Shown here one piece after another: positions 1 through 64,000 of a DNA stretch of 64,000 nucleotides (the first letter of the stretch is position 1; the number at the start of each line of letters is the position of its first letter). Made by a program: the position numbers and the translations under genes. Origin of the DNA: Sulfurimonas crateris (GTDB lineage Bacteria > Campylobacterota > Campylobacteria > Campylobacterales > Sulfurimonadaceae). The notes under the pieces were generated by a model. It searched no databases. It was not told where the DNA came from and worked only from the letters and a program-made list of their open reading frames with translations. The DNA lies in the NCBI GenBank assembly GCA_945883795.1, contig CAMCYC010000006.1, positions 1-64,000 of the forward strand. The letters are read 5' to 3'.

Positions 1-390
1 GTTTGGAAATATACATCTGCTTCATGGCAGGTTTACTCTAGTTTGGCATCTTTGAAAAGCAGTATCCAAAATAATGCTCTTGAGCAAATAACAACTCTCT
101 CTCATAGTGATGGGATTTGGGTATTTGCCGAGATAGGCACTTCTCTCAACTACCAAAAAAGCTCAAGAAGTAGCGACTATTTGCAATCATACACAAACAA
201 ATGGAACCTAAGCGGAACACAAGACGATATTCAAACTAGCACTCTTAGCTGTAGCGGAGTTGCACCAAAAAGCATCTGGAAATATCAAAACGGTTCATGG
301 CAACTAAACACAAAAGTAAGCAATACTTTAGGTTTAAAAAGCTTTACAACTATAAATGCAAATGAGGGGTTTTGGGTGGAGTGTCAATAA
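1..390 (+). CDS. C-terminal fragment of a secreted/surface protein (5' end outside window), aromatic 'xWxYxNGSWQ...EGFWV' module
   Basis: Frame is open from base 1 (VWKYTSASWQVYSS...), ends ...ANEGFWVECQ* at 390; resembles the C-terminal module of the RCC1 protein at 16441. Confidence 0.6.
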   Translation, partial: VWKYTSASWQVYSSLASLKSSIQNNALEQITTLSHSDGIWVFAEIGTSLNYQKSSRSSDYLQSYTNKWNLSGTQDDIQTSTLSCSGVAPKSIWKYQNGSWQLNTKVSNTLGLKSFTTINANEGFWVECQ

Positions 391-447
391 GCATAAATAA
401 AGAGATAAAAAGCAACAATTGGATAGTAAATTTAAAGGAGGTTTCTA

Positions 448-486
448 ATGCGTAAAGTAGAAAAAGATGCGAAAAAAGCCTCTTAA
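448..486 (+). CDS. 12-codon micro-ORF MRKVEKDAKKAS with very strong Shine-Dalgarno
   Basis: AAAGGAGGT at about 434-442 followed by ATG at 448; short, may be non-functional. Confidence 0.25.
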   Translation: MRKVEKDAKKAS

Positions 487-593
487 AATCAAACAAAATG
501 CAAGAACCTATCAAAATTACAAAAATAGAATTTATACTATACCAATAAGTCAAGACAACATTTTGATAACATAGAGGAAGTATTATATTGCGC

Positions 594-618
594 ATCGATT
601 CACAAATTTGTGAACGAT
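594..618. promoter_or_regulatory. Near-perfect palindrome ATCG-a-TTCACAAA/TTTGTGAA-CGAT upstream of the toxin-antitoxin pair; putative operator
   Basis: Inverted repeat read directly, about 90 bp upstream of the antitoxin ATG. Confidence 0.4.
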
Positions 619-707
619 AAAAAGAACCACAAAGCAAGATAAATGAATTTAGATTGTATGAGATTAACAATGATATAATTTTACAAAGTTTATTAGAGGG
701 GTTTTTT

Positions 708-941
708 ATGCAAACGATTCAGTTCCAAATAGAAGATAATTTATATAATGAGCTAATTAACAAAGGTATCAATATTCAAGATGAGTTCAAAATAGCATTG
801 GATAAAATCTTATATAAAAAAGAGTATCAAATAGCAAATGAGATAAAAAAAGGTTTGGAGGAAGTGGAATTATACAAAAAAGGGAATATTGAATTAGAAG
901 GATTGGATAGTTTTTTAAACAGATTAGAAAATGCAAATTAA
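708..941 (+). CDS. Putative antitoxin of a type II TA pair
   Basis: ATG at 708 (MQTIQFQIEDNLYNELINKG...) preceded by a GAGGGG-like SD; overlaps the downstream RelE/ParE-like ORF by 11 nt. Confidence 0.6.
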   Translation: MQTIQFQIEDNLYNELINKGINIQDEFKIALDKILYKKEYQIANEIKKGLEEVELYKKGNIELEGLDSFLNRLENAN

Positions 942-1257
942 AACCACTCAAGAATTTCAAAAAAGTTTCATTAACCTAAGTAAAAAAGATAAATTTTTAA
1001 TATCAGAAATGAGAGAGTTACAAAACGAACTACTTAAAAGCCATAATTTAGGCATTAATCTAGGCGGTAATACTTTTAAAATCAGACTTCAAAATAAATC
1101 AAACAATAAGGGGAAAAGTGGAGATTATAGAATCATCACTTATACAAAGCTAGAAGATACTATTTTATTGGTGTATATCTACTCAAAAAGCGATTTGGAA
1201 AACATATCAGACAATAAAATAAATGAAATAATCAAAGGTTACATAGCCTCAACATGA
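931..1257 (+). CDS. RelE/ParE-superfamily toxin
   Basis: MQIKTTQEFQKSFINLSKKDK...FKIRLQNKSNNKGKSGDYRIITY...ILLVYIYSKSD pattern typical of RelE/ParE toxins. Confidence 0.7.
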   Translation: MQIKTTQEFQKSFINLSKKDKFLISEMRELQNELLKSHNLGINLGGNTFKIRLQNKSNNKGKSGDYRIITYTKLEDTILLVYIYSKSDLENISDNKINEIIKGYIAST

Positions 1258-1467
1258 ATGTCGAACCCTCACAATTTTAATAAAAGGGTAGAAGTTTCAC
1301 GACCCCTTTAGGGTTGATTCCATTTTTGGAAATAATAAAGCGATAAAGTAATCAATAAAGGTGGTTTTTTAATAATGGGTAGCAATAGGTTACCAATGGG
1401 TAGATTTTTGTAAACTTAAAGTAGCTTAGAAAGTCCTATTTTTAGGGATTTATAGAGGTTTGAAATG

Positions 1468-1556
1468 TGGTGGACCCTCAGGGATTCGAACCCTGGGAGG
1501 TATTACCCTCGCCGGTTTTCAAGACCGGTGCGTTCGACCAACTCTGCCAAAGATCC
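1468..1556 (-). tRNA. tRNA-Ser (anticodon UGA)
   Basis: Reverse complement GGATCTTTGGCAGAG...GGTCTTGAAAACC...GGTTCGAATCC...ACCA with long variable arm. Confidence 0.93.
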
Positions 1557-1589
1557 ACAATGTTTGTCTGTAAAAAGATATTATAAAAT

Positions 1590-1663
1590 TGGAGGTGCCA
1601 CCCAGATTTGAACTGGGGATAGCAGCTTTGCAGGCTGCGGCCTTACCACTTGGCGATGGCACC
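1590..1663 (-). tRNA. tRNA-Cys (anticodon GCA)
   Basis: Reverse complement GGTGCCATCGCCAAGTGGTAAGGC...CCTGCAAAG...GTTCAAATC...TGGCACCTCCA. Confidence 0.95.
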
Positions 1664-1680
1664 AGTCAATCAATTACCAA

Positions 1681-1767
1681 TGGTGCCCGAGGCCGGATTT
1701 GAACCGGCACAGTATTACTACCGGGGGATTTTAAGTCCCCTGCGTCTACCGATTTCGCCACCCGGGC
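1681..1767 (-). tRNA. tRNA-Leu (anticodon UAA)
   Basis: Reverse complement GCCCGGGTGGCGAAATCGGTAGACGC...GACTTAAAATC...GGTTCAAATCC...ACCA. Confidence 0.95.
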
Positions 1768-1798
1768 ATTGGGTGTTTCAACAATTTATAATTTTAAA

Positions 1799-1873
1799 TG
1801 GAGCGGGAAACGAGGTTCGAACTCGCGACCCCAACCTTGGCAAGGTTGTGCTCTACCACTGAGCTATTCCCGC
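1799..1873 (-). tRNA. tRNA-Gly (anticodon GCC)
   Basis: Reverse complement GCGGGAATAGCTCAGTGGTAGAGC...CCTTGCCAAGG...GTTCGAACCTCG...CCA. Confidence 0.95.
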
Positions 1874-2001
1874 ATTTTTTACTCACTCTTATTAAGAGGA
1901 CGGAATTGTAGCAGATAAAAAATCATTTGTAAAGGGTTTTTAGTAATTTTTTTTTAAAAATGATATAATCTCGTTTATAATATTATTGTATAAGGATTTT
2001 T

Positions 2002-3687
2002 ATGAGAAGTGATACTATTAAAAAAGGGTTTGATAAAGCCCCTCATCGCTCACTTTTAAGAGCAACAGGCTTAAAAGATGAAGACTTTGACAAACCATTT
2101 ATTGGGATAGCGAACAGTTACATAGATATTATTCCTGGACATTTCTTTTTGCATGAATATGGAGAAATAGTCAAAGTGGCTATTCGTGAAGCTGGTGGTG
2201 TTCCATTTGTTTTTAACACGATTGGTGTTGATGATGGGATTGCTATGGGACATGATGGGATGCTTTATTCTCTTCCTTCTCGTGAAATTATTGCAGATTC
2301 TATCGAAACCGTGATGAATGCACATAAACTCGATGCCATGATATGTATTCCAAATTGTGACAAAATTGTCCCTGGTATGATTATGGGCGCATTGCGTGTG
2401 AATGTTCCAACCGTTTTTGTCTCCGGTGGACCAATGCCTGCTGGACATAAAAAAGATGGAACTCCAATTGACCTTGCTACTGCATTTGAAGCAGTTGGAA
2501 AACATGCAGAGGGAAAAATAAGTGATGAAGAACTTTATGAAATAGAGTGTGAAGCTTGTCCTTCTGGGGGAAGTTGTTCTGGAATGTTTACCGCAAACTC
2601 TATGAATACACTTTGCGAAGCAATGGGAATTGCACTTCCTGGAAACGGAACGGTTCTTGCCATGACACCTGCTCGACTTGAAATGGTGAAAACTGCAGCT
2701 AAAAGAGTTGTAGAGATGGCAAAAGCAAACGATAGTAAATATAATCTTCGCAATGTTTTAAATGAAAAAGCGATTCATAATGCTTTTGTCGTTGATATGG
2801 CAATGGGTGGAAGTTCTAACACCGTACTGCACATGTTAGCTATTGCAAAAGAAGCAGAAGTTGATTTTCCAATTGAAAAAATTAATGAAATTGCAGATAA
2901 TGTTTCCCATATTGCAAAAATTTCTCCATCACTATCCACTGTTCACATGGACGATATTAACCGTGCTGGTGGTGTGAATGCTGTCATGAAAGAGGTAAGT
3001 CGTAGAGGTGGACTTTTGCATCTTGATAATCCAACCGTCACTGGTGAGACTTTGGGTGAGAGAATCAAAGATGCTAAAATTTTAGATGAGACAATTATTC
3101 ATACCAATGAAAATGCTTATTCTAAAGTTGGTGGACTTTCAATTTTATTTGGAAATCTTGCAACAGAGGGTGCAGTTGTAAAAACCGCAGGAATTACAGG
3201 AAATATGCGTCAATTTAAAGGTAAAGCAGTTTGTTTTAATTCACAACAACAAGCACTCGCAGGGATTATGGGTCATAAAGTAAAAAGTGGCGATGTTGTT
3301 GTTATCCGTTATGAAGGACCAAAAGGTGGACCTGGTATGCAAGAGATGTTGGCACCTACTTCACTTATCATGGGAATGGGACTTGGTGAAAGTGTTGCAC
3401 TTATCACCGATGGTCGTTTTTCTGGAGCTACAAGAGGAGCAAGTATTGGGCATGTTTCTCCAGAGGCTGCTGAGGGTGGTTTGATTGCACTTATTGAAGA
3501 TGGAGATGAGATAGAACTTGATGTAGATACACATTTACTTCAATTAAATGTATCTGATGCCGTTATAGAACAACGAAGAGAAAATTGGAAACCACATAAA
3601 AATGAAGTAAAATCTAAATGGTTAAAAAGATACGCATTATTAGTTTCAAACGCTTCTAATGGTGCTGTTTTAAAAACACAACTTTAA
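2002..3687 (+). CDS. ilvD: Dihydroxy-acid dehydratase
   Basis: Full-length 561 aa; [24 protein letters not shown]..., [28 protein letters not shown]. Confidence 0.97.
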
Positions 3688-3699
3688 AAAGGAAATATT

Positions 3700-5508
3700 T
3701 TGAATGAAATTGCAATAAAACGAAATGGTGAGATTATTGACTTGCAAACTGCAAAAGAGTTGGGGTTTGAGGGGGAACAAGTTCTTCTTGATAACTCAGC
3801 TGATTCTTTAGAGGTTTTGCGTCATTCAACCGCTCACCTTATGGCTCAAGCTATAAAGTCACTCTATCCTGATGCAGAGTTTTATGTTGGACCAACTGTC
3901 AAAGAGGGTTTTTACTATGACTTTAAAACAAAAGAGGAGATTGGTGAGGGAGACCTCAAAACTATTGAAAAAGAGATGCTCTCTTTTGCTAAGAAAAAAT
4001 ATCCAATTGAAAAATATGAAATTTCAATGGCTGAAGCAAAAGAAAAATTTAAAGATGACCATCTTAAACTCGCTGTCATGGAAAGAATTCCAAGTGAGCG
4101 AGTTTCTATTTATAAGCAAGGAAACTTTGAAGATTTATGCCGTGGGCCACATTTACCCGATATTGGATTGATTCGTCATTTTAAACTCACAAAAATTGCA
4201 GGTGCTTATTTAGGAGGCGATTCCAAAAATGAGGTGCTTACTCGTATTTATGGAATTGCCTTTGCAGATAAAGAGTCACTCAAAGCCTATTTAGACCAAA
4301 TGGCAGAAGCTGAAAAAAGAGACCATAGAAAACTTGGAAATGAGATGAAACTTTTTACATTCCGTGAAGAAGTTGGTGCAGGTTTTCCTCTTTGGCTTCC
4401 AGCAGGTGGAAGACTTCGTGCAAGATTAGAGAGTTTATTATTTAAAGCACACCGTAAAAGAGGCTACGAGCCAGTTCGTGGTCCAGAAATGCTTCGCTCA
4501 GATTTGTGGAAAACATCTGGACACTATCAAAATTATGGTGAAAACATGTATTTTACTAAGATTGATGAGATAGAATTTGGTGTAAAGCCGATGAACTGTG
4601 TGGGACATATTAAAGCTTACGAAGATGATTTACACTCATACCGTGATTTACCTATCAAATATTTTGAATACGGTGTTGTGCATCGTCATGAGATGACTGG
4701 TGCGTTGCATGGTCTTTTCCGTGTTCGTGAATTTACACAAGATGATGCACATATTTTTTGTACAGCAGAGCAGATAGAAGGTCAAATTATGGAAGTTGTT
4801 GATTTTGTTGATAAAATCATGTCGACTTTTGAATTTGACTATAAAATGATGATTTCAACAAAACCTGCAAAAGCTGTTGGTGATGATGCTGTTTGGGAAA
4901 TTTCTACACAAGCACTTAAAAATGCAATGGATAAAAACTCTTTAGCATACGAAATAGATGAAGGTGGTGGAGCATTTTATGGTCCCAAAATTGATATTAA
5001 AATCACTGATGCAATAGGTCGTGAGTGGCAATGTGGCACAATTCAGCTTGATTTTAATCTTCCAGAAAGATTTAAGCTTGAATATAACGATGAAGGAAAC
5101 AATAAAATCCAACCTGTTATGATTCATAGAGCAATTCTTGGGTCATTTGAGCGATTCATTGGAATCCTTACAGAACATTATGCTGGAGAGTTTCCAATGT
5201 TTATTGCTCCTACACAAGTAGCAATTATTCCAGTTGCAGACTCACATAAAGATTATGCTAAGGAATTATCAGATAAACTTATCAACTTCGGTGCTGATTC
5301 AGAGATATATTCTAAAAATGATTCTTTAAACAAAAGAATTAGAACAGCAGAAAAAACGCGTGTTCCTATGATAATTGTGATAGGTGATGAAGAGATTCAA
5401 AATAAAACTATAGCAATTAGAGACAGAAGAACAAGAGAACAATACAATCTAAGTGAGCAAGAGTTCTTGACACTTATACAAACTAAAATTAATGAGGTAA
5501 ATTTTTGA
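3700..5508 (+). CDS. thrS: Threonyl-tRNA synthetase
   Basis: 602 aa; TGS domain, [17 protein letters not shown], class II motifs; TTG start. Confidence 0.97.
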
Positions 5509-6020
5509 ACAAAAAAGACCGTGTCATCATGAATGACGATATCCGAGCAACAGAGTTACGATGTAATATAGATGGAGCAGAATCTTTAGGGATAGTTTCT
5601 ATAGATATAGCTATGGCAAAAGCAAACGAATTAGGTTTAGATTTAGTTCTAATCGCTCCAGATGCAAAGCCACCTGTTGCCAAAATAATGGATTACGGTA
5701 AATATAAATACCAAGAAGAGAAAAAGCTTAAAGAACAAAGAAAAAATCAGACAAAAATAGATATTAAAGAAATTAAATTATCTGTTAAAATTGCTGAGAA
5801 TGACATAGCTTATAAAGTAAAACATGCAAGAGAGTTCTTGTCTGAAGGTAAACATGTCAAATTTCGTGTATTTTTAAGAGGTCGTGAAATGGCTCATCCA
5901 GAAGCTGGTAAAGATGTGCTTATGAAAATTTGGCCTATGGTTGAAGATTTATGTACGATGGATAAACCTCCCCGTTTCGAAGGGCGTTATTACAACCTTT
6001 ATGTGATTCCAAATAAGTAG
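5505..6020 (+). CDS. infC: Translation initiation factor IF-3
   Basis: [56 protein letters not shown]; overlaps thrS stop, non-ATG start. Confidence 0.96.
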
Positions 6021-6039
6021 AGTTTTAAAACTCTACTTA
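6014..6039. terminator. Bidirectional terminator between convergent infC and MFS gene; contains both stop codons
   Basis: Perfect 26-bp palindrome TAAGTAGAGTTTT/AAAACTCTACTTA. Confidence 0.75.
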
Positions 6040-7358
6040 GTCACTTTCATTTTAATTTCGTCTTCTTTTATGTTTGCACTTACATATTTTACAACTACAA
6101 CTTTTTCAGTTTCATTGATATACCATTCTGCAATATGTTCACTCTCTAGCGCATATAATTTATCAAAATCAATCTCACTATTTGGAATATAAAGATGCGA
6201 GTGTTTAATAGGATTTTGAAGTTTTAAGGCAGTCCATATAAGCCATAAAAGCGTTAGGACTGCAACACCACTTACTAATGATTCTTTATTGCCAATATCT
6301 AAAAAGAGTCCTGCAAAAGTTCCACCTAAAAATGTAAAGAAATAGGCTGCGGAATTAGAGATACCAAGAGCTGCACCTTTTTGGTGGACACGAGCAAATT
6401 TACTAATCATTGATTGAACTAATGGCTCCATCATGTTAAAACCCATAAAGAAAAACACCACACCAACAACAAAAATAGTGCTTGAAGTTGTAAAGCCCAT
6501 GATTAAAAATGCCAATAAAAATAAAACGATAGAAACTAAAAATATTTGTTTAGGTATATTTTTTTTCTCACCCAAAATAGCAGCTGGTGCCATCGCTAAA
6601 AAGCCCGCTATCATGGCTGGTACATACGCCATCCAAAGTTCTGATTTTTGCCATCCAAATCCATATTCTGGTTTTGTGAGTAAAATTGGAATAAGTACAA
6701 ATGCCATAGTCATAAGACCTTTTTGCATAGCATTTATGATAATCATATTTAAAAGATTATTATCTTTAAAAATATCGAGTGTTTTTACTTTGTCATGATA
6801 AGTATGTATGATTTTTGGAGGTGTTGGCACTTTTGTAAAAAGCAAAATAATACCAATTATTGCTAAACCAGCTGTCATTAAGAAAATAGTGCTAATTCCA
6901 AAAGCAGAAGCTATAACAGGTCCTAGAGCCATAGAAATCGCAAAACTAATCGCAATAAACCCACCCATCAAAGCCATGGCTTTGCCACGAATTTCTTCTT
7001 CAACCAAATCGGCAATCATGGCAGGAATAACTGAACCAATTGCACCAGCACCTTGGAGAAATCTACCAAACATAAGTGTATAAATATCTGTAGAATATGC
7101 ACAGATAAGAGAACCAACCAAAAACATCAAAAGACCAACTAAAATAGTTGGTTTTCTCCCAATTTTATCACTCATGGTTCCAAAAGGAACTTGGAAAATT
7201 GCTTGAGTAAGTGCATAACCACCCACAATTATTCCAACCAACAAAGGTGTTGCACCATCCAATTCAAGTGCATAAACAGAAAGTACTGGTAAAACTAAAA
7301 ATAAGCCTAAAAACCTTAGAAATAAGATAGTAGAAAGCGGCAAAACTTTTTTAAACAT
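6033..7358 (-). CDS. MFS transporter
   Basis: About 12 TM segments; GTMSDKIGRKPTILVGL motif. Confidence 0.9.
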   Translation of the reverse strand: MFKKVLPLSTILFLRFLGLFLVLPVLSVYALELDGATPLLVGIIVGGYALTQAIFQVPFGTMSDKIGRKPTILVGLLMFLVGSLICAYSTDIYTLMFGRFLQGAGAIGSVIPAMIADLVEEEIRGKAMALMGGFIAISFAISMALGPVIASAFGISTIFLMTAGLAIIGIILLFTKVPTPPKIIHTYHDKVKTLDIFKDNNLLNMIIINAMQKGLMTMAFVLIPILLTKPEYGFGWQKSELWMAYVPAMIAGFLAMAPAAILGEKKNIPKQIFLVSIVLFLLAFLIMGFTTSSTIFVVGVVFFFMGFNMMEPLVQSMISKFARVHQKGAALGISNSAAYFFTFLGGTFAGLFLDIGNKESLVSGVAVLTLLWLIWTALKLQNPIKHSHLYIPNSEIDFDKLYALESEHIAEWYINETEKVVVVKYVSANIKEDEIKMKVTK

Positions 7359-7429
7359 AGTAACCCTTTATAGTATAATTGCAAGATTATACTATAAAAT
7401 ATTATTACATATATATAAGGAAATTGAAA

Positions 7430-8017
7430 TTGAAATTAGTTTTAGCTACATCTAATAAAGGTAAAGTAAAAGAGATAAAGGCACTGTATCACGAGCATGA
7501 AGTGATACCTTATAGTGAATTAATAGAAGAGTTTGAGATTGTTGAAGACGGTGGTAGCTTTAAAGAAAATGCACTTATAAAGGCTCGAGCTGTTTTTAAA
7601 GCTTTAGAAGATGAAGATATTATTGTGATAGCAGATGATAGTGGAATTAGTGTTGATATACTCGATGGTGAACCAGGAATTTATAGTGCAAGATATGCAG
7701 GTGAAAGTGCAACTGACAAAGATAATTTACAAAAAGTGATAGAAGAAATTAAAAAGAAAAATGTCACCTCATCTGTCGCTCACTACACAGCAGCCATTGC
7801 CATTGTGACAAATAAGAGTGAATTTAGTGTGCATGGTTGGATGTATGGAAAAGTGATTACAGAGATACAAGGTTCAGGCGGTTTTGGATATGACCCGATT
7901 TTTATTCCAAATGGGTATGATAAAACTTTGGGAGAATTGGAAAACGAGATAAAACAAAAACTATCTCACCGTTCAAAAGCATTACAACTTGCTCAAATTA
8001 TTTTAAAAAGTTTATAA
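7430..8017 (+). CDS. rdgB: RdgB/HAM1 family non-canonical purine NTP pyrophosphatase
   Basis: [18 protein letters not shown]...[26 protein letters not shown]...[26 protein letters not shown] start at 7430 fits better than 7379. Confidence 0.92.
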
Positions 8018-8021
8018 AGCT

Positions 8022-8044
8022 AAATTCCATCCTTGGAATTTTTA
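8022..8044 (+). terminator. Rho-independent terminator after rdgB
   Basis: AAATTCCA-TCCT-TGGAATTT followed by TTT. Confidence 0.6.
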
Positions 8045-8049
8045 GTTTC

Positions 8050-8227
8050 TCAATTGATGGCACATCCTAACCATTCTCGCAAGTTTTTTACAAACTAAGC
8101 AATTGATTCACTGTAGCTATTACAACTGTGTTGTTTACAAAATTTTTATACTTATTTTGTAAAAAGCGAATTCTAATTTGTTTAAAAACAAATTTAATTT
8201 AATGTTATATTTATGAATAGTTTCCAT
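8050..8227 (-). pseudogene. Decayed small gene (30-aa ORF with SD, then frameshift into FCKQHSCNSYSESIA*FVKNLREWLGCAIN*)
   Basis: ATG at 8227 with AAGGAGT SD; ORF stops at 8135; another frame encodes a coding-like stretch with one in-frame TAG at 8095-8097. Confidence 0.35.
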
Positions 8228-8276
8228 GATAACTCCTTACACTATTTACAGAACACATATAGCAATTTTTATTCCA

Positions 8277-9047
8277 CTAATTGAAAAAAATTAATAAAAC
8301 TGCTCCAAATAAAATTCTGTAAATACCAAAAGAGATAAATGTAAACTTTTCTAAAAATACTAAAAAGAGTTTGATAGTCAAATAGGCTACAAGAAAAGAA
8401 ACTACAAATCCAACTGCGAGAGTTACAAGATTTGTATCGCCAAACTCATGGTAATGTTTAAGTAAATCATAAGCCGTCACAGCACTCATAACAGGAAACG
8501 CAAGTAAAAAGCTAAATTCTGCACTTGCCTTTCTGCTAAGTCCTACAAGAAGTGCGCCTATAATGGTTGAACCTGCTCTACTTGTTCCAGGGATAAGGGC
8601 AAAGATTTGTGCGAACCCTATTATCATTGACTGTTTGAATGTCACTTGTTCTACATCATCTATTAAATGTGTTTCATTCGGAATAAAAAATTTCTCAACT
8701 ATTAAAAAAACAATACCACCAATAATAAACATGATAGCAACTATTTGTATACTAAAAAGCTCTTTGATTTGGTGTGAAAAAATAAATCCAACGATGCCAA
8801 TAGGCAAGAATGCTAAAAAAACTTTTGTCCATAAATCTATTTTTTTAAAAGTAAACTTTTCTTTATAATTAAAAATAACTGCCAAAATTGCAGCAAACTG
8901 TATAATTACTTCATAAGCCTTTGTGATATTATTTTGCTCAATACCCAAAAAATGGCTTGCAACAATAAGATGTCCAGTGGAAGAAATAGGTAAAAACTCT
9001 GTAAAACCTTCTATCACCCCTAATATAATTGAATCGAAAACTGTCAT
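8277..9047 (-). CDS. uppP: Undecaprenyl-diphosphatase (BacA/UppP)
   Basis: [35 protein letters not shown]. Confidence 0.95.
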
Positions 9048-9200
9048 GCATACTCCTTTTTGCTTACACTCCTTAGCGATAACATTTGCTAAAAAATATT
9101 GTTATGGTATTTTAACATGGATAGATTCAAGGCAATGAATATAATTTTATCTTCTTCGCTTTTTTAAGTATAATAACTTCCTTAAAAAGGGGGAGAATTG

Positions 9201-10541
9201 ATGAAAATAGCTCGATTTAGTAGAATTGGTTTTATTTTGGCAGCTGCTGGGAGTGCTGTAGGACTTGGCAATATTTGGAAGTTTCCATATATTACTGGTG
9301 AATATGGTGGTGGTGCTTTTGTTTTGATATATCTTTTTACTGTTTTGGTAATAGGTTTTTCTATTATGATAGCTGAGATGCTTATTGGATACATGGGAAG
9401 ACGAGATAGCGTTACCTCCTTTGAAATTCTTGCACCTCATCATAAACAATTATGGAAATATGCTGGGTTTCAAGCTTTAGCTGGACTCTTTATCATGATT
9501 TATTATTCCGTAGTTATTGGGTGGATATTTAACTATATTGTTACTTCTTTATCTACTTTACCATCTACCGTTGCACAAGCAGAACAAACTTTTAATACTA
9601 TGCTTCATGCAGATTTTTGGACACAATTTGAATACCATACCGTTGCATTTATTGGGATAACTTATGTTTTGACAAAAGGGATTAAAGGTGGTATTGAAAA
9701 AATGAATATGATTTTAATGCCCGCTTTGATGCTAATTTTGCTTGGGATGTTTGCGTATGCCTTAACCCTTGATACTTTTTCTCAAGCGTTTCATTTTATG
9801 TTTTTCCCTGATTGGTCAAAAATAGATTCTAATGCTTTTGTAGTGGCTGTGGGACATGCATTTTTTACACTTTCACTTGGCATGGGTGCTATGATGACTT
9901 ATTCTGCATCTTTGGAAAAAAATTCAAATATTGTTCAGGCTGCTTTTTGGGTTGTATTTTTGGATACAACTATCGCTATTGTAGCGGGGCTTATGCTTTT
10001 TACTTTTTTGTATCAATATGGTGCTGGTCCTGCAAAAGGTCCGGGACTTGTTTTTATTTCTCTTCCTGCAGCATTTTATGAGATGGGAATAATTGGGAAT
10101 ATTTTTGCTGTTTTATTTTTTATCGCTTTGGCGTTTGCAGGGCTTACATCTGCTGTCTCTTTGGTTGAGCCTATGGTACAGTATTTTATAGATAGATTTA
10201 GTTGGAGTAGATTAAAAGCATCTATCATGATGGGATTATTCTTTTATCTTATTGGGATTTTTGCGATTTTATCTAATATTGAGGGTGCTTCAGAATATTT
10301 AACATGGGGTAATAAAAGTTTTTTTGATTGGGTTGATTATGTTACAGCGGCGATTATGCTTCCAATTGCTGGGCTTATCATGGCAGTATTCATTGGTTTT
10401 GTAATCGAAAAATCAAAAGTGGAATCTATTATGAAACCGCAACTTGGATTTGCTTTTGAGGCTTGGTATTTTAGTCTTCGTTATATCACACCTATTGCCA
10501 TGTTTGTTGTGATGCTTAGTTTAATGGGAGTTTTATCATGA
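9201..10541 (+). CDS. Sodium-dependent transporter, NSS/SNF family
   Basis: RIGFILAAAGSAVGLGNIWKFPYITGEYGGGAFVLIYL. Confidence 0.93.
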   Translation: MKIARFSRIGFILAAAGSAVGLGNIWKFPYITGEYGGGAFVLIYLFTVLVIGFSIMIAEMLIGYMGRRDSVTSFEILAPHHKQLWKYAGFQALAGLFIMIYYSVVIGWIFNYIVTSLSTLPSTVAQAEQTFNTMLHADFWTQFEYHTVAFIGITYVLTKGIKGGIEKMNMILMPALMLILLGMFAYALTLDTFSQAFHFMFFPDWSKIDSNAFVVAVGHAFFTLSLGMGAMMTYSASLEKNSNIVQAAFWVVFLDTTIAIVAGLMLFTFLYQYGAGPAKGPGLVFISLPAAFYEMGIIGNIFAVLFFIALAFAGLTSAVSLVEPMVQYFIDRFSWSRLKASIMMGLFFYLIGIFAILSNIEGASEYLTWGNKSFFDWVDYVTAAIMLPIAGLIMAVFIGFVIEKSKVESIMKPQLGFAFEAWYFSLRYITPIAMFVVMLSLMGVLS

Positions 10542-10813
10542 ATGCAATTGAGCAAAAATGTAGAAATATTTTACTCAAAGAATCAATAGATTTAGATTCT
10601 AAGATAGATTTTGAGGTCAATGGTACACTTCATACTTTAAGTTTTGAATATATCATCGAGAGTTTTATGCAAGCCTCAGAAGAATCACAAGCAGTTTTTT
10701 TGGTTGCACTTGAAAAAGCTTTACATCTCAAAGAAAAGGGTGTAAGCCAGTTTTTTGAAAATATGGGGCAACTTCTTCTCATGACCCATTTATCAAATAA
10801 AATAGAAGTTTAA
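10538..10813 (+). CDS. Conserved-type small hypothetical protein, 4-nt overlap with upstream transporter
   Basis: 91-aa ORF, ATGA overlap. Confidence 0.7.
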   Translation: MNAIEQKCRNILLKESIDLDSKIDFEVNGTLHTLSFEYIIESFMQASEESQAVFLVALEKALHLKEKGVSQFFENMGQLLLMTHLSNKIEV

Positions 10814-10837
10814 AAAAATAATTAAAGGTATATTAAA

Positions 10838-11749
10838 ATGTCAAAACATCCTACACTTTTACAACAATTTCGCTCTTTTTGTTTTCAAAATAAACCCAAA
10901 AATTTTGAAGAAGCACTTCACTATTTTAGTATTTTTGGTGGCATGGGGTGGAATGTTGATTGCAGTAAACCTGTTACAGAAATTATAGAATCCAAACTTT
11001 TAAAAAACTATAGCTATATTCATGGCGACCTTACCAAAATTACGAACAGCGATAAAACAAGTCATGCACTTCTTTCTGGAGTTGCTATGGGAGATGGTCG
11101 GGTGCATTCCGCTTTGAAAAGAGCACGCATTTCCAGACAAGATGGTGAGACAGCTATTGAAACACTTTGTGAAAAAGGGCTACTTTCTATTGAACGCTCT
11201 CTTGAAGAACCGCCACATGAACAAAAAGTTGATGATAAACTGAGCTTCACACTCCCGTTTATCCGTTTTTGGTTTTCGTTTATTTCACCCTATTTTAAAG
11301 GGATAAAAGAGGGAAATTATAAAGAAGTTCAGGAGCAATTTGCTAAACGAGAAAATGGATTTTCTAATATAATTTTTGAAAAATTATCTCAAGAATTACT
11401 TAAAATGAGTTTTGTAGAAGACCCTATTATTGAGATTGGAAGTTATTGGGATAGAGATGTTGAGATAGATATTTTGGCAAAAACAGCTTCAGGTAAAATT
11501 ATCGCTGGTGCTTGTAAATACTCAAATGCAAAAGCAAATAAAAACGAACTTACAAAGCTCAAAGAAAAATGTCAAATAGCACAGTTTACCCCTGATGTGT
11601 ATGTACTTTTTTCAAAAAGCGGTTTTTCAAATGAACTCAAAGAGGAAAAAGGCTTAGATTTAAAACTTTTTACACTCAAACATTACAACAAATTTTTAGA
11701 AGATTTAAGCGAAAAAGATTTTTTAGTAAATACTGGAAAGAAATATTAA
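10838..11749 (+). CDS. DUF234-type protein without the N-terminal ATPase
   Basis: Winged-helix-like segment plus IIEIGSYWDRDVEIDILAKTASGKIIAGACKYS (PD-(D/E)XK-like); no P-loop motif visible. Confidence 0.6.
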   Translation: MSKHPTLLQQFRSFCFQNKPKNFEEALHYFSIFGGMGWNVDCSKPVTEIIESKLLKNYSYIHGDLTKITNSDKTSHALLSGVAMGDGRVHSALKRARISRQDGETAIETLCEKGLLSIERSLEEPPHEQKVDDKLSFTLPFIRFWFSFISPYFKGIKEGNYKEVQEQFAKRENGFSNIIFEKLSQELLKMSFVEDPIIEIGSYWDRDVEIDILAKTASGKIIAGACKYSNAKANKNELTKLKEKCQIAQFTPDVYVLFSKSGFSNELKEEKGLDLKLFTLKHYNKFLEDLSEKDFLVNTGKKY

Positions 11750-11755
11750 TAACGC

Positions 11756-12091
11756 ATGCTAAACGAACAAAAAGAGCAAATAAAAAAGAAAATTTTAGAG
11801 GATTTAGACTCTTTAAACCAAGAAATACTTGAGCTTTGCGAAAAAACAAAACCGATTCCACCTGATTGTTGTTTGGGGGATTTGCGTTTTGAGATGATGC
11901 ATGAGCAAGATGTTTTTGAGAAAGTTTTACATGAAGCACAAATACGAGTCAATAAACTTAAATACGCTCTGAGTAAAGTGGACAAAGAGAGTTACGGTTT
12001 TTGCATGGAGTGTGAAGATGAGATTCTCTTTGCACGACTTTTAATCTTACCAGAATCATTATATTGCACTGAATGTGCATCAGGAAAATAA
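11756..12091 (+). CDS. DksA/TraR-family C4 zinc-finger protein
   Basis: ALSKVDKESYGFCMECEDEILFARLLILPESLYCTEC. Confidence 0.85.
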   Translation: MLNEQKEQIKKKILEDLDSLNQEILELCEKTKPIPPDCCLGDLRFEMMHEQDVFEKVLHEAQIRVNKLKYALSKVDKESYGFCMECEDEILFARLLILPESLYCTECASGK

Positions 12092-12149
12092 CACTGAGGT
12101 TGCACCCGTTTCCTTGGTGCTTACCTTTTATCTTAATAAATGAACCACT

Positions 12150-12803
12150 TCATGAAATTAAGGTATCATAAAAGTTATCTATTATTTTGGCATCACCCAA
12201 ATATGCCAAAACATCATCATCTTTAATTTCATGTTTATAATCTATAGAAGTAAACCAATTCCCTTCTGTTTTTAGGGCGATTAATTTCACATCAAACTGT
12301 TTTGATTCTATCTCTTGCAATGTTTTTGATACAAGATTTAATGGAACTAAAAATTTGATAATTCTCATACTATTGCTCAAGTCTATTTTTTCAAACTTTA
12401 TATCTTCAACAAGACTTTTTACAAGCATTCTTCCTGCTATTTTTTCAGGATGAACCACTTTTGATGCTCCAATTTTTGCCAATATTTCCCCATGGGTTGT
12501 TGTGATTGCTTTGGCAATAATATTCCGATTTTTTAAATCTTTGAGAGCCATAACTGTTAAGATACTTGCTTCAATATCTTCACCAATACTTACAATAACT
12601 GTATCAAGATTATAAACACCAACCTCTTCTAACGCATGTTTATTGGTGCTATCAAGTACAAAAGCGTTGTCTATATATTCACTTATCTCTTCAATTCTTT
12701 GTTCATTGTGGTCGATAGCTATAACCGTAATATCTAATTTTGATAAGCTTTTTGCTATGTAATAGCCAAACTTTCCCAAACCTATAACTGCAATTGTTTT
12801 CAT
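12150..12803 (-). CDS. TrkA-N/TrkA-C potassium uptake regulator (KtrA-like)
   Basis: MKTIAVIGLGKFGYYIAKSLSKLDITVIAIDHNEQRIEEI Rossmann motif. Confidence 0.92.
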   Translation of the reverse strand: MKTIAVIGLGKFGYYIAKSLSKLDITVIAIDHNEQRIEEISEYIDNAFVLDSTNKHALEEVGVYNLDTVIVSIGEDIEASILTVMALKDLKNRNIIAKAITTTHGEILAKIGASKVVHPEKIAGRMLVKSLVEDIKFEKIDLSNSMRIIKFLVPLNLVSKTLQEIESKQFDVKLIALKTEGNWFTSIDYKHEIKDDDVLAYLGDAKIIDNFYDTLIS

Positions 12804-14125
12804 ATGAGTATTCTCCCTTTTGGATATTTAAAATGTTTTGTTTTTGCCTTTCCCATTAACACAATTCCAAAGGCAAAAACACCTATTCTTCCTGCTAACA
12901 TCAATACAACAATAATAGTTTTACCAAAAGTATCAAATTGTTGTGAAAAACTTAAAATATCTCCATTTCCAGTTGAAACACCAACTGTGGCAAAAGCGGA
13001 AACTACTTCAAAGAGTATTTTAATAAATGGTAATTCCTGTGTCTCAACTAAAAGTAATGTTGCCAAGAGAACTAAAAAAGAGGAAAATAAAATAATAGCT
13101 AATGCTTTATTTATTATTTTTTGCTCAATCGTTCTTTTAAATATATTTGGCTCTTGATTAGAATTATTTAAAATATACAAAACAGTAATAATTAAAATTG
13201 CCGCTGTAGTTATTTTTATCCCTCCAGCTGTACCTCCTTGACCTCCTCCTATCATCATAAAAATTGTTGAGAAAAAAAGTGAAGAATCTTTAAGTCCAGC
13301 CATGTCAATACTATTAAATCCGCTTGTTCTAAAATTTACAGAGAGAAAAAAACCATTTAAAATTTTCTCATACAAAGAAAACTCTCCAAAAGTTTTAGGA
13401 TTATTCCATTCAATAGATAAAAAAAGAATCATTCCAGAAGCTATGAGAAAGAGAGTTCCATACATCATAATTCTCGTGTGTATCGTAAATCTTTTAGACA
13501 ACTTTTTATTTTCATATATTTCAAGCAGGACAAAAAAACCCATCCCACCTAAAATAATTAAAGATGAGAGTGTTAAAAGAGCAATACTATCATGATGATA
13601 GCTCATCAAACTATCAGTAAAAAGTGAAAAACCTGCATTATTAAAGGCACTTATAGAGTGAAATATTCCATACCACAAAGCATGAGCAAAATCGTAATTG
13701 TTACTAAATTGCACAGTTAATATAATAGCACCCACAATCTCTATTGCAAAAACAAGAAAAAGGGTCTTTTTTACAAAAGAACCAACATGTAAATCTTGTA
13801 AATCCAAAGATTGTTGCATGACCCTTTTTTCTTCTATCGTTAAAGAATTTTTTAGAAAAAGAAAAAACACTGTAACAAGTGTCATGTAGCCTATTCCACC
13901 TATTTGGATAAGAAGTAAAATAACAAACTCGCCTAAAAATGTAAAATTTTCAGATGTACTTGTCACAATAAGACCTGTAACACAAGTAGCAGAAGCAGAG
14001 GTAAAAAGTGCATCTACAAAATAGAGTTCACCCACATGAAACATAGGAAGCATAAGCAAAAAAGCGCCAACGAGAATAATAATTAAATAACCATAAAATA
14101 TAGTTTTTACATACTTGTGTTCCAT
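12800..14125 (-). CDS. TrkH/KtrB-family potassium transporter
   Basis: TSASATCVTGLIV, GGGQGGTAGGIKITT selectivity-loop motifs. Confidence 0.93.
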   Translation of the reverse strand: MEHKYVKTIFYGYLIIILVGAFLLMLPMFHVGELYFVDALFTSASATCVTGLIVTSTSENFTFLGEFVILLLIQIGGIGYMTLVTVFFLFLKNSLTIEEKRVMQQSLDLQDLHVGSFVKKTLFLVFAIEIVGAIILTVQFSNNYDFAHALWYGIFHSISAFNNAGFSLFTDSLMSYHHDSIALLTLSSLIILGGMGFFVLLEIYENKKLSKRFTIHTRIMMYGTLFLIASGMILFLSIEWNNPKTFGEFSLYEKILNGFFLSVNFRTSGFNSIDMAGLKDSSLFFSTIFMMIGGGQGGTAGGIKITTAAILIITVLYILNNSNQEPNIFKRTIEQKIINKALAIILFSSFLVLLATLLLVETQELPFIKILFEVVSAFATVGVSTGNGDILSFSQQFDTFGKTIIVVLMLAGRIGVFAFGIVLMGKAKTKHFKYPKGRILI

Positions 14126-14135
14126 AAAATCTTCC

Positions 14136-14825
14136 TCAATCTTTATGACAAGAAAATCTATAACCTATACCTGATTCTGTTTTTATATAGGTTGGTCTTG
14201 TGCTATTTTCTTCTATTTTTTTTCTTAAAGTATTCACATAAGTTCGAAGATATTGCATCTCATTTTGGTACCCAATACCCCAAACTTCTTTTAAAATCTG
14301 TTTGTGTGTCAGTGTTTTATTGGTATTGAGTAAAAAATATTTTAGCAACTCATATTCTATCGGAGTGAGTTTAAGCTTTTCTGCTTTAAAAAAAATATCT
14401 CGTGAGGCAATATTGAGTTCTATATCAGTGCAAATAATTTTGTCTAATATTTTTTCATCATGTGTATTTCTTCTAAGTGCTACTCTTAATCGTGCTAGGA
14501 GTTCATTTATAGAGAATGGTTTTGTAATATAATCGTCTGCACCTATATCAAGTGCATCAATAATCTCTTTTTCATCATGTCTTGCAGATACGACAATAAT
14601 TGGGATTTTTGAAATCTCTCTAATTTGTTTGATAAACTCTTTGCCATCGCCATCAGGTAAACCTAAATCAACTATAAGTAAACTAGGATTGTGTGTTAAA
14701 AAGAGCATCATGGCACTTTTTTTATTTTCGCAAGAGATTGAACGAAATTTATACTCTTTGAGAGCAATCTCTAAAAGTTTTTTTACTGATATATCATCTT
14801 CTATAATTTGAATCAATTCATTCAT
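14136..14825 (-). CDS. OmpR-family response regulator, KdpE-like
   Basis: Receiver domain (LIVDLGLPDGDGKEFI) + winged helix (LTPIEYELLKYFLLNTNKTLTHKQILKEVWG). Confidence 0.88.
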   Translation of the reverse strand: MNELIQIIEDDISVKKLLEIALKEYKFRSISCENKKSAMMLFLTHNPSLLIVDLGLPDGDGKEFIKQIREISKIPIIVVSARHDEKEIIDALDIGADDYITKPFSINELLARLRVALRRNTHDEKILDKIICTDIELNIASRDIFFKAEKLKLTPIEYELLKYFLLNTNKTLTHKQILKEVWGIGYQNEMQYLRTYVNTLRKKIEENSTRPTYIKTESGIGYRFSCHKD

Positions 14826-15967
14826 ATTAAATTTAATCTCTTTGTTATAGGAAGTTCCACTTCTATGGAAATACCATCATTTTTAGCTATTGCTTTAATG
14901 TCACCATTATGAAGTTTGACAATACTTTTACAAATAGCAAGTCCTATCCCACTCCCTGAAATATCATTCGTATCTTCTAAACGATAGAATTTATCAAAAA
15001 TATTTTTTAATTTCGTTTTGTCTATATGCTCACTTTTATTAAATATCTCAATTTTAATGAAATTGTTAAAATAGATAATTTGAAGTTTTATTTTACTTCC
15101 ATCGTTAGAATACTTGAGTGCATTATCCAAAAGGTTTGTAATAAGTTGTGTTAATAATGTATTGTCACCCCAATATAATCCCAAATCATCAATTTTTATA
15201 TCAAGAAGTTCATCATGTTGTGTTTGTGAAAAGTCTTTTAAAACTACACCCAAAATATCTTCAAAATCACACCATTCATATTTGAGGTCTATATCATGAC
15301 TATGCAATCTTGCACTATCAAGTAAATTTGTAATTAAGCGTTCCATTCTAAGCGAAGCATAATTAATATCTTCTAGTAAACTTCTTCTATCGTTTGCATT
15401 CATATTTTCATTTGATAAAACAAGGTTGATAGTTCCATGAATGGTAGATAATGGCGTTCTTAAGTCATGAGAAATAATATGTAAAAGGCTTTCTCTAAGC
15501 TCATTTTGTTTTGTTTGCATATGAAGATTTTTTGCTTGAACTGTAATAATCCAGCCTACTATAGCAAAGATAATAAAACTCCAAAGATAGAGTTCATTAT
15601 GCACAGAAAAACTGTATAAAGGGGGAATATAAAGAAAATTAAAAAAAATCACACTCAAAAATGTTATAAAAATAGTAGCTTTCATATTGCCATGAATGGC
15701 AACAATAACCACAGGAATAATATGAATAAGTCCAATATTTATAATATCTAAAGAGTCACGAAAAAGATGGCTTATAAGTGTGATAACGACCAAAATTACA
15801 AACCCTTTTAAAAGATATGTATATTTTTGGTATCTTTTTTTTTCTATTTTCATTATGCTCTTGGTAACTTTATAATTAAAATTACTGACAAAATTATTAA
15901 TATACTCAACATGATAATATGTGAAAATTCCATAGCTATACTTCTTTTTAAATGAGATATATGGCAT
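14822..15967 (-). CDS. KdpD-like sensor histidine kinase (DUF4118 TM region + HisKA/HATPase)
   Basis: LLHIISHDLRTPLSTIHGTINLVLS; start uncertain, likely downstream of 15967. Confidence 0.85.
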   Translation of the reverse strand: MPYISFKKKYSYGIFTYYHVEYINNFVSNFNYKVTKSIMKIEKKRYQKYTYLLKGFVILVVITLISHLFRDSLDIINIGLIHIIPVVIVAIHGNMKATIFITFLSVIFFNFLYIPPLYSFSVHNELYLWSFIIFAIVGWIITVQAKNLHMQTKQNELRESLLHIISHDLRTPLSTIHGTINLVLSNENMNANDRRSLLEDINYASLRMERLITNLLDSARLHSHDIDLKYEWCDFEDILGVVLKDFSQTQHDELLDIKIDDLGLYWGDNTLLTQLITNLLDNALKYSNDGSKIKLQIIYFNNFIKIEIFNKSEHIDKTKLKNIFDKFYRLEDTNDISGSGIGLAICKSIVKLHNGDIKAIAKNDGISIEVELPITKRLNLI

Positions 15968-16165
15968 TATAAAGCATAATATATTAATAATTTGTCAATA
16001 AATCTCAATAAATATCAAAAAAGTATAAAGATATGGTGATGTTCGAATTCTATTTTATTATAGTATAAGTCGCTTGTAAATTAATCAATAGCTTATATCA
16101 AGCCTATCATCAGTAGGTTCTATATCACCTACAATAGCTAAAGATGAATTTAAAAGATTAATAAC

Positions 16166-16188
16166 ACTATAAGTGAAAACCTTATAGT
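16166..16188. repeat. Inverted repeat ACTATAAG-7nt-CTTATAGT upstream of small lipoprotein
   Basis: 8-bp perfect arms; could be operator or leader hairpin. Confidence 0.35.
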
Positions 16189-16224
16189 ATATATTTAGTG
16201 ATATTTTAAAATAAAGGTTGTTTT

Positions 16225-16422
16225 TTGAAAAATTTTACATATCTGGTTGTGAGTACAATGGTTTTAGCAGTTTTGTTGCAAGGGTGTGGTGATTCAGCGA
16301 GTGCTTCTACTCCTAGCGATACAATAGCGAGTAATACTTTTCATTCTAATGCTATTCATGCGCCATCTTTACCTAATGGTGTTGTAGTCCCAACATCAGA
16401 AATTGAAAATAGTGTGAATTAA
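16225..16422 (+). CDS. Small lipoprotein (65 aa)
   Basis: TTG start; signal peptide and lipobox LLQGC. Confidence 0.7.
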   Translation: MKNFTYLVVSTMVLAVLLQGCGDSASASTPSDTIASNTFHSNAIHAPSLPNGVVVPTSEIENSVN

Positions 16423-16432
16423 TCACACTATT
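16408..16432. terminator. Bidirectional terminator between lipoprotein and RCC1 gene
   Basis: AATAGTGTGA-ATTAA-TCACACTATT + T run; the lipoprotein TAA is in the loop. Confidence 0.7.
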
Positions 16433-16440
16433 TTTGAGGC

Positions 16441-19400
16441 TTATTTAAAATAAGCCCAAAAACTTTCATATCTTTTTACTTCTGTAATTCTCGGCATTGT
16501 TGCATCTACAACACTATTGTTTGTAGGTGCATACACATTCCACATATCATCTCTTAAAAGCATTATATAGACTAAACTTTTATTTTGAGCATTCAATGTT
16601 GTTGCTATTTGTTGCACTGTTTGTGTCTTATTGTTTGACATCAATATCCAACCTTCTGGAAAAAGGTTTTTGAAATTATTAGTAATTTCACTATCTTCAT
16701 CAAATGGTAAAGAAATCTTTGTCTCTGCTTTTGTTTTTACCAAAATTCCTTCAAGTGGATTAATTGTTGAAAACTTTTGTATGAGAGAAGCTGGATTTCT
16801 AGCGGTATTGTTATCCCAAAATATCCAATTTTTTCCAAATTTAAATACTTTTTTTATATCGTTATTTATACCAAAAATTGATTCAAGCGTATTGTTTTGG
16901 TCACAAGTTGCTTGTATTTGTTGAATCTCTTCATTACATAAAGTTTTTGCAGATGGCAATGAGATATAAGTGTAACCATTATTGAGTGGTATTTCTATTT
17001 TTGGGTTTGATGAAATAGAATGGTATAACTCGTCTTTTGCTGTTTTATTGAGGAAAATATAACTGTATATATCTCCTGCAGCTTTATAACTTGCGGTTTT
17101 TATTACTCCATTATCTACAACAAAGGCACTATCTTGTGGATAACTATTATTAGTGAGAGTTAGAATAAGAGTATCATAACCGTCTACTGTTTTTCTTTGC
17201 CATGAGCCGATGTTGTAATCAAGGATAGTAGTATTCACATCTACTTCTAGGAGATTACCGCTGAGATTTCCTGAGCCTAGTACTACTATTTTTGATTCAT
17301 CTTCATTTCGTAGTAAACCATACGAAAAATTATTTGCTATAGCATCATTGATAAAGGAATCCATGGAGTTATAAGTTGCTCCATTGACGAAAAATGTATC
17401 TTCTATTGAAAGTTCTTCACTCAAATATTTGACATACATTTTTTGAGATGTTGCATTTATATCTGTAAAGTTAAACACCATGTTGTTATTACTAAAGAGT
17501 GCTGTTGTTGCTGTATTATTTAACGGTGTTTCAAACTTCACTGTTTGAGTGAGATTTGATACTGGCGTTATATCTGTTGTATGTGTTACAACCCCTGCTG
17601 TATCTTTTATAATATTTTCTTCAGTGATTACATTTGATACTATAGAGTATCTTTCATACTCTACAACTTGAGAGATGCTTTCATTATTATACTCATTCCA
17701 TGTATTCAAACTATAAAGGTTATTTGTCACATTAAGTGAACTTATTCCATCATAAATGGATTGTTCCTCTTTAGAAGTTATAGTGTGTATCTTTGAATTT
17801 TCTAGTACAACATTAAATTTTTGAGTTGTCGTATTATTACTCTCATCTGTTACTTGGATAAAAAATGAAGTTACACCTTCTATTGCACTATTTGGTGTGA
17901 TAGTTAGTGTAATTGGAGTTGTATTGTACGATTCATAACTAATAATGCCACTAGGTGAATATGTATAACTTACAAGGCTATTTGTTTCATTTATTATCTC
18001 TAATCTCAAATCTCCTTGTGTATCATCGTCTATGTTAAACGATACGGTAAATGACTCAGCATTGATTGGTTTTACCCTATCATAAATTGTTGAGATTGTT
18101 GGTGGTGTAATATCACTTATGTCCTCTATCCAATTTTCTGCCAAAGCATCAATTGTTATCCCACTACTAGTTATAGCTGTTTTAAAAGCATCACTTCCAT
18201 CATTCACTGTATGCAGTTTATGGTCGTTAAAGTTGTACCATGAAGAGATATTTCCAGTTGTATCATTAGTATCTACACGAACAGAAAAATTTTGGTTAAT
18301 ACTATAAATATAAGCACTCAAATTATTATCACCATTTGATAAATTATTTGAATTTGGAATACTTAAATTTTCACTATTGCCATCAACCCCTACAAGTTGG
18401 ATATTTGTAATAGTATGTTCAGATAGAGCAACATTTATAAAATTTACAGAAACAACTTTGGATAATATGCTTTTTGGAAAAGGATTACTATTAGTCGTAC
18501 TATCACCAAATTGCCCAACACTATTATTTCCCCAAGCCCAAATTGTTTCATCAGTCTTAAGAGCTACTGTATATTTATATCCAGCACTTACTGTTTTCCA
18601 ATTAATGTCACTACCTATTTGTGTTGGGACATATGTATCAGTAGTTGTTCCATCTCCAAGCTCTCCATCACTATTATTTCCCCAAGCCCAAAGTGTTCCA
18701 TCATTTTTTATCGCTAGTCTATGATAATATCCTGCGGTTATACTTTTCCAATTGATATCAGTTCCAATTTGCGTTGGTACTATTGTAGAATAAGTTCCAT
18801 TCCCAACTGCTATGCCATAACCATTATAACCCCATGCCCAAAGAGTTCCATTGTTTTTTATGGCTATTGTATAATAATACCCAGCTTCTACACTCTTCCA
18901 ATTCGTATCAGTTCCAATTTGAGTTGGTATATATTTACTCGTATAAGTTCCATCTCCAAGTTGTCCATAATCATTATAACCCCAAGTCCAAAGTGTTCCA
19001 TCACTTTTTATCCCTATTGCATGGGAATGCCCCGCATTAATAGTTGTCCATGTTGTATCACTTTGTATTTGTGTTGGCACTAATTTAGTTGTAGTAGTTC
19101 CATCACCAAGTTGACCATAACCATTATAACCCCATGCCCAAAGAGTTCCATTATTTTTGAGAGCTATCGTAAAATGTTCTCCCACGACTACTCTTGCCCA
19201 ATTTGTATCTGTTCCCACTTTTGTTGGGACTAATTTATTTGTATGAGTTGCATCTCCAAGTTGTCCATGACTATTATCTCCCCATCCCCAAAGTGTTCCA
19301 TCTTTTTTTATTGCCATATTATGATAATATCCAAAATTCACACTTGACCAATTTGTATCAGTTCCTATTTGTGTTGGGACATATTTATCAGTAGTTGTCC

Positions 19401-22400
19401 CATCTCCAAGTTGTCCATAAGCATTATATCCCCATGCCCAAAGTGTACCGTTTGATTGAATCCATGCACTAGATTCACCACCTGCAACTAGAGTGCTTGT
19501 ATTTGTATCAAGTGTTAAAATTATCGGAGTATTTATCCAATTTTCTGAAGATGCATCAATTGTAAAAGAGTTTGTATCTGTTGTGATAGTTTTGAAGAAA
19601 TCTGCACTAGAAGCTCTAATTTGGTAAAGTTTAGAATCTGTAAAGTTATACCACCAAATACTATTATCAGATAACACTAATTTAACGGCATACGACTGAT
19701 TATAACTTACCGTTGTTGTAGTTGCAGAGAGTAATGTTTCTGCACCAGTTGAATCTATTATAAATATTTTACTTATCCAATTATCTACTGGTGCATTTGT
19801 TATTTGTACTGTCAGAATGACACTATCTTCATGTTCTACAGCACCAATATCACAACCATCTGTTTGTGTTCTGCTAATTCCTAGCTCATCAACACTTATA
19901 ATATTTCCAAGTAAATCAAGACAATTTGATTTATTTACAATAAAACTACTGAGAACTACAGGATGAACAGGCAATGTACTCATTGTATCTAAACCATAAA
20001 TAACCTCATCACTTACATTGACATCTTCTATTCCATTCACATCAGTTGCATAGAAGTTTGCATCTATTGAACCAATAATATTATTGCCATAAGAATGAAG
20101 ATTTCCGTAAATATTTGAAGAGTTTTTTGTAACAATTGAATTGTTCATGTTAAGCGTTGCTTGAGAATTATAAATAGCTCCACCATTTGTTGCAATGTTA
20201 TATGCAATAGTAGAATGGGAAATATTTGCATCTCCAGAATTAACAAAAATACCACCACCTGCAGAGGCACTATTTGTAGAGATTGTAGAGTTCAAAAGAC
20301 TAAGTGAGCCATCACTATAAATTGCTCCACCACTAGAATTAACAAAAATACCACTGCCTGAAATTGTAGAGTTCAAAACACTAAGTGAAGTACTATCTGT
20401 TGCATTATTATCATGAAAAGTAGAACTTATTATTTCTAAAGATGCTGAGGTGTTGTTATAAATTGCTCCACCATTTGCGTAATTTACCAAGTTATGTCTA
20501 AAGAGAGATTTCTCAATCCTCAAAGTACCATTATTAGAGATTGCTCCACCATGAGTTTGTGGTGCACCATAACCATGCTGAAAAATCAAGCCTCTTAGTT
20601 TTACCGTTGCACCATTTTCTATAATAAAGAGTTGATGGCTATTATCTCCATTTAAAACAACACTGCCATACAAAGTTGCCTCTATTGTAATATTTTTATC
20701 AATCGTAATAGTTCGATTTAAATCTATAGTTCCAGATGAAGAGATTTTAATTGTACCACCATCACTCACATTACTCAAACCATTCTCCAACTCTTCTTGA
20801 GAAATACCAATTTCAATCAAAGAGGAGATGTTTGTATCTTCAGCATAAATGATAAATTTTGGTACATAATTACTAAAATCTCCAAGCTGTCCATAACTAT
20901 TATTTCCCCAAGCCCATAAGGTTGCATTACTCTTGATTGCTACCGTATGATATTCTCCCGCAGTTACACTTGCCCAAGAAGTATCTATTCCTATTTGCGT
21001 TGGGATATTTTTATTTGTCGTACTGCCATCTCCAAGTTGTCCATAATAGTTATTTCCCCATGCCCACAATGTTCCATCATTCTTGATTGCTACTGTATGG
21101 TAGACTCCAGCAGTTGCACTTTTCCAAGAACTATCTGTTCCTATTTGCATTGGAACATTTTTATTTGTACTACTAGTAGTTCCATCTCCAAGTTGTCCAT
21201 AACTATTATTTCCCCAAGCCCACAATGTGCTATCATTTTTGATTGCTACTGTATGATATTCTCCTGCAGTGACACTTTTCCAAGAAGTATCTGTTCCTAT
21301 TTGCGTTGGGAGATATTTTGTAGTAGTAGTTCCATCTCCAAGTTGTCCATAAGCATTATATCCGCAAGCCCACAATGTTCCATCATTCTTGATTGCTACT
21401 GTATGATACACTCCCGCAGTTACACTTTTCCAAGAACTATCTGTTCCTATTTGCGTTGGAACATTTTTATTGGTCGTAGTGCCATCTCCAAGTTCTCCAT
21501 AACTATTATTTCCCCAAGCCCACAATATTCCATTATTTTTGATTGCTACTGTATGAAAATATCCTGCAGTTACACTTTCCCAAGAAGTATCTATTCCTAT
21601 TTGCGTTGGGACATTTTTATTTGTCGTAGTGCCATCGCCAAGTTCTCCATAATAGTTATTTCCCCATGCCCACAATGTTCCATCATTCTTGATTGCTACT
21701 GTATGATACACTCCTGTAGTGACACTTTTCCAAGAAGTATCTGTTCCTATTTGGGTTGGGAGATATTTTGTAGTAGTAGTGCCATCGCCAAGTTGTCCAT
21801 AATAGTTATATCCCCAAGCCCACAATGTTCCATCATTTTTGATTGCTACTGTATGATACACTCCCGCAGTTACGCTTTTCCAAAAAGTATTTGTTCCTAT
21901 TTGCGTTGGGAAATTTTTATTGGTCGTAGTAGTAGTTCCATTGCCAAGCTGTCCATAATCATTTTTTCCCCAAGTATACAAAGAGATGGAAGTCCCATTA
22001 TTTTTGAGTGCCAAGGCATGAGAATGTCCAGCATCTATACTTGACCAATTTATATCGCTTCCTATTTGCGTAGGGATAGATTTATCATTTGTTGTTCCAT
22101 CTCCAAGCTGTCCATAATTATTATTTCCCCAAGACCAAAGAGTTTCATCAGTTTTGATAGCTATAGTATGCCAATCTCCAGCAGTTATGCTTAACCAATG
22201 TGTATCATTTCCCATTTGTGTAGGTACAGATTTACTATCAGTTGTGCCATCCCCAAGCTGTCCAGACCAATTAGCTCCCCAACCCCAAAGAGTTCCATTA
22301 CTTTTTATCGCTACCGTATAATCGTAACCAACGGTTATACTTGACCAACTTGTATCACTCCCTATTTGAGTAGGTATAGATTTGGAAATATTTGTTCCAT

Positions 22401-23022
22401 CTCCAAGTTCTTTATTCTCATTATTTCCCCAAGCCCAAAGCGTTCCATTGGTTTTTATCGCTACTGTATGACTTGAACCTGCTGCTATATTTGACCAACT
22501 TGTATCACTTCCTATTTGTGTAGGTATAGATTTATAGTTAGTTGTTCCATCTCCAAGTTGTCCATAATAGTTATCCCCCCAAGTCCAAAGAGTTCCATCA
22601 CTTTTTATTGCTACCGTATAATAATATCCAGCATTGATACTTTTCCAATTTGTATCAGTTCCTATTTGTGTAGGTACAAGTTTAGCTGTGATTGTTCCAT
22701 CTCCAAGTTGTCCAGACTCATTATCTCCCCAAGTCCAAAGCGTTCCATCGTGCTTTATTGCTACCGCATGAACACTTCCAGTAGTGATGCTTTTCCAATT
22801 TGTATCACTCCCTATTTGTGTAGGTACAAGTTTAGGTGTGATTGTTCCATCTCCAAGTTGACCAGAATTATTATCTCCCCATGCCCAAAGCGTGCCATTT
22901 GGCTCAATCCATACAGAAAAATTATCCCCCCCTGAGATAGTATTGGCAGAGAGTGTTGTTACAAAAAAATGCAGTGCAAAAACGAAAATATAAAATAGTT
23001 TTTTTAGATGATTATTTTTCAT
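16441..23022 (-). CDS. Giant secreted RCC1-repeat protein (2193 aa) with internal beta-helix region and C-terminal aromatic module
   Basis: Signal peptide; 21 copies of GTLWAWGNNSYGQLGDGTTTNK.VPTQIGTDTSWKSVTAG.YHTVAIKNDG; overlaps upstream FecR gene by ATGA. Confidence 0.93.
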   Translation of the reverse strand: MKNNHLKKLFYIFVFALHFFVTTLSANTISGGDNFSVWIEPNGTLWAWGDNNSGQLGDGTITPKLVPTQIGSDTNWKSITTGSVHAVAIKHDGTLWTWGDNESGQLGDGTITAKLVPTQIGTDTNWKSINAGYYYTVAIKSDGTLWTWGDNYYGQLGDGTTNYKSIPTQIGSDTSWSNIAAGSSHTVAIKTNGTLWAWGNNENKELGDGTNISKSIPTQIGSDTSWSSITVGYDYTVAIKSNGTLWGWGANWSGQLGDGTTDSKSVPTQMGNDTHWLSITAGDWHTIAIKTDETLWSWGNNNYGQLGDGTTNDKSIPTQIGSDINWSSIDAGHSHALALKNNGTSISLYTWGKNDYGQLGNGTTTTTNKNFPTQIGTNTFWKSVTAGVYHTVAIKNDGTLWAWGYNYYGQLGDGTTTTKYLPTQIGTDTSWKSVTTGVYHTVAIKNDGTLWAWGNNYYGELGDGTTTNKNVPTQIGIDTSWESVTAGYFHTVAIKNNGILWAWGNNSYGELGDGTTTNKNVPTQIGTDSSWKSVTAGVYHTVAIKNDGTLWACGYNAYGQLGDGTTTTKYLPTQIGTDTSWKSVTAGEYHTVAIKNDSTLWAWGNNSYGQLGDGTTSSTNKNVPMQIGTDSSWKSATAGVYHTVAIKNDGTLWAWGNNYYGQLGDGSTTNKNIPTQIGIDTSWASVTAGEYHTVAIKSNATLWAWGNNSYGQLGDFSNYVPKFIIYAEDTNISSLIEIGISQEELENGLSNVSDGGTIKISSSGTIDLNRTITIDKNITIEATLYGSVVLNGDNSHQLFIIENGATVKLRGLIFQHGYGAPQTHGGAISNNGTLRIEKSLFRHNLVNYANGGAIYNNTSASLEIISSTFHDNNATDSTSLSVLNSTISGSGIFVNSSGGAIYSDGSLSLLNSTISTNSASAGGGIFVNSGDANISHSTIAYNIATNGGAIYNSQATLNMNNSIVTKNSSNIYGNLHSYGNNIIGSIDANFYATDVNGIEDVNVSDEVIYGLDTMSTLPVHPVVLSSFIVNKSNCLDLLGNIISVDELGISRTQTDGCDIGAVEHEDSVILTVQITNAPVDNWISKIFIIDSTGAETLLSATTTTVSYNQSYAVKLVLSDNSIWWYNFTDSKLYQIRASSADFFKTITTDTNSFTIDASSENWINTPIILTLDTNTSTLVAGGESSAWIQSNGTLWAWGYNAYGQLGDGTTTDKYVPTQIGTDTNWSSVNFGYYHNMAIKKDGTLWGWGDNSHGQLGDATHTNKLVPTKVGTDTNWARVVVGEHFTIALKNNGTLWAWGYNGYGQLGDGTTTTKLVPTQIQSDTTWTTINAGHSHAIGIKSDGTLWTWGYNDYGQLGDGTYTSKYIPTQIGTDTNWKSVEAGYYYTIAIKNNGTLWAWGYNGYGIAVGNGTYSTIVPTQIGTDINWKSITAGYYHRLAIKNDGTLWAWGNNSDGELGDGTTTDTYVPTQIGSDINWKTVSAGYKYTVALKTDETIWAWGNNSVGQFGDSTTNSNPFPKSILSKVVSVNFINVALSEHTITNIQLVGVDGNSENLSIPNSNNLSNGDNNLSAYIYSINQNFSVRVDTNDTTGNISSWYNFNDHKLHTVNDGSDAFKTAITSSGITIDALAENWIEDISDITPPTISTIYDRVKPINAESFTVSFNIDDDTQGDLRLEIINETNSLVSYTYSPSGIISYESYNTTPITLTITPNSAIEGVTSFFIQVTDESNNTTTQKFNVVLENSKIHTITSKEEQSIYDGISSLNVTNNLYSLNTWNEYNNESISQVVEYERYSIVSNVITEENIIKDTAGVVTHTTDITPVSNLTQTVKFETPLNNTATTALFSNNNMVFNFTDINATSQKMYVKYLSEELSIEDTFFVNGATYNSMDSFINDAIANNFSYGLLRNEDESKIVVLGSGNLSGNLLEVDVNTTILDYNIGSWQRKTVDGYDTLILTLTNNSYPQDSAFVVDNGVIKTASYKAAGDIYSYIFLNKTAKDELYHSISSNPKIEIPLNNGYTYISLPSAKTLCNEEIQQIQATCDQNNTLESIFGINNDIKKVFKFGKNWIFWDNNTARNPASLIQKFSTINPLEGILVKTKAETKISLPFDEDSEITNNFKNLFPEGWILMSNNKTQTVQQIATTLNAQNKSLVYIMLLRDDMWNVYAPTNNSVVDATMPRITEVKRYESFWAYFK
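18460..19490 (-). repeat. RCC1 repeat array 2: 7 units of about 50 aa/150 bp
   Basis: Counted in the ORF translation; approximate borders. Confidence 0.88.
20865..22935 (-). repeat. RCC1 repeat array 1: 14 units of about 50 aa/150 bp, central units nearly identical in DNA
   Basis: Counted in the ORF translation; repeated ccatctccaagttgtccataatagttatttcccca... blocks. Confidence 0.9.
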
Positions 23023-24674
23023 TTTACAGCTCCAAAAACACCATGAGCATTTCCATTATTTGAACTATTTAAACTAAAATTTCCTCCAACTGCTTCTGCA
23101 CTTGGACCATAAAAATCACCACTAAGCGAGCCACTTGTTATATTAGCTACACTTTGTGCATCTTTTGTAACACTTGTTGCATCAAAACCATATTTGTGAG
23201 TATTTCCTGCTACATTAGCATTAAAGCCACCTTCTGTTACATTAACCTTTCCGCTAAAACTTTGCTGAGTAAAATCAAAATCCATTTTTACACTTCCATC
23301 TGAACCAATAACACTTCCATCAGGCTTTGTGACAATAGCACTTAGCCCACCACTATAACTTGCAGTTCCACCTTTGTTTATCATCTCATCAACAAAATCA
23401 CTTGATGTTACAACACCACTTAGGTATGCATATTCTGGAACTTGTTCGAGTTCCCAGTAACCGTATTCTAAATACGGTTTTTCTAACTCATCCGTTTTTT
23501 CTACTTTGGTTAAACCCGTTGTATCAATCTCGGTAATTTCTAAAACTGTAGAAGAAGATATAACTGTTTCTTGAGTTTTTGCTACAGCTTCTTCAGTATC
23601 ATTTCCAGTTGATGAACTTACCGAACTCGTAGAACTTGATGTACTAGCAGAACTTACCGAACTCGTAGAACTTGATGTACTAGCAGAACTTACCGAACTG
23701 ATAGAACTTGATGTACTAGCAGAACTTACCGAACTGATAGAACTTGATGTACTCGCAGAACTTACCGAACTGATAGAACTTGATGTACTCGTAGAACTTT
23801 CCGAACTGATAGAACTTGATGTACTCGTAGAACTTTCCGAACTGATAGAACTTGATGTACTCACTGAAACTGCAAGAATATTTATTATGATTTGTTGAGA
23901 TTCTTCTGTAATGGAAGGAATCACATTAAGAGCATTTGTGGTTTGGCTTGTACCTACATTAGTAGAAGTTGGATTACTAACATCAGTATCTCCATAATCT
24001 TCCCCTTGAATAGCTGGAGTTTCCTCTGTTTGTTCATTGTTTTGTGTTTGCGTTGAATTTTCTTGATTATCATTGCCTGTTTCTTCTGTTTCCTCTGTAG
24101 TCGATTGTTCAATATCTTCTGAACCTATATCGCCTAGTTTGTAAATTTGAGGAGTTGTTGGTGGTGCATTTGGTGGTGTATTAGAAAACATCCCCGCTGG
24201 AACTATTTGTGTCACCTTATGGGAGCTTACTGTAATAATTCCAGATGTACAAGCAATTCTATTTTGATTTCCGACAATAATTGTTCCTCTAATTCCGATA
24301 GTTGCGGTTTTAGTTCTAAGGTTAAACTTTTGGGGTGCTATTTTTCCTATTTTTCCCGTAATAGATTTAAATGAACCCTCCAAAAAAGCAAAGTTTACTT
24401 TTGATGTATTCGACTTTGTGTCATAAATATAATCAGAGATATTAAATGTCGAAGACTTTCCTATAGTAACAATTGTTCCATCTTCAAACATAATTTGCGC
24501 TTTTGCTTTATCTTGTGTTTTTAAAATATCTTTTTCTTCTACTTTAAAACCAACTGTTGCATCAAGAGTTTTGTCTGCTCTTGTTACAATACATGAACCT
24601 TTAAGAGATGCTATTTGACCTACAGAAGCAAATATAGTGCTACTTAATACTAAAAGTAATATAAAAAAATTCAT
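23019..24674 (-). CDS. FecR-domain protein with Ser-rich repeat and C-terminal TbpB-like beta-barrel signature
   Basis: GSCIVTRADKTLDATVGFKVEEKDILKTQDKAKAQIMFEDGTIVTIGKSSTF...ATIGIRGTI (FecR); SSIS/STSS repeat; GDFYGPSAEAVGGNFSLNSSNNGNAHGVFGAVK C-terminus. Confidence 0.82.
   Translation of the reverse strand: MNFFILLLVLSSTIFASVGQIASLKGSCIVTRADKTLDATVGFKVEEKDILKTQDKAKAQIMFEDGTIVTIGKSSTFNISDYIYDTKSNTSKVNFAFLEGSFKSITGKIGKIAPQKFNLRTKTATIGIRGTIIVGNQNRIACTSGIITVSSHKVTQIVPAGMFSNTPPNAPPTTPQIYKLGDIGSEDIEQSTTEETEETGNDNQENSTQTQNNEQTEETPAIQGEDYGDTDVSNPTSTNVGTSQTTNALNVIPSITEESQQIIINILAVSVSTSSSISSESSTSTSSSISSESSTSTSSSISSVSSASTSSSISSVSSASTSSSISSVSSASTSSSTSSVSSASTSSSTSSVSSSTGNDTEEAVAKTQETVISSSTVLEITEIDTTGLTKVEKTDELEKPYLEYGYWELEQVPEYAYLSGVVTSSDFVDEMINKGGTASYSGGLSAIVTKPDGSVIGSDGSVKMDFDFTQQSFSGKVNVTEGGFNANVAGNTHKYGFDATSVTKDAQSVANITSGSLSGDFYGPSAEAVGGNFSLNSSNNGNAHGVFGAVK
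23614..23865 (-). repeat. Tandem repeat, 7 x 36 bp (12 aa: [12 protein letters not shown] and variants)
   Basis: Read directly: gaacttaccgaactgatagaacttgatgtactagca and variants. Confidence 0.92.
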
Positions 24675-24686
24675 AGTAAATCCCTT

Positions 24687-25997
24687 CTAAAATAAAACAA
24701 TAACATTAGAAGTTATCATTTGTTTGTTAAATTCAAAATTTGGTAGATTTGAGTCATTACGAATATAGCTATATTCTAGATTAAAAAGTAAATTTTGCGT
24801 ATAAGAATAAATACCACTGAGTGAAATTTGGTACTCATTATCTTGTTGTGTTGCTGGAAACCATCTATCTTCATGTTGGTAGGATCTGTTATACCATTGT
24901 ACTTTTGGTGTTATCGTAAACATTGGCGTGTATCTATATGAAGTAGAAAGAGCAACATTGAACATGTCGTAATCTATAAAATTACCACTCAAGCGTTTTT
25001 CTTTATAAAATTCTGAATAAAAAGCAAGCATTAATTCATCGTTATAGCGATGATTGAGCGTAAATTCTAATGCACCTATATCTGTTGTGGCTAAATCAAT
25101 TGATTTTCTTTGATATCTTAAATTGAACCCTAACATTGTGGCATTAGAATAGAGATAATTAAATTTTGGATAGATTCCATACATGGTCATATACGGTTTT
25201 GAATTTAACCATATTTTATTAAAAATGAATGCATAATCTACCAATACTTTAGAATTATGAAGTACAGAAAGTGCTGGTGAATATTGAGCAAGAGCAATAT
25301 CATATTCATGTGCTGGCGTAACAGTTTTGGAAAAAACTACAACATCATTTTTAAAAGCGATATCTTTAGAAAAATTGTAGCGGTGATTTAAAGACAATGC
25401 CTCTTGATGAGATAATCCAGCTTTATCAGCGGTTGTATTATTTACATCAGAGAGCGTATTAAGAAAAACATTTTTCATCCCAGAATACACATCATTATTT
25501 GCACGATTAGCAATATTTGTATCATAATTTAGCCCAAAAACTGCCGAAGCATTTAAAGAATTCTTTTTGAGTTTGCTATCTATAGCAGATAAATAACTTT
25601 GAATATTCTCTTTTACATTTGTTGGTATATCTTCACGAGAGATTTTTAAAAAAAGTGTTTGTGCTTTTTCATACTCTTGGAGTTCAAAATAGCATCTTGC
25701 AATTTCAAGTTTACTTCGTGTAGAGTTAGCATCAAAATCTAAAACTCTTTCATAAGCAGAGATTGCACTCCCAAAATCTTTAAGCATATATGCACTTCGA
25801 CCTAAATAAAAATTTATATTTGGGTCTTGCAAATTACTTTGAAATAAACGATAAAACTCATCATACGATTTTTGATACTCTTTTTTTTCAAATAGTATCT
25901 TCGCCTCCTGATAACTCCTTTTTTCTTGTGTTACACTATCCTCATCTGATAGTAGATTCACATGAAAGATTAATAACAATGTAAGTAAAAACTTCAT
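24687..25997 (-). CDS. TPR + outer-membrane beta-barrel protein, Slam/DUF560-like
   Basis: Signal peptide, TPR segments (YLGRSAYMLKDFGSAISAYERVLDFDANSTRSKLEIARCYFELQEYEKAQTLF), then VFGLNYDTNIANRANNDVY and alternating beta-strand pattern ending SNVIVLF. Confidence 0.7.
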   Translation of the reverse strand: MKFLLTLLLIFHVNLLSDEDSVTQEKRSYQEAKILFEKKEYQKSYDEFYRLFQSNLQDPNINFYLGRSAYMLKDFGSAISAYERVLDFDANSTRSKLEIARCYFELQEYEKAQTLFLKISREDIPTNVKENIQSYLSAIDSKLKKNSLNASAVFGLNYDTNIANRANNDVYSGMKNVFLNTLSDVNNTTADKAGLSHQEALSLNHRYNFSKDIAFKNDVVVFSKTVTPAHEYDIALAQYSPALSVLHNSKVLVDYAFIFNKIWLNSKPYMTMYGIYPKFNYLYSNATMLGFNLRYQRKSIDLATTDIGALEFTLNHRYNDELMLAFYSEFYKEKRLSGNFIDYDMFNVALSTSYRYTPMFTITPKVQWYNRSYQHEDRWFPATQQDNEYQISLSGIYSYTQNLLFNLEYSYIRNDSNLPNFEFNKQMITSNVIVLF

Positions 25998-26141
25998 AAG
26001 ATACTCCCGTCTTTTATTTTAAGATATTGTAATTTAAATACAATTAATTTAAGTTCATAGTTAAGATTTTTGTTTGAAAAATATTCCATCTGTTGCTTTT
26101 TATTCTCATTATTCTACAAATTTTAAGGATTACTTCATAAA

Positions 26142-26612
26142 ATGAAAAAAATTATAGGTTTGGCAGTGATTGTTCTTGGTGTCTTTCTTGAGGTCATTTG
26201 GTTAAGATTGTGTTTTGAGATTATTATTATTGGTATTTTACTTTTAATTTTTCTCCCTAGTGTTGTTTTTTTTCCTTTTAGCTTTTTTTTAACGATTGCT
26301 CTTAATATTATCAGTGGCAAACCAAATCCTCAAGCCGCAGAATTTAAGTACCAACAGTATTCACGCAAGTCAAAGAAAAAAAGTTATAACGCTTCAGGAC
26401 ACACACTTAGTGATTATTATGTTATTCTTGAATCGACTCAATTCGATGAGTTTGATGTAATAAAAAATAATTATAGAAGGCTTATTAAACAGTATCACTA
26501 CGATTCTATCGCAAGTAAAAACCTACCAGAAGATATGCTCAAATTTGCAGAACAAAAAACACAAATCCTCAATGAAGCATATTCTGCTATAAAAGAAGCT
26601 AGAGGAAAATAA
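26142..26612 (+). CDS. Membrane-anchored J-domain-like protein with HYD in place of HPD
   Basis: Two N-terminal TM segments; SDYYVILESTQFDEFDVIKNNYRRLIKQYHYDSIASKNLPEDMLKFAEQKTQILNEAYSAIKE. Confidence 0.7.
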   Translation: MKKIIGLAVIVLGVFLEVIWLRLCFEIIIIGILLLIFLPSVVFFPFSFFLTIALNIISGKPNPQAAEFKYQQYSRKSKKKSYNASGHTLSDYYVILESTQFDEFDVIKNNYRRLIKQYHYDSIASKNLPEDMLKFAEQKTQILNEAYSAIKEARGK

Positions 26613-26685
26613 TTTTTTCCAATATTTTACACATATTTTACACTTTAAAGATACACTCCTCCTCTAATTTATAGGAGGAAGAAGA

Positions 26686-27210
26686 ATGAAAAAAACTATC
26701 ATTATCTCATTACTTCTTGGAGGTTCTATTTTTGCTGCTAATTACAGTGGTATGATAGAAAATCCAGATGCAAGTAAGATTATAAAAAAAGATTTGTTAG
26801 GTCCTGCCAAAACATACATCATGGCAGAAGGCTGTATCTCCACAGATTCACAACCCATTGCTCGAGGTGCATTTATTTTTCATAACCTAAATGGTGAAGA
26901 TAGCAAAGAAACACCACCAGAGGGTTTAAGTAGAACAAATGAAGATGGTAAATTCAAACAATACGGCAACTGCGTAGCATGTCACAATATAGAAGGTGCT
27001 AATGGTGCAGGAAATATTGGTCCTGATTTAACGGGCTATAAAACAAATTTCATTGATACACACGCAAGAGACAATCAGTTTGTTTATCAAAAAATTGCAG
27101 ACGCTCGCACAGACAATCCAGACACACACATGACAATTAATTTAACTACAAAGTTATTTAATGAAAGAGAGATATGTGATATTGCTTCATATATCGTATC
27201 CCCAAAGTAA
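26686..27210 (+). CDS. soxX: Sulfur oxidation c-type cytochrome SoxX
   Basis: GNCVACHNIEGANGAGNIGPDLTGY; first gene before soxYZAB. Confidence 0.9.
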   Translation: MKKTIIISLLLGGSIFAANYSGMIENPDASKIIKKDLLGPAKTYIMAEGCISTDSQPIARGAFIFHNLNGEDSKETPPEGLSRTNEDGKFKQYGNCVACHNIEGANGAGNIGPDLTGYKTNFIDTHARDNQFVYQKIADARTDNPDTHMTINLTTKLFNEREICDIASYIVSPK

Positions 27211-27225
27211 AAGGAAATTATAATT

Positions 27226-27696
27226 ATGAAAAGAAGAGATTTTTTTAAAAAATTAGGTACGGTTGTTGCAATAAGTGCTGTTGCTCCTATGATGAGTTTT
27301 GGAGCTGATGAGAAAAAAGCAAAAGGACCAAATGAGCTTTCATACGAAAAAGCACTTGAGGCTATCACAAATGGTAAAGGTGCAAAACCATCTGCAAAAG
27401 TGCATCTAAAAGTGCCAGAAATTGCAGAAAATGGTGCTGTTGTTCCTGTTTCTGTTGAGGTAGATTCCCCTATGACTGAACAAGATTATGTAAAAACTAT
27501 TCATATTTTTGCAACAAAGAACAATAATTCTCGCTGTTTAGCAGTGCATTTTACTCCAGCAAATGGCAAAGCAATGCTTGCAACTCGTGTTAAATTAGGC
27601 TCAACTCAAGATATCGCAGCGATTGTAGAGATGAGTGATGGAACATTTTTAAGTGCAAGTCAAAGTGTCAAAGTAACAATTGGTGGATGTGGTTGA
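27226..27696 (+). CDS. soxY: Thiosulfate carrier SoxY
   Basis: RRDFFKKLGTVVAISAVAP Tat-like signal; C-terminal VTIGGCG carrier motif. Confidence 0.93.
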   Translation: MKRRDFFKKLGTVVAISAVAPMMSFGADEKKAKGPNELSYEKALEAITNGKGAKPSAKVHLKVPEIAENGAVVPVSVEVDSPMTEQDYVKTIHIFATKNNNSRCLAVHFTPANGKAMLATRVKLGSTQDIAAIVEMSDGTFLSASQSVKVTIGGCG

Positions 27697-27748
27697 TTTC
27701 TCCTCTACAAATAAAATTTCAAAAAAATAAAATATTAAGGATAATAAA

Positions 27749-28084
27749 ATGGAAAAAGTAAAATCTCTGATAAAAATTAAACCAAATACATATAAAGATG
27801 GCGAAGTTGTAAAGGTAAGTTTTATGGTGATGCACCCAATGGAAACGGGGATGCGTAAAGATAAAAAAACTGGAGATATTGTTCCTGCTGAATATATCAA
27901 CAATGTAAAGTTTGATTACAATGGAGCGGTTATTACTACCATGAATGTATGGGAATCGTTGTCTGCAAATCCAGTATTTACGATTTACATGAAAATTAAT
28001 GGTGCAGGTAAACTTACCGTTACATTCACGGATTCTAAAGGTGCAGTTAATGAAACAAGTTCAAAGATTAAACCAAAAGGATAA
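27749..28084 (+). CDS. soxZ: SoxZ
   Basis: IKIKPNTYKDGEVVKVSFMVMHPMETGMRKDKKTGDIVPAEYI. Confidence 0.93.
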   Translation: MEKVKSLIKIKPNTYKDGEVVKVSFMVMHPMETGMRKDKKTGDIVPAEYINNVKFDYNGAVITTMNVWESLSANPVFTIYMKINGAGKLTVTFTDSKGAVNETSSKIKPKG

Positions 28085-28087
28085 GCG

Positions 28088-28852
28088 ATGAAAAAAGGTA
28101 CAACAATCGCTCTCTCTTTGACACTTCTTGCTTCACTCTCTTTTAGCGGAGAACAATTTGCTATGAGTGATGCAGACCGTGCCATGTATGCTGAAATGTT
28201 GGAAAATAATCCAGCAGATATTATGGTAGCTCATGGAGAAGAACTTCTTAGTGATTTGGGTGGAGAGACAAAATTAGCTAAATATCTTGGTGTAAGTGAA
28301 ACAGAATTACCAAAATATATAGCTGGTTTTCCCCGCTATATAGAAAAATTTGGCATGGTTGTTGGTCTTGGACAAATGCTACAAGGGATGATGCATGATA
28401 GTAAAAAGAAAGTTTTACCACTTGCTAATTCTGACATGAATGATTTACTAGCTTACACAAAATCAATCGCAAATGATGAGCTAATCAATATTGATGTTAA
28501 TGCAAATCAACACATGAAAGATGCCTATGCACTCGGTAAAATAACTTTTGATACAAAAAGAGGTGGGAGAGGTTTGTCATGTCTTAGTTGTCACTCCCCT
28601 GATGTTATTGGAACTATTTTAAGAACGCAACCACTTCCTGATTTAAGAGTCAATAATACAGGTGCTACTTGGCCAGCGTATAGAATGACAAAATCAAACC
28701 TCACAACACTCCAAGGGCGTATGCAAGGGTGCATGCAAAATGCTCTTTTAGCTGTTATCCCTTTAGGCTCTCCTGACATGGTTGCATTAGAAGTATATGT
28801 AACAGACAAAGCAAAGGGACAAGCTATCGCTATTCCTGGTTTAAAACGATAG
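28088..28852 (+). CDS. soxA: SoxA c-type cytochrome
   Basis: RGGRGLSCLSCHSPDVIGTILRTQPLPDLRVN...GRMQGCMQNALL; one CXXCH seen. Confidence 0.92.
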   Translation: MKKGTTIALSLTLLASLSFSGEQFAMSDADRAMYAEMLENNPADIMVAHGEELLSDLGGETKLAKYLGVSETELPKYIAGFPRYIEKFGMVVGLGQMLQGMMHDSKKKVLPLANSDMNDLLAYTKSIANDELINIDVNANQHMKDAYALGKITFDTKRGGRGLSCLSCHSPDVIGTILRTQPLPDLRVNNTGATWPAYRMTKSNLTTLQGRMQGCMQNALLAVIPLGSPDMVALEVYVTDKAKGQAIAIPGLKR

Positions 28853-28862
28853 GATTTAAGAG

Positions 28863-30623
28863 ATGGAAATTTCAAGAAGAGATTTTATGCACATAGCTGC
28901 AATTTTTGGGCTAGGTGCAGCTACAAGTGGCATGGCAAGTCCAAAAACAATAGAACAAATATCGCTTAAAGATATTTACGATTTTAAGGCGATGGGTAAT
29001 TTTACACTCCTTCATATGTGCGATATTCATGCACATATTAAGCCTTTATATTGGAGAGAACCCTCTACTTTAATCTCTGCTCCAAATCTTGTAGGAACAC
29101 CAGGATTTTTATGTGGTGAAGCTTTTGCCAAACATTATGGCTTAGAGCCGAGTTCTCTTGATGCCTATTTTGATACATACATTGATTTTGACATTTTGGC
29201 AAAAAAATTCGGCAAAATGGGCGGAGTTGCTCATATCAAAACTTATCTTGACCATGTCAGAAAAGAAAGAGGCAAAGAAAATGTTCTCTTCCTTGATTCT
29301 GGAGACACTTGGCAAGGAACAGGTGTCGCACTTAAAACTCAAGGGGAAGCAATAGTCAAAGCACAAAACTATCTTGGCGTAGATGTGATGGTCGGACATT
29401 GGGAATTCACTTATGGTAAAGAGCGTGTCAAAGAGCTTATCGAGATGCTCAAGGCAAAATTTATCTCCCAAAATGTGATTGGAGATGATTCGTTTGCAGA
29501 TGATTACGAAGAGCTGATATTTGAGCCATATACAATTGAAGAGAGAGGCGGTGCAAAGATTGGTATTATTGGACAATCTTTCCCATTTACTTCTACAGCA
29601 AACCCAAAAGAGTTTACAGAGGGTTGGAGTTTTGGACTTCGACTTGACACACTTCAAGAATATGTCAACGAACTCAAAAAAGAGCATAAAGTAGATTGTG
29701 TTGTAGTCCTTTCTCATGATGGTTTTAGTGTTGACCAAGAGGTTGCTCGTCAAGTACATGGAATAGATTTTATTTTAAGTGGACACACGCATGACCCCTC
29801 TCCAAAACCGATTGTAATTGATGGAACTGTCATTGTGATTGCAGGAAGTCATGGCAAGTTTATAGGTCGTTTAGATATAAATGCAAAAGGTGGCAAAGTG
29901 CTTGGATATGAGTATAAACTCGTTCCAATTGCATCAAATATGATTCCCGCAGACCCAGAAGGTGTGAAACTTGTAGAGGAATTATATACTCCATTCGCAA
30001 AAGAGTTCAATGAAGTTTTGGGCAAAACAAAAAATACACTTTATAAAAGAGATACATTTTTCTCAACTTTTGACCAACTTATCAATGATGCTATCATGGA
30101 CGAGATGAAATGTGACATCTCTTTTACTCCAGGATATAGATGGGGAACAACCGTTTTAGCTGGTGAAGATATATTGATGGATAATGTATATGAAATGTGC
30201 GGTATCACTTATCCGAATGTTTATACTTTTGAGCTAAAAGGGGGTAAAATAGCAACCCTTTTAGAAGACATCGCTGATAATGTATTTAATGCAAATCCAC
30301 TTTATCAACAAGGTGGAGATATGAGTCGTCTTGGTGGCGTAACTTATAGTATTTCAGTGGCTAATAAAGCAGGGACAAGAATCTCTAAACTTATGATTGG
30401 TGGCAAACCAATTGACTTAGAAAAAACTTATATAGTTTCATCATGGGGTGGAAATTTGCAAAATGCTGGTGAAAATCTTCAAAAAGAGAAAATTAGAGCT
30501 GTCTATGATATTACACGAGATTATATCAAAAGACAAAAAGTTGTAAATGTAAGCAACAAAGGAAATGTTACTTTGGTTGATTATGATTGCGGATGCCCAA
30601 CTAAGGGTTCAAGAGGCTGTTAA
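28863..30623 (+). CDS. soxB: SoxB thiosulfohydrolase
   Basis: LLHMCDIHAHIKPLYWREPS, LDSGDTWQGTG, SGHTHDP metallophosphoesterase motifs. Confidence 0.95.
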   Translation: MEISRRDFMHIAAIFGLGAATSGMASPKTIEQISLKDIYDFKAMGNFTLLHMCDIHAHIKPLYWREPSTLISAPNLVGTPGFLCGEAFAKHYGLEPSSLDAYFDTYIDFDILAKKFGKMGGVAHIKTYLDHVRKERGKENVLFLDSGDTWQGTGVALKTQGEAIVKAQNYLGVDVMVGHWEFTYGKERVKELIEMLKAKFISQNVIGDDSFADDYEELIFEPYTIEERGGAKIGIIGQSFPFTSTANPKEFTEGWSFGLRLDTLQEYVNELKKEHKVDCVVVLSHDGFSVDQEVARQVHGIDFILSGHTHDPSPKPIVIDGTVIVIAGSHGKFIGRLDINAKGGKVLGYEYKLVPIASNMIPADPEGVKLVEELYTPFAKEFNEVLGKTKNTLYKRDTFFSTFDQLINDAIMDEMKCDISFTPGYRWGTTVLAGEDILMDNVYEMCGITYPNVYTFELKGGKIATLLEDIADNVFNANPLYQQGGDMSRLGGVTYSISVANKAGTRISKLMIGGKPIDLEKTYIVSSWGGNLQNAGENLQKEKIRAVYDITRDYIKRQKVVNVSNKGNVTLVDYDCGCPTKGSRGC

Positions 30624-30651
30624 GTCTCTTTAAGAGAACAAGGATATTCTA

Positions 30652-32139
30652 ATGAATTTAGCAAAAATTAGTCTAGCAGCGGCAGTTGCATGTATGGTCA
30701 TTACTTCAGCAAGTGCTGATGATTCAAAACCTAAGCGTGAACTAAAGGGCAACATGAATCAGGTGTATAACACACTTCCAGCGAATGCAGATACTATCAG
30801 TGATGCTTTTGCAAATGGTGTTTTTTATGGTCATTTAAGAATGAACTCATTTATGTGGGATTGGAAAGAAGATGTAAATAACCGAGATAACAGAGCGTTT
30901 GGTCTTGGTGGTAGTTTAATTTATAAAACTGCACCACTCATGGGACTTAGTGCAACTGCTGGTTTATACTATGCAGATAGCCCATTTGATGGTCTTAGAG
31001 ACAATAATTCAGATGTAGGAACTACAAAAGCTGGTAAAGATACTTTTAGCCGTCAAAATGTAAGAGATAATGGTAATTGGTCTATGACATCTTTGGCTCA
31101 AGCGTATCTACAATATGATTACTCAAAAACAACACTTAAAGCTGGTCGTCAACTCTTTGAATCATTTCTAACAGCATCAAATGATACAAAAATGATTCCT
31201 AATACTTTTGAAGGTTTGAGCGTTGAAACAAAAGAGATACCTCAAACACAATTAAGAGCTGCTTATTTTTATGCAGAGAAACTTCGTGACCATACAGAGT
31301 TTCATGATGTCATTACTTTTAAAGATTCCTCTGGAGATTCGTGGGCAAATAACGATGATGCAGTGGTACATAAAGGGCTTTCCTATGCAAACTTTGAAAA
31401 AGCTGGAAAAGATACGCAACATGTTCTCATTGTTGCAGATATGAAAAATACCTCTCTTGAAAATCTTCAAATTGATGTAACTTATACTGGAGTTCCTGAT
31501 GTTGTTTCGTCTATTACAGGTGAAATTAACTACATGATTGGTTTAGGTGGCGGTTTTACCCTTACTCCTGGTGTGCGATATATGCAACAAATGGATGATG
31601 GCGGTGGTCAAATTGGTGGTGCAAGTTTAAGTGGAACATTAGCAGGAAAAACAGGTGCACAAAGTGGCTATAAAGATGCCAACAGCCTTGATAGTTCTCT
31701 TGCCATGGGTCGTTTAGTTCTTAAACAAGGTCCACTCCAATTACAACTTGCTTATTCTGCAGTTGCTGATGAGGGAGATATCGTAGCTCCATGGAGAGGT
31801 TTTCCAACTGGTGAATATACTCGTGCAATGGCTCAATATAATTGGAACGCAAATACAAAAACTTCAGCAGCTGAAGTCAAATATGACTTTGATAAAGCGA
31901 ATATAATACCAGGATTTAGTGCAATGGCTCGTTATGCAATGCAAGATTTTGATGAAGATAAACAAGTTGCTGGCGTTCAAGCAGATAGCAATGTCTTACA
32001 CATGGATTTTATCCAAAAAATTGCAACTGGTCTTGAGGGAAAAATTCGTGTAGGTTTAATTAGTGCTGATGAGCGTGTAGGAAGTACAGACAAAGACTCA
32101 TACAACGAATACCGTTTTGAATTAAATTATCTGTTTTAA
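30652..32139 (+). CDS. Outer-membrane porin (Epsilonproteobacterial OprD-like) in the sox cluster
   Basis: Signal peptide, beta-barrel pattern, C-terminal ...EYRFELNYLF. Confidence 0.8.
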   Translation: MNLAKISLAAAVACMVITSASADDSKPKRELKGNMNQVYNTLPANADTISDAFANGVFYGHLRMNSFMWDWKEDVNNRDNRAFGLGGSLIYKTAPLMGLSATAGLYYADSPFDGLRDNNSDVGTTKAGKDTFSRQNVRDNGNWSMTSLAQAYLQYDYSKTTLKAGRQLFESFLTASNDTKMIPNTFEGLSVETKEIPQTQLRAAYFYAEKLRDHTEFHDVITFKDSSGDSWANNDDAVVHKGLSYANFEKAGKDTQHVLIVADMKNTSLENLQIDVTYTGVPDVVSSITGEINYMIGLGGGFTLTPGVRYMQQMDDGGGQIGGASLSGTLAGKTGAQSGYKDANSLDSSLAMGRLVLKQGPLQLQLAYSAVADEGDIVAPWRGFPTGEYTRAMAQYNWNANTKTSAAEVKYDFDKANIIPGFSAMARYAMQDFDEDKQVAGVQADSNVLHMDFIQKIATGLEGKIRVGLISADERVGSTDKDSYNEYRFELNYLF

Positions 32140-32142
32140 TAG

Positions 32143-33054
32143 GTGAATATTGTGAAAATGCTTTTGACTCTTTTTGTGCTCGTGATACCCATGTTAGCTT
32201 TTGAATATGAGTTGAATCTCTCAAAAGTGAACAAAAATACTTATTGTTTTTTTGGAGAGCCAGAAGCCATGGACACTCATAATAATGGAAATATGTCTAA
32301 TTCATGTTTTATCGATATGGGAAAAAGCTATCTTGTTATAGATAGCGGTCCCACTTATTTGTATGCCAAACAAGCTTACTCCCGTATGAAAAAAATTAAA
32401 GATTTACCAATATCTTATGTGATAAATACCCATACACATGATGACCATTGGTTAGGAAATGGTTATTACAAAGAGATAGGTGTGAATATTATAGGCTCCT
32501 CAGAGTTTGAACATGAGGAGAAGCCTGAAAAAACAAGAATGCAGATACATATCACAAAAGAAGCGTATATAGGCACACAACAAGTTTTTCCCAATATTTT
32601 TGTAGCAAAGCAAAAAGTTTTAGAGCTTGATGGCAAAAAAGTTTTTATAGAGAGTGTAGACAAAAAAGCTCATACTAAAAGTGACCTTTTCATCTATATT
32701 CCAGAATATAAAACCTTATTTGCAGGTGATTTAGTTTTTAATCAAAGAATTCCCTCTTTGCGAGATGGAGATATCACAAGTTGGATACAAATTCTTGAAA
32801 AAATAAAAGCTATGAATATGGATTATGTGATAGGTGGACATGGAACAATTGTGGATAAAAATTCAATGGATACTACTTACAAATATTTAACCCAACTCAA
32901 ACAAGAAACAAAACAAGCACTAGAAGATGGGCAAGAGCTTGTAGATGCAGTAGACGGAATAACGATGGATGAGTTTAAAAATTTTAATATGTATCATAGT
33001 ATGCATAGACAAAATGTTGCAATAGCTTATAGAATGTTGGAATGGGAACCATGA
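32143..33054 (+). CDS. Metallo-beta-lactamase-fold hydrolase (SoxH-like position)
   Basis: INTHTHDDHWLGN, LFAGDLVF, GGHG motifs. Confidence 0.85.
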   Translation: MNIVKMLLTLFVLVIPMLAFEYELNLSKVNKNTYCFFGEPEAMDTHNNGNMSNSCFIDMGKSYLVIDSGPTYLYAKQAYSRMKKIKDLPISYVINTHTHDDHWLGNGYYKEIGVNIIGSSEFEHEEKPEKTRMQIHITKEAYIGTQQVFPNIFVAKQKVLELDGKKVFIESVDKKAHTKSDLFIYIPEYKTLFAGDLVFNQRIPSLRDGDITSWIQILEKIKAMNMDYVIGGHGTIVDKNSMDTTYKYLTQLKQETKQALEDGQELVDAVDGITMDEFKNFNMYHSMHRQNVAIAYRMLEWEP

Positions 33055-33425
33055 AAAGAATAGTTGTACTACTCTTAAGCTTTACATTTTCTTTATTTGC
33101 AGTTGAGTGGAAAACTTATCAAGAGGCTCAAATTGAGCAAAAAATAACAAATAAAATTATCATGATAGATGTGATTCGCTCAAGTTGTCACTATTGTAGC
33201 GACATGGAAAAAGCAGTATTTCAAGATAAAGAGATGAGTGCATGGATAAAAGAAAAATTTATCCCTGTCAAAATAAATTTAGACCATGATTTATTGCCTC
33301 TTAAGCTTAAAGTTAGGCTTACACCAACATTTTATTTTATAGATAAAAACAACGAAATTATCAAAAAAATACCAGGGTCTTGGACAAAAGAGGATTTCAA
33401 ATCGCTCACTGAGCGTATACAATGA
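33042..33425 (+). CDS. Periplasmic thioredoxin-like protein (SoxW-like)
   Basis: MIDVIRSSCHYCSDMEKAVFQDKEM...RLTPTFYFIDKNNEII. Confidence 0.85.
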   Translation: MGTMKRIVVLLLSFTFSLFAVEWKTYQEAQIEQKITNKIIMIDVIRSSCHYCSDMEKAVFQDKEMSAWIKEKFIPVKINLDHDLLPLKLKVRLTPTFYFIDKNNEIIKKIPGSWTKEDFKSLTERIQ

Positions 33426-33853
33426 GATATATTTTTATCCTTTTTTTAATGATTTTTTGCCTCTTTGGCGATACAACATTTGCAGAACCAAAACCCTCTT
33501 TTGAGAATCCTAGACAGATTATTTTTGCAATTACAGAGGATTCACCACATGAGCTTGACCATGTTTTGAGTGTTGCAAATAATGTACTCAAATTTTATGG
33601 GATTGATAATGTAGAGATAGAAATTGTTGCCTATTCACAAGGTATTTCGTTACTTCTAAAAAAAGAGAAAGAGATAGCAAAACGAGTTGATTCCTTAATG
33701 CAAAACAATGTGACTTTTGTTGCATGTCATAACACTATGGTAACAAAAAACATAAAAGAAGACGACTTAATTGATGGCTCTTTGGTGGTGACTGCTGGAG
33801 TGGTTGAACTTCTTGAGAGAGTCAAAAGTGGCTGGATATATATAAAACCTTAA
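33422..33853 (+). CDS. DsrE-family protein
   Basis: Signal peptide; HELDHVLSVANNVLKFYGIDNVEIEIVAYSQGISLLL...VTFVACHNTM. Confidence 0.75.
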   Translation: MRYIFILFLMIFCLFGDTTFAEPKPSFENPRQIIFAITEDSPHELDHVLSVANNVLKFYGIDNVEIEIVAYSQGISLLLKKEKEIAKRVDSLMQNNVTFVACHNTMVTKNIKEDDLIDGSLVVTAGVVELLERVKSGWIYIKP

Positions 33854-33863
33854 AGAGAATACA

Positions 33864-34790
33864 ATGAATTTAAAAAGAGTACAAAAGTTACTTATTTTAG
33901 TTGCGGTGTTATTTGTGTCATTAGAGGCAGATGAGAATATTTTAGTGTACAAAATAGAAAATAAAAATCATACAATTTCAGCGCAAACAGTTGCAAATGG
34001 ATTGGAAAAAAATGGTTATGCAGTTGCTAAAAATCAGGACATGAACGCTCCTTATCAAAAACAATTTGGGAATACTCTTTTTGAGAGTTACAATTTGATG
34101 TCAGTATACCATCCAGATTTTGCAAAAAAGCTAGTCTCTAACCACGATAAATCAGGGATGTTTGTCCCTTTTTCTATTGCTGTATATCAGTATAAAAATG
34201 ATGCTAATCTTCATTTAGCACTTTTAAGCGGTGTTGGACAAGAAAAAATTTTAGGGTTCAAAGAAAAACTTTTTGAGCAGTTAGAAACGCTCAATAAAAC
34301 AACACTTCAAAAGATTTTACCAAATATTCAACAAGAGTCTTTGAGTGATGCAACCACAGATACAAAAAATAAACTTTATACCACTTACACACTTGATGTA
34401 GATGATGAAGATGCGGATGAAAATTACAATCAAATGATGATGGTGATGGAGGGCAACATGGAGATGGGCGGTTTTGTTGTTGCTAATTACCTTAATTTTA
34501 ACCAAAAATTACAAGAGAATGATATTAATGACTATATTTTTTATCATTCATATTCATTATGTAAATTAAAAATCATTTATGAACTCTCAAAAAAAACTCC
34601 CCAAGCAGGAGCTTTTGCGCCTTGTACGATGGTGATTTATCATAAAAAAGGGAGTAATAAAACAAATATTGTTTCACTGAATATTAATAGTCTTATCTCC
34701 ATGCTATCGCTCAAAGATGTAGATTTGTTAAAAATGCTTGATGACACACAAGCAGACATGACAACAATTATTAACGATTCAATAGAATAA
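33864..34790 (+). CDS. Tandem DUF302-like periplasmic protein
   Basis: Two internally related halves, each with ...FxPxxxxVYxxK-like segment (GMFVPFSIAVYQYKN; GAFAPCTMVIYHKKG). Confidence 0.6.
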   Translation: MNLKRVQKLLILVAVLFVSLEADENILVYKIENKNHTISAQTVANGLEKNGYAVAKNQDMNAPYQKQFGNTLFESYNLMSVYHPDFAKKLVSNHDKSGMFVPFSIAVYQYKNDANLHLALLSGVGQEKILGFKEKLFEQLETLNKTTLQKILPNIQQESLSDATTDTKNKLYTTYTLDVDDEDADENYNQMMMVMEGNMEMGGFVVANYLNFNQKLQENDINDYIFYHSYSLCKLKIIYELSKKTPQAGAFAPCTMVIYHKKGSNKTNIVSLNINSLISMLSLKDVDLLKMLDDTQADMTTIINDSIE

Positions 34791-34802
34791 GGGGAGTAGA
34801 TT

Positions 34803-35264
34803 ATGAAAATTTTACTTTTACTTTTTTCTTTCTATATATTTGTTAATGCACAAGAAGCAGTAAAAAAGGTAGTTTTTGATTTAACAACTAGCGATATAAA
34901 AACCTTTGAAAAAAAAGTGCTCTCTGGAATAGTAAATCAAAAAACTCACTATGAAAACAAACTCGAAGAGCTAGAAGTAGCTGTGATTATCCATGGAGAT
35001 GCGTATAAATTTTTTATAAAAGATTTATCTATCTCAGCGTTTAAAAATGAGAGTGAACTCGTAAAAGAACAAAATGATTTAAGTAAAAGAATTCATACAA
35101 TGTCAGATACTTATAATGTTGAATTTTTTATCTGTGAAGCTGGAATGAAAAACTTAAAAATTTCAAAAGAAAATATATACAAATTTTTAAAAATTGTACC
35201 AAATGCAACTATTGGCCTAATTGATAAACAACAAGACGGATATGCTTATATACCAATTAGGTAA
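34803..35264 (+). CDS. DsrE-like periplasmic protein
   Basis: Signal peptide; EELEVAVIIHGDAYKFFIKDL...FFICEAGMKNLKI. Confidence 0.6.
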   Translation: MKILLLLFSFYIFVNAQEAVKKVVFDLTTSDIKTFEKKVLSGIVNQKTHYENKLEELEVAVIIHGDAYKFFIKDLSISAFKNESELVKEQNDLSKRIHTMSDTYNVEFFICEAGMKNLKISKENIYKFLKIVPNATIGLIDKQQDGYAYIPIR

Positions 35265-35407
35265 TTTTAAAATAGATTAGAGGAGTTTCTCCTCAACCTA
35301 TATTAAAAAAAATACTATTTCAATTTTCATTTCTAAATAACCCAGATTCCTAGTTTCTAATCCTCATACTCTCTTCATACTTTTTTATTATAATGAGAGA
35401 GGTCATA

Positions 35408-35482
35408 ATGTGGAAAGTTAAAAATGATTTTATTAGCTTACAAAATGATACGCACAAAAGTCGTTCGGAGGGTTCTTTATGA
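35408..35482 (+). CDS. 24-aa small ORF MWKVKNDFISLQNDTHKSRSEGSL, ATGA-overlapping pcm
   Basis: GAGAGGT SD before ATG; TGA overlaps pcm ATG; TATAAT-like box upstream. Confidence 0.45.
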   Translation: MWKVKNDFISLQNDTHKSRSEGSL

Positions 35483-36093
35483 TTACTCATAAAAATTTAA
35501 TCAATCATCTCATTCATACTAGTGCCATGTATTCACAAAACATCATAGAGGCTTTTACAAACATAGACCGAGTGAACTTTGTTTTAAATCCGCATGATAC
35601 AGATGTTTATGCAGACCATCCTCTTCCTATAGGATTTGGACAGACTATATCCCAACCAAGCACAGTTGCCATGATGCTAGAAATGCTTCAACCAAAAGAG
35701 GGACAAAAGATTTTAGATATAGGGAGCGGTTCAGGTTGGACAACAGCACTTTTGGCATATATTGTCGGTGAGAAAGGTTCTGTAACGGGTTTGGAGAGAG
35801 TAAATTATCTTGTAAAATATGGAAATGACAACATTAAAAAATATGGATTCAAAAATGCAAAAATTATTCAGGCTACAAATAAATTAGGTCTTAAAGGTGA
35901 AACTTTTGACCGTATTTTAGTCTCTGCAACAGCCAAGGAGTTTCCGCTAAAATTAACAGAGCAATTAAATATTGGAGGAAGACTTGTCATTCCTATAAAA
36001 AATTCTATTTATGAAATCACAAAAAATGAAGCTGGAGAACTTGAGGGTATAGAACATTATGGCTTTACATTTGTGCCATTAATCTTCTCATGA
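35479..36093 (+). CDS. pcm: Protein-L-isoaspartate O-methyltransferase
   Basis: ADHPLPIGFGQTISQPSTVAMMLEMLQPKEGQKILDIGSGSGWTTALLA. Confidence 0.93.
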   Translation: MITHKNLINHLIHTSAMYSQNIIEAFTNIDRVNFVLNPHDTDVYADHPLPIGFGQTISQPSTVAMMLEMLQPKEGQKILDIGSGSGWTTALLAYIVGEKGSVTGLERVNYLVKYGNDNIKKYGFKNAKIIQATNKLGLKGETFDRILVSATAKEFPLKLTEQLNIGGRLVIPIKNSIYEITKNEAGELEGIEHYGFTFVPLIFS

Positions 36094-36234
36094 AAAACTT
36101 TATGGTTCACTTCTTCTTGATTAGAAATTCAATTTTTATTTCTAAGGTATGAATCATGGTAAAATACGCTTGACACTTTCCCCTGCGCACAAATCTCACA
36201 ATTTGGAATACACTCTCGTAAAAAAGGAATTAAA

Positions 36235-36999
36235 ATGCAAAAACTTACACCTCAAGGGCAAAATTTCGTTAATGACCTTGCTCATAGATACAATTTAAGT
36301 ACAGATACCGTTATTTATATGATTGGTACTGTAAACAATGGCGGTGGCTCTATGGCTCAGTTTAGTTCACCAGAACTTGGTGGTTCAGGGCAATGGATGC
36401 GAGGTGGCATGACTATGGTTGGAGACATGTTTAACTACGGTCTTAAAAATACAGTCGACAACTTATGTACAGAGATTTCCAATGCACTCTCTAGCATGCA
36501 AATATTTCCTAGCGTACCTGCTGGAACAAGAGGAAGCAATCAATGGTGGCCAACTAATTTAGGTTCTCCATTTAGCAGTGGTTCTCAAAATAATATACGC
36601 TATGCGATATTTCCTAATAGACTAGCAGTTGAATTAAATGGGGAAGTAACTGTTTATGACACACTTGATAATAATATTAGTGGCGTTTCACAACAACAAG
36701 GTGGTGATACATCTCTTACTTTTAATAGTCAATATGGAACTATTCGTGTTTCAACACTTCCTATTGTCTCAGGAAAAACAGATGTTGTATTAGCACCACA
36801 AACAAATTTCGCAGAACCCGCTCCGCAAACTTTTGCAACACCAACAGTTCAAGAAGTGGTAAAAGTAAATACACAACCAACAGATGTGTCTCATACAATT
36901 ATAGATTTAATTGAAAAATTGGCTCGTTTACATGAAGCAGGTGTTCTTTCTGATATTGAATTTAATACAAAAAAGACTGAATTATTAAATAGATTATAG
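36235..36999 (+). CDS. Hypothetical protein with C-terminal SHOCT-like segment
   Basis: ...LIEKLARLHEAGVLSDIEFNTKKTELLNRL. Confidence 0.75.
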   Translation: MQKLTPQGQNFVNDLAHRYNLSTDTVIYMIGTVNNGGGSMAQFSSPELGGSGQWMRGGMTMVGDMFNYGLKNTVDNLCTEISNALSSMQIFPSVPAGTRGSNQWWPTNLGSPFSSGSQNNIRYAIFPNRLAVELNGEVTVYDTLDNNISGVSQQQGGDTSLTFNSQYGTIRVSTLPIVSGKTDVVLAPQTNFAEPAPQTFATPTVQEVVKVNTQPTDVSHTIIDLIEKLARLHEAGVLSDIEFNTKKTELLNRL

Positions 37000-37003
37000 A
37001 GGT

Positions 37004-37033
37004 TTTTATTTCCACAGATATGTGGAAATAAAA
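37004..37033. terminator. Bidirectional terminator between SHOCT gene and TonB receptor
   Basis: TTTTATTTCCAC-AGATAT-GTGGAAATAAAA. Confidence 0.75.
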
Positions 37034-37038
37034 GAAGA

Positions 37039-39042
37039 TTAGAATTTAATATCTAAATTTGTATAGACATATCTTCCTAATTCATTCATAAGCATGGTCT
37101 CAGTTCCTGCACCCAAAAGAACTAAATCTACATAAGTGTTTGATTGTGCATAAGTTTTATCAAACATATTATTTACACCTAAAGTAAAGTCAAGATTTTT
37201 GTTTATTTCATGTTTTACTTTCATGTTAAGAATTGCCCATGCACCCAACTCTTGCTCACCATTATCAGAATCATACGCACTCCATTTTTCTGAGGCAACT
37301 GTTTCAATTGTAGCAATAGAGTTGTTCATATATTCATAATTAAGAGCTAAATTTCCACGAAGTGGTGCTATATCGGCTAAATCTTTATCTGTTTGTCCAG
37401 CAAGTGCCTCATCTTTTTGACCTTTTTTATAAGATATTCCCATGTCTACTGTAATATCATCTGTTGCATAAATCAATGCACTTAACTCTGTTCCATAAAT
37501 TGTTGCATCAATATTTTGAAATTTAAAAGTTGTTGGAGTGAGTTTTTGTAAATAGATATAATCTTGTAACATAGAATAAAACCCTTTGATTTTTACTTTC
37601 ATTAAATCATTTTTGAGTTCATATCCTAAATCAATCTCTTGATTTGTTGTTTGGTTTAAATTTGGATTGCTTGAAGCATTCATATATAATTCTCTAGCAT
37701 CAGGAACACGAGATGCTTGTCCTAATCCTAGAAATATTTTATTTTCTTGAGAGAGATTATAGGAAGTAACTATATTTGCATTGAAAGCGTTGTAATCTTT
37801 TGCTTTATAGGTTGTTGTTGCATTATTATCTGGTGTAATATCTGTGGAATCATATCTTGCACCAACTGTTACATCCAAATCACCAAACGATTTATCAAGT
37901 TTTGCAAATACTGCTTTGTTGGTTGTCTCTGTATGGGGTAAGCTTATTTGAGCTGGTCTCGTTATGCCACTGATAGTATTGGTCATAAAACTCTCACCCT
38001 GCCAAGTTCTTCTACTTCCATCAAGACCAACTAACAAAGAATGCCCTTCAATGTCAAAACTATTTTTGAGTTTTAAACCTTGCATACTTGTTTGGAGTTG
38101 GTTTGTCATATACATTTGCATATTGTTCATCTTAGGATTTGCCGTAATTGCTGTGATTCGATTACTTGTATCCATCGGATGGTCAACATCAGAGTAGTAA
38201 TATTGTAAATTTATATCTTTATAAATATCAGAGATATTTTTTACATCATAAGCAACACTATAAATATTTGAAACATCATATGCTGCATCCATTGGAGTTC
38301 CTGGATATAAAACATCATCACTTCTATTTTTTGTAGCACTGAGTTGTAACTCTTGGTCGTCAGTAACGCTTACATATATTTTAGCCATCACACTTTTTTT
38401 CTTATAGGCTTGCATATCCTCTTTTGAGGCTTGGTATTGGTTAGGAAGTGGTGCTTTGTTTTTTGTTTGTTGTGCAAGCGTATCGCCGTTACCGTCTTTA
38501 TATTGGTCACTTGATTCGGTTGAACCACTCATTAAAACACGCACAGTATCATTACCGCCACTTACAGTTGCTCCAACTTTTGTGTAATTCCAGCTTCCAA
38601 AACCAAGGTTCACCTCACCATGGAAATCTTTTGTTGGTTTTTTAGTTGTAATTTTAAGACCACCACTCATAGTCCCAAAATTTGTGACATCATAAGGACC
38701 TTCAGTTACTTCTACCTCATCAATTTGATTTGCTAAAATATGAGAAATTGGTGGGTCCATTCTGTTTGGACATGCACCAAAAACTTTGCTTCCATCCACC
38801 TCTACAGAAATATTATCTCTTTTTTGTCCACGGATAAATACATCGTTAGCGATTCCACTACGACGACTCATGTCGATACTCGGTACACTAGCGTTGAGTG
38901 CTGTTGCTAAATCAGCGGAGAGTTTTGCATTTTGGCTTACTTCTGTTATAAGAGTTGACTCTACATTAATAGGAGCGAGTATAACATCAGTTGCATAAAG
39001 TGATGCAATAGTGATAAACGATAATGGAATAATTTTTTTCAT
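37039..39042 (-). CDS. TonB-dependent outer-membrane receptor, OprC/NosA-like (putative copper)
   Basis: Plug domain VFIRGQKRDNISVEVDGSKVFGACPNRMDPP...VEVTEGPYDVTNFGTMSGGLKI; CPNRM and DHPMD motifs; better start at MKKIIPLSF (39042). Confidence 0.85.
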   Translation of the reverse strand: MKKIIPLSFITIASLYATDVILAPINVESTLITEVSQNAKLSADLATALNASVPSIDMSRRSGIANDVFIRGQKRDNISVEVDGSKVFGACPNRMDPPISHILANQIDEVEVTEGPYDVTNFGTMSGGLKITTKKPTKDFHGEVNLGFGSWNYTKVGATVSGGNDTVRVLMSGSTESSDQYKDGNGDTLAQQTKNKAPLPNQYQASKEDMQAYKKKSVMAKIYVSVTDDQELQLSATKNRSDDVLYPGTPMDAAYDVSNIYSVAYDVKNISDIYKDINLQYYYSDVDHPMDTSNRITAITANPKMNNMQMYMTNQLQTSMQGLKLKNSFDIEGHSLLVGLDGSRRTWQGESFMTNTISGITRPAQISLPHTETTNKAVFAKLDKSFGDLDVTVGARYDSTDITPDNNATTTYKAKDYNAFNANIVTSYNLSQENKIFLGLGQASRVPDARELYMNASSNPNLNQTTNQEIDLGYELKNDLMKVKIKGFYSMLQDYIYLQKLTPTTFKFQNIDATIYGTELSALIYATDDITVDMGISYKKGQKDEALAGQTDKDLADIAPLRGNLALNYEYMNNSIATIETVASEKWSAYDSDNGEQELGAWAILNMKVKHEINKNLDFTLGVNNMFDKTYAQSNTYVDLVLLGAGTETMLMNELGRYVYTNLDIKF

Positions 39043-39098
39043 GTAATAAACCTTCGATAAAATTACCAAATCATATAGATTTTTTGTTACAAAAGTGT

Positions 39099-39500
39099 TC
39101 AATCATCCAAGAATTCATCATCATCTTCCTGAATTTTATACTTTGGAAAAATAGTTGCTATTGCTTTTGCCAGTTTGTCTTCATTAATGGGTTTTAAAAT
39201 ATACCCTTTTGCACCAGCTTTGAGTGCGGAGACAACTAAATCTTCTTGTCCATGAGAAGTCACCATGATAATAGGAACTTTTTTGTCAAATTGTTTTATC
39301 TTTGCAACGGCAGTTATCCCATCCATATCTGGCATTGTGATATCCATAGTTATTAAATCAGGTTTTAACTCTTTGCAATCTTCTACTGCTTCTGCCCCTG
39401 TTTTTGCTTCTCGTATAACTTTATGCCCTAAATGTGCTAGGTATTTATGTACATTTTTTCTAATAATTAACGAATCATCTACAATCAAAACATTTAACAT
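39099..39500 (-). CDS. Single-domain CheY-like response regulator
   Basis: NVLIVDDSLIIRKN...LITMDITMPDMDGITAV...KGYILKPIN. Confidence 0.93.
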   Translation of the reverse strand: MLNVLIVDDSLIIRKNVHKYLAHLGHKVIREAKTGAEAVEDCKELKPDLITMDITMPDMDGITAVAKIKQFDKKVPIIMVTSHGQEDLVVSALKAGAKGYILKPINEDKLAKAIATIFPKYKIQEDDDEFLDD

Positions 39501-39501
39501 T

Positions 39502-40029
39502 TTATAATTCCTTTAGTTCTAAATCATCTATAAATAAATCTTTTGTTCCAATAACTGTTATCAATAAATCACCAAAATCAGTTACTATTGCACTCAATGC
39601 TATTTTTGAATTTTTATGTTTTATAAGAGATTTGGCTTCTTGAATAAGGATTGGAGGACTTATACTTAATACAGTATCATCCTTTGGATTAATTAAAGCA
39701 TTTCCGATGATAATATTTATCACTTCACAAGCAACACTCTCTCGTACTTCATCAAACTCCTCTAGAGCAACTGTCTCCCCTTCTAAAAAAGATTCCATGA
39801 GTTTATTAAGTAATTTATCATCATAACTCATGCTAATAAGTACCTGAATACTACCTCCAGTGCTAATCATAACTGTGTTCTTTTTGAGTTGAACTTTTTG
39901 CATGAAAGAGATTTGTGCATCTTGAGAAATAATGTGAACTCCCATATTTTCGCTCAAAAAACTTAGAGTTCTTTGTACTATTGGTAATAAAATATCTTTT
40001 TCACATTCACTACATTTTGTTTTTTGCAT
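39502..40029 (-). CDS. CheX-like CheY phosphatase
   Basis: ESVACEVINIIIGNAL (ExxN) in CheX-like fold; N-terminal CxxC. Confidence 0.7.
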   Translation of the reverse strand: MQKTKCSECEKDILLPIVQRTLSFLSENMGVHIISQDAQISFMQKVQLKKNTVMISTGGSIQVLISMSYDDKLLNKLMESFLEGETVALEEFDEVRESVACEVINIIIGNALINPKDDTVLSISPPILIQEAKSLIKHKNSKIALSAIVTDFGDLLITVIGTKDLFIDDLELKEL

Positions 40030-40041
40030 CTTTGCCCTCCT

Positions 40042-42666
40042 TTATTGTGGTATTGTAAATATAAAAGTAGTTCCACTATTTTTTTGTGTATGAATTGTGA
40101 TTTTCCCACCAACTTTTTCAATCTCATGAGCAACTGCATTCATTCCAACACCACGACCAGATATATCGGAAATTTCATCTTTTGTACTAAATTGTTTATT
40201 AAAAATAAGATGATAAATATAATCATCATCTAAAAACTCTATTTTATTTTGAGTAATTATATTAAGCTCTAGTGCTTTTGCCAAAACTTTTTGCTTATCA
40301 ATTCCTGCTCCATCATCTTCAATACTAATCTCAATAAAATTATCTTTTTGCTTAAAACTACAAGAAACAGTTCCAAATTCATCTTTATCTTTTGCAACTC
40401 TTATCTGAGGTTCTTCTATCCCATGGTCGAGACTATTTTTAAAAACATGGATAAGTGATTTGATAATTTGTCTGTTTTTTTCATGGATTATAATATCCCC
40501 ATCTCCAACTATCTCAAGAGGATAAATCTTTTTTTCTAATCTTTGGGCTAATTGTGTTACCAAATGAGTATATGGTTTGAGTAAATCCAAGAGTTTAAGA
40601 CTTGTTAAACTTTCTAATTGGAACAATATCTCTTTTACTTGAGGTGTTTGAGAAGACTCAGATTGAAACAGTAGCGAGATACTTTTTTGTAACTGTACGA
40701 TTTTAGAAGATGGGATTTTGAGAATATTATGAAGATTTAAAAACTCTTCTCCCAAAATTTTTGTAATTGTGCTGAGTTCTTCATTAAAAGTTGTCTGAAA
40801 ATCTTGTGTTTTTAGAAATAGTAATAGACTCTCATTTGTATCTGTATTCTCTTGTATAATCAATGCAATATCATTTTCAAGTTCATGTAAAAAAGTAACG
40901 ATACTATTCATATACATTTGTAAAAATGCACCTTTGAAAGTGTGAATGATAATGTATATCTCATTTGCGTTTTCTAAGAAACTTTTTTCTGGTTCAATAT
41001 ATTTTTCCAAAGAGGAGATAAAAGCTGTATAATCTTTTTTTATCTCATAAAAAGTTTCACTTTCACTCACAATTTCCACTATCATTTTCAAAGTTTCTTG
41101 CTCTTTTAACATTTTTTTTTCAAGTTTTTTTTGTGCTGAAATATTGGTTAAAATAAGCATGAACTTATCGTTTTGGATTATTTTATACTCAAGCTTTAAT
41201 GCTCTTTTATGTAAAATAATTTCCTGTGGCAATAAAGATAAAAGAGATTTTTTAATCGTGATATCATCCACTTGAGCTGTGTCTAAAAGAGTATTTTTAA
41301 AAAATTTTTTTTCTTGCTCGGTTATAAAAAGGAGTTCAGTTATATCTTTTTGCTCAATTACCTCACCTAAAAGTTTATTACACTCTCTGGAGTGTTCTTC
41401 ATCTATGATACAGTCATGACCAAAAGATAAAAAACCTTGCCGTGCATTGTTTAAAAGGTCTCTTACTTTTTTAGTTTTGAGCGTAACTTTTTCTTCAAGA
41501 TTTGCATTGAGGTCTCGTATCTCTTGATGGAGTTTAGCACTTACTGCAATATTTTCTTTGAGTGATATAGCCATAGTTCCAAACTCATCACCACTATTTA
41601 TTTCCAAATTTTGCGTGTAATCTTTTTTACCTTGAAGAAATAAAAAGAAATCTGACAACCCATTTTCAAACTTTTTAAGTGGTTGTATCACAATCTTTTT
41701 AATGACAATCATAATCACCATACTAATAATAAAACTCATAAAAACAAGACTAATAAGCGCTATATAAATTAAAGTCTCTGCACCATCTATAGAACTATTT
41801 ACCACAGATAAAGGTTTTGCTAAAAGAGTAATTCCTAGTTTTTTATTTTGAAAATCATAGATAATAGTATATGTATAAAAATACTTTGAACTAAGAAGAT
41901 AACCTTTTTGAAATAAGTGTTCTAAATTCAAATTTTTGGCATCTTCTAAAAATTTTTGATTTAAATATTGTTGGGAAATGATGTAATTTTGAAATTTTAC
42001 ATCATCATTAAATGAAAACTCATCATGTGTTTTTATTTGCTCATTAACATTCCAATCCATTAAAAGTAAAAAACCTTCATCTGTTTTATCAAATGCTTTG
42101 ACCACTGAGTTTATCCCTTGAATAAACTCTAAAGAACCGATATGAACTCCTTTTTGGTTTGTAATAGGTGTGATTGCTCTTAAAAGTAACCCTTCTCGTC
42201 CCGCTTCAAAGGTTGTAATTGGTTGAAGGGTTTTATTTACAGAAACGACAGCGGTGCGAAATGAACTTAAATCATCTCCGTATTTATCCAATTTCCAATT
42301 TCTTAAAAATGATTTATTCTCTTTAGTGTGCAAGTGGATTTTGATATTTTGAAACTTTGTGTAGTTTTTCATTTTAGTTGAAATATCTTTGAGTGATTCT
42401 ATCGCTAAAACCCTTTTATTCTGACTAAGAGCAATTTTTATCCGTTCATCATTTGCAATAGATATTGCATTTGTGATACCAACACTCATTTTAGAAGCAA
42501 TTTTATCCTCTGCACTATTAATGAGTTCATTTTTTGTATTTGTATAAACATCGCTTTTAATTTGTTGTGCGTACCAAAACAAAATAAAAAAAGCGATAAT
42601 CAGAGACACAAGTGAAGCACTTATAACAGCAAGACTTAATTTTGTGCTAACGGATGTAAATTTCAT
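40042..42666 (-). CDS. Membrane CheA-like hybrid sensor: extracytoplasmic sensor, HAMP, Hpt (HTFKG), CheA-type HATPase; no CheW-like domain seen
   Basis: TM segments; IIHTFKGAFLQ; VFKNSLDHGIEEPQIR; DISGRGVGMNAVAHEIEKVGGKI. Confidence 0.85.
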   Translation of the reverse strand: MKFTSVSTKLSLAVISASLVSLIIAFFILFWYAQQIKSDVYTNTKNELINSAEDKIASKMSVGITNAISIANDERIKIALSQNKRVLAIESLKDISTKMKNYTKFQNIKIHLHTKENKSFLRNWKLDKYGDDLSSFRTAVVSVNKTLQPITTFEAGREGLLLRAITPITNQKGVHIGSLEFIQGINSVVKAFDKTDEGFLLLMDWNVNEQIKTHDEFSFNDDVKFQNYIISQQYLNQKFLEDAKNLNLEHLFQKGYLLSSKYFYTYTIIYDFQNKKLGITLLAKPLSVVNSSIDGAETLIYIALISLVFMSFIISMVIMIVIKKIVIQPLKKFENGLSDFFLFLQGKKDYTQNLEINSGDEFGTMAISLKENIAVSAKLHQEIRDLNANLEEKVTLKTKKVRDLLNNARQGFLSFGHDCIIDEEHSRECNKLLGEVIEQKDITELLFITEQEKKFFKNTLLDTAQVDDITIKKSLLSLLPQEIILHKRALKLEYKIIQNDKFMLILTNISAQKKLEKKMLKEQETLKMIVEIVSESETFYEIKKDYTAFISSLEKYIEPEKSFLENANEIYIIIHTFKGAFLQMYMNSIVTFLHELENDIALIIQENTDTNESLLLFLKTQDFQTTFNEELSTITKILGEEFLNLHNILKIPSSKIVQLQKSISLLFQSESSQTPQVKEILFQLESLTSLKLLDLLKPYTHLVTQLAQRLEKKIYPLEIVGDGDIIIHEKNRQIIKSLIHVFKNSLDHGIEEPQIRVAKDKDEFGTVSCSFKQKDNFIEISIEDDGAGIDKQKVLAKALELNIITQNKIEFLDDDYIYHLIFNKQFSTKDEISDISGRGVGMNAVAHEIEKVGGKITIHTQKNSGTTFIFTIPQ

Positions 42667-42706
42667 AAAAAGCCTAATAAAAAAGATTTTTTATTATAAC
42701 TAATTA

Positions 42707-43213
42707 TTATTCTATTTCATACTTTAAAGCTTTTTTTGTAAATTCAGCAGAACAAAAAAACAAAGCAACGAAAATAGGATTCATTTTAACATAATCATCT
42801 TCTATTATTTCAAAAACTTTAAAGCTAAAACCCTCTCCATCTTTATGGTTTTGAGGTGTAACTGTAAACTCCACTGGTACAAGAGTTTTTACCATGTTAA
42901 GAATAGCTTTTTTCTTTTTTTCACTTTTGGTTGCCAAGATATTAAAATCAGTAGCTTCAGAACTTTTATGTGATAATAAAATCTCTTCCAGAATTGTTAT
43001 TTTGTCTTGAAAAATCACTTTATTCCACTTGATAATAGTGTTTTGTGATGCAATCTGTCGCCCTGCAAACATAAGTGGTTGAGGCTTTTTCATTTTGATA
43101 GCTTCAATCAAGGCAAGAAGGTAGTTCACACCACCAATAGTTTGAGCAGCCTTTTCCATAAAAAGATGGATAAATGCTTTTGCATCTTCAGTTTGTTTAT
43201 TAAAATTGCACAT
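42707..43213 (-). CDS. Hypothetical protein
   Basis: 168-aa ORF upstream of CheA-like gene. Confidence 0.65.
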   Translation of the reverse strand: MCNFNKQTEDAKAFIHLFMEKAAQTIGGVNYLLALIEAIKMKKPQPLMFAGRQIASQNTIIKWNKVIFQDKITILEEILLSHKSSEATDFNILATKSEKKKKAILNMVKTLVPVEFTVTPQNHKDGEGFSFKVFEIIEDDYVKMNPIFVALFFCSAEFTKKALKYEIE

Positions 43214-43301
43214 GAGAATTGCCTTTGTAGTAGTATATAGTTGAAATTATACCCGTTTTTGTGATTTAGATTGTACCTGAAGAAATAGCAGAGAACTCCT
43301 C

Positions 43302-43325
43302 TACAAACCTATAACAAGGTTTGTA
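43302..43325 (-). terminator. Terminator-like hairpin downstream of leuA
   Basis: TACAAACCT-ATAACA-AGGTTTGTA. Confidence 0.55.
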
Positions 43326-43332
43326 AAGAGAT

Positions 43333-44994
43333 TTAATTAAACGCCCTATTTAAAGCAGAAAACAAAGCTTTAATAGAAGCAGTTGCGATAGAAGTATCTG
43401 TTCCAACTCCAAAACATGAAATGGTGTTGTCTGTTTGTAGTTCTATGTAAGCTACTGCTTTTGCAGAACTTTTACCACCACATGAATGCTCATAATAAGA
43501 ATTGATAGTAAATTTATTTTTATATTTTTTTCTTAACGCATTTTTACAAGCGTCAATTGGACCATTACCTTCACCACTTGCAATTATCTCTTTATCATTA
43601 TATTTGTAAGTAAGCGTACATTCTGTTTTAGCTTTATGTGCTTTTACATCCAAATCTACAAAAGAGATATGCTCTTTTGGATGAAAGTATGTTTTTGTAA
43701 ATATCTCTAATATCTCTTTTGGTTCTAATTCTCTACCCTTTTCATCAGTGACAGTTTGAACAATTCGACCAATTTCAGGGTGCATCGCTTTTGGAAGTTG
43801 ATAGCCATAGTTTTTTTCCAAAATATAAGCAATTCCCCCTTTCCCTGATTGAGAATTTATTCTTATGACACTTTCATAAGTTCTTCCAACATCTTTTGGG
43901 TCAATTGGTAAATATGGTACTTCCCAAAAAGGGTCTTTTTTAGACTTTTGATATGCCAAACCTTTATTGATTGCATCTTGATGGGAACCTGAAAATGCGG
44001 TATAAACCAATTCACCTACATACGGATGGCGTGGATGTGTTGGTAATTCTGTACATCTTTCAACCACTTCCAAAACTGTATTCACATCTGAAAAATCAAG
44101 CCCTGATTCAAGCCCTTGAGATGTCATGTTAAGTGCTAAAGTGATAATATCCACATTTCCAGTTCTCTCACCATTACTTAAAAGCGTCCCCTCAACTCTA
44201 TCAGCTCCTGCTAAAAGTGCAAGTTCTGTAGCCGCAATTGATGTACCTCTGTCATTATGAGTGTGCGTTGAGATTAAAACATGCTCACGGTTATCTAAAT
44301 GCTCACTCATCCACTCAATTTGGTCTGCATAGATGTTTGGCGTAGACATCTCAACTGTTGCAGGAAGATTAATAATCACTTTTCTATCTGCACTTATTCC
44401 CCATCTTGCCGTTACAGCATTGGATATTTCTGCTGCAAATTCAAGCTCTGTTCCTGTAAAACTCTCAGGAGAATATTCCAAAAATATCTCTCCATCATGC
44501 TCTTTTTCATATTTTTTGACCAAATCAACACCCTCCAAAGCAAGGGCGATAATCTCTTCTTTGGATTTACCAAAAACGATTTTTCTTTGAGCAACTGAAG
44601 TTGAATTATAAATATGAACAGTCGCTTTTTTTACACCTTTTAATGCTTCAAAAGTTTTGGCAATAAGATGTTCTCTTGCTTGTACAAGGACTTGGATTTT
44701 CACATCATTAGGGATTAAATTTTTTTCTACCAAACGGCGTAAAAAGTCAAATTCTACTTTTGAAGCGGATGGAAAACCAACCTCTATCTCTTTAAATCCG
44801 AGTTTTAATAAGAGTGTAAAAAGTTCAAGTTTTTTTTCCATATTCATAGGATTAATAAGTGCTTGATTTCCATCTCGTAAATCAACACTACACCAAATTG
44901 GTGCTTTTGTAATACTATTATTTGGCCATTTTCTATTTGGCATCTCTATTTTTGGATATGGCTTATATTTGCCTATTGGAATTTGATTCATCAT
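43333..44994 (-). CDS. leuA: 2-isopropylmalate synthase (LeuA type 2)
   Basis: PIWCSVDLRDGNQALINPMN, THTHNDRGTSIAATELALLAGADRVEGTL, GEGNGPIDA. Confidence 0.95.
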   Translation of the reverse strand: MMNQIPIGKYKPYPKIEMPNRKWPNNSITKAPIWCSVDLRDGNQALINPMNMEKKLELFTLLLKLGFKEIEVGFPSASKVEFDFLRRLVEKNLIPNDVKIQVLVQAREHLIAKTFEALKGVKKATVHIYNSTSVAQRKIVFGKSKEEIIALALEGVDLVKKYEKEHDGEIFLEYSPESFTGTELEFAAEISNAVTARWGISADRKVIINLPATVEMSTPNIYADQIEWMSEHLDNREHVLISTHTHNDRGTSIAATELALLAGADRVEGTLLSNGERTGNVDIITLALNMTSQGLESGLDFSDVNTVLEVVERCTELPTHPRHPYVGELVYTAFSGSHQDAINKGLAYQKSKKDPFWEVPYLPIDPKDVGRTYESVIRINSQSGKGGIAYILEKNYGYQLPKAMHPEIGRIVQTVTDEKGRELEPKEILEIFTKTYFHPKEHISFVDLDVKAHKAKTECTLTYKYNDKEIIASGEGNGPIDACKNALRKKYKNKFTINSYYEHSCGGKSSAKAVAYIELQTDNTISCFGVGTDTSIATASIKALFSALNRAFN

Positions 44995-45084
44995 GAACCC
45001 TTTAAACTTGAAATTTTAACAACACACTCTTACATTTGTTATTAAGTTTGAAATTATATCAAGTTTATAGCGAATCCAAAAATT

Positions 45085-45768
45085 TCATAATAGAAGTTTA
45101 CTAGCCACAGCAAGTGTTGCACTTTCTGAACGAAGTACCATCGAGGTGTTGAGTCTAAAGTTTTCTTGACTTTTTAAAAGCTCTCGCTCATTTTTGGAAA
45201 ATCCACCCTCACACCCAATAATCACTGTTTCAAAGTGACTGGTATCTTCTAAAACTCTCTCGCAAAAATCAAAAACTTTTGTTTTAGGAAACTCTTTTAT
45301 AAACTCTGCAATATTTTTATAAGTATCAAATTCCATCTGAGAAGTTCTACCAGATTGCTCCATGGAGGAGTCCAAAATTCTCTCAAATCTCTCAAAATCC
45401 AATTTAAAATTTTTTTGACTTCTATCACAATAGATAAAAGAGATTTTACTCACCCCTATTTCATTTAAGGATGGCAACACTTTTTCTATTGATTTTACAT
45501 CTATAACACACCAACCAATATGAAGTTTTTTAGCACTTTGAACTTCTAATATCTCAGAAGAGAGTAAATTTAAATTCAAACTTCTCCCATCAATATCAGT
45601 AATTTTATATTTATGCAATGTTTTTATATCTGCTTTTGAGCGAAAAAAAAGTGCATCACCGACTTCATGACGGCGAACTTTAATAATATATTTATGTAAA
45701 TCACCCTTGACAACAAGCGTTGGTTTGGAAGCATCTTCATGAAGCAAATATATCATCGCCACATCCAA
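45085..45768 (-). CDS. rsmE: 16S rRNA m3U1498 methyltransferase
   Basis: KYIIKVRRHEVGD..., IGCEGGFSKNERELL, LRSESATLAVASKLLL. Confidence 0.9.
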   Translation of the reverse strand: MDVAMIYLLHEDASKPTLVVKGDLHKYIIKVRRHEVGDALFFRSKADIKTLHKYKITDIDGRSLNLNLLSSEILEVQSAKKLHIGWCVIDVKSIEKVLPSLNEIGVSKISFIYCDRSQKNFKLDFERFERILDSSMEQSGRTSQMEFDTYKNIAEFIKEFPKTKVFDFCERVLEDTSHFETVIIGCEGGFSKNERELLKSQENFRLNTSMVLRSESATLAVASKLLL

Positions 45769-46157
45769 AGTGAGATAACTAAAGTTATTATGAATTCTGA
45801 TAATAAAATCTTTTTTGCATAGTTTTTATAAAGAAGAAACTTTTCTAAACTGTTAACAAGTTTTAATCCTTTAGAGCGTTTTACTTCTAAAAAAATAAAT
45901 AAAATACTCACTACTATCATGAGAATATTTTCTATACTAAACGAAAGATGTTTTGCAGCCATCATCACAATCCCTGTAAAAATAATCCCCCCAATCCCCA
46001 AAGAGTCCAAAGGTGCATAAAATAACTCCCTTTTTCTTTTATAGAAAATAAAATCATTCGATACCCAAAGAATCAAATAATTGATTCCAACTATTCCTAA
46101 TATTAAAAACACAAAACTGCTGTGAGCTACAATACTCATATTATACATTTCATTCAT
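45753..46157 (-). CDS. Hypothetical membrane protein
   Basis: About 4 TM segments; overlaps rsmE. Confidence 0.75.
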   Translation of the reverse strand: MNEMYNMSIVAHSSFVFLILGIVGINYLILWVSNDFIFYKRKRELFYAPLDSLGIGGIIFTGIVMMAAKHLSFSIENILMIVVSILFIFLEVKRSKGLKLVNSLEKFLLYKNYAKKILLSEFIITLVISLWMWR

Positions 46158-46206
46158 AAGTAAAATTCTACTATAATAAAATAATTATTCAATAAAAGGC
46201 AACAAT

Positions 46207-47427
46207 ATGGCTGTAACAGTAGAAGAAGCGTTAGAACTTATATACAAAAATATATCCCCTACACTCATAAAAATTTTACCAATTGAACAGGCGTTAAGCT
46301 TAGTTTTAGCTCAAGATATAATTGCTACACATAATTTACCACCCTTTGACAATTCTGCCATGGACGGGTATGCTGTAAAAATTGCAGATGGTGGCACTTG
46401 TGTAAAAGTAGAACACACTATTTTTGCAGGAGATTATTTTGAGGGTGAGTTACAACATCAAGAAGCAATAAAAATTATGACAGGTGCAAAAATTCCACTT
46501 GGAACGCAATCTGTTATTCCTATTGAAGAGGTTACTCCATGTGAAGATGGTGTACTATTACCTCCTAATTTAGTGATGTCAAAACATATCCGTTTTTGTG
46601 GAGAGGATATTAAAAATGGTGAGGTAATTTTAAAAAGTGGAGATAAACTAGGTGCGCACCAAATCACACTTTTAGCATCTCAAGGGATAAGCCATGTCAA
46701 GGTGTATAAAAAACCAAAAGTTGCACTTTTTGCTTCTGGAAATGAGCTGAAGATGCATTTTGAAAAAATTGATTCTGTTCAAATTTACAATACAAATACA
46801 CCCACTTTTCTTGCAAGAGCAAACGAACTTGGGTGTGAAGTTGAGTTTATTGGTACTGCAAATGATACGATTGAAGATATTAAAATCTATATCAAAAGTG
46901 CTCTTGATGCTGATTTAATTATTACCTCTGGTGGCGTGAGTGTTGGAGATGCTGATTTTACAAAAGAGGCGTTTGAAGCATTTGAATACACTAATATTTT
47001 TGATAAAGTGGAGATTAAACCTGGAAAACCAACCAATTTTGGTAAAATAGGCAAAACTTTTATTTTAAATCTTCCTGGAAATCCTCTTGCAGCAGCACTT
47101 AATTTTGAGCTTTTTGCACAATCTATCATCTTGGCTTTAAGTGGAGATAGTAGTAAATATCTCAATGTAATTAGTTCAAAAATGAAAGCAGATTATAAAA
47201 TAAAAGCTGGAAAAAGGAGTTTGATACCAGGATATTTTGATGGAGAATTTTTTATCGCATGTGATAAATTTGCACCTGGCATGGTATCACCATTAGCAAA
47301 TTCAAATGCTTACATTATTATAGATGAAGCATGTACGACTTTTCCATGTGAAAATTGTGTCAAAATTATCCCAACAAGGTTTTCATTTACTTCTCAAAAC
47401 AAGGTTGATTTGGTGAGTAAATCTTAA
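46207..47427 (+). CDS. moeA: Molybdopterin molybdenumtransferase MoeA
   Basis: PPFDNSAMDGYAV, MTGAKIPLGTQSVIPIEE, VGDADFTKEAF, KPGKPTNFG, LPGNPLAA. Confidence 0.95.
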   Translation: MAVTVEEALELIYKNISPTLIKILPIEQALSLVLAQDIIATHNLPPFDNSAMDGYAVKIADGGTCVKVEHTIFAGDYFEGELQHQEAIKIMTGAKIPLGTQSVIPIEEVTPCEDGVLLPPNLVMSKHIRFCGEDIKNGEVILKSGDKLGAHQITLLASQGISHVKVYKKPKVALFASGNELKMHFEKIDSVQIYNTNTPTFLARANELGCEVEFIGTANDTIEDIKIYIKSALDADLIITSGGVSVGDADFTKEAFEAFEYTNIFDKVEIKPGKPTNFGKIGKTFILNLPGNPLAAALNFELFAQSIILALSGDSSKYLNVISSKMKADYKIKAGKRSLIPGYFDGEFFIACDKFAPGMVSPLANSNAYIIIDEACTTFPCENCVKIIPTRFSFTSQNKVDLVSKS

Positions 47428-48005
47428 ACTTCTTTAGGATTTACAAACTGCACTTCCCTTTTTATCTTTTCCCATAACTCACTATCACCCCAATCTTCTC
47501 TCACTGCATCAGAAAAAATAATTTTTTCTAACTCTATTTTGCCCATTTGTTCAGAAGAAGCATCATGTTTAAAACATTGTGCGTATCCTGTATCTGTTTC
47601 ATGCACAATGACGCTATGGAGTTTGACCTCTTTTTCACCATTTATTGTTGAAGTTAGCAATAAAAGTTTATCTATCATAAGAAAAATTACACGGGAAAAT
47701 TGCTCAGCTGATGGAGAAACTGGAAGTTCGACCCATCTTGCAGAGTGTTTTTTCATGTCATGAAGATATGATTCTTCATCGCCATTCCAAAGTGCAATAG
47801 CATGGTCAAAACTCTCTAGTAAAGCTTTCATGTTTTGTTTCATAAGCCCAAAATCATAAACCATTTGCCCATTATCTAAAAAGTTTGATTCAAAAAGAAG
47901 CTCTACTTTATAGGAGTGACCATGAACTGAACTTCTGCATTTCACGCTTGAGCATCCACGCACTACATGTGCATTTTCAAATTTAAAAAGTTTTCTAATT
48001 ATCAT
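47424..48005 (-). CDS. queD: 6-carboxytetrahydropterin synthase
   Basis: KFENAHVVRGCSSVKCRSSVHGHSYKVELLF. Confidence 0.9.
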   Translation of the reverse strand: MIIRKLFKFENAHVVRGCSSVKCRSSVHGHSYKVELLFESNFLDNGQMVYDFGLMKQNMKALLESFDHAIALWNGDEESYLHDMKKHSARWVELPVSPSAEQFSRVIFLMIDKLLLLTSTINGEKEVKLHSVIVHETDTGYAQCFKHDASSEQMGKIELEKIIFSDAVREDWGDSELWEKIKREVQFVNPKEV

Positions 48006-48764
48006 CTAAACACCTTTGTTTTGGTCCCAAACTCTTATATGTAATCTATCACTAAAGTTGTACCCTTTTGCTTTACAAAACTCTATTAAAGGAAGCGTAT
48101 TGGCTTCTACCTCTTTTTTACTGCCACCAAGAGGCATACAATATACTTTTGTTTTTGGAGAATGGATAATTATATTTGAAATTTCTTCTTCTAAACCTAA
48201 ATCTATAGACTCGGCATCAATGCTAAACTTAAAAAAAGCATCTTTTGCCTTTGAAGCAATACTAAAAATCACATCACCTCGCACCCTTTTACTGAGCGCT
48301 TCATGGGAGTTTGAGAGTTTTACAGACAAAGCAAAGATGAAGTTTTTATAGATTGGATATTTTTCAAAATCAACATGAAGTGAACCATTTGTCTCAAAAG
48401 TAATAGTGTGTCCATGTTTGTACAACTGTGTTAAAAATTCTATAAATATTTCATCATGTGCATAAATAAGTGGCTCTCCACCTGTGAGAACAATATCCAC
48501 GGCATGGGGGAGTTCATACAAATCCAAAATATTTAAAAGTTTTTTTGCATCATCTATTTGCACCCAATTATGAGCAAAATGTTCACGATTAACTGCATAA
48601 ACCGTATCGCATCCTAAAACTGTAGTACCATTCGAGGCAATTTCTTTACAACCAAACCCTTCGCATCGCATATTGCAACCACCAAAACGAAAAAACAGTG
48701 ATGGAGTTCCCGTATATTTACCCTCACCTTGAATAGAATAAAAATGTTCAACTAAATACAGCAA
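48006..48764 (-). CDS. queE: 7-carboxy-7-deazaguanine synthase
   Basis: EHFYSIQGEGKYTGTPSLFFRFGGCNMRCEGFGC; VLTGGEPLIY. Confidence 0.93.
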   Translation of the reverse strand: MLYLVEHFYSIQGEGKYTGTPSLFFRFGGCNMRCEGFGCKEIASNGTTVLGCDTVYAVNREHFAHNWVQIDDAKKLLNILDLYELPHAVDIVLTGGEPLIYAHDEIFIEFLTQLYKHGHTITFETNGSLHVDFEKYPIYKNFIFALSVKLSNSHEALSKRVRGDVIFSIASKAKDAFFKFSIDAESIDLGLEEEISNIIIHSPKTKVYCMPLGGSKKEVEANTLPLIEFCKAKGYNFSDRLHIRVWDQNKGV

Positions 48765-48767
48765 AAC

Positions 48768-49733
48768 TCAACCTCCAGTTTCATAAAAAGCACGGGTTGA
48801 AACTTCACCATCTTCACCACCCCAACGATTTTTTTCAGGTTTTGTACGGATAACCTCTTTTAAAATAAGAGCAGCTCCTTGAATATCCCCTTTTTTTATA
48901 GAATCTCGAATACTCATCGCTTCATCAAAGTATAAACATGGAATCAAATTGCCCTCGGCAGTAAGGCGGATACGATTACATTTTTTACAAAAATCATCTT
49001 CATAAGGCTCAATAATCCCAAATTTATACCCATCTTCTAAAAGATAATAATGAGATGGTGAACTCCCATCAAAACCCTCATCTGTAAATTTATATTTTGC
49101 ACCTAAAATCTCTAAAAGTTCTTTTGATTTGAGTCCTGAAATATCCACTTTAGCATGGGTATTTTCCATATACTCTATAAAGCGGATACTCATATTTCGC
49201 TCTTTGCAATACTCCAAAACTTCTAGAATCTCGTTCTCATTCATCCCTTTCATGGGAACCATATTTACTTTAACTTTAAGCCCAACTTTGAGTGCTTCAT
49301 TGACACCATCGAGTACATTTTTTAAGACATCTTTTCCAGCGATTTTTTGTGCAATATCAGGTTTGAGCGTATCAATAGAAACATTTATCCGCTTAAGCCC
49401 TGCATCTACTAACTTTTGAGCAGTGCCTTTGAGTAAATAAGCATTGGTCGTCATGGCTAAATCTACAGTTGGTTTATAGTCGTAAATCATCTTAATAAAT
49501 TTATCCAAATCTTCACGCAAAAGTGGCTCTCCACCTGTTATACGGATTTTTTTGACACCCTCATCAATTGCTATTTTCATAAACTCAAATAGCTCCTCAA
49601 ATGAGAGTAAATTCTCTTTTGGCACCCATGAGAACGGTTTTTCTGGCATACAGTATTGACACCTAAAATTGCATCGCTCTGTAACTGAGACTCTTATATA
49701 ATCAACTACTCTGTCATAGCTATCAATGAGCAT
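48768..49733 (-). CDS. moaA: GTP 3',8-cyclase
   Basis: [50 protein letters not shown]. Confidence 0.96.
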
Positions 49734-49836
49734 TATTTGTCCTATATCTATATATTTTTGGGGGTGTATTATATCTTTTGGAAGTAAAACAAAGTTGATA
49801 GAAATTATAAATTTGAGAAGTTAAGCTACGAATAGA

Positions 49837-49855
49837 CTCCATGAAAAACATGGAG
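49837..49855 (-). terminator. Hairpin downstream of porin gene
   Basis: CTCCATG-AAAAA-CATGGAG. Confidence 0.4.
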
Positions 49856-49893
49856 GAAGAGATTATTCGGATAAAATCTAAGGAAAAATTGTA

Positions 49894-51186
49894 TTAAAAG
49901 TTGTAACGAGCTACAACACGAGCTATATCTTGAGCGTCTACAGTTGCAACTGTTTTACTCCATGTTTGATGCATATAAGCAGCTAGTAAATCAACGCCAC
50001 CTAACTCAATTTTATACACAAATTCCATATCTGTAAAATCTCTTTTAGCAACAGAATTATCTGTACTTATACTAACTTGAGCAATCGCAGTACCAAAATC
50101 ACCTGTATTATAAGCAGCTTTTAATAAATAAGTATCGTTATTAAGTGTAATTGCATTTTGATTCATAACCAATTGTGTGTAAAGTGGAGTTTTTACACCA
50201 CCTGTGTTTCTGATTTGAACGCTACCATCATTTACAGTTGTATAGGCTACACATAATGTAAGGTTTTCAATTGGAGAAGTACCCACTTTTATACCAAATG
50301 CATTGGTATCTTTCAATGCAGATGCTTCAGGCATAATAGAACCTCCTTGAATACCAATTCTTAATCCCATCGGTAAAGATTTATTGGCAACCATAACATC
50401 ACCCCAAATAATTGAAGCACCAGCATTTGTTGCTGTTTGAACTTGTGCTACATCATAATAAGAAAGAGTCATACTCGTTAGAGGAAGTGACCTATTTTGC
50501 ACTGTAACCATATAAGTTGGACCATTAATAGCTATACCATCTGAACCTGTAATAGGATTATTATTTACAGATAAATCATTAAAAGATGACATATCATGAC
50601 CAAAACCATTTCCATTAGTTTGTGCTACATATGCACCCACTAAAGTTGTATCTTCAATGTCACTATTTATAATTAAAGCAGTATCAAAAGTATTTTTAAA
50701 TACATTCCAATTTTCAGAAAATGCAAATGGTGAGAGAGATAAAGGTAATTCTTGACGACCTAGTTTTAAAGTAGTATTATCAATTTTTTTAGCAATAAAT
50801 AATTGACTTAAATAGATGTCATCAGCAATATTATTTTCACTAATACCTGCATTTGTATTTTGCATTGCTCCATTAACGAGATTTTTTTCTAAACCTAAAG
50901 TACCTAAATAATTGATTGTTGAACCAAATGTAAAATCATTTCTAAGATTTGCATCAAGATTTAATTGAACACCAGCATTTGCTTTTGTATTATCTCTAGC
51001 TGTATTATCTGAATTCATGGCAGTACCAAAAAGATTTTGAGAGGCTGTACCAGTGGCATTTGTTGCCATTGTGTTGTAATAAAGTACTGCTTGACCAGTT
51101 GTTACTATGTCTACACCTCTATCCCCAGCAATTGCTGAAGATACAACCAATGACGCCGTTACCATTGAAATTAATTTTTTTTGCAT
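49894..51186 (-). CDS. Outer-membrane porin-like protein
   Basis: Signal peptide and beta-strand pattern, ends ARVVARYNF. Confidence 0.8.
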   Translation of the reverse strand: MQKKLISMVTASLVVSSAIAGDRGVDIVTTGQAVLYYNTMATNATGTASQNLFGTAMNSDNTARDNTKANAGVQLNLDANLRNDFTFGSTINYLGTLGLEKNLVNGAMQNTNAGISENNIADDIYLSQLFIAKKIDNTTLKLGRQELPLSLSPFAFSENWNVFKNTFDTALIINSDIEDTTLVGAYVAQTNGNGFGHDMSSFNDLSVNNNPITGSDGIAINGPTYMVTVQNRSLPLTSMTLSYYDVAQVQTATNAGASIIWGDVMVANKSLPMGLRIGIQGGSIMPEASALKDTNAFGIKVGTSPIENLTLCVAYTTVNDGSVQIRNTGGVKTPLYTQLVMNQNAITLNNDTYLLKAAYNTGDFGTAIAQVSISTDNSVAKRDFTDMEFVYKIELGGVDLLAAYMHQTWSKTVATVDAQDIARVVARYNF

Positions 51187-51236
51187 TCTATGCTCCTATT
51201 TTGTTATCGCTTTTTGAAGTCCAAGTTAAAATTCTA

Positions 51237-51737
51237 TTATTTGTTATTTTCAACTTTTATAACACTTGTTTGTGCGATTAAGTCATGTAAAGCCCGTTTA
51301 TCTTTTCTATAAAATGGAAGTAAAAGCCCTAAAAGGGTAGTTGCAGAGATTAGAAAAGCGATAAAACGCAAATATGCCCTTAAAAAAGAGATATTTTTAA
51401 ATGAAGTTGCATCGACAACTTGAATATCATACGCTTTTTTACCCGGTGTTTGGGCAAATTTTGAGAGTAAAAATGCGTATATAAAACCATATAAAAATAC
51501 ACCAACAAACTGTGCAATTTGTGAAGATTGAAAATCATCTTTTCCATCCAAGGCAATGTAAGTAATAATGTAAAGTATTGGAATATATATCATAAATAAA
51601 TCAGTAATAAATGCTTTTATTCTCTCTGTGTAACGAGCATAATTTACTGTATCAGTAAGTAACTCTTTTGTGGTTTGTTTTGATTGTTGTTTTAATTTTC
51701 TAAATCTCATGAGAAGGATTATATCAAATATAACCAA
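51237..51737 (-). CDS. RDD-family membrane protein
   Basis: RIKAFITDLFMIYIPILYI...GKKAYDIQVVDATSFKNISFLRAYLRF...RKDKRALHDLIAQT. Confidence 0.85.
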   Translation of the reverse strand: MVIFDIILLMRFRKLKQQSKQTTKELLTDTVNYARYTERIKAFITDLFMIYIPILYIITYIALDGKDDFQSSQIAQFVGVFLYGFIYAFLLSKFAQTPGKKAYDIQVVDATSFKNISFLRAYLRFIAFLISATTLLGLLLPFYRKDKRALHDLIAQTSVIKVENNK

Positions 51738-51764
51738 AGGGAATATACCCTTTGGTTTATAAAA

Positions 51765-52712
51765 TTAGTGCAGTTCTTTCCAAACTTGCTTTTTCCAAAG
51801 AAGAGCAAATATTGCAAATATAACGATATAAATCATCACATTTTTACCAATTTCTTCTCTTTCATGCCGTTTTGTATCACCAGCATCTTCAAGATACTCG
51901 ATAACTTTCTCTGCTGTTTGTGCCGTAACACCCACACGAGGCATTGCAGTACCCTCTAATTGGTTTTGTGGATTTTCTATAAGTGTACTAATAAAATGCT
52001 CACCACGAGAACGGATATACATACTTAAATCTGGTGGTAATTTACCCATGTACGCTTTGAGAGAATCTTCATATTCCAACACTTTTATATCAAATGCTAA
52101 CGCATCTTTTTTGTATTTAAAGCTTGGCTTTTCACCTAGTTGTGTCCATTTTTCATAGCTTAGAGCATGGCATCTACCACAAGCATTTTCAAATGCTATT
52201 TTTGGAGTTACTGCTTCAGGCTTGATAGCAATTGATTGTAAATATGCAACCATATCTGCAACTTCTTGCTCAATATCACCACCAGCTCCAGAAAAAGGTG
52301 CCATTGGGTGTGCTTGTCCTTTAGTCGCATCAAATTTATGTGCAACTTTAAGTGCATGAGCTGGATTTTTAATCAAATCAGCCAAAAATTTTGCATCATA
52401 AATAGCACCTGCATTACTCAAATCTGGTGGATTTACACCATAACTCGCAGCTGCCATTTGTGGCTCCATAGCAGCAGGCATCCCTACAGCTTCAACAGCA
52501 TGACAACCAGTACAAGCACCAGCGCCCATTACAAGCTCTTTTCCGTTTGCTACATTACCTGTTTTTGTGAGTGCTGGTAAATCTGCATAAACAAACCCTT
52601 CACTCTCAACATGTTTATGTAATACATGATGTGCAAATGGTTCAACAAGATAGTATGTAATAAGTGAAAAAACTACAACTACTGCTAATATTAATGGTTC
52701 TTTATTTTTCAT
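51765..52712 (-). CDS. petC: Cytochrome bc1 complex di-haem cytochrome c subunit
   Basis: ACTGCHAVEAVGMP and CGRCHALSYEKW; C-terminal TM; downstream of petB. Confidence 0.9.
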   Translation of the reverse strand: MKNKEPLILAVVVVFSLITYYLVEPFAHHVLHKHVESEGFVYADLPALTKTGNVANGKELVMGAGACTGCHAVEAVGMPAAMEPQMAAASYGVNPPDLSNAGAIYDAKFLADLIKNPAHALKVAHKFDATKGQAHPMAPFSGAGGDIEQEVADMVAYLQSIAIKPEAVTPKIAFENACGRCHALSYEKWTQLGEKPSFKYKKDALAFDIKVLEYEDSLKAYMGKLPPDLSMYIRSRGEHFISTLIENPQNQLEGTAMPRVGVTAQTAEKVIEYLEDAGDTKRHEREEIGKNVMIYIVIFAIFALLWKKQVWKELH

Positions 52713-52721
52713 CTTATCCCC

Positions 52722-53936
52722 TTATACTTTTTTTTCAAACATAGTAATGAATGGTAACGCTATCCATTGTGCAATAAAGAGTATTGCAGCAAAAAAGCCG
52801 ATAGTGCTATAAATTCCTGATGGTGGTAATTTGCCCATAGCAGTTAAAATAATCATGTTAATTAACATCATCCAAAACCAAATACGGAATAATCCACGAC
52901 GATTTGCAGCAACAGTATTTGGACTTCTATCCAAAAATGGTAAAAGAACAAAAATAACTTGAGCAAATCCAAATGCAATCAGACCAATATCTACAGAGAA
53001 TGGGCGTAAAATTTCATAAGACCATAAAAAATACCATTCAGGATAAATATGTGCTGGAGTTTTAAGTCCGTCTGCTGGGTCAAAGTTTACAGGGTCCATA
53101 GCAAAACCGTAGTTATAAAAAACAAGATAAAAGAAGAAAATTAGATAAACACCCACAACCATCATATCTTTTGACATAAAGTCGTTTGCAAATCTCATAA
53201 CTTTTGAACCTGCTTTGTCACCATTTAAATATCTTTTTGATTCTTTTTCAAAATCAATCTCTTCACCATCTTGATTATTAACATGGGGAATACGAAGAGA
53301 ACCAAAGTGAAGTGCGATAAGTCCTAAAATAGCCAATGGAATTAATAAAACATGGAGCATGAAAAAACGAGTTAAGAATGCTTGAGCAGGAACATAATCC
53401 CCACGAATCCATTCAACTAAACCATCTGCATGTAAAGAACCACCGCTAAAGAGGTTTGTAATAACCATTCCAGCCCAGTAACTCATTTGCCCCCATGGAA
53501 GCATATAACCAGAAAATGCTTCTGCTGAAAATGCCACAAATAAAAGCATTCCAGATATCCAAATCATCTCACGACCTTTTTTGTAAGAGCCGTAATAAAT
53601 TCCCGTAAACATGTGGATGTAAATAATCAAAAATACAACCGAAGCAGCAACGCCATGCACATGTCTCCACAACCAACCAAAATCAACATCTCTCATTATT
53701 GTAAAATTCACACTATAAAATGCAGTCTCAATGTTTGGTTGATAATACATCAATAAAAATATACCTGAAACTAAAAGGAGCACGAAGGTAATTACAAGAA
53801 CCATCCCCATTGCCCACAAAAAGTTAATATTTTTAGGAATCCAATACTCAGACCCCATAACTTTTTCAATTGTATCAATTGCTAATCTTTGGTTTAACCA
53901 ATCTTTAACGCTTGTTGCTTTTGTAAAATGTGCCAT
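52722..53936 (-). CDS. petB: Cytochrome b
   Basis: GWLWRHVHGVAASVVFLIIYIHMFTGIYYGSYK; HIYPEWYFLWSYEILR. Confidence 0.95.
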   Translation of the reverse strand: MAHFTKATSVKDWLNQRLAIDTIEKVMGSEYWIPKNINFLWAMGMVLVITFVLLLVSGIFLLMYYQPNIETAFYSVNFTIMRDVDFGWLWRHVHGVAASVVFLIIYIHMFTGIYYGSYKKGREMIWISGMLLFVAFSAEAFSGYMLPWGQMSYWAGMVITNLFSGGSLHADGLVEWIRGDYVPAQAFLTRFFMLHVLLIPLAILGLIALHFGSLRIPHVNNQDGEEIDFEKESKRYLNGDKAGSKVMRFANDFMSKDMMVVGVYLIFFFYLVFYNYGFAMDPVNFDPADGLKTPAHIYPEWYFLWSYEILRPFSVDIGLIAFGFAQVIFVLLPFLDRSPNTVAANRRGLFRIWFWMMLINMIILTAMGKLPPSGIYSTIGFFAAILFIAQWIALPFITMFEKKV

Positions 53937-53947
53937 CTTTTCCCTTT

Positions 53948-54472
53948 TTAAAGTGTAATGCCAGTTTCTTTCATTTTAGTATATTCAGGCCCAGCCTCAC
54001 CCAAAACTAACTTCGTACCATCTATTTTAAAAGGAGGAATATCAAATCCTCGTGGAGGTGGAACTTTTGTTACATCACCAGAAAAGTCAAATTGACCTCC
54101 ATGACAAGCACATAAAAATCCTTGTTCAGTCGCATTGTATGCAGGAATACATCCAAGGTGTGTACATAAACCGATAGAAACCATATAGTGAGAACCACCA
54201 ATAATAATATCACGGGCTTTTTGTTTTTCTGTTTGTTTTGCAACCATCTCAGCTGTTTTTTTCAAAACGAATATAGGTTTCCCTCTCCATTTTTCAGTAA
54301 CTAACTGATTCTCTTCATATATAGTCATATCCAAAGTAGTAAAACCAGCTGCTTTTACACTTGGAAGTGGGTCCCAACTTTTTTTCATTGCAACCAATGA
54401 GCCTACTGCACCAACTGCTGCAACAGCACCAAATGCCTTCCCCATAAAACCTCTACGGCCATTATTTTCCAT
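53948..54472 (-). CDS. petA: Rieske iron-sulfur subunit
   Basis: CTHLGCIPAYNATEQGFLCACHGGQFDFSGDVTKVPPPRG. Confidence 0.95.
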   Translation of the reverse strand: MENNGRRGFMGKAFGAVAAVGAVGSLVAMKKSWDPLPSVKAAGFTTLDMTIYEENQLVTEKWRGKPIFVLKKTAEMVAKQTEKQKARDIIIGGSHYMVSIGLCTHLGCIPAYNATEQGFLCACHGGQFDFSGDVTKVPPPRGFDIPPFKIDGTKLVLGEAGPEYTKMKETGITL

Positions 54473-54532
54473 CTCTTCTCACTTTAATGTGAATTTTAAA
54501 AGCTTATTATATACCAAATAACTTTTAATTAT

Positions 54533-55399
54533 TTATAAATTTAAGCTTTGTTTTATAAAATTTGCAATTTTATTGCTATCTTTTTCAATTTTAGAATATT
54601 CGTGATTATTTATTGTTTTTAAAATGACAGATAATTCTGATTTATCATAATTTAGAATAATAGGAATATTCAGTTTTAAAAATAACTTTTGAAAATCAAC
54701 TATATAATCTTCTCTTTGAATATAAATAGGTTTTCCACCAGAAGCAAGGCTCTCTAAAACAGCTTGAGGCGATGCTGTGATAAGAATATCTGTTTTTTTA
54801 ATCATCTCATTATATTCTTCAAATTCATGGTAGTGACTAAATTTTTTCTTTAATAAATCTTCATAATCTAAAAAGTAATAAAAACCAAGTTGTAAGTGAG
54901 GATTTAATCCATCAAGAAAGGGTAGGTTTTTTTCTAAATCTTTTTCATAATCATCATCACCAAAGAAAAATGAAAGTTTTATAGTTTTTTCTTCATGAAC
55001 AAAAAAAGTATCATCTATCGCATAACCATGACAAATATTTTCACCCTCCAAATAAGGTGAAATCAAAAACTCTTTTTCCATTTTTGTATCATTTTCAGCA
55101 TCACTTACTCTAATAAAAGTTGAAAAATATTTTCTCATGTCATCTAACATAATAGGATTTGCTTCCTCAGAATCAAAAATTAGTTTATCTCCATAGTGTG
55201 CAATTTGAGGTATATTTCGTACAACATCAATTCCAACACTATTTTTGATACCAAAATTTTTAGCAATCTGTGCTATACGAAAATCAGAACTCAAAAGTGT
55301 AATATCCACATCTCCCAACGCTCTTATAATTGTTGCAGCGCGTCTAAATCTATCTAGCCCTATTCTGTGTCCTGTATGCACATAATAAAAAAATTTCAT
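54533..55399 (-). CDS. Putative GT-B-like glycosyltransferase/hypothetical
   Basis: MKFFYYVHTGHRIGLDRFRRAATIIRALGDVDITLLSSD...ILITASPQAVLESLASGGKPIYIQR. Confidence 0.6.
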   Translation of the reverse strand: MKFFYYVHTGHRIGLDRFRRAATIIRALGDVDITLLSSDFRIAQIAKNFGIKNSVGIDVVRNIPQIAHYGDKLIFDSEEANPIMLDDMRKYFSTFIRVSDAENDTKMEKEFLISPYLEGENICHGYAIDDTFFVHEEKTIKLSFFFGDDDYEKDLEKNLPFLDGLNPHLQLGFYYFLDYEDLLKKKFSHYHEFEEYNEMIKKTDILITASPQAVLESLASGGKPIYIQREDYIVDFQKLFLKLNIPIILNYDKSELSVILKTINNHEYSKIEKDSNKIANFIKQSLNL

Positions 55400-55552
55400 T
55401 TTTCCTCCACTATTTTTATAATTTTTGTATATTGTGGATTGTACTATGAAAAATATTAAGGAAGCTATTGATATCTTGAGTTTTTTGTTTTAGATAAATT
55501 ATTTATTTTGATTGGATGAAGTAAAGGTGTAAAAGGGGAAACTCCCTTTTAC

Positions 55553-56527
55553 TTAGATTGGAAGAACACGAATTTTTGAAGAGAGTTTTTCTTTAAGTGT
55601 TGCTTCGATTGCATAAAGTGTCCCTGTTGAAGATGAAGAACAACCGTTACATGCACCCAAATAGCGGATATAAACATCAATATATTCATCTCCCACTTTA
55701 ATATCAATAACTTCCATGTTGCCACCATCCATAATAAGAAATTGGCGAACATTTTCATCTACGATAGCATCAACAGCTTTAATTTTTTGAACCAAAGTCA
55801 TATTTTCAAAACTACCAGTCGAACCAGCATCTGCGGCTGCTTTCATTTTTTCTTCATCCATTTCACGGCGAACATTCGCTAAAATATCTACAAGATAATA
55901 TTCTCTTGCTTCATGTCCACCTGGTTTGATACATGACTTACAAAAACCACCTGCTTTTGTATAATCTGTAATCTGCTCAACTGTTTTTAAATTATTAAGC
56001 TTAATAACCTCTTGGAGTGTTCCTAAGCTCACACGAGCACATTCACACACAATAATATCCTCTTCAAAAGAGTTAGCATCAATCCCCAAGTAAAGTCCTG
56101 CTGCTTTTTTGATAACATCATAAGCCATAACTGAACAATGCATTTTTTGAGGTGGAACTGCTGGGATATCTGGAGTATCACGAAGTGCAAATTCAACATC
56201 AATATTTGTAATTTTTACCGCTTCTTGGACAGTTTTACCAATACAAAGTTCTGTCATAACATCTGAAGATGCGATAGCTGTACCACAACCAAAACTTTTA
56301 AATTTTGAGTTTACGATGATGTCGCTTTTAGGGTCAATCTCCCAATATAAACGAACCGCATCGCCACAAGATTCTGCTCCAAAATCAGCAACAATTAATT
56401 TATTACCATGAGACGCTGCTTCTACTTCTGAAATTTCCCCTTGATGTTGTGGGTTGTTCATAAGTGTCGTAACTTTGTTTGAGTAAGCATCCCATAATGA
56501 TGCTCCTAGTAAATCTTCTTTTGCCAT
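55553..56527 (-). CDS. nifU: Modular Fe-S scaffold NifU
   Basis: IscU-like N-term (FGCGTAIASS), BFD-like centre (CECARVSLGTLQEVI...CKSC), NifU C-term (YLGACNGCSSSSTGTLYAIE). Confidence 0.95.
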   Translation of the reverse strand: MAKEDLLGASLWDAYSNKVTTLMNNPQHQGEISEVEAASHGNKLIVADFGAESCGDAVRLYWEIDPKSDIIVNSKFKSFGCGTAIASSDVMTELCIGKTVQEAVKITNIDVEFALRDTPDIPAVPPQKMHCSVMAYDVIKKAAGLYLGIDANSFEEDIIVCECARVSLGTLQEVIKLNNLKTVEQITDYTKAGGFCKSCIKPGGHEAREYYLVDILANVRREMDEEKMKAAADAGSTGSFENMTLVQKIKAVDAIVDENVRQFLIMDGGNMEVIDIKVGDEYIDVYIRYLGACNGCSSSSTGTLYAIEATLKEKLSSKIRVLPI

Positions 56528-56551
56528 TGTATTTATTTCCTTAATATTTAT

Positions 56552-57823
<1,272 letters not shown>

Positions 57824-58004
57824 TTAGTTTTGAAATAATATTAGCTTTGATATTTGATAATGCTTAACTCAAACTGATATTGTATTTCTTTTAAGGATAG
57901 ATTAGGGGATAAATTAAAATGCTCAAATGATGCTTTCTAGTTTACTACTTGTTTAATGAATAGCAGTAGTATGGCTTTGAATATTTCAAGCATTGGAAAT
58001 TGAT

Positions 58005-59363
58005 ATGATACAAGAAAATAATAATAACTATTTAAGTGGACTTCTGGCAAATAAAAGTGCTTTACAAAAGATGGAAGCTAAATCTATAGCAAAAATTGTT
58101 GAGTCTGTAAAACAAAATTATGATGAGAGTTTTTTAGATATTTTAGAGCAACTTCCAAAGGAGAATCTTTTAAATATTATTTTATTGATGAATGCAAAAA
58201 ATACAAAGGATATATTCTCAAAATGTAGTACAGAGTTTTTATATTCAGCAATTGAGCATGCAAATGATGAAGATATATCAGAAGCGATGGAGAGTATTGA
58301 ACTCTTAGATGAAAAAAAATTTAGAAAGCTTTTTGATAAATTAACAATGGATAGAGGTTTGAACGCTCTGATAAAAGATGAAACAAAAGTTTATAAAGGC
58401 GATGAAATCAGTCCAAGTATTAAACTTTACTACAATAATAACGGTCATGTTAGTTCTATTGGATTTGATATGAAATCGAAGATAAATATTGAAAATTTAA
58501 TTTGGGTGGATTTGTATAAACCAACTATGGAGGAGATAGAACTTATAGAAGAAGTTCTAGGAATTGAAATTCCTACTGTAAATGAAAGAGAAGAGATTGA
58601 GATAAGTTCAAGGTATTGGGAAGAAGAAGGGATAACTACAATCAATTCTTACTTTACAACATTTGAGAATGATGAGATGATAAGTGAAACAATCAGTTTA
58701 ATTTTAAAAGATAGCTTTTTAGTGAGTGTGAGATTTAGAAATTTAAAGAGTTTTGAGGAGTTGAATAAGAAAATTGTTCTTTTCCAAAGTAGATTTACAA
58801 ACGGTGTTGAGTTACTTCTTGCAATGCTTGATATACGGATAGATTTAGATGCAGATATGTTGGAAAAAATTGTTAAAGATATATCTATATTGCGAAAAAG
58901 TTTTATGAGTGATGATGTTGCAAGTCATGATGTGCTTTTGAAATTATCAAAAATGGAAGATTTAAATGCAAAAATGCGAGAAAGCCTTCAAGATAAAAGT
59001 AGAATTTTAGTTGCTCTCATTAAAAATCAAATTGTTACAAAAAGACAAAATTTTGAATTAAAAATCATGATTAAAGATGTTTCTTCTTTAATTGTTCATG
59101 TAGATTTTAATTTTGAAAGATTAGATTCAATTCAAAATATTACACTCGCTTCCATTAGTATCAAACAGGGCAAGAATATTACTATTTTAACTATTGCAAA
59201 TGTGCTTTTTTTACCTCCAACTTTAATCGCTAGCTTATACGGCATGAACTTTCACCACATACCAGAGCTTAATTGGGAATATGGTTACATGTATGCTTTG
59301 GGATTAATGGTATTATCAGCAGTGATACCATATTGGTTATTTAAAATGAAAGCATGGCTTTAA
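58005..59363 (+). CDS. CorA-type transporter with MgtE_N-like N-terminal helical region
   Basis: C-terminal YGMNFHHIPEL (GMN) and two TM; N-terminal FLDILEQLPKENLLNIILLMNAKNTKDIF... Confidence 0.82.
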   Translation: MIQENNNNYLSGLLANKSALQKMEAKSIAKIVESVKQNYDESFLDILEQLPKENLLNIILLMNAKNTKDIFSKCSTEFLYSAIEHANDEDISEAMESIELLDEKKFRKLFDKLTMDRGLNALIKDETKVYKGDEISPSIKLYYNNNGHVSSIGFDMKSKINIENLIWVDLYKPTMEEIELIEEVLGIEIPTVNEREEIEISSRYWEEEGITTINSYFTTFENDEMISETISLILKDSFLVSVRFRNLKSFEELNKKIVLFQSRFTNGVELLLAMLDIRIDLDADMLEKIVKDISILRKSFMSDDVASHDVLLKLSKMEDLNAKMRESLQDKSRILVALIKNQIVTKRQNFELKIMIKDVSSLIVHVDFNFERLDSIQNITLASISIKQGKNITILTIANVLFLPPTLIASLYGMNFHHIPELNWEYGYMYALGLMVLSAVIPYWLFKMKAWL

Positions 59364-59398
59364 AAAATATTTGTTTAAACTTTTCAAAGATAGCCTTA

Positions 59399-60373
59399 TT
59401 ATATGGCTATCTTATTTGTATTTTGTACTATAACTTCGTCCTCTTTTTTGCCTTTGATAAATGCTAAAAAGAATATTAAAAAGATACTCAAAATGAAGCC
59501 CGTCACAAAAGCAACAACAACAATAAGTGCTCTTTTTGGCTTTGCTTTATTTTTGATATAAGACTCATGAGGAAGTGTTAAAATATCACATTGATAGTAT
59601 TGCTTTGATTTTGTCATAATCTTTTTTTCTAAGAGTTTAGAGATAAGCATGGAAAGATTTTGGCGTAATTCAATCTCATCTGCATGAGAGAGTTCTTCTT
59701 GAAAATATTTTAAACTATTGTTAAGATTTTTAAGATTATTGTCAACCAAATATTTACTTGCATCTTCTAAAAAGGCATTAATAATTTTAGGTGGATAAGT
59801 TCTATCCATGTCGCTATAAGAAACAGAGATAAGAGAAGTTTTCTTATCGCTTGAGATAGCAAACTTTGTTTGGATATCTAAAATTAAATTATAAATTATT
59901 TCCTCTTTATCTTTTACTTGTTCCTCTTTTCCTTGTTCATCTTTTTTATCCGATTTAAAGAACTCATAAATATCTCTATATCCCAATGCAAAGACATAAT
60001 TTTTATCAATATCCTCTTGGCTATAATAATCCAAAACTTTATTTTTAACCACAAACTCTTTCATGAATTCATAGTTATGAAGCAGCGAATCAAAGGCACT
60101 ATCAGGTGTCATAGAAGCACCACCCAAACTCACACCAGCCATAGCAGCTAAACCACCAAGCGCTCCTCCTCCAGAATCTGATTCTGTTGGGATAAGAATT
60201 GCTTCTGATGAATATACATTGGGTTGTTTAAGAGCATACACAACAGCTAAAGTTGTGACGAGAAAAGTAAAAAGAATAATAAGCGTTTTACCCTTGAGAA
60301 TTGTTTGCCACAATTCTCGTAAGTCAATTTCATCCTCTTGAATATATCCGTTATTTTGAGGAAGATTCTGCAT
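59399..60373 (-). CDS. Wzz/chain-length-determinant protein
   Basis: EDEIDLRELWQTILKGKTLIILFTFLVTTLAVVYALKQPNVYSSEAILIP; C-terminal TM. Confidence 0.9.
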   Translation of the reverse strand: MQNLPQNNGYIQEDEIDLRELWQTILKGKTLIILFTFLVTTLAVVYALKQPNVYSSEAILIPTESDSGGGALGGLAAMAGVSLGGASMTPDSAFDSLLHNYEFMKEFVVKNKVLDYYSQEDIDKNYVFALGYRDIYEFFKSDKKDEQGKEEQVKDKEEIIYNLILDIQTKFAISSDKKTSLISVSYSDMDRTYPPKIINAFLEDASKYLVDNNLKNLNNSLKYFQEELSHADEIELRQNLSMLISKLLEKKIMTKSKQYYQCDILTLPHESYIKNKAKPKRALIVVVAFVTGFILSIFLIFFLAFIKGKKEDEVIVQNTNKIAI

Positions 60374-63171
60374 TATTTTGTAATACCTAAAGTATTAAAT
60401 GCAGCTGCAGTAATAGCAAAGTTTGAGAGAATTTTACTTGCACTATCCCAAATTTCAAGATTACTAAACTCTTGGATATAAATAGGAACAACGATTGTAT
60501 CCCCTTTTCGTAAGTTAGAATTTGCATAAAACCATGAAGTATTTACAGGCTCAGAAATTCCATTGGCATGGATAACATATATGCTCTCTTTATCAGCAGC
60601 TTTAGAATAACCACTTGCAAGTTTTATATATTCTGCAAACCCTTTTTCTCCGTCATACACAAATGAACTAGGATTGTAAACTTCTCCAAATACAGTAACC
60701 GTATCGATAGAACTTGGAATAGTAATAGTATCTTTATCTTTAAGAACAATATTGTAAGTACTCTCCTCAATTTTACTCAGATTGTTATCTATCATAATAT
60801 TGATACGACCAATTGGCTGATATTTTTGCGCTTCAACCATAACTTCACTCAAAGCATTCACAGCTTGTCCCATACTAGCTGATTGTTTAGAATTAGCTGG
60901 CATAGCATTATAAATAGCAAGTTGACGCTTAATTTGTGATAATGAGCTGTTGTATTGTTCTATTTGATTTTGTTTGATACTCTCTCTTGTAAAAACTGCA
61001 CCATCAACAAAAGCTTTATTTGTAAAGCCACCTGCTCGTTTGAGTAGACTTGCAAGTTGTTCCCCTTCTTCTATAGTGTAAGTTCCAGGAAAGTTAACTT
61101 GACCACTGAGTTCAACACTTTGTTTTTCTCCCCATTGAGGAATCTTAAAGATTGTAACTTCATCGTATGGTTGAAGTTCTATTTCTGAGAGGGATTTATC
61201 TTTAATGTCAATTTTTATAATATTTCGTTGTCTTACGAGCTTTTCGTCAACATAATATCTTATAATCTCTATATTATTTGTATAAGCTCTTTTTGTAAAA
61301 CCACCTGCAAATTTTAAAAGTTTTGCAACATTCATCCCTTTTTCATAAAAAGTACTCATCGGTTTTACAACTTCACCTTGAATCGTAATTGGTTCTAAAA
61401 TATGTGAATTATAATAATCGTAAACTTCAATTTCATCATAAGGGGAAAGTGTCGTGTTTCCATCTTTTTCTTGTGAAATGAATTTTGTGATAGGCATAAA
61501 GTCTTTTGTATTAAAAGTGGTAAGTCTAATTTTATCATCAATAACTCCATTCACTCCCGAGGCATGAATTGCATCTTTAACGCTCATACCATTGTAATAT
61601 TGAAGTTTTCCAGCCTTCATAAGTGTTGTACCCACAGTTGTAACATAAGCACTAGATGTAATATCATTTTGATTAAAGATAAAAATTTCATCTTGAGATT
61701 TTAAAAGAACTGTTTGCGTGTTATTTAAAACTTTTTCTAAGTCGAATGATTCGACAGTATATGTAAGTTTTTCATTGTATCTTTTGAGCACTGCATATTC
61801 AAAATAAGTTTGTGGTAAAAAGAATTTTTTTGCACCAAATTCAATATTTTTCTTTAATAATTCATTGAGTGTTTTACTTGTACCCAGATTATAATTTCCA
61901 GGTCTTATGATATTTCCATAGATATTTACACTGCTTTGTGCTGAAAAATCTAAAGGATATATATAAATTTTATCACCATTTTGCATTTTGAAATTTTTTG
62001 CTTGACTATAAGCAATCTCAAAAGTTTCACTCGTAGAGTTATCTTTAAATCGCTTAATTTTGATATTTATTTTTGAAGCGTCAGGTGTCATGCCACCAGC
62101 AAACTTTATAAGCGTATTTAATCTTTCATTTTCTTTCAGTTCAAAAATAGCTGCATTATTTACCAATCCGTCAATGCTTACTAAAATTTTTGCTTGCTTT
62201 ATCATGACAATATCACCATGTTTGAGTAAGATAGAGCCAAAATCCTCACCCTTAAATAAAAGGTCATAAAAATCAATATGAGCAATAATTTGAGAATCTC
62301 TTTTAATAATTATATCTCTAAGTGAACCATTCTTTTGAATCCCATTTGCATTATTGAGAAGGTCTTTTACAGTTGAATAAGAAGCTATATTATAAAGACC
62401 TGGTGCTTTTACCTCACCTACAAGTGTTACTTGAATACTACTATATTTACTAATGTTAATATTAAAATTACTTGTTTTATAGTGTTGGCTAAGTTTGCTT
62501 GTAAGGTATGTTTTAGCATCGGCAAAACTCATTCCACCAACTTTAATTGGTCCTAAAAAAGGGATTTGGAGTGTTCCATCATTTTGTACATCCAAAGAAA
62601 ACTCTTTTTCTCTATCCCCATAAATATTTATATTGAAAACATCACCAGTTGAAATAATATAATTAGACGGTGTCGGAAGTGAGGCAATATCTATCTGATT
62701 TTTATTTGCAAAAAAGCGATTTGAATAACGAGCAAGTTTATTTTCACTAAAAAAGAGTTGTTTTTTTAATAGCTTCTTTTTTATATTTTCACTTGTTTGA
62801 TAAGCAAAAGGGTTCATCCCAGAATCTGTGGCATGAGCATCTTGAATTGCTTTATCCGTTTCCGTATCCGTTGTTTCTGTAGTACTTTTATCTGTATCTA
62901 CCTTATCTACCTCTATATCATTTTTCACATCAGTAGTAACAACATCAGCAGTTTTTGATGTTTCAGTAGCTTTTACATCAAGTTTTTGCTTCACTTCATC
63001 TAAGGTAACACCTTTTTCTTGCATGGCAGCTTGAGCTTGAGGTGTATTAAGTAAAGCAGGATTTTGCATCACTGCTTGCTTGACTTCGGCTATGCTAGGT
63101 TCAGCATAGAGGACTAATATGGGTAACAAAGAAAGAAAAAACAGTTTAAAAAGCATAAGAAACTTCTCCAA
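60373..63171 (-). CDS. Wza-like polysaccharide export protein with multiple SLBB domains
   Basis: YIISTGDVFNINIYGDREKEFSLDVQNDGTLQIPFLGPIKVGGMSFADA; repeated SLBB segments. Confidence 0.92.
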   Translation of the reverse strand: MEKFLMLFKLFFLSLLPILVLYAEPSIAEVKQAVMQNPALLNTPQAQAAMQEKGVTLDEVKQKLDVKATETSKTADVVTTDVKNDIEVDKVDTDKSTTETTDTETDKAIQDAHATDSGMNPFAYQTSENIKKKLLKKQLFFSENKLARYSNRFFANKNQIDIASLPTPSNYIISTGDVFNINIYGDREKEFSLDVQNDGTLQIPFLGPIKVGGMSFADAKTYLTSKLSQHYKTSNFNINISKYSSIQVTLVGEVKAPGLYNIASYSTVKDLLNNANGIQKNGSLRDIIIKRDSQIIAHIDFYDLLFKGEDFGSILLKHGDIVMIKQAKILVSIDGLVNNAAIFELKENERLNTLIKFAGGMTPDASKINIKIKRFKDNSTSETFEIAYSQAKNFKMQNGDKIYIYPLDFSAQSSVNIYGNIIRPGNYNLGTSKTLNELLKKNIEFGAKKFFLPQTYFEYAVLKRYNEKLTYTVESFDLEKVLNNTQTVLLKSQDEIFIFNQNDITSSAYVTTVGTTLMKAGKLQYYNGMSVKDAIHASGVNGVIDDKIRLTTFNTKDFMPITKFISQEKDGNTTLSPYDEIEVYDYYNSHILEPITIQGEVVKPMSTFYEKGMNVAKLLKFAGGFTKRAYTNNIEIIRYYVDEKLVRQRNIIKIDIKDKSLSEIELQPYDEVTIFKIPQWGEKQSVELSGQVNFPGTYTIEEGEQLASLLKRAGGFTNKAFVDGAVFTRESIKQNQIEQYNSSLSQIKRQLAIYNAMPANSKQSASMGQAVNALSEVMVEAQKYQPIGRINIMIDNNLSKIEESTYNIVLKDKDTITIPSSIDTVTVFGEVYNPSSFVYDGEKGFAEYIKLASGYSKAADKESIYVIHANGISEPVNTSWFYANSNLRKGDTIVVPIYIQEFSNLEIWDSASKILSNFAITAAAFNTLGITK

Positions 63172-63255
63172 AAAAAATTAGGCGAATTGTATCTTTTTAT
63201 TAGTTATTGTAGGCTGAAATGTATCAATAGCTACACGATTATGAGCTATTTTTGA

Positions 63256-64000
<745 letters not shown>

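Follow-up and report, generated by a model that had tools for sequence, protein, structure and literature searches.

An OprC-type TonB-dependent receptor of a Sulfurimonas-type bacterium, very probably for copper uptake, and the operator it shares with other copper genes

The minus-strand gene at positions 37039-39042 of the window (the whole 64,000-nucleotide stretch of DNA analysed here) very probably encodes an outer-membrane copper uptake protein that is a distant relative of OprC. The explanation that we favour, with a probability of roughly 85%, is that its product would be an OprC-type TonB-dependent importer of ionic copper, expressed from a dedicated copper-scarcity promoter and supplying copper to oxidases. 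The host is a Sulfurimonas-type member of the Campylobacterota, with a genome of 2.41 Mb that is 99.85% complete.

A sequence-divergent member of the OprC kind

The open reading frame ends with a stop codon at 37039-37041. The program-made list of reading frames begins it at a TTG at 39102, a choice that makes it overlap with the upstream gene. The start conserved among relatives is instead the ATG at 39042, and it yields a protein of 667 aa with a signal peptide, a plug and a 22-stranded barrel, in which both the Pfam Plug and the barrel domains were matched. In a phmmer search, the best PDB sequence matches were six OprC variants (6fok, E = 6.6e-33), with siderophore receptors trailing at 5e-7. 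An AlphaFold2 model built from 28 relatives (pLDDT 82.5, pTM 0.83) comprises a plug and 22 barrel strands, and when it was compared with the PDB by Foldseek, ranks 1-28 were all taken by OprC chains (E from 7e-39 to 1e-34, TM approximately 0.8), followed by PhuR at 1e-31. The assignment to the TonB receptors made in the initial annotation is therefore borne out by the plug, the 22-strand barrel and the best sequence and fold matches, all of which are to OprC.

The TonB-copper equivalog TIGR01778 was the top NCBIfam model, but its score of 210.6 bits did not reach the cut-off of 472.45. Thus, as judged by sequence, the receptor is a divergent member of the already known OprC kind, though its copper site is complete. 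With OprC of P. aeruginosa (6fok, 6z8q-6z9y; PMC8610252) it has in common the fold, the plug/barrel layout, the CxxxM + HxM ligands, the GACPNRMD motif and the inner-track Met286 position. It differs from OprC in an identity of only about 20%, in its promoter element and in falling under the TIGR01778 cut-off, and the methionine loop, the Met138/139/374 cluster and the remaining track methionines of OprC are not conserved.

An invariant copper site and a variable methionine loop

The copper ligands of OprC are Cys143 and Met147 in the plug and His323 and Met325 in the barrel (PMC8610252). By alignment, the motif CPNRM (38758-38772, minus strand) places C91 and M95 on the two plug ligands, and HPM (38173-38181, minus strand) places H288 and M290 on the two barrel ligands, where they sit in strand E274-291 of the AlphaFold2 model. 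Local alignment showed GACPNRMD to be identical, letter for letter, to the OprC copper motif and paired DHPMD with the DHIMD of OprC. C91 is the sole cysteine of the window receptor, and a single match to the DNA pattern for CPNRMD was found in the window, where shuffles predicted 0. The CxxxM + HxM site that had been proposed is thus present at the positions named, and the alignment to OprC suggested as a check brings its Cys/Met/His/Met residues onto the four ligands. All four columns are invariant across 141 aligned relatives and OprC. Of these relatives, 60 came from a partly motif-keyed scan and 81 from motif-blind whole-genome protein searches, and the latter retained every ligand residue (81/81).

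In 37 of the 81 unselected relatives (e.g., L003, L052 and L055), another cysteine precedes the ligand cysteine at a distance of three residues (CGACPNRM), at the position corresponding to residue 88 of the window protein, which is F. This extra cysteine could be an added ligand or form a disulfide.

The Met-rich stretch reported after DHPMD was also found as described: the loop MNNMQMYMTNQLQTSM spans residues 305-320 (38083-38130, minus strand) and pairs with the SSMMPMPM loop of OprC in the local alignment. The proposal of a methionine track, on the other hand, held in part. M251 (38290-38292, minus strand) occupies by alignment the position of OprC Met286, an Ag(I) ligand of the inner methionine track (PMC8610252), and is invariant in 81 of 81 unselected relatives, and M312 aligns with OprC Met343, a column with methionine in 34 of the same 81. 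However, the loop varies widely among relatives in both length and methionine content, and the alignment of relatives showed neither the other OprC track positions nor the Met138/139/374 cluster to be conserved, which makes the Met-rich loop mostly particular to the window protein and a few relatives. The constant core in these alignments is C91, M95, H288, M290 and M251. Retention of the OprC ligands at about 20% identity, without retention of the methionine loop, separates the essential from the dispensable part of the mechanism.

Distribution and gene neighbourhoods

Of the 151 family genomes, 121 contain an orthologue (97 of the 117 good genomes), and it also occurs in many further families of the phylum. 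Two sampled families (f2 and f3), probably host-associated, gave weak paralogue matches only. Most family members carry oprC between an alr/agmatine-deiminase-like pair and ispG/dnaB-like genes (named from translations). The window gene is placed elsewhere, behind an operon for a dCache_3 sensor kinase, CheX and a receiver-only regulator (39099-42666, minus strand), and no copper gene adjoins it within the window. The kinase-CheX-receiver genes were considered as a dedicated sensor for oprC and rejected, as oprC has its own promoter and these genes are not beside it in relatives with readable context; they thus probably do not belong to the system.

The genes adjoining oprC in other families point to copper. 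The order tonB-oprC-nosZ-x-nosD is found in four genomes of a single genus, and oprC-ccoN-ccoO, oprC-DsbD_2-..-ccoN-ccoO (two genomes) and oprC-exbB-exbD-tonB (two genomes) were also observed. Copies from the sulfur-oxidising Gammaproteobacteria Sedimenticola and Thiodiazotropha (loci L145, L152, L154-L157, L159 and L167) nest inside the Campylobacterota in a quick tree, which makes horizontal transfer likely. Two genomes of family f7, which is probably Arcobacteraceae, carry tandem oprC duplicates (L173 and L174). Elsewhere in the window, a plus-strand tandem of DUF302 and DsrE family genes lies close to oprC (33864-35264), and a very large open reading frame of 2193 aa occupies 16441-23022 on the minus strand.

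A conserved operator upstream of oprC

Upstream of oprC, relatives carry a direct repeat, TTAACAC-N4-(T/G)TAACAC, with an 11-bp period (the TTAACACTTTTGTAACACT repeat), followed by a TATAAT-like box. The corresponding operator in the window is GAACACTTTTGTAACA (39085-39100, minus strand), a direct repeat of the same period, and a putative -10 element, TATGAT, was placed downstream of it (39070-39075, minus strand) by the position of the TATAAT-like box in relatives. The first bases of this operator are overlapped by the stop codon of the receiver-only regulator gene, and it lies 42 bp before the ATG, indicating that oprC kept its own promoter at its new place.

The operator precedes most Campylobacterota oprC genes, that of the window included, usually at a distance of about 40-50 bp from the start. 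With up to three mismatches, the 16-mer was found in 92 of 139 oprC upstream regions, and its reversed form in 2 of them; in a random-window control, 61 of 2780 windows of oprC loci matched, some of which include the real site. Weaker yet recognisable forms occur in most other Campylobacterota families, and none was seen at the gammaproteobacterial copies. In one genome (G497, 82% complete), the operator stays before ispG at the usual place of oprC with no receptor reading frame after it (L214); this genome has possibly lost oprC and left the promoter behind.

An operator shared with other copper genes

In a scan of 41 genomes from the genus that tolerated no more than one mismatch, the 16-mer occurred approximately 80 times versus 4 for the reversed control. 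When 50 of these sites were read, approximately 17 lay before oprC, 6 before tonB, 5 before other TonB receptors, 2 before NosL genes and 1 before MbnP-MbnH. In the host genome itself, a degenerate operator pattern gave 27 matches, equal to the 27 of its reversed control, and therefore only a position-filtered subset (intergenic, at the conserved distance) is meaningful. Only four of the intergenic matches had a start codon 41-45 bp further on, namely those of oprC, two nosL genes and mbnPH, under a filter that was taken from the oprC distance in relatives and was not blind, as it was applied while the gene identities were visible. The MbnP and MbnH assignments exceed their cut-offs (204 bits against 140 and 452 bits against 363, respectively).

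The operator is thus common to oprC and other copper genes, and oprC apparently belongs to a copper regulon not described in the literature searched. That search, largely without subscription papers, returned no OprC, NosA or TonB-copper receptor from Sulfurimonas-type bacteria and no such operator.

Two further loci carry the element. The mbnPH operon of the host genome (C115:1-3969, L236) includes a third gene, of unknown family and 372 aa, under the common operator. In five genomes, the operator and a TATAAT-like box point into a gap without open reading frames beside a chorismate-mutase-like gene (L215, L222, L223, L230 and L238; in the host genome, C22:5318, L235), and this gap possibly encodes a copper-regulated small RNA.

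Direct-repeat operators of the PhoB/OmpR type consist of two 7-bp half-sites with an 11-bp period beside a -10 box. The oprC operator differs from these in its half-site, (T/G)TAACAC, and in that its associated genes are copper genes. Because its 11-bp direct repeat adjoins a -10 box, the regulator that binds it is probably a response regulator of the OmpR/PhoB type. Regulators of this type adjoin oprC in a few relatives, and none could be tied to the TAACAC repeat. The response regulator at L207 was rejected as the operator binder; a somewhat different repeat, of the CTAACACTTTGCTAACA type, belongs to its family, and the operator match there is probably a paralogous box. On the whole, the evidence leans towards a copper-acquisition regulon common to environmental Campylobacterota, in which an OmpR/PhoB-like regulator would act through TTAACAC-N4-KTAACAC on the OprC-type importer, TonB, NosL, MbnP/MbnH and further TonB receptors.

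The membership of this regulon also bears on the form in which copper is taken up, as a receptor with an OprC site might import a copper chelate (a metallophore or small-molecule complex) instead of free ions. The presence of the operator before other TonB receptors and before MbnP/MbnH, families named after methanobactin systems, would agree with such a role, as would the lack of conservation of the Met-rich loop in relatives. There is also a precedent in CrtA, a copper TBDT family that imports chelated Cu(II) and was reported as a sequence cluster apart from OprC (PMC12914433); CrtA and MbnT have TonB-dependent copper import over the outer membrane in common with the receptor proposed here, but theirs is chelated copper. 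However, all four naked-copper ligands of OprC are invariant, and methanobactin-type synthesis genes were not seen next to any of the loci examined. We therefore consider chelate import improbable and favour ionic copper as the substrate.

Likely copper clients and the question of denitrification

The initial annotation had linked the receptor to copper enzymes of denitrification. Searches with the nosZ (TIGR04246) and nirK (TIGR02376) models yielded no convincing gene in the nearly complete host genome, and a weak NosZ match on its contig C17 was rejected, as it is cytochrome oxidase subunit II. The nosZ model was also run on 397 genomes of the phylum. In a sample of 52 genomes from the family, oprC was present in 27 of the 29 without nosZ and in 22 of the 23 with it (Fisher p = 1), and in another family nosZ is widespread without a full-length oprC orthologue. 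A role in denitrification was accordingly rejected for this genome, as no convincing nosZ or nirK was found and the presence of oprC is independent of nosZ in the family.

The same results weigh on a role like that of NosA of Pseudomonas stutzeri, which was reported as an OprC orthologue with an identical ligand motif (PMC8610252) and was linked to nitrous-oxide reductase, unlike the receptor of this genome, in which no nosZ was found. Supply of copper to that enzyme would account for the gene order in one genus of another family, where the orthologue stands immediately before nosZ and nosD and is flanked by tonB at its opposite end, and for the NosL genes that carry the operator of oprC. Nevertheless, with nosZ and oprC distributed as described, we regard a NosA-like role as very unlikely in general, and for the host genome it is refuted unless nosZ was missed.

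The likely copper clients in this organism are instead the caa3 and cbb3 oxidases. Contig C17 (L190) carries, in one cluster, SCO-like, caa3-type oxidase, CtaB and ccoNOP-like genes (assigned partly by reading of translations), in which the caa3-type oxidase is preceded by the SCO-like gene and the cbb3 oxidase adjoins. A NorB-like gene, whose product is not a copper enzyme, is also present in the genome.

Matches to broad TonB siderophore and haem models, below their cut-offs, would agree with import of another soft metal or of an Fe complex through an inherited but repurposed CxxxM-HxM site. Such import is hardly credible, since the ligands are invariant, the operator is common to MbnP and NosL genes and the gene is linked to nosZ and ccoNO in relatives.

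Proposed mechanism and implications

Sequence, fold, ligand invariance, gene neighbourhoods and the promoter element together support the proposal of an outer-membrane importer of copper, and we infer the following course of uptake. Copper outside the cell would be captured with the help of surface methionines, among which M251 alone is constant, and would then be locked between the plug (C91 and M95) and the barrel wall (H288 and M290). The pull of TonB on the plug may release it inward, where it would supply periplasmic and inner-membrane copper enzymes, of which the caa3 and cbb3 oxidases are the most probable here. Expression would be driven from the dedicated promoter, with the TAACAC direct repeat bound by a regulator, probably of the OmpR/PhoB type. 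This candidate regulator would also control mbnPH and nosL in the host and tonB in relatives, and the regulon is probably a response to copper scarcity.

Campylobacterota depend on copper oxidases, and many of them reduce N2O. In a study of C. jejuni, copper import in that organism was stated as unknown (PMC8267372). A conserved OprC-type importer, together with an operator that names its co-regulated genes, provides a model, open to direct test, of how copper is acquired and how this is regulated, and if the proposed regulon is true, OprC would be the missing copper entry point in much of the Campylobacterota.
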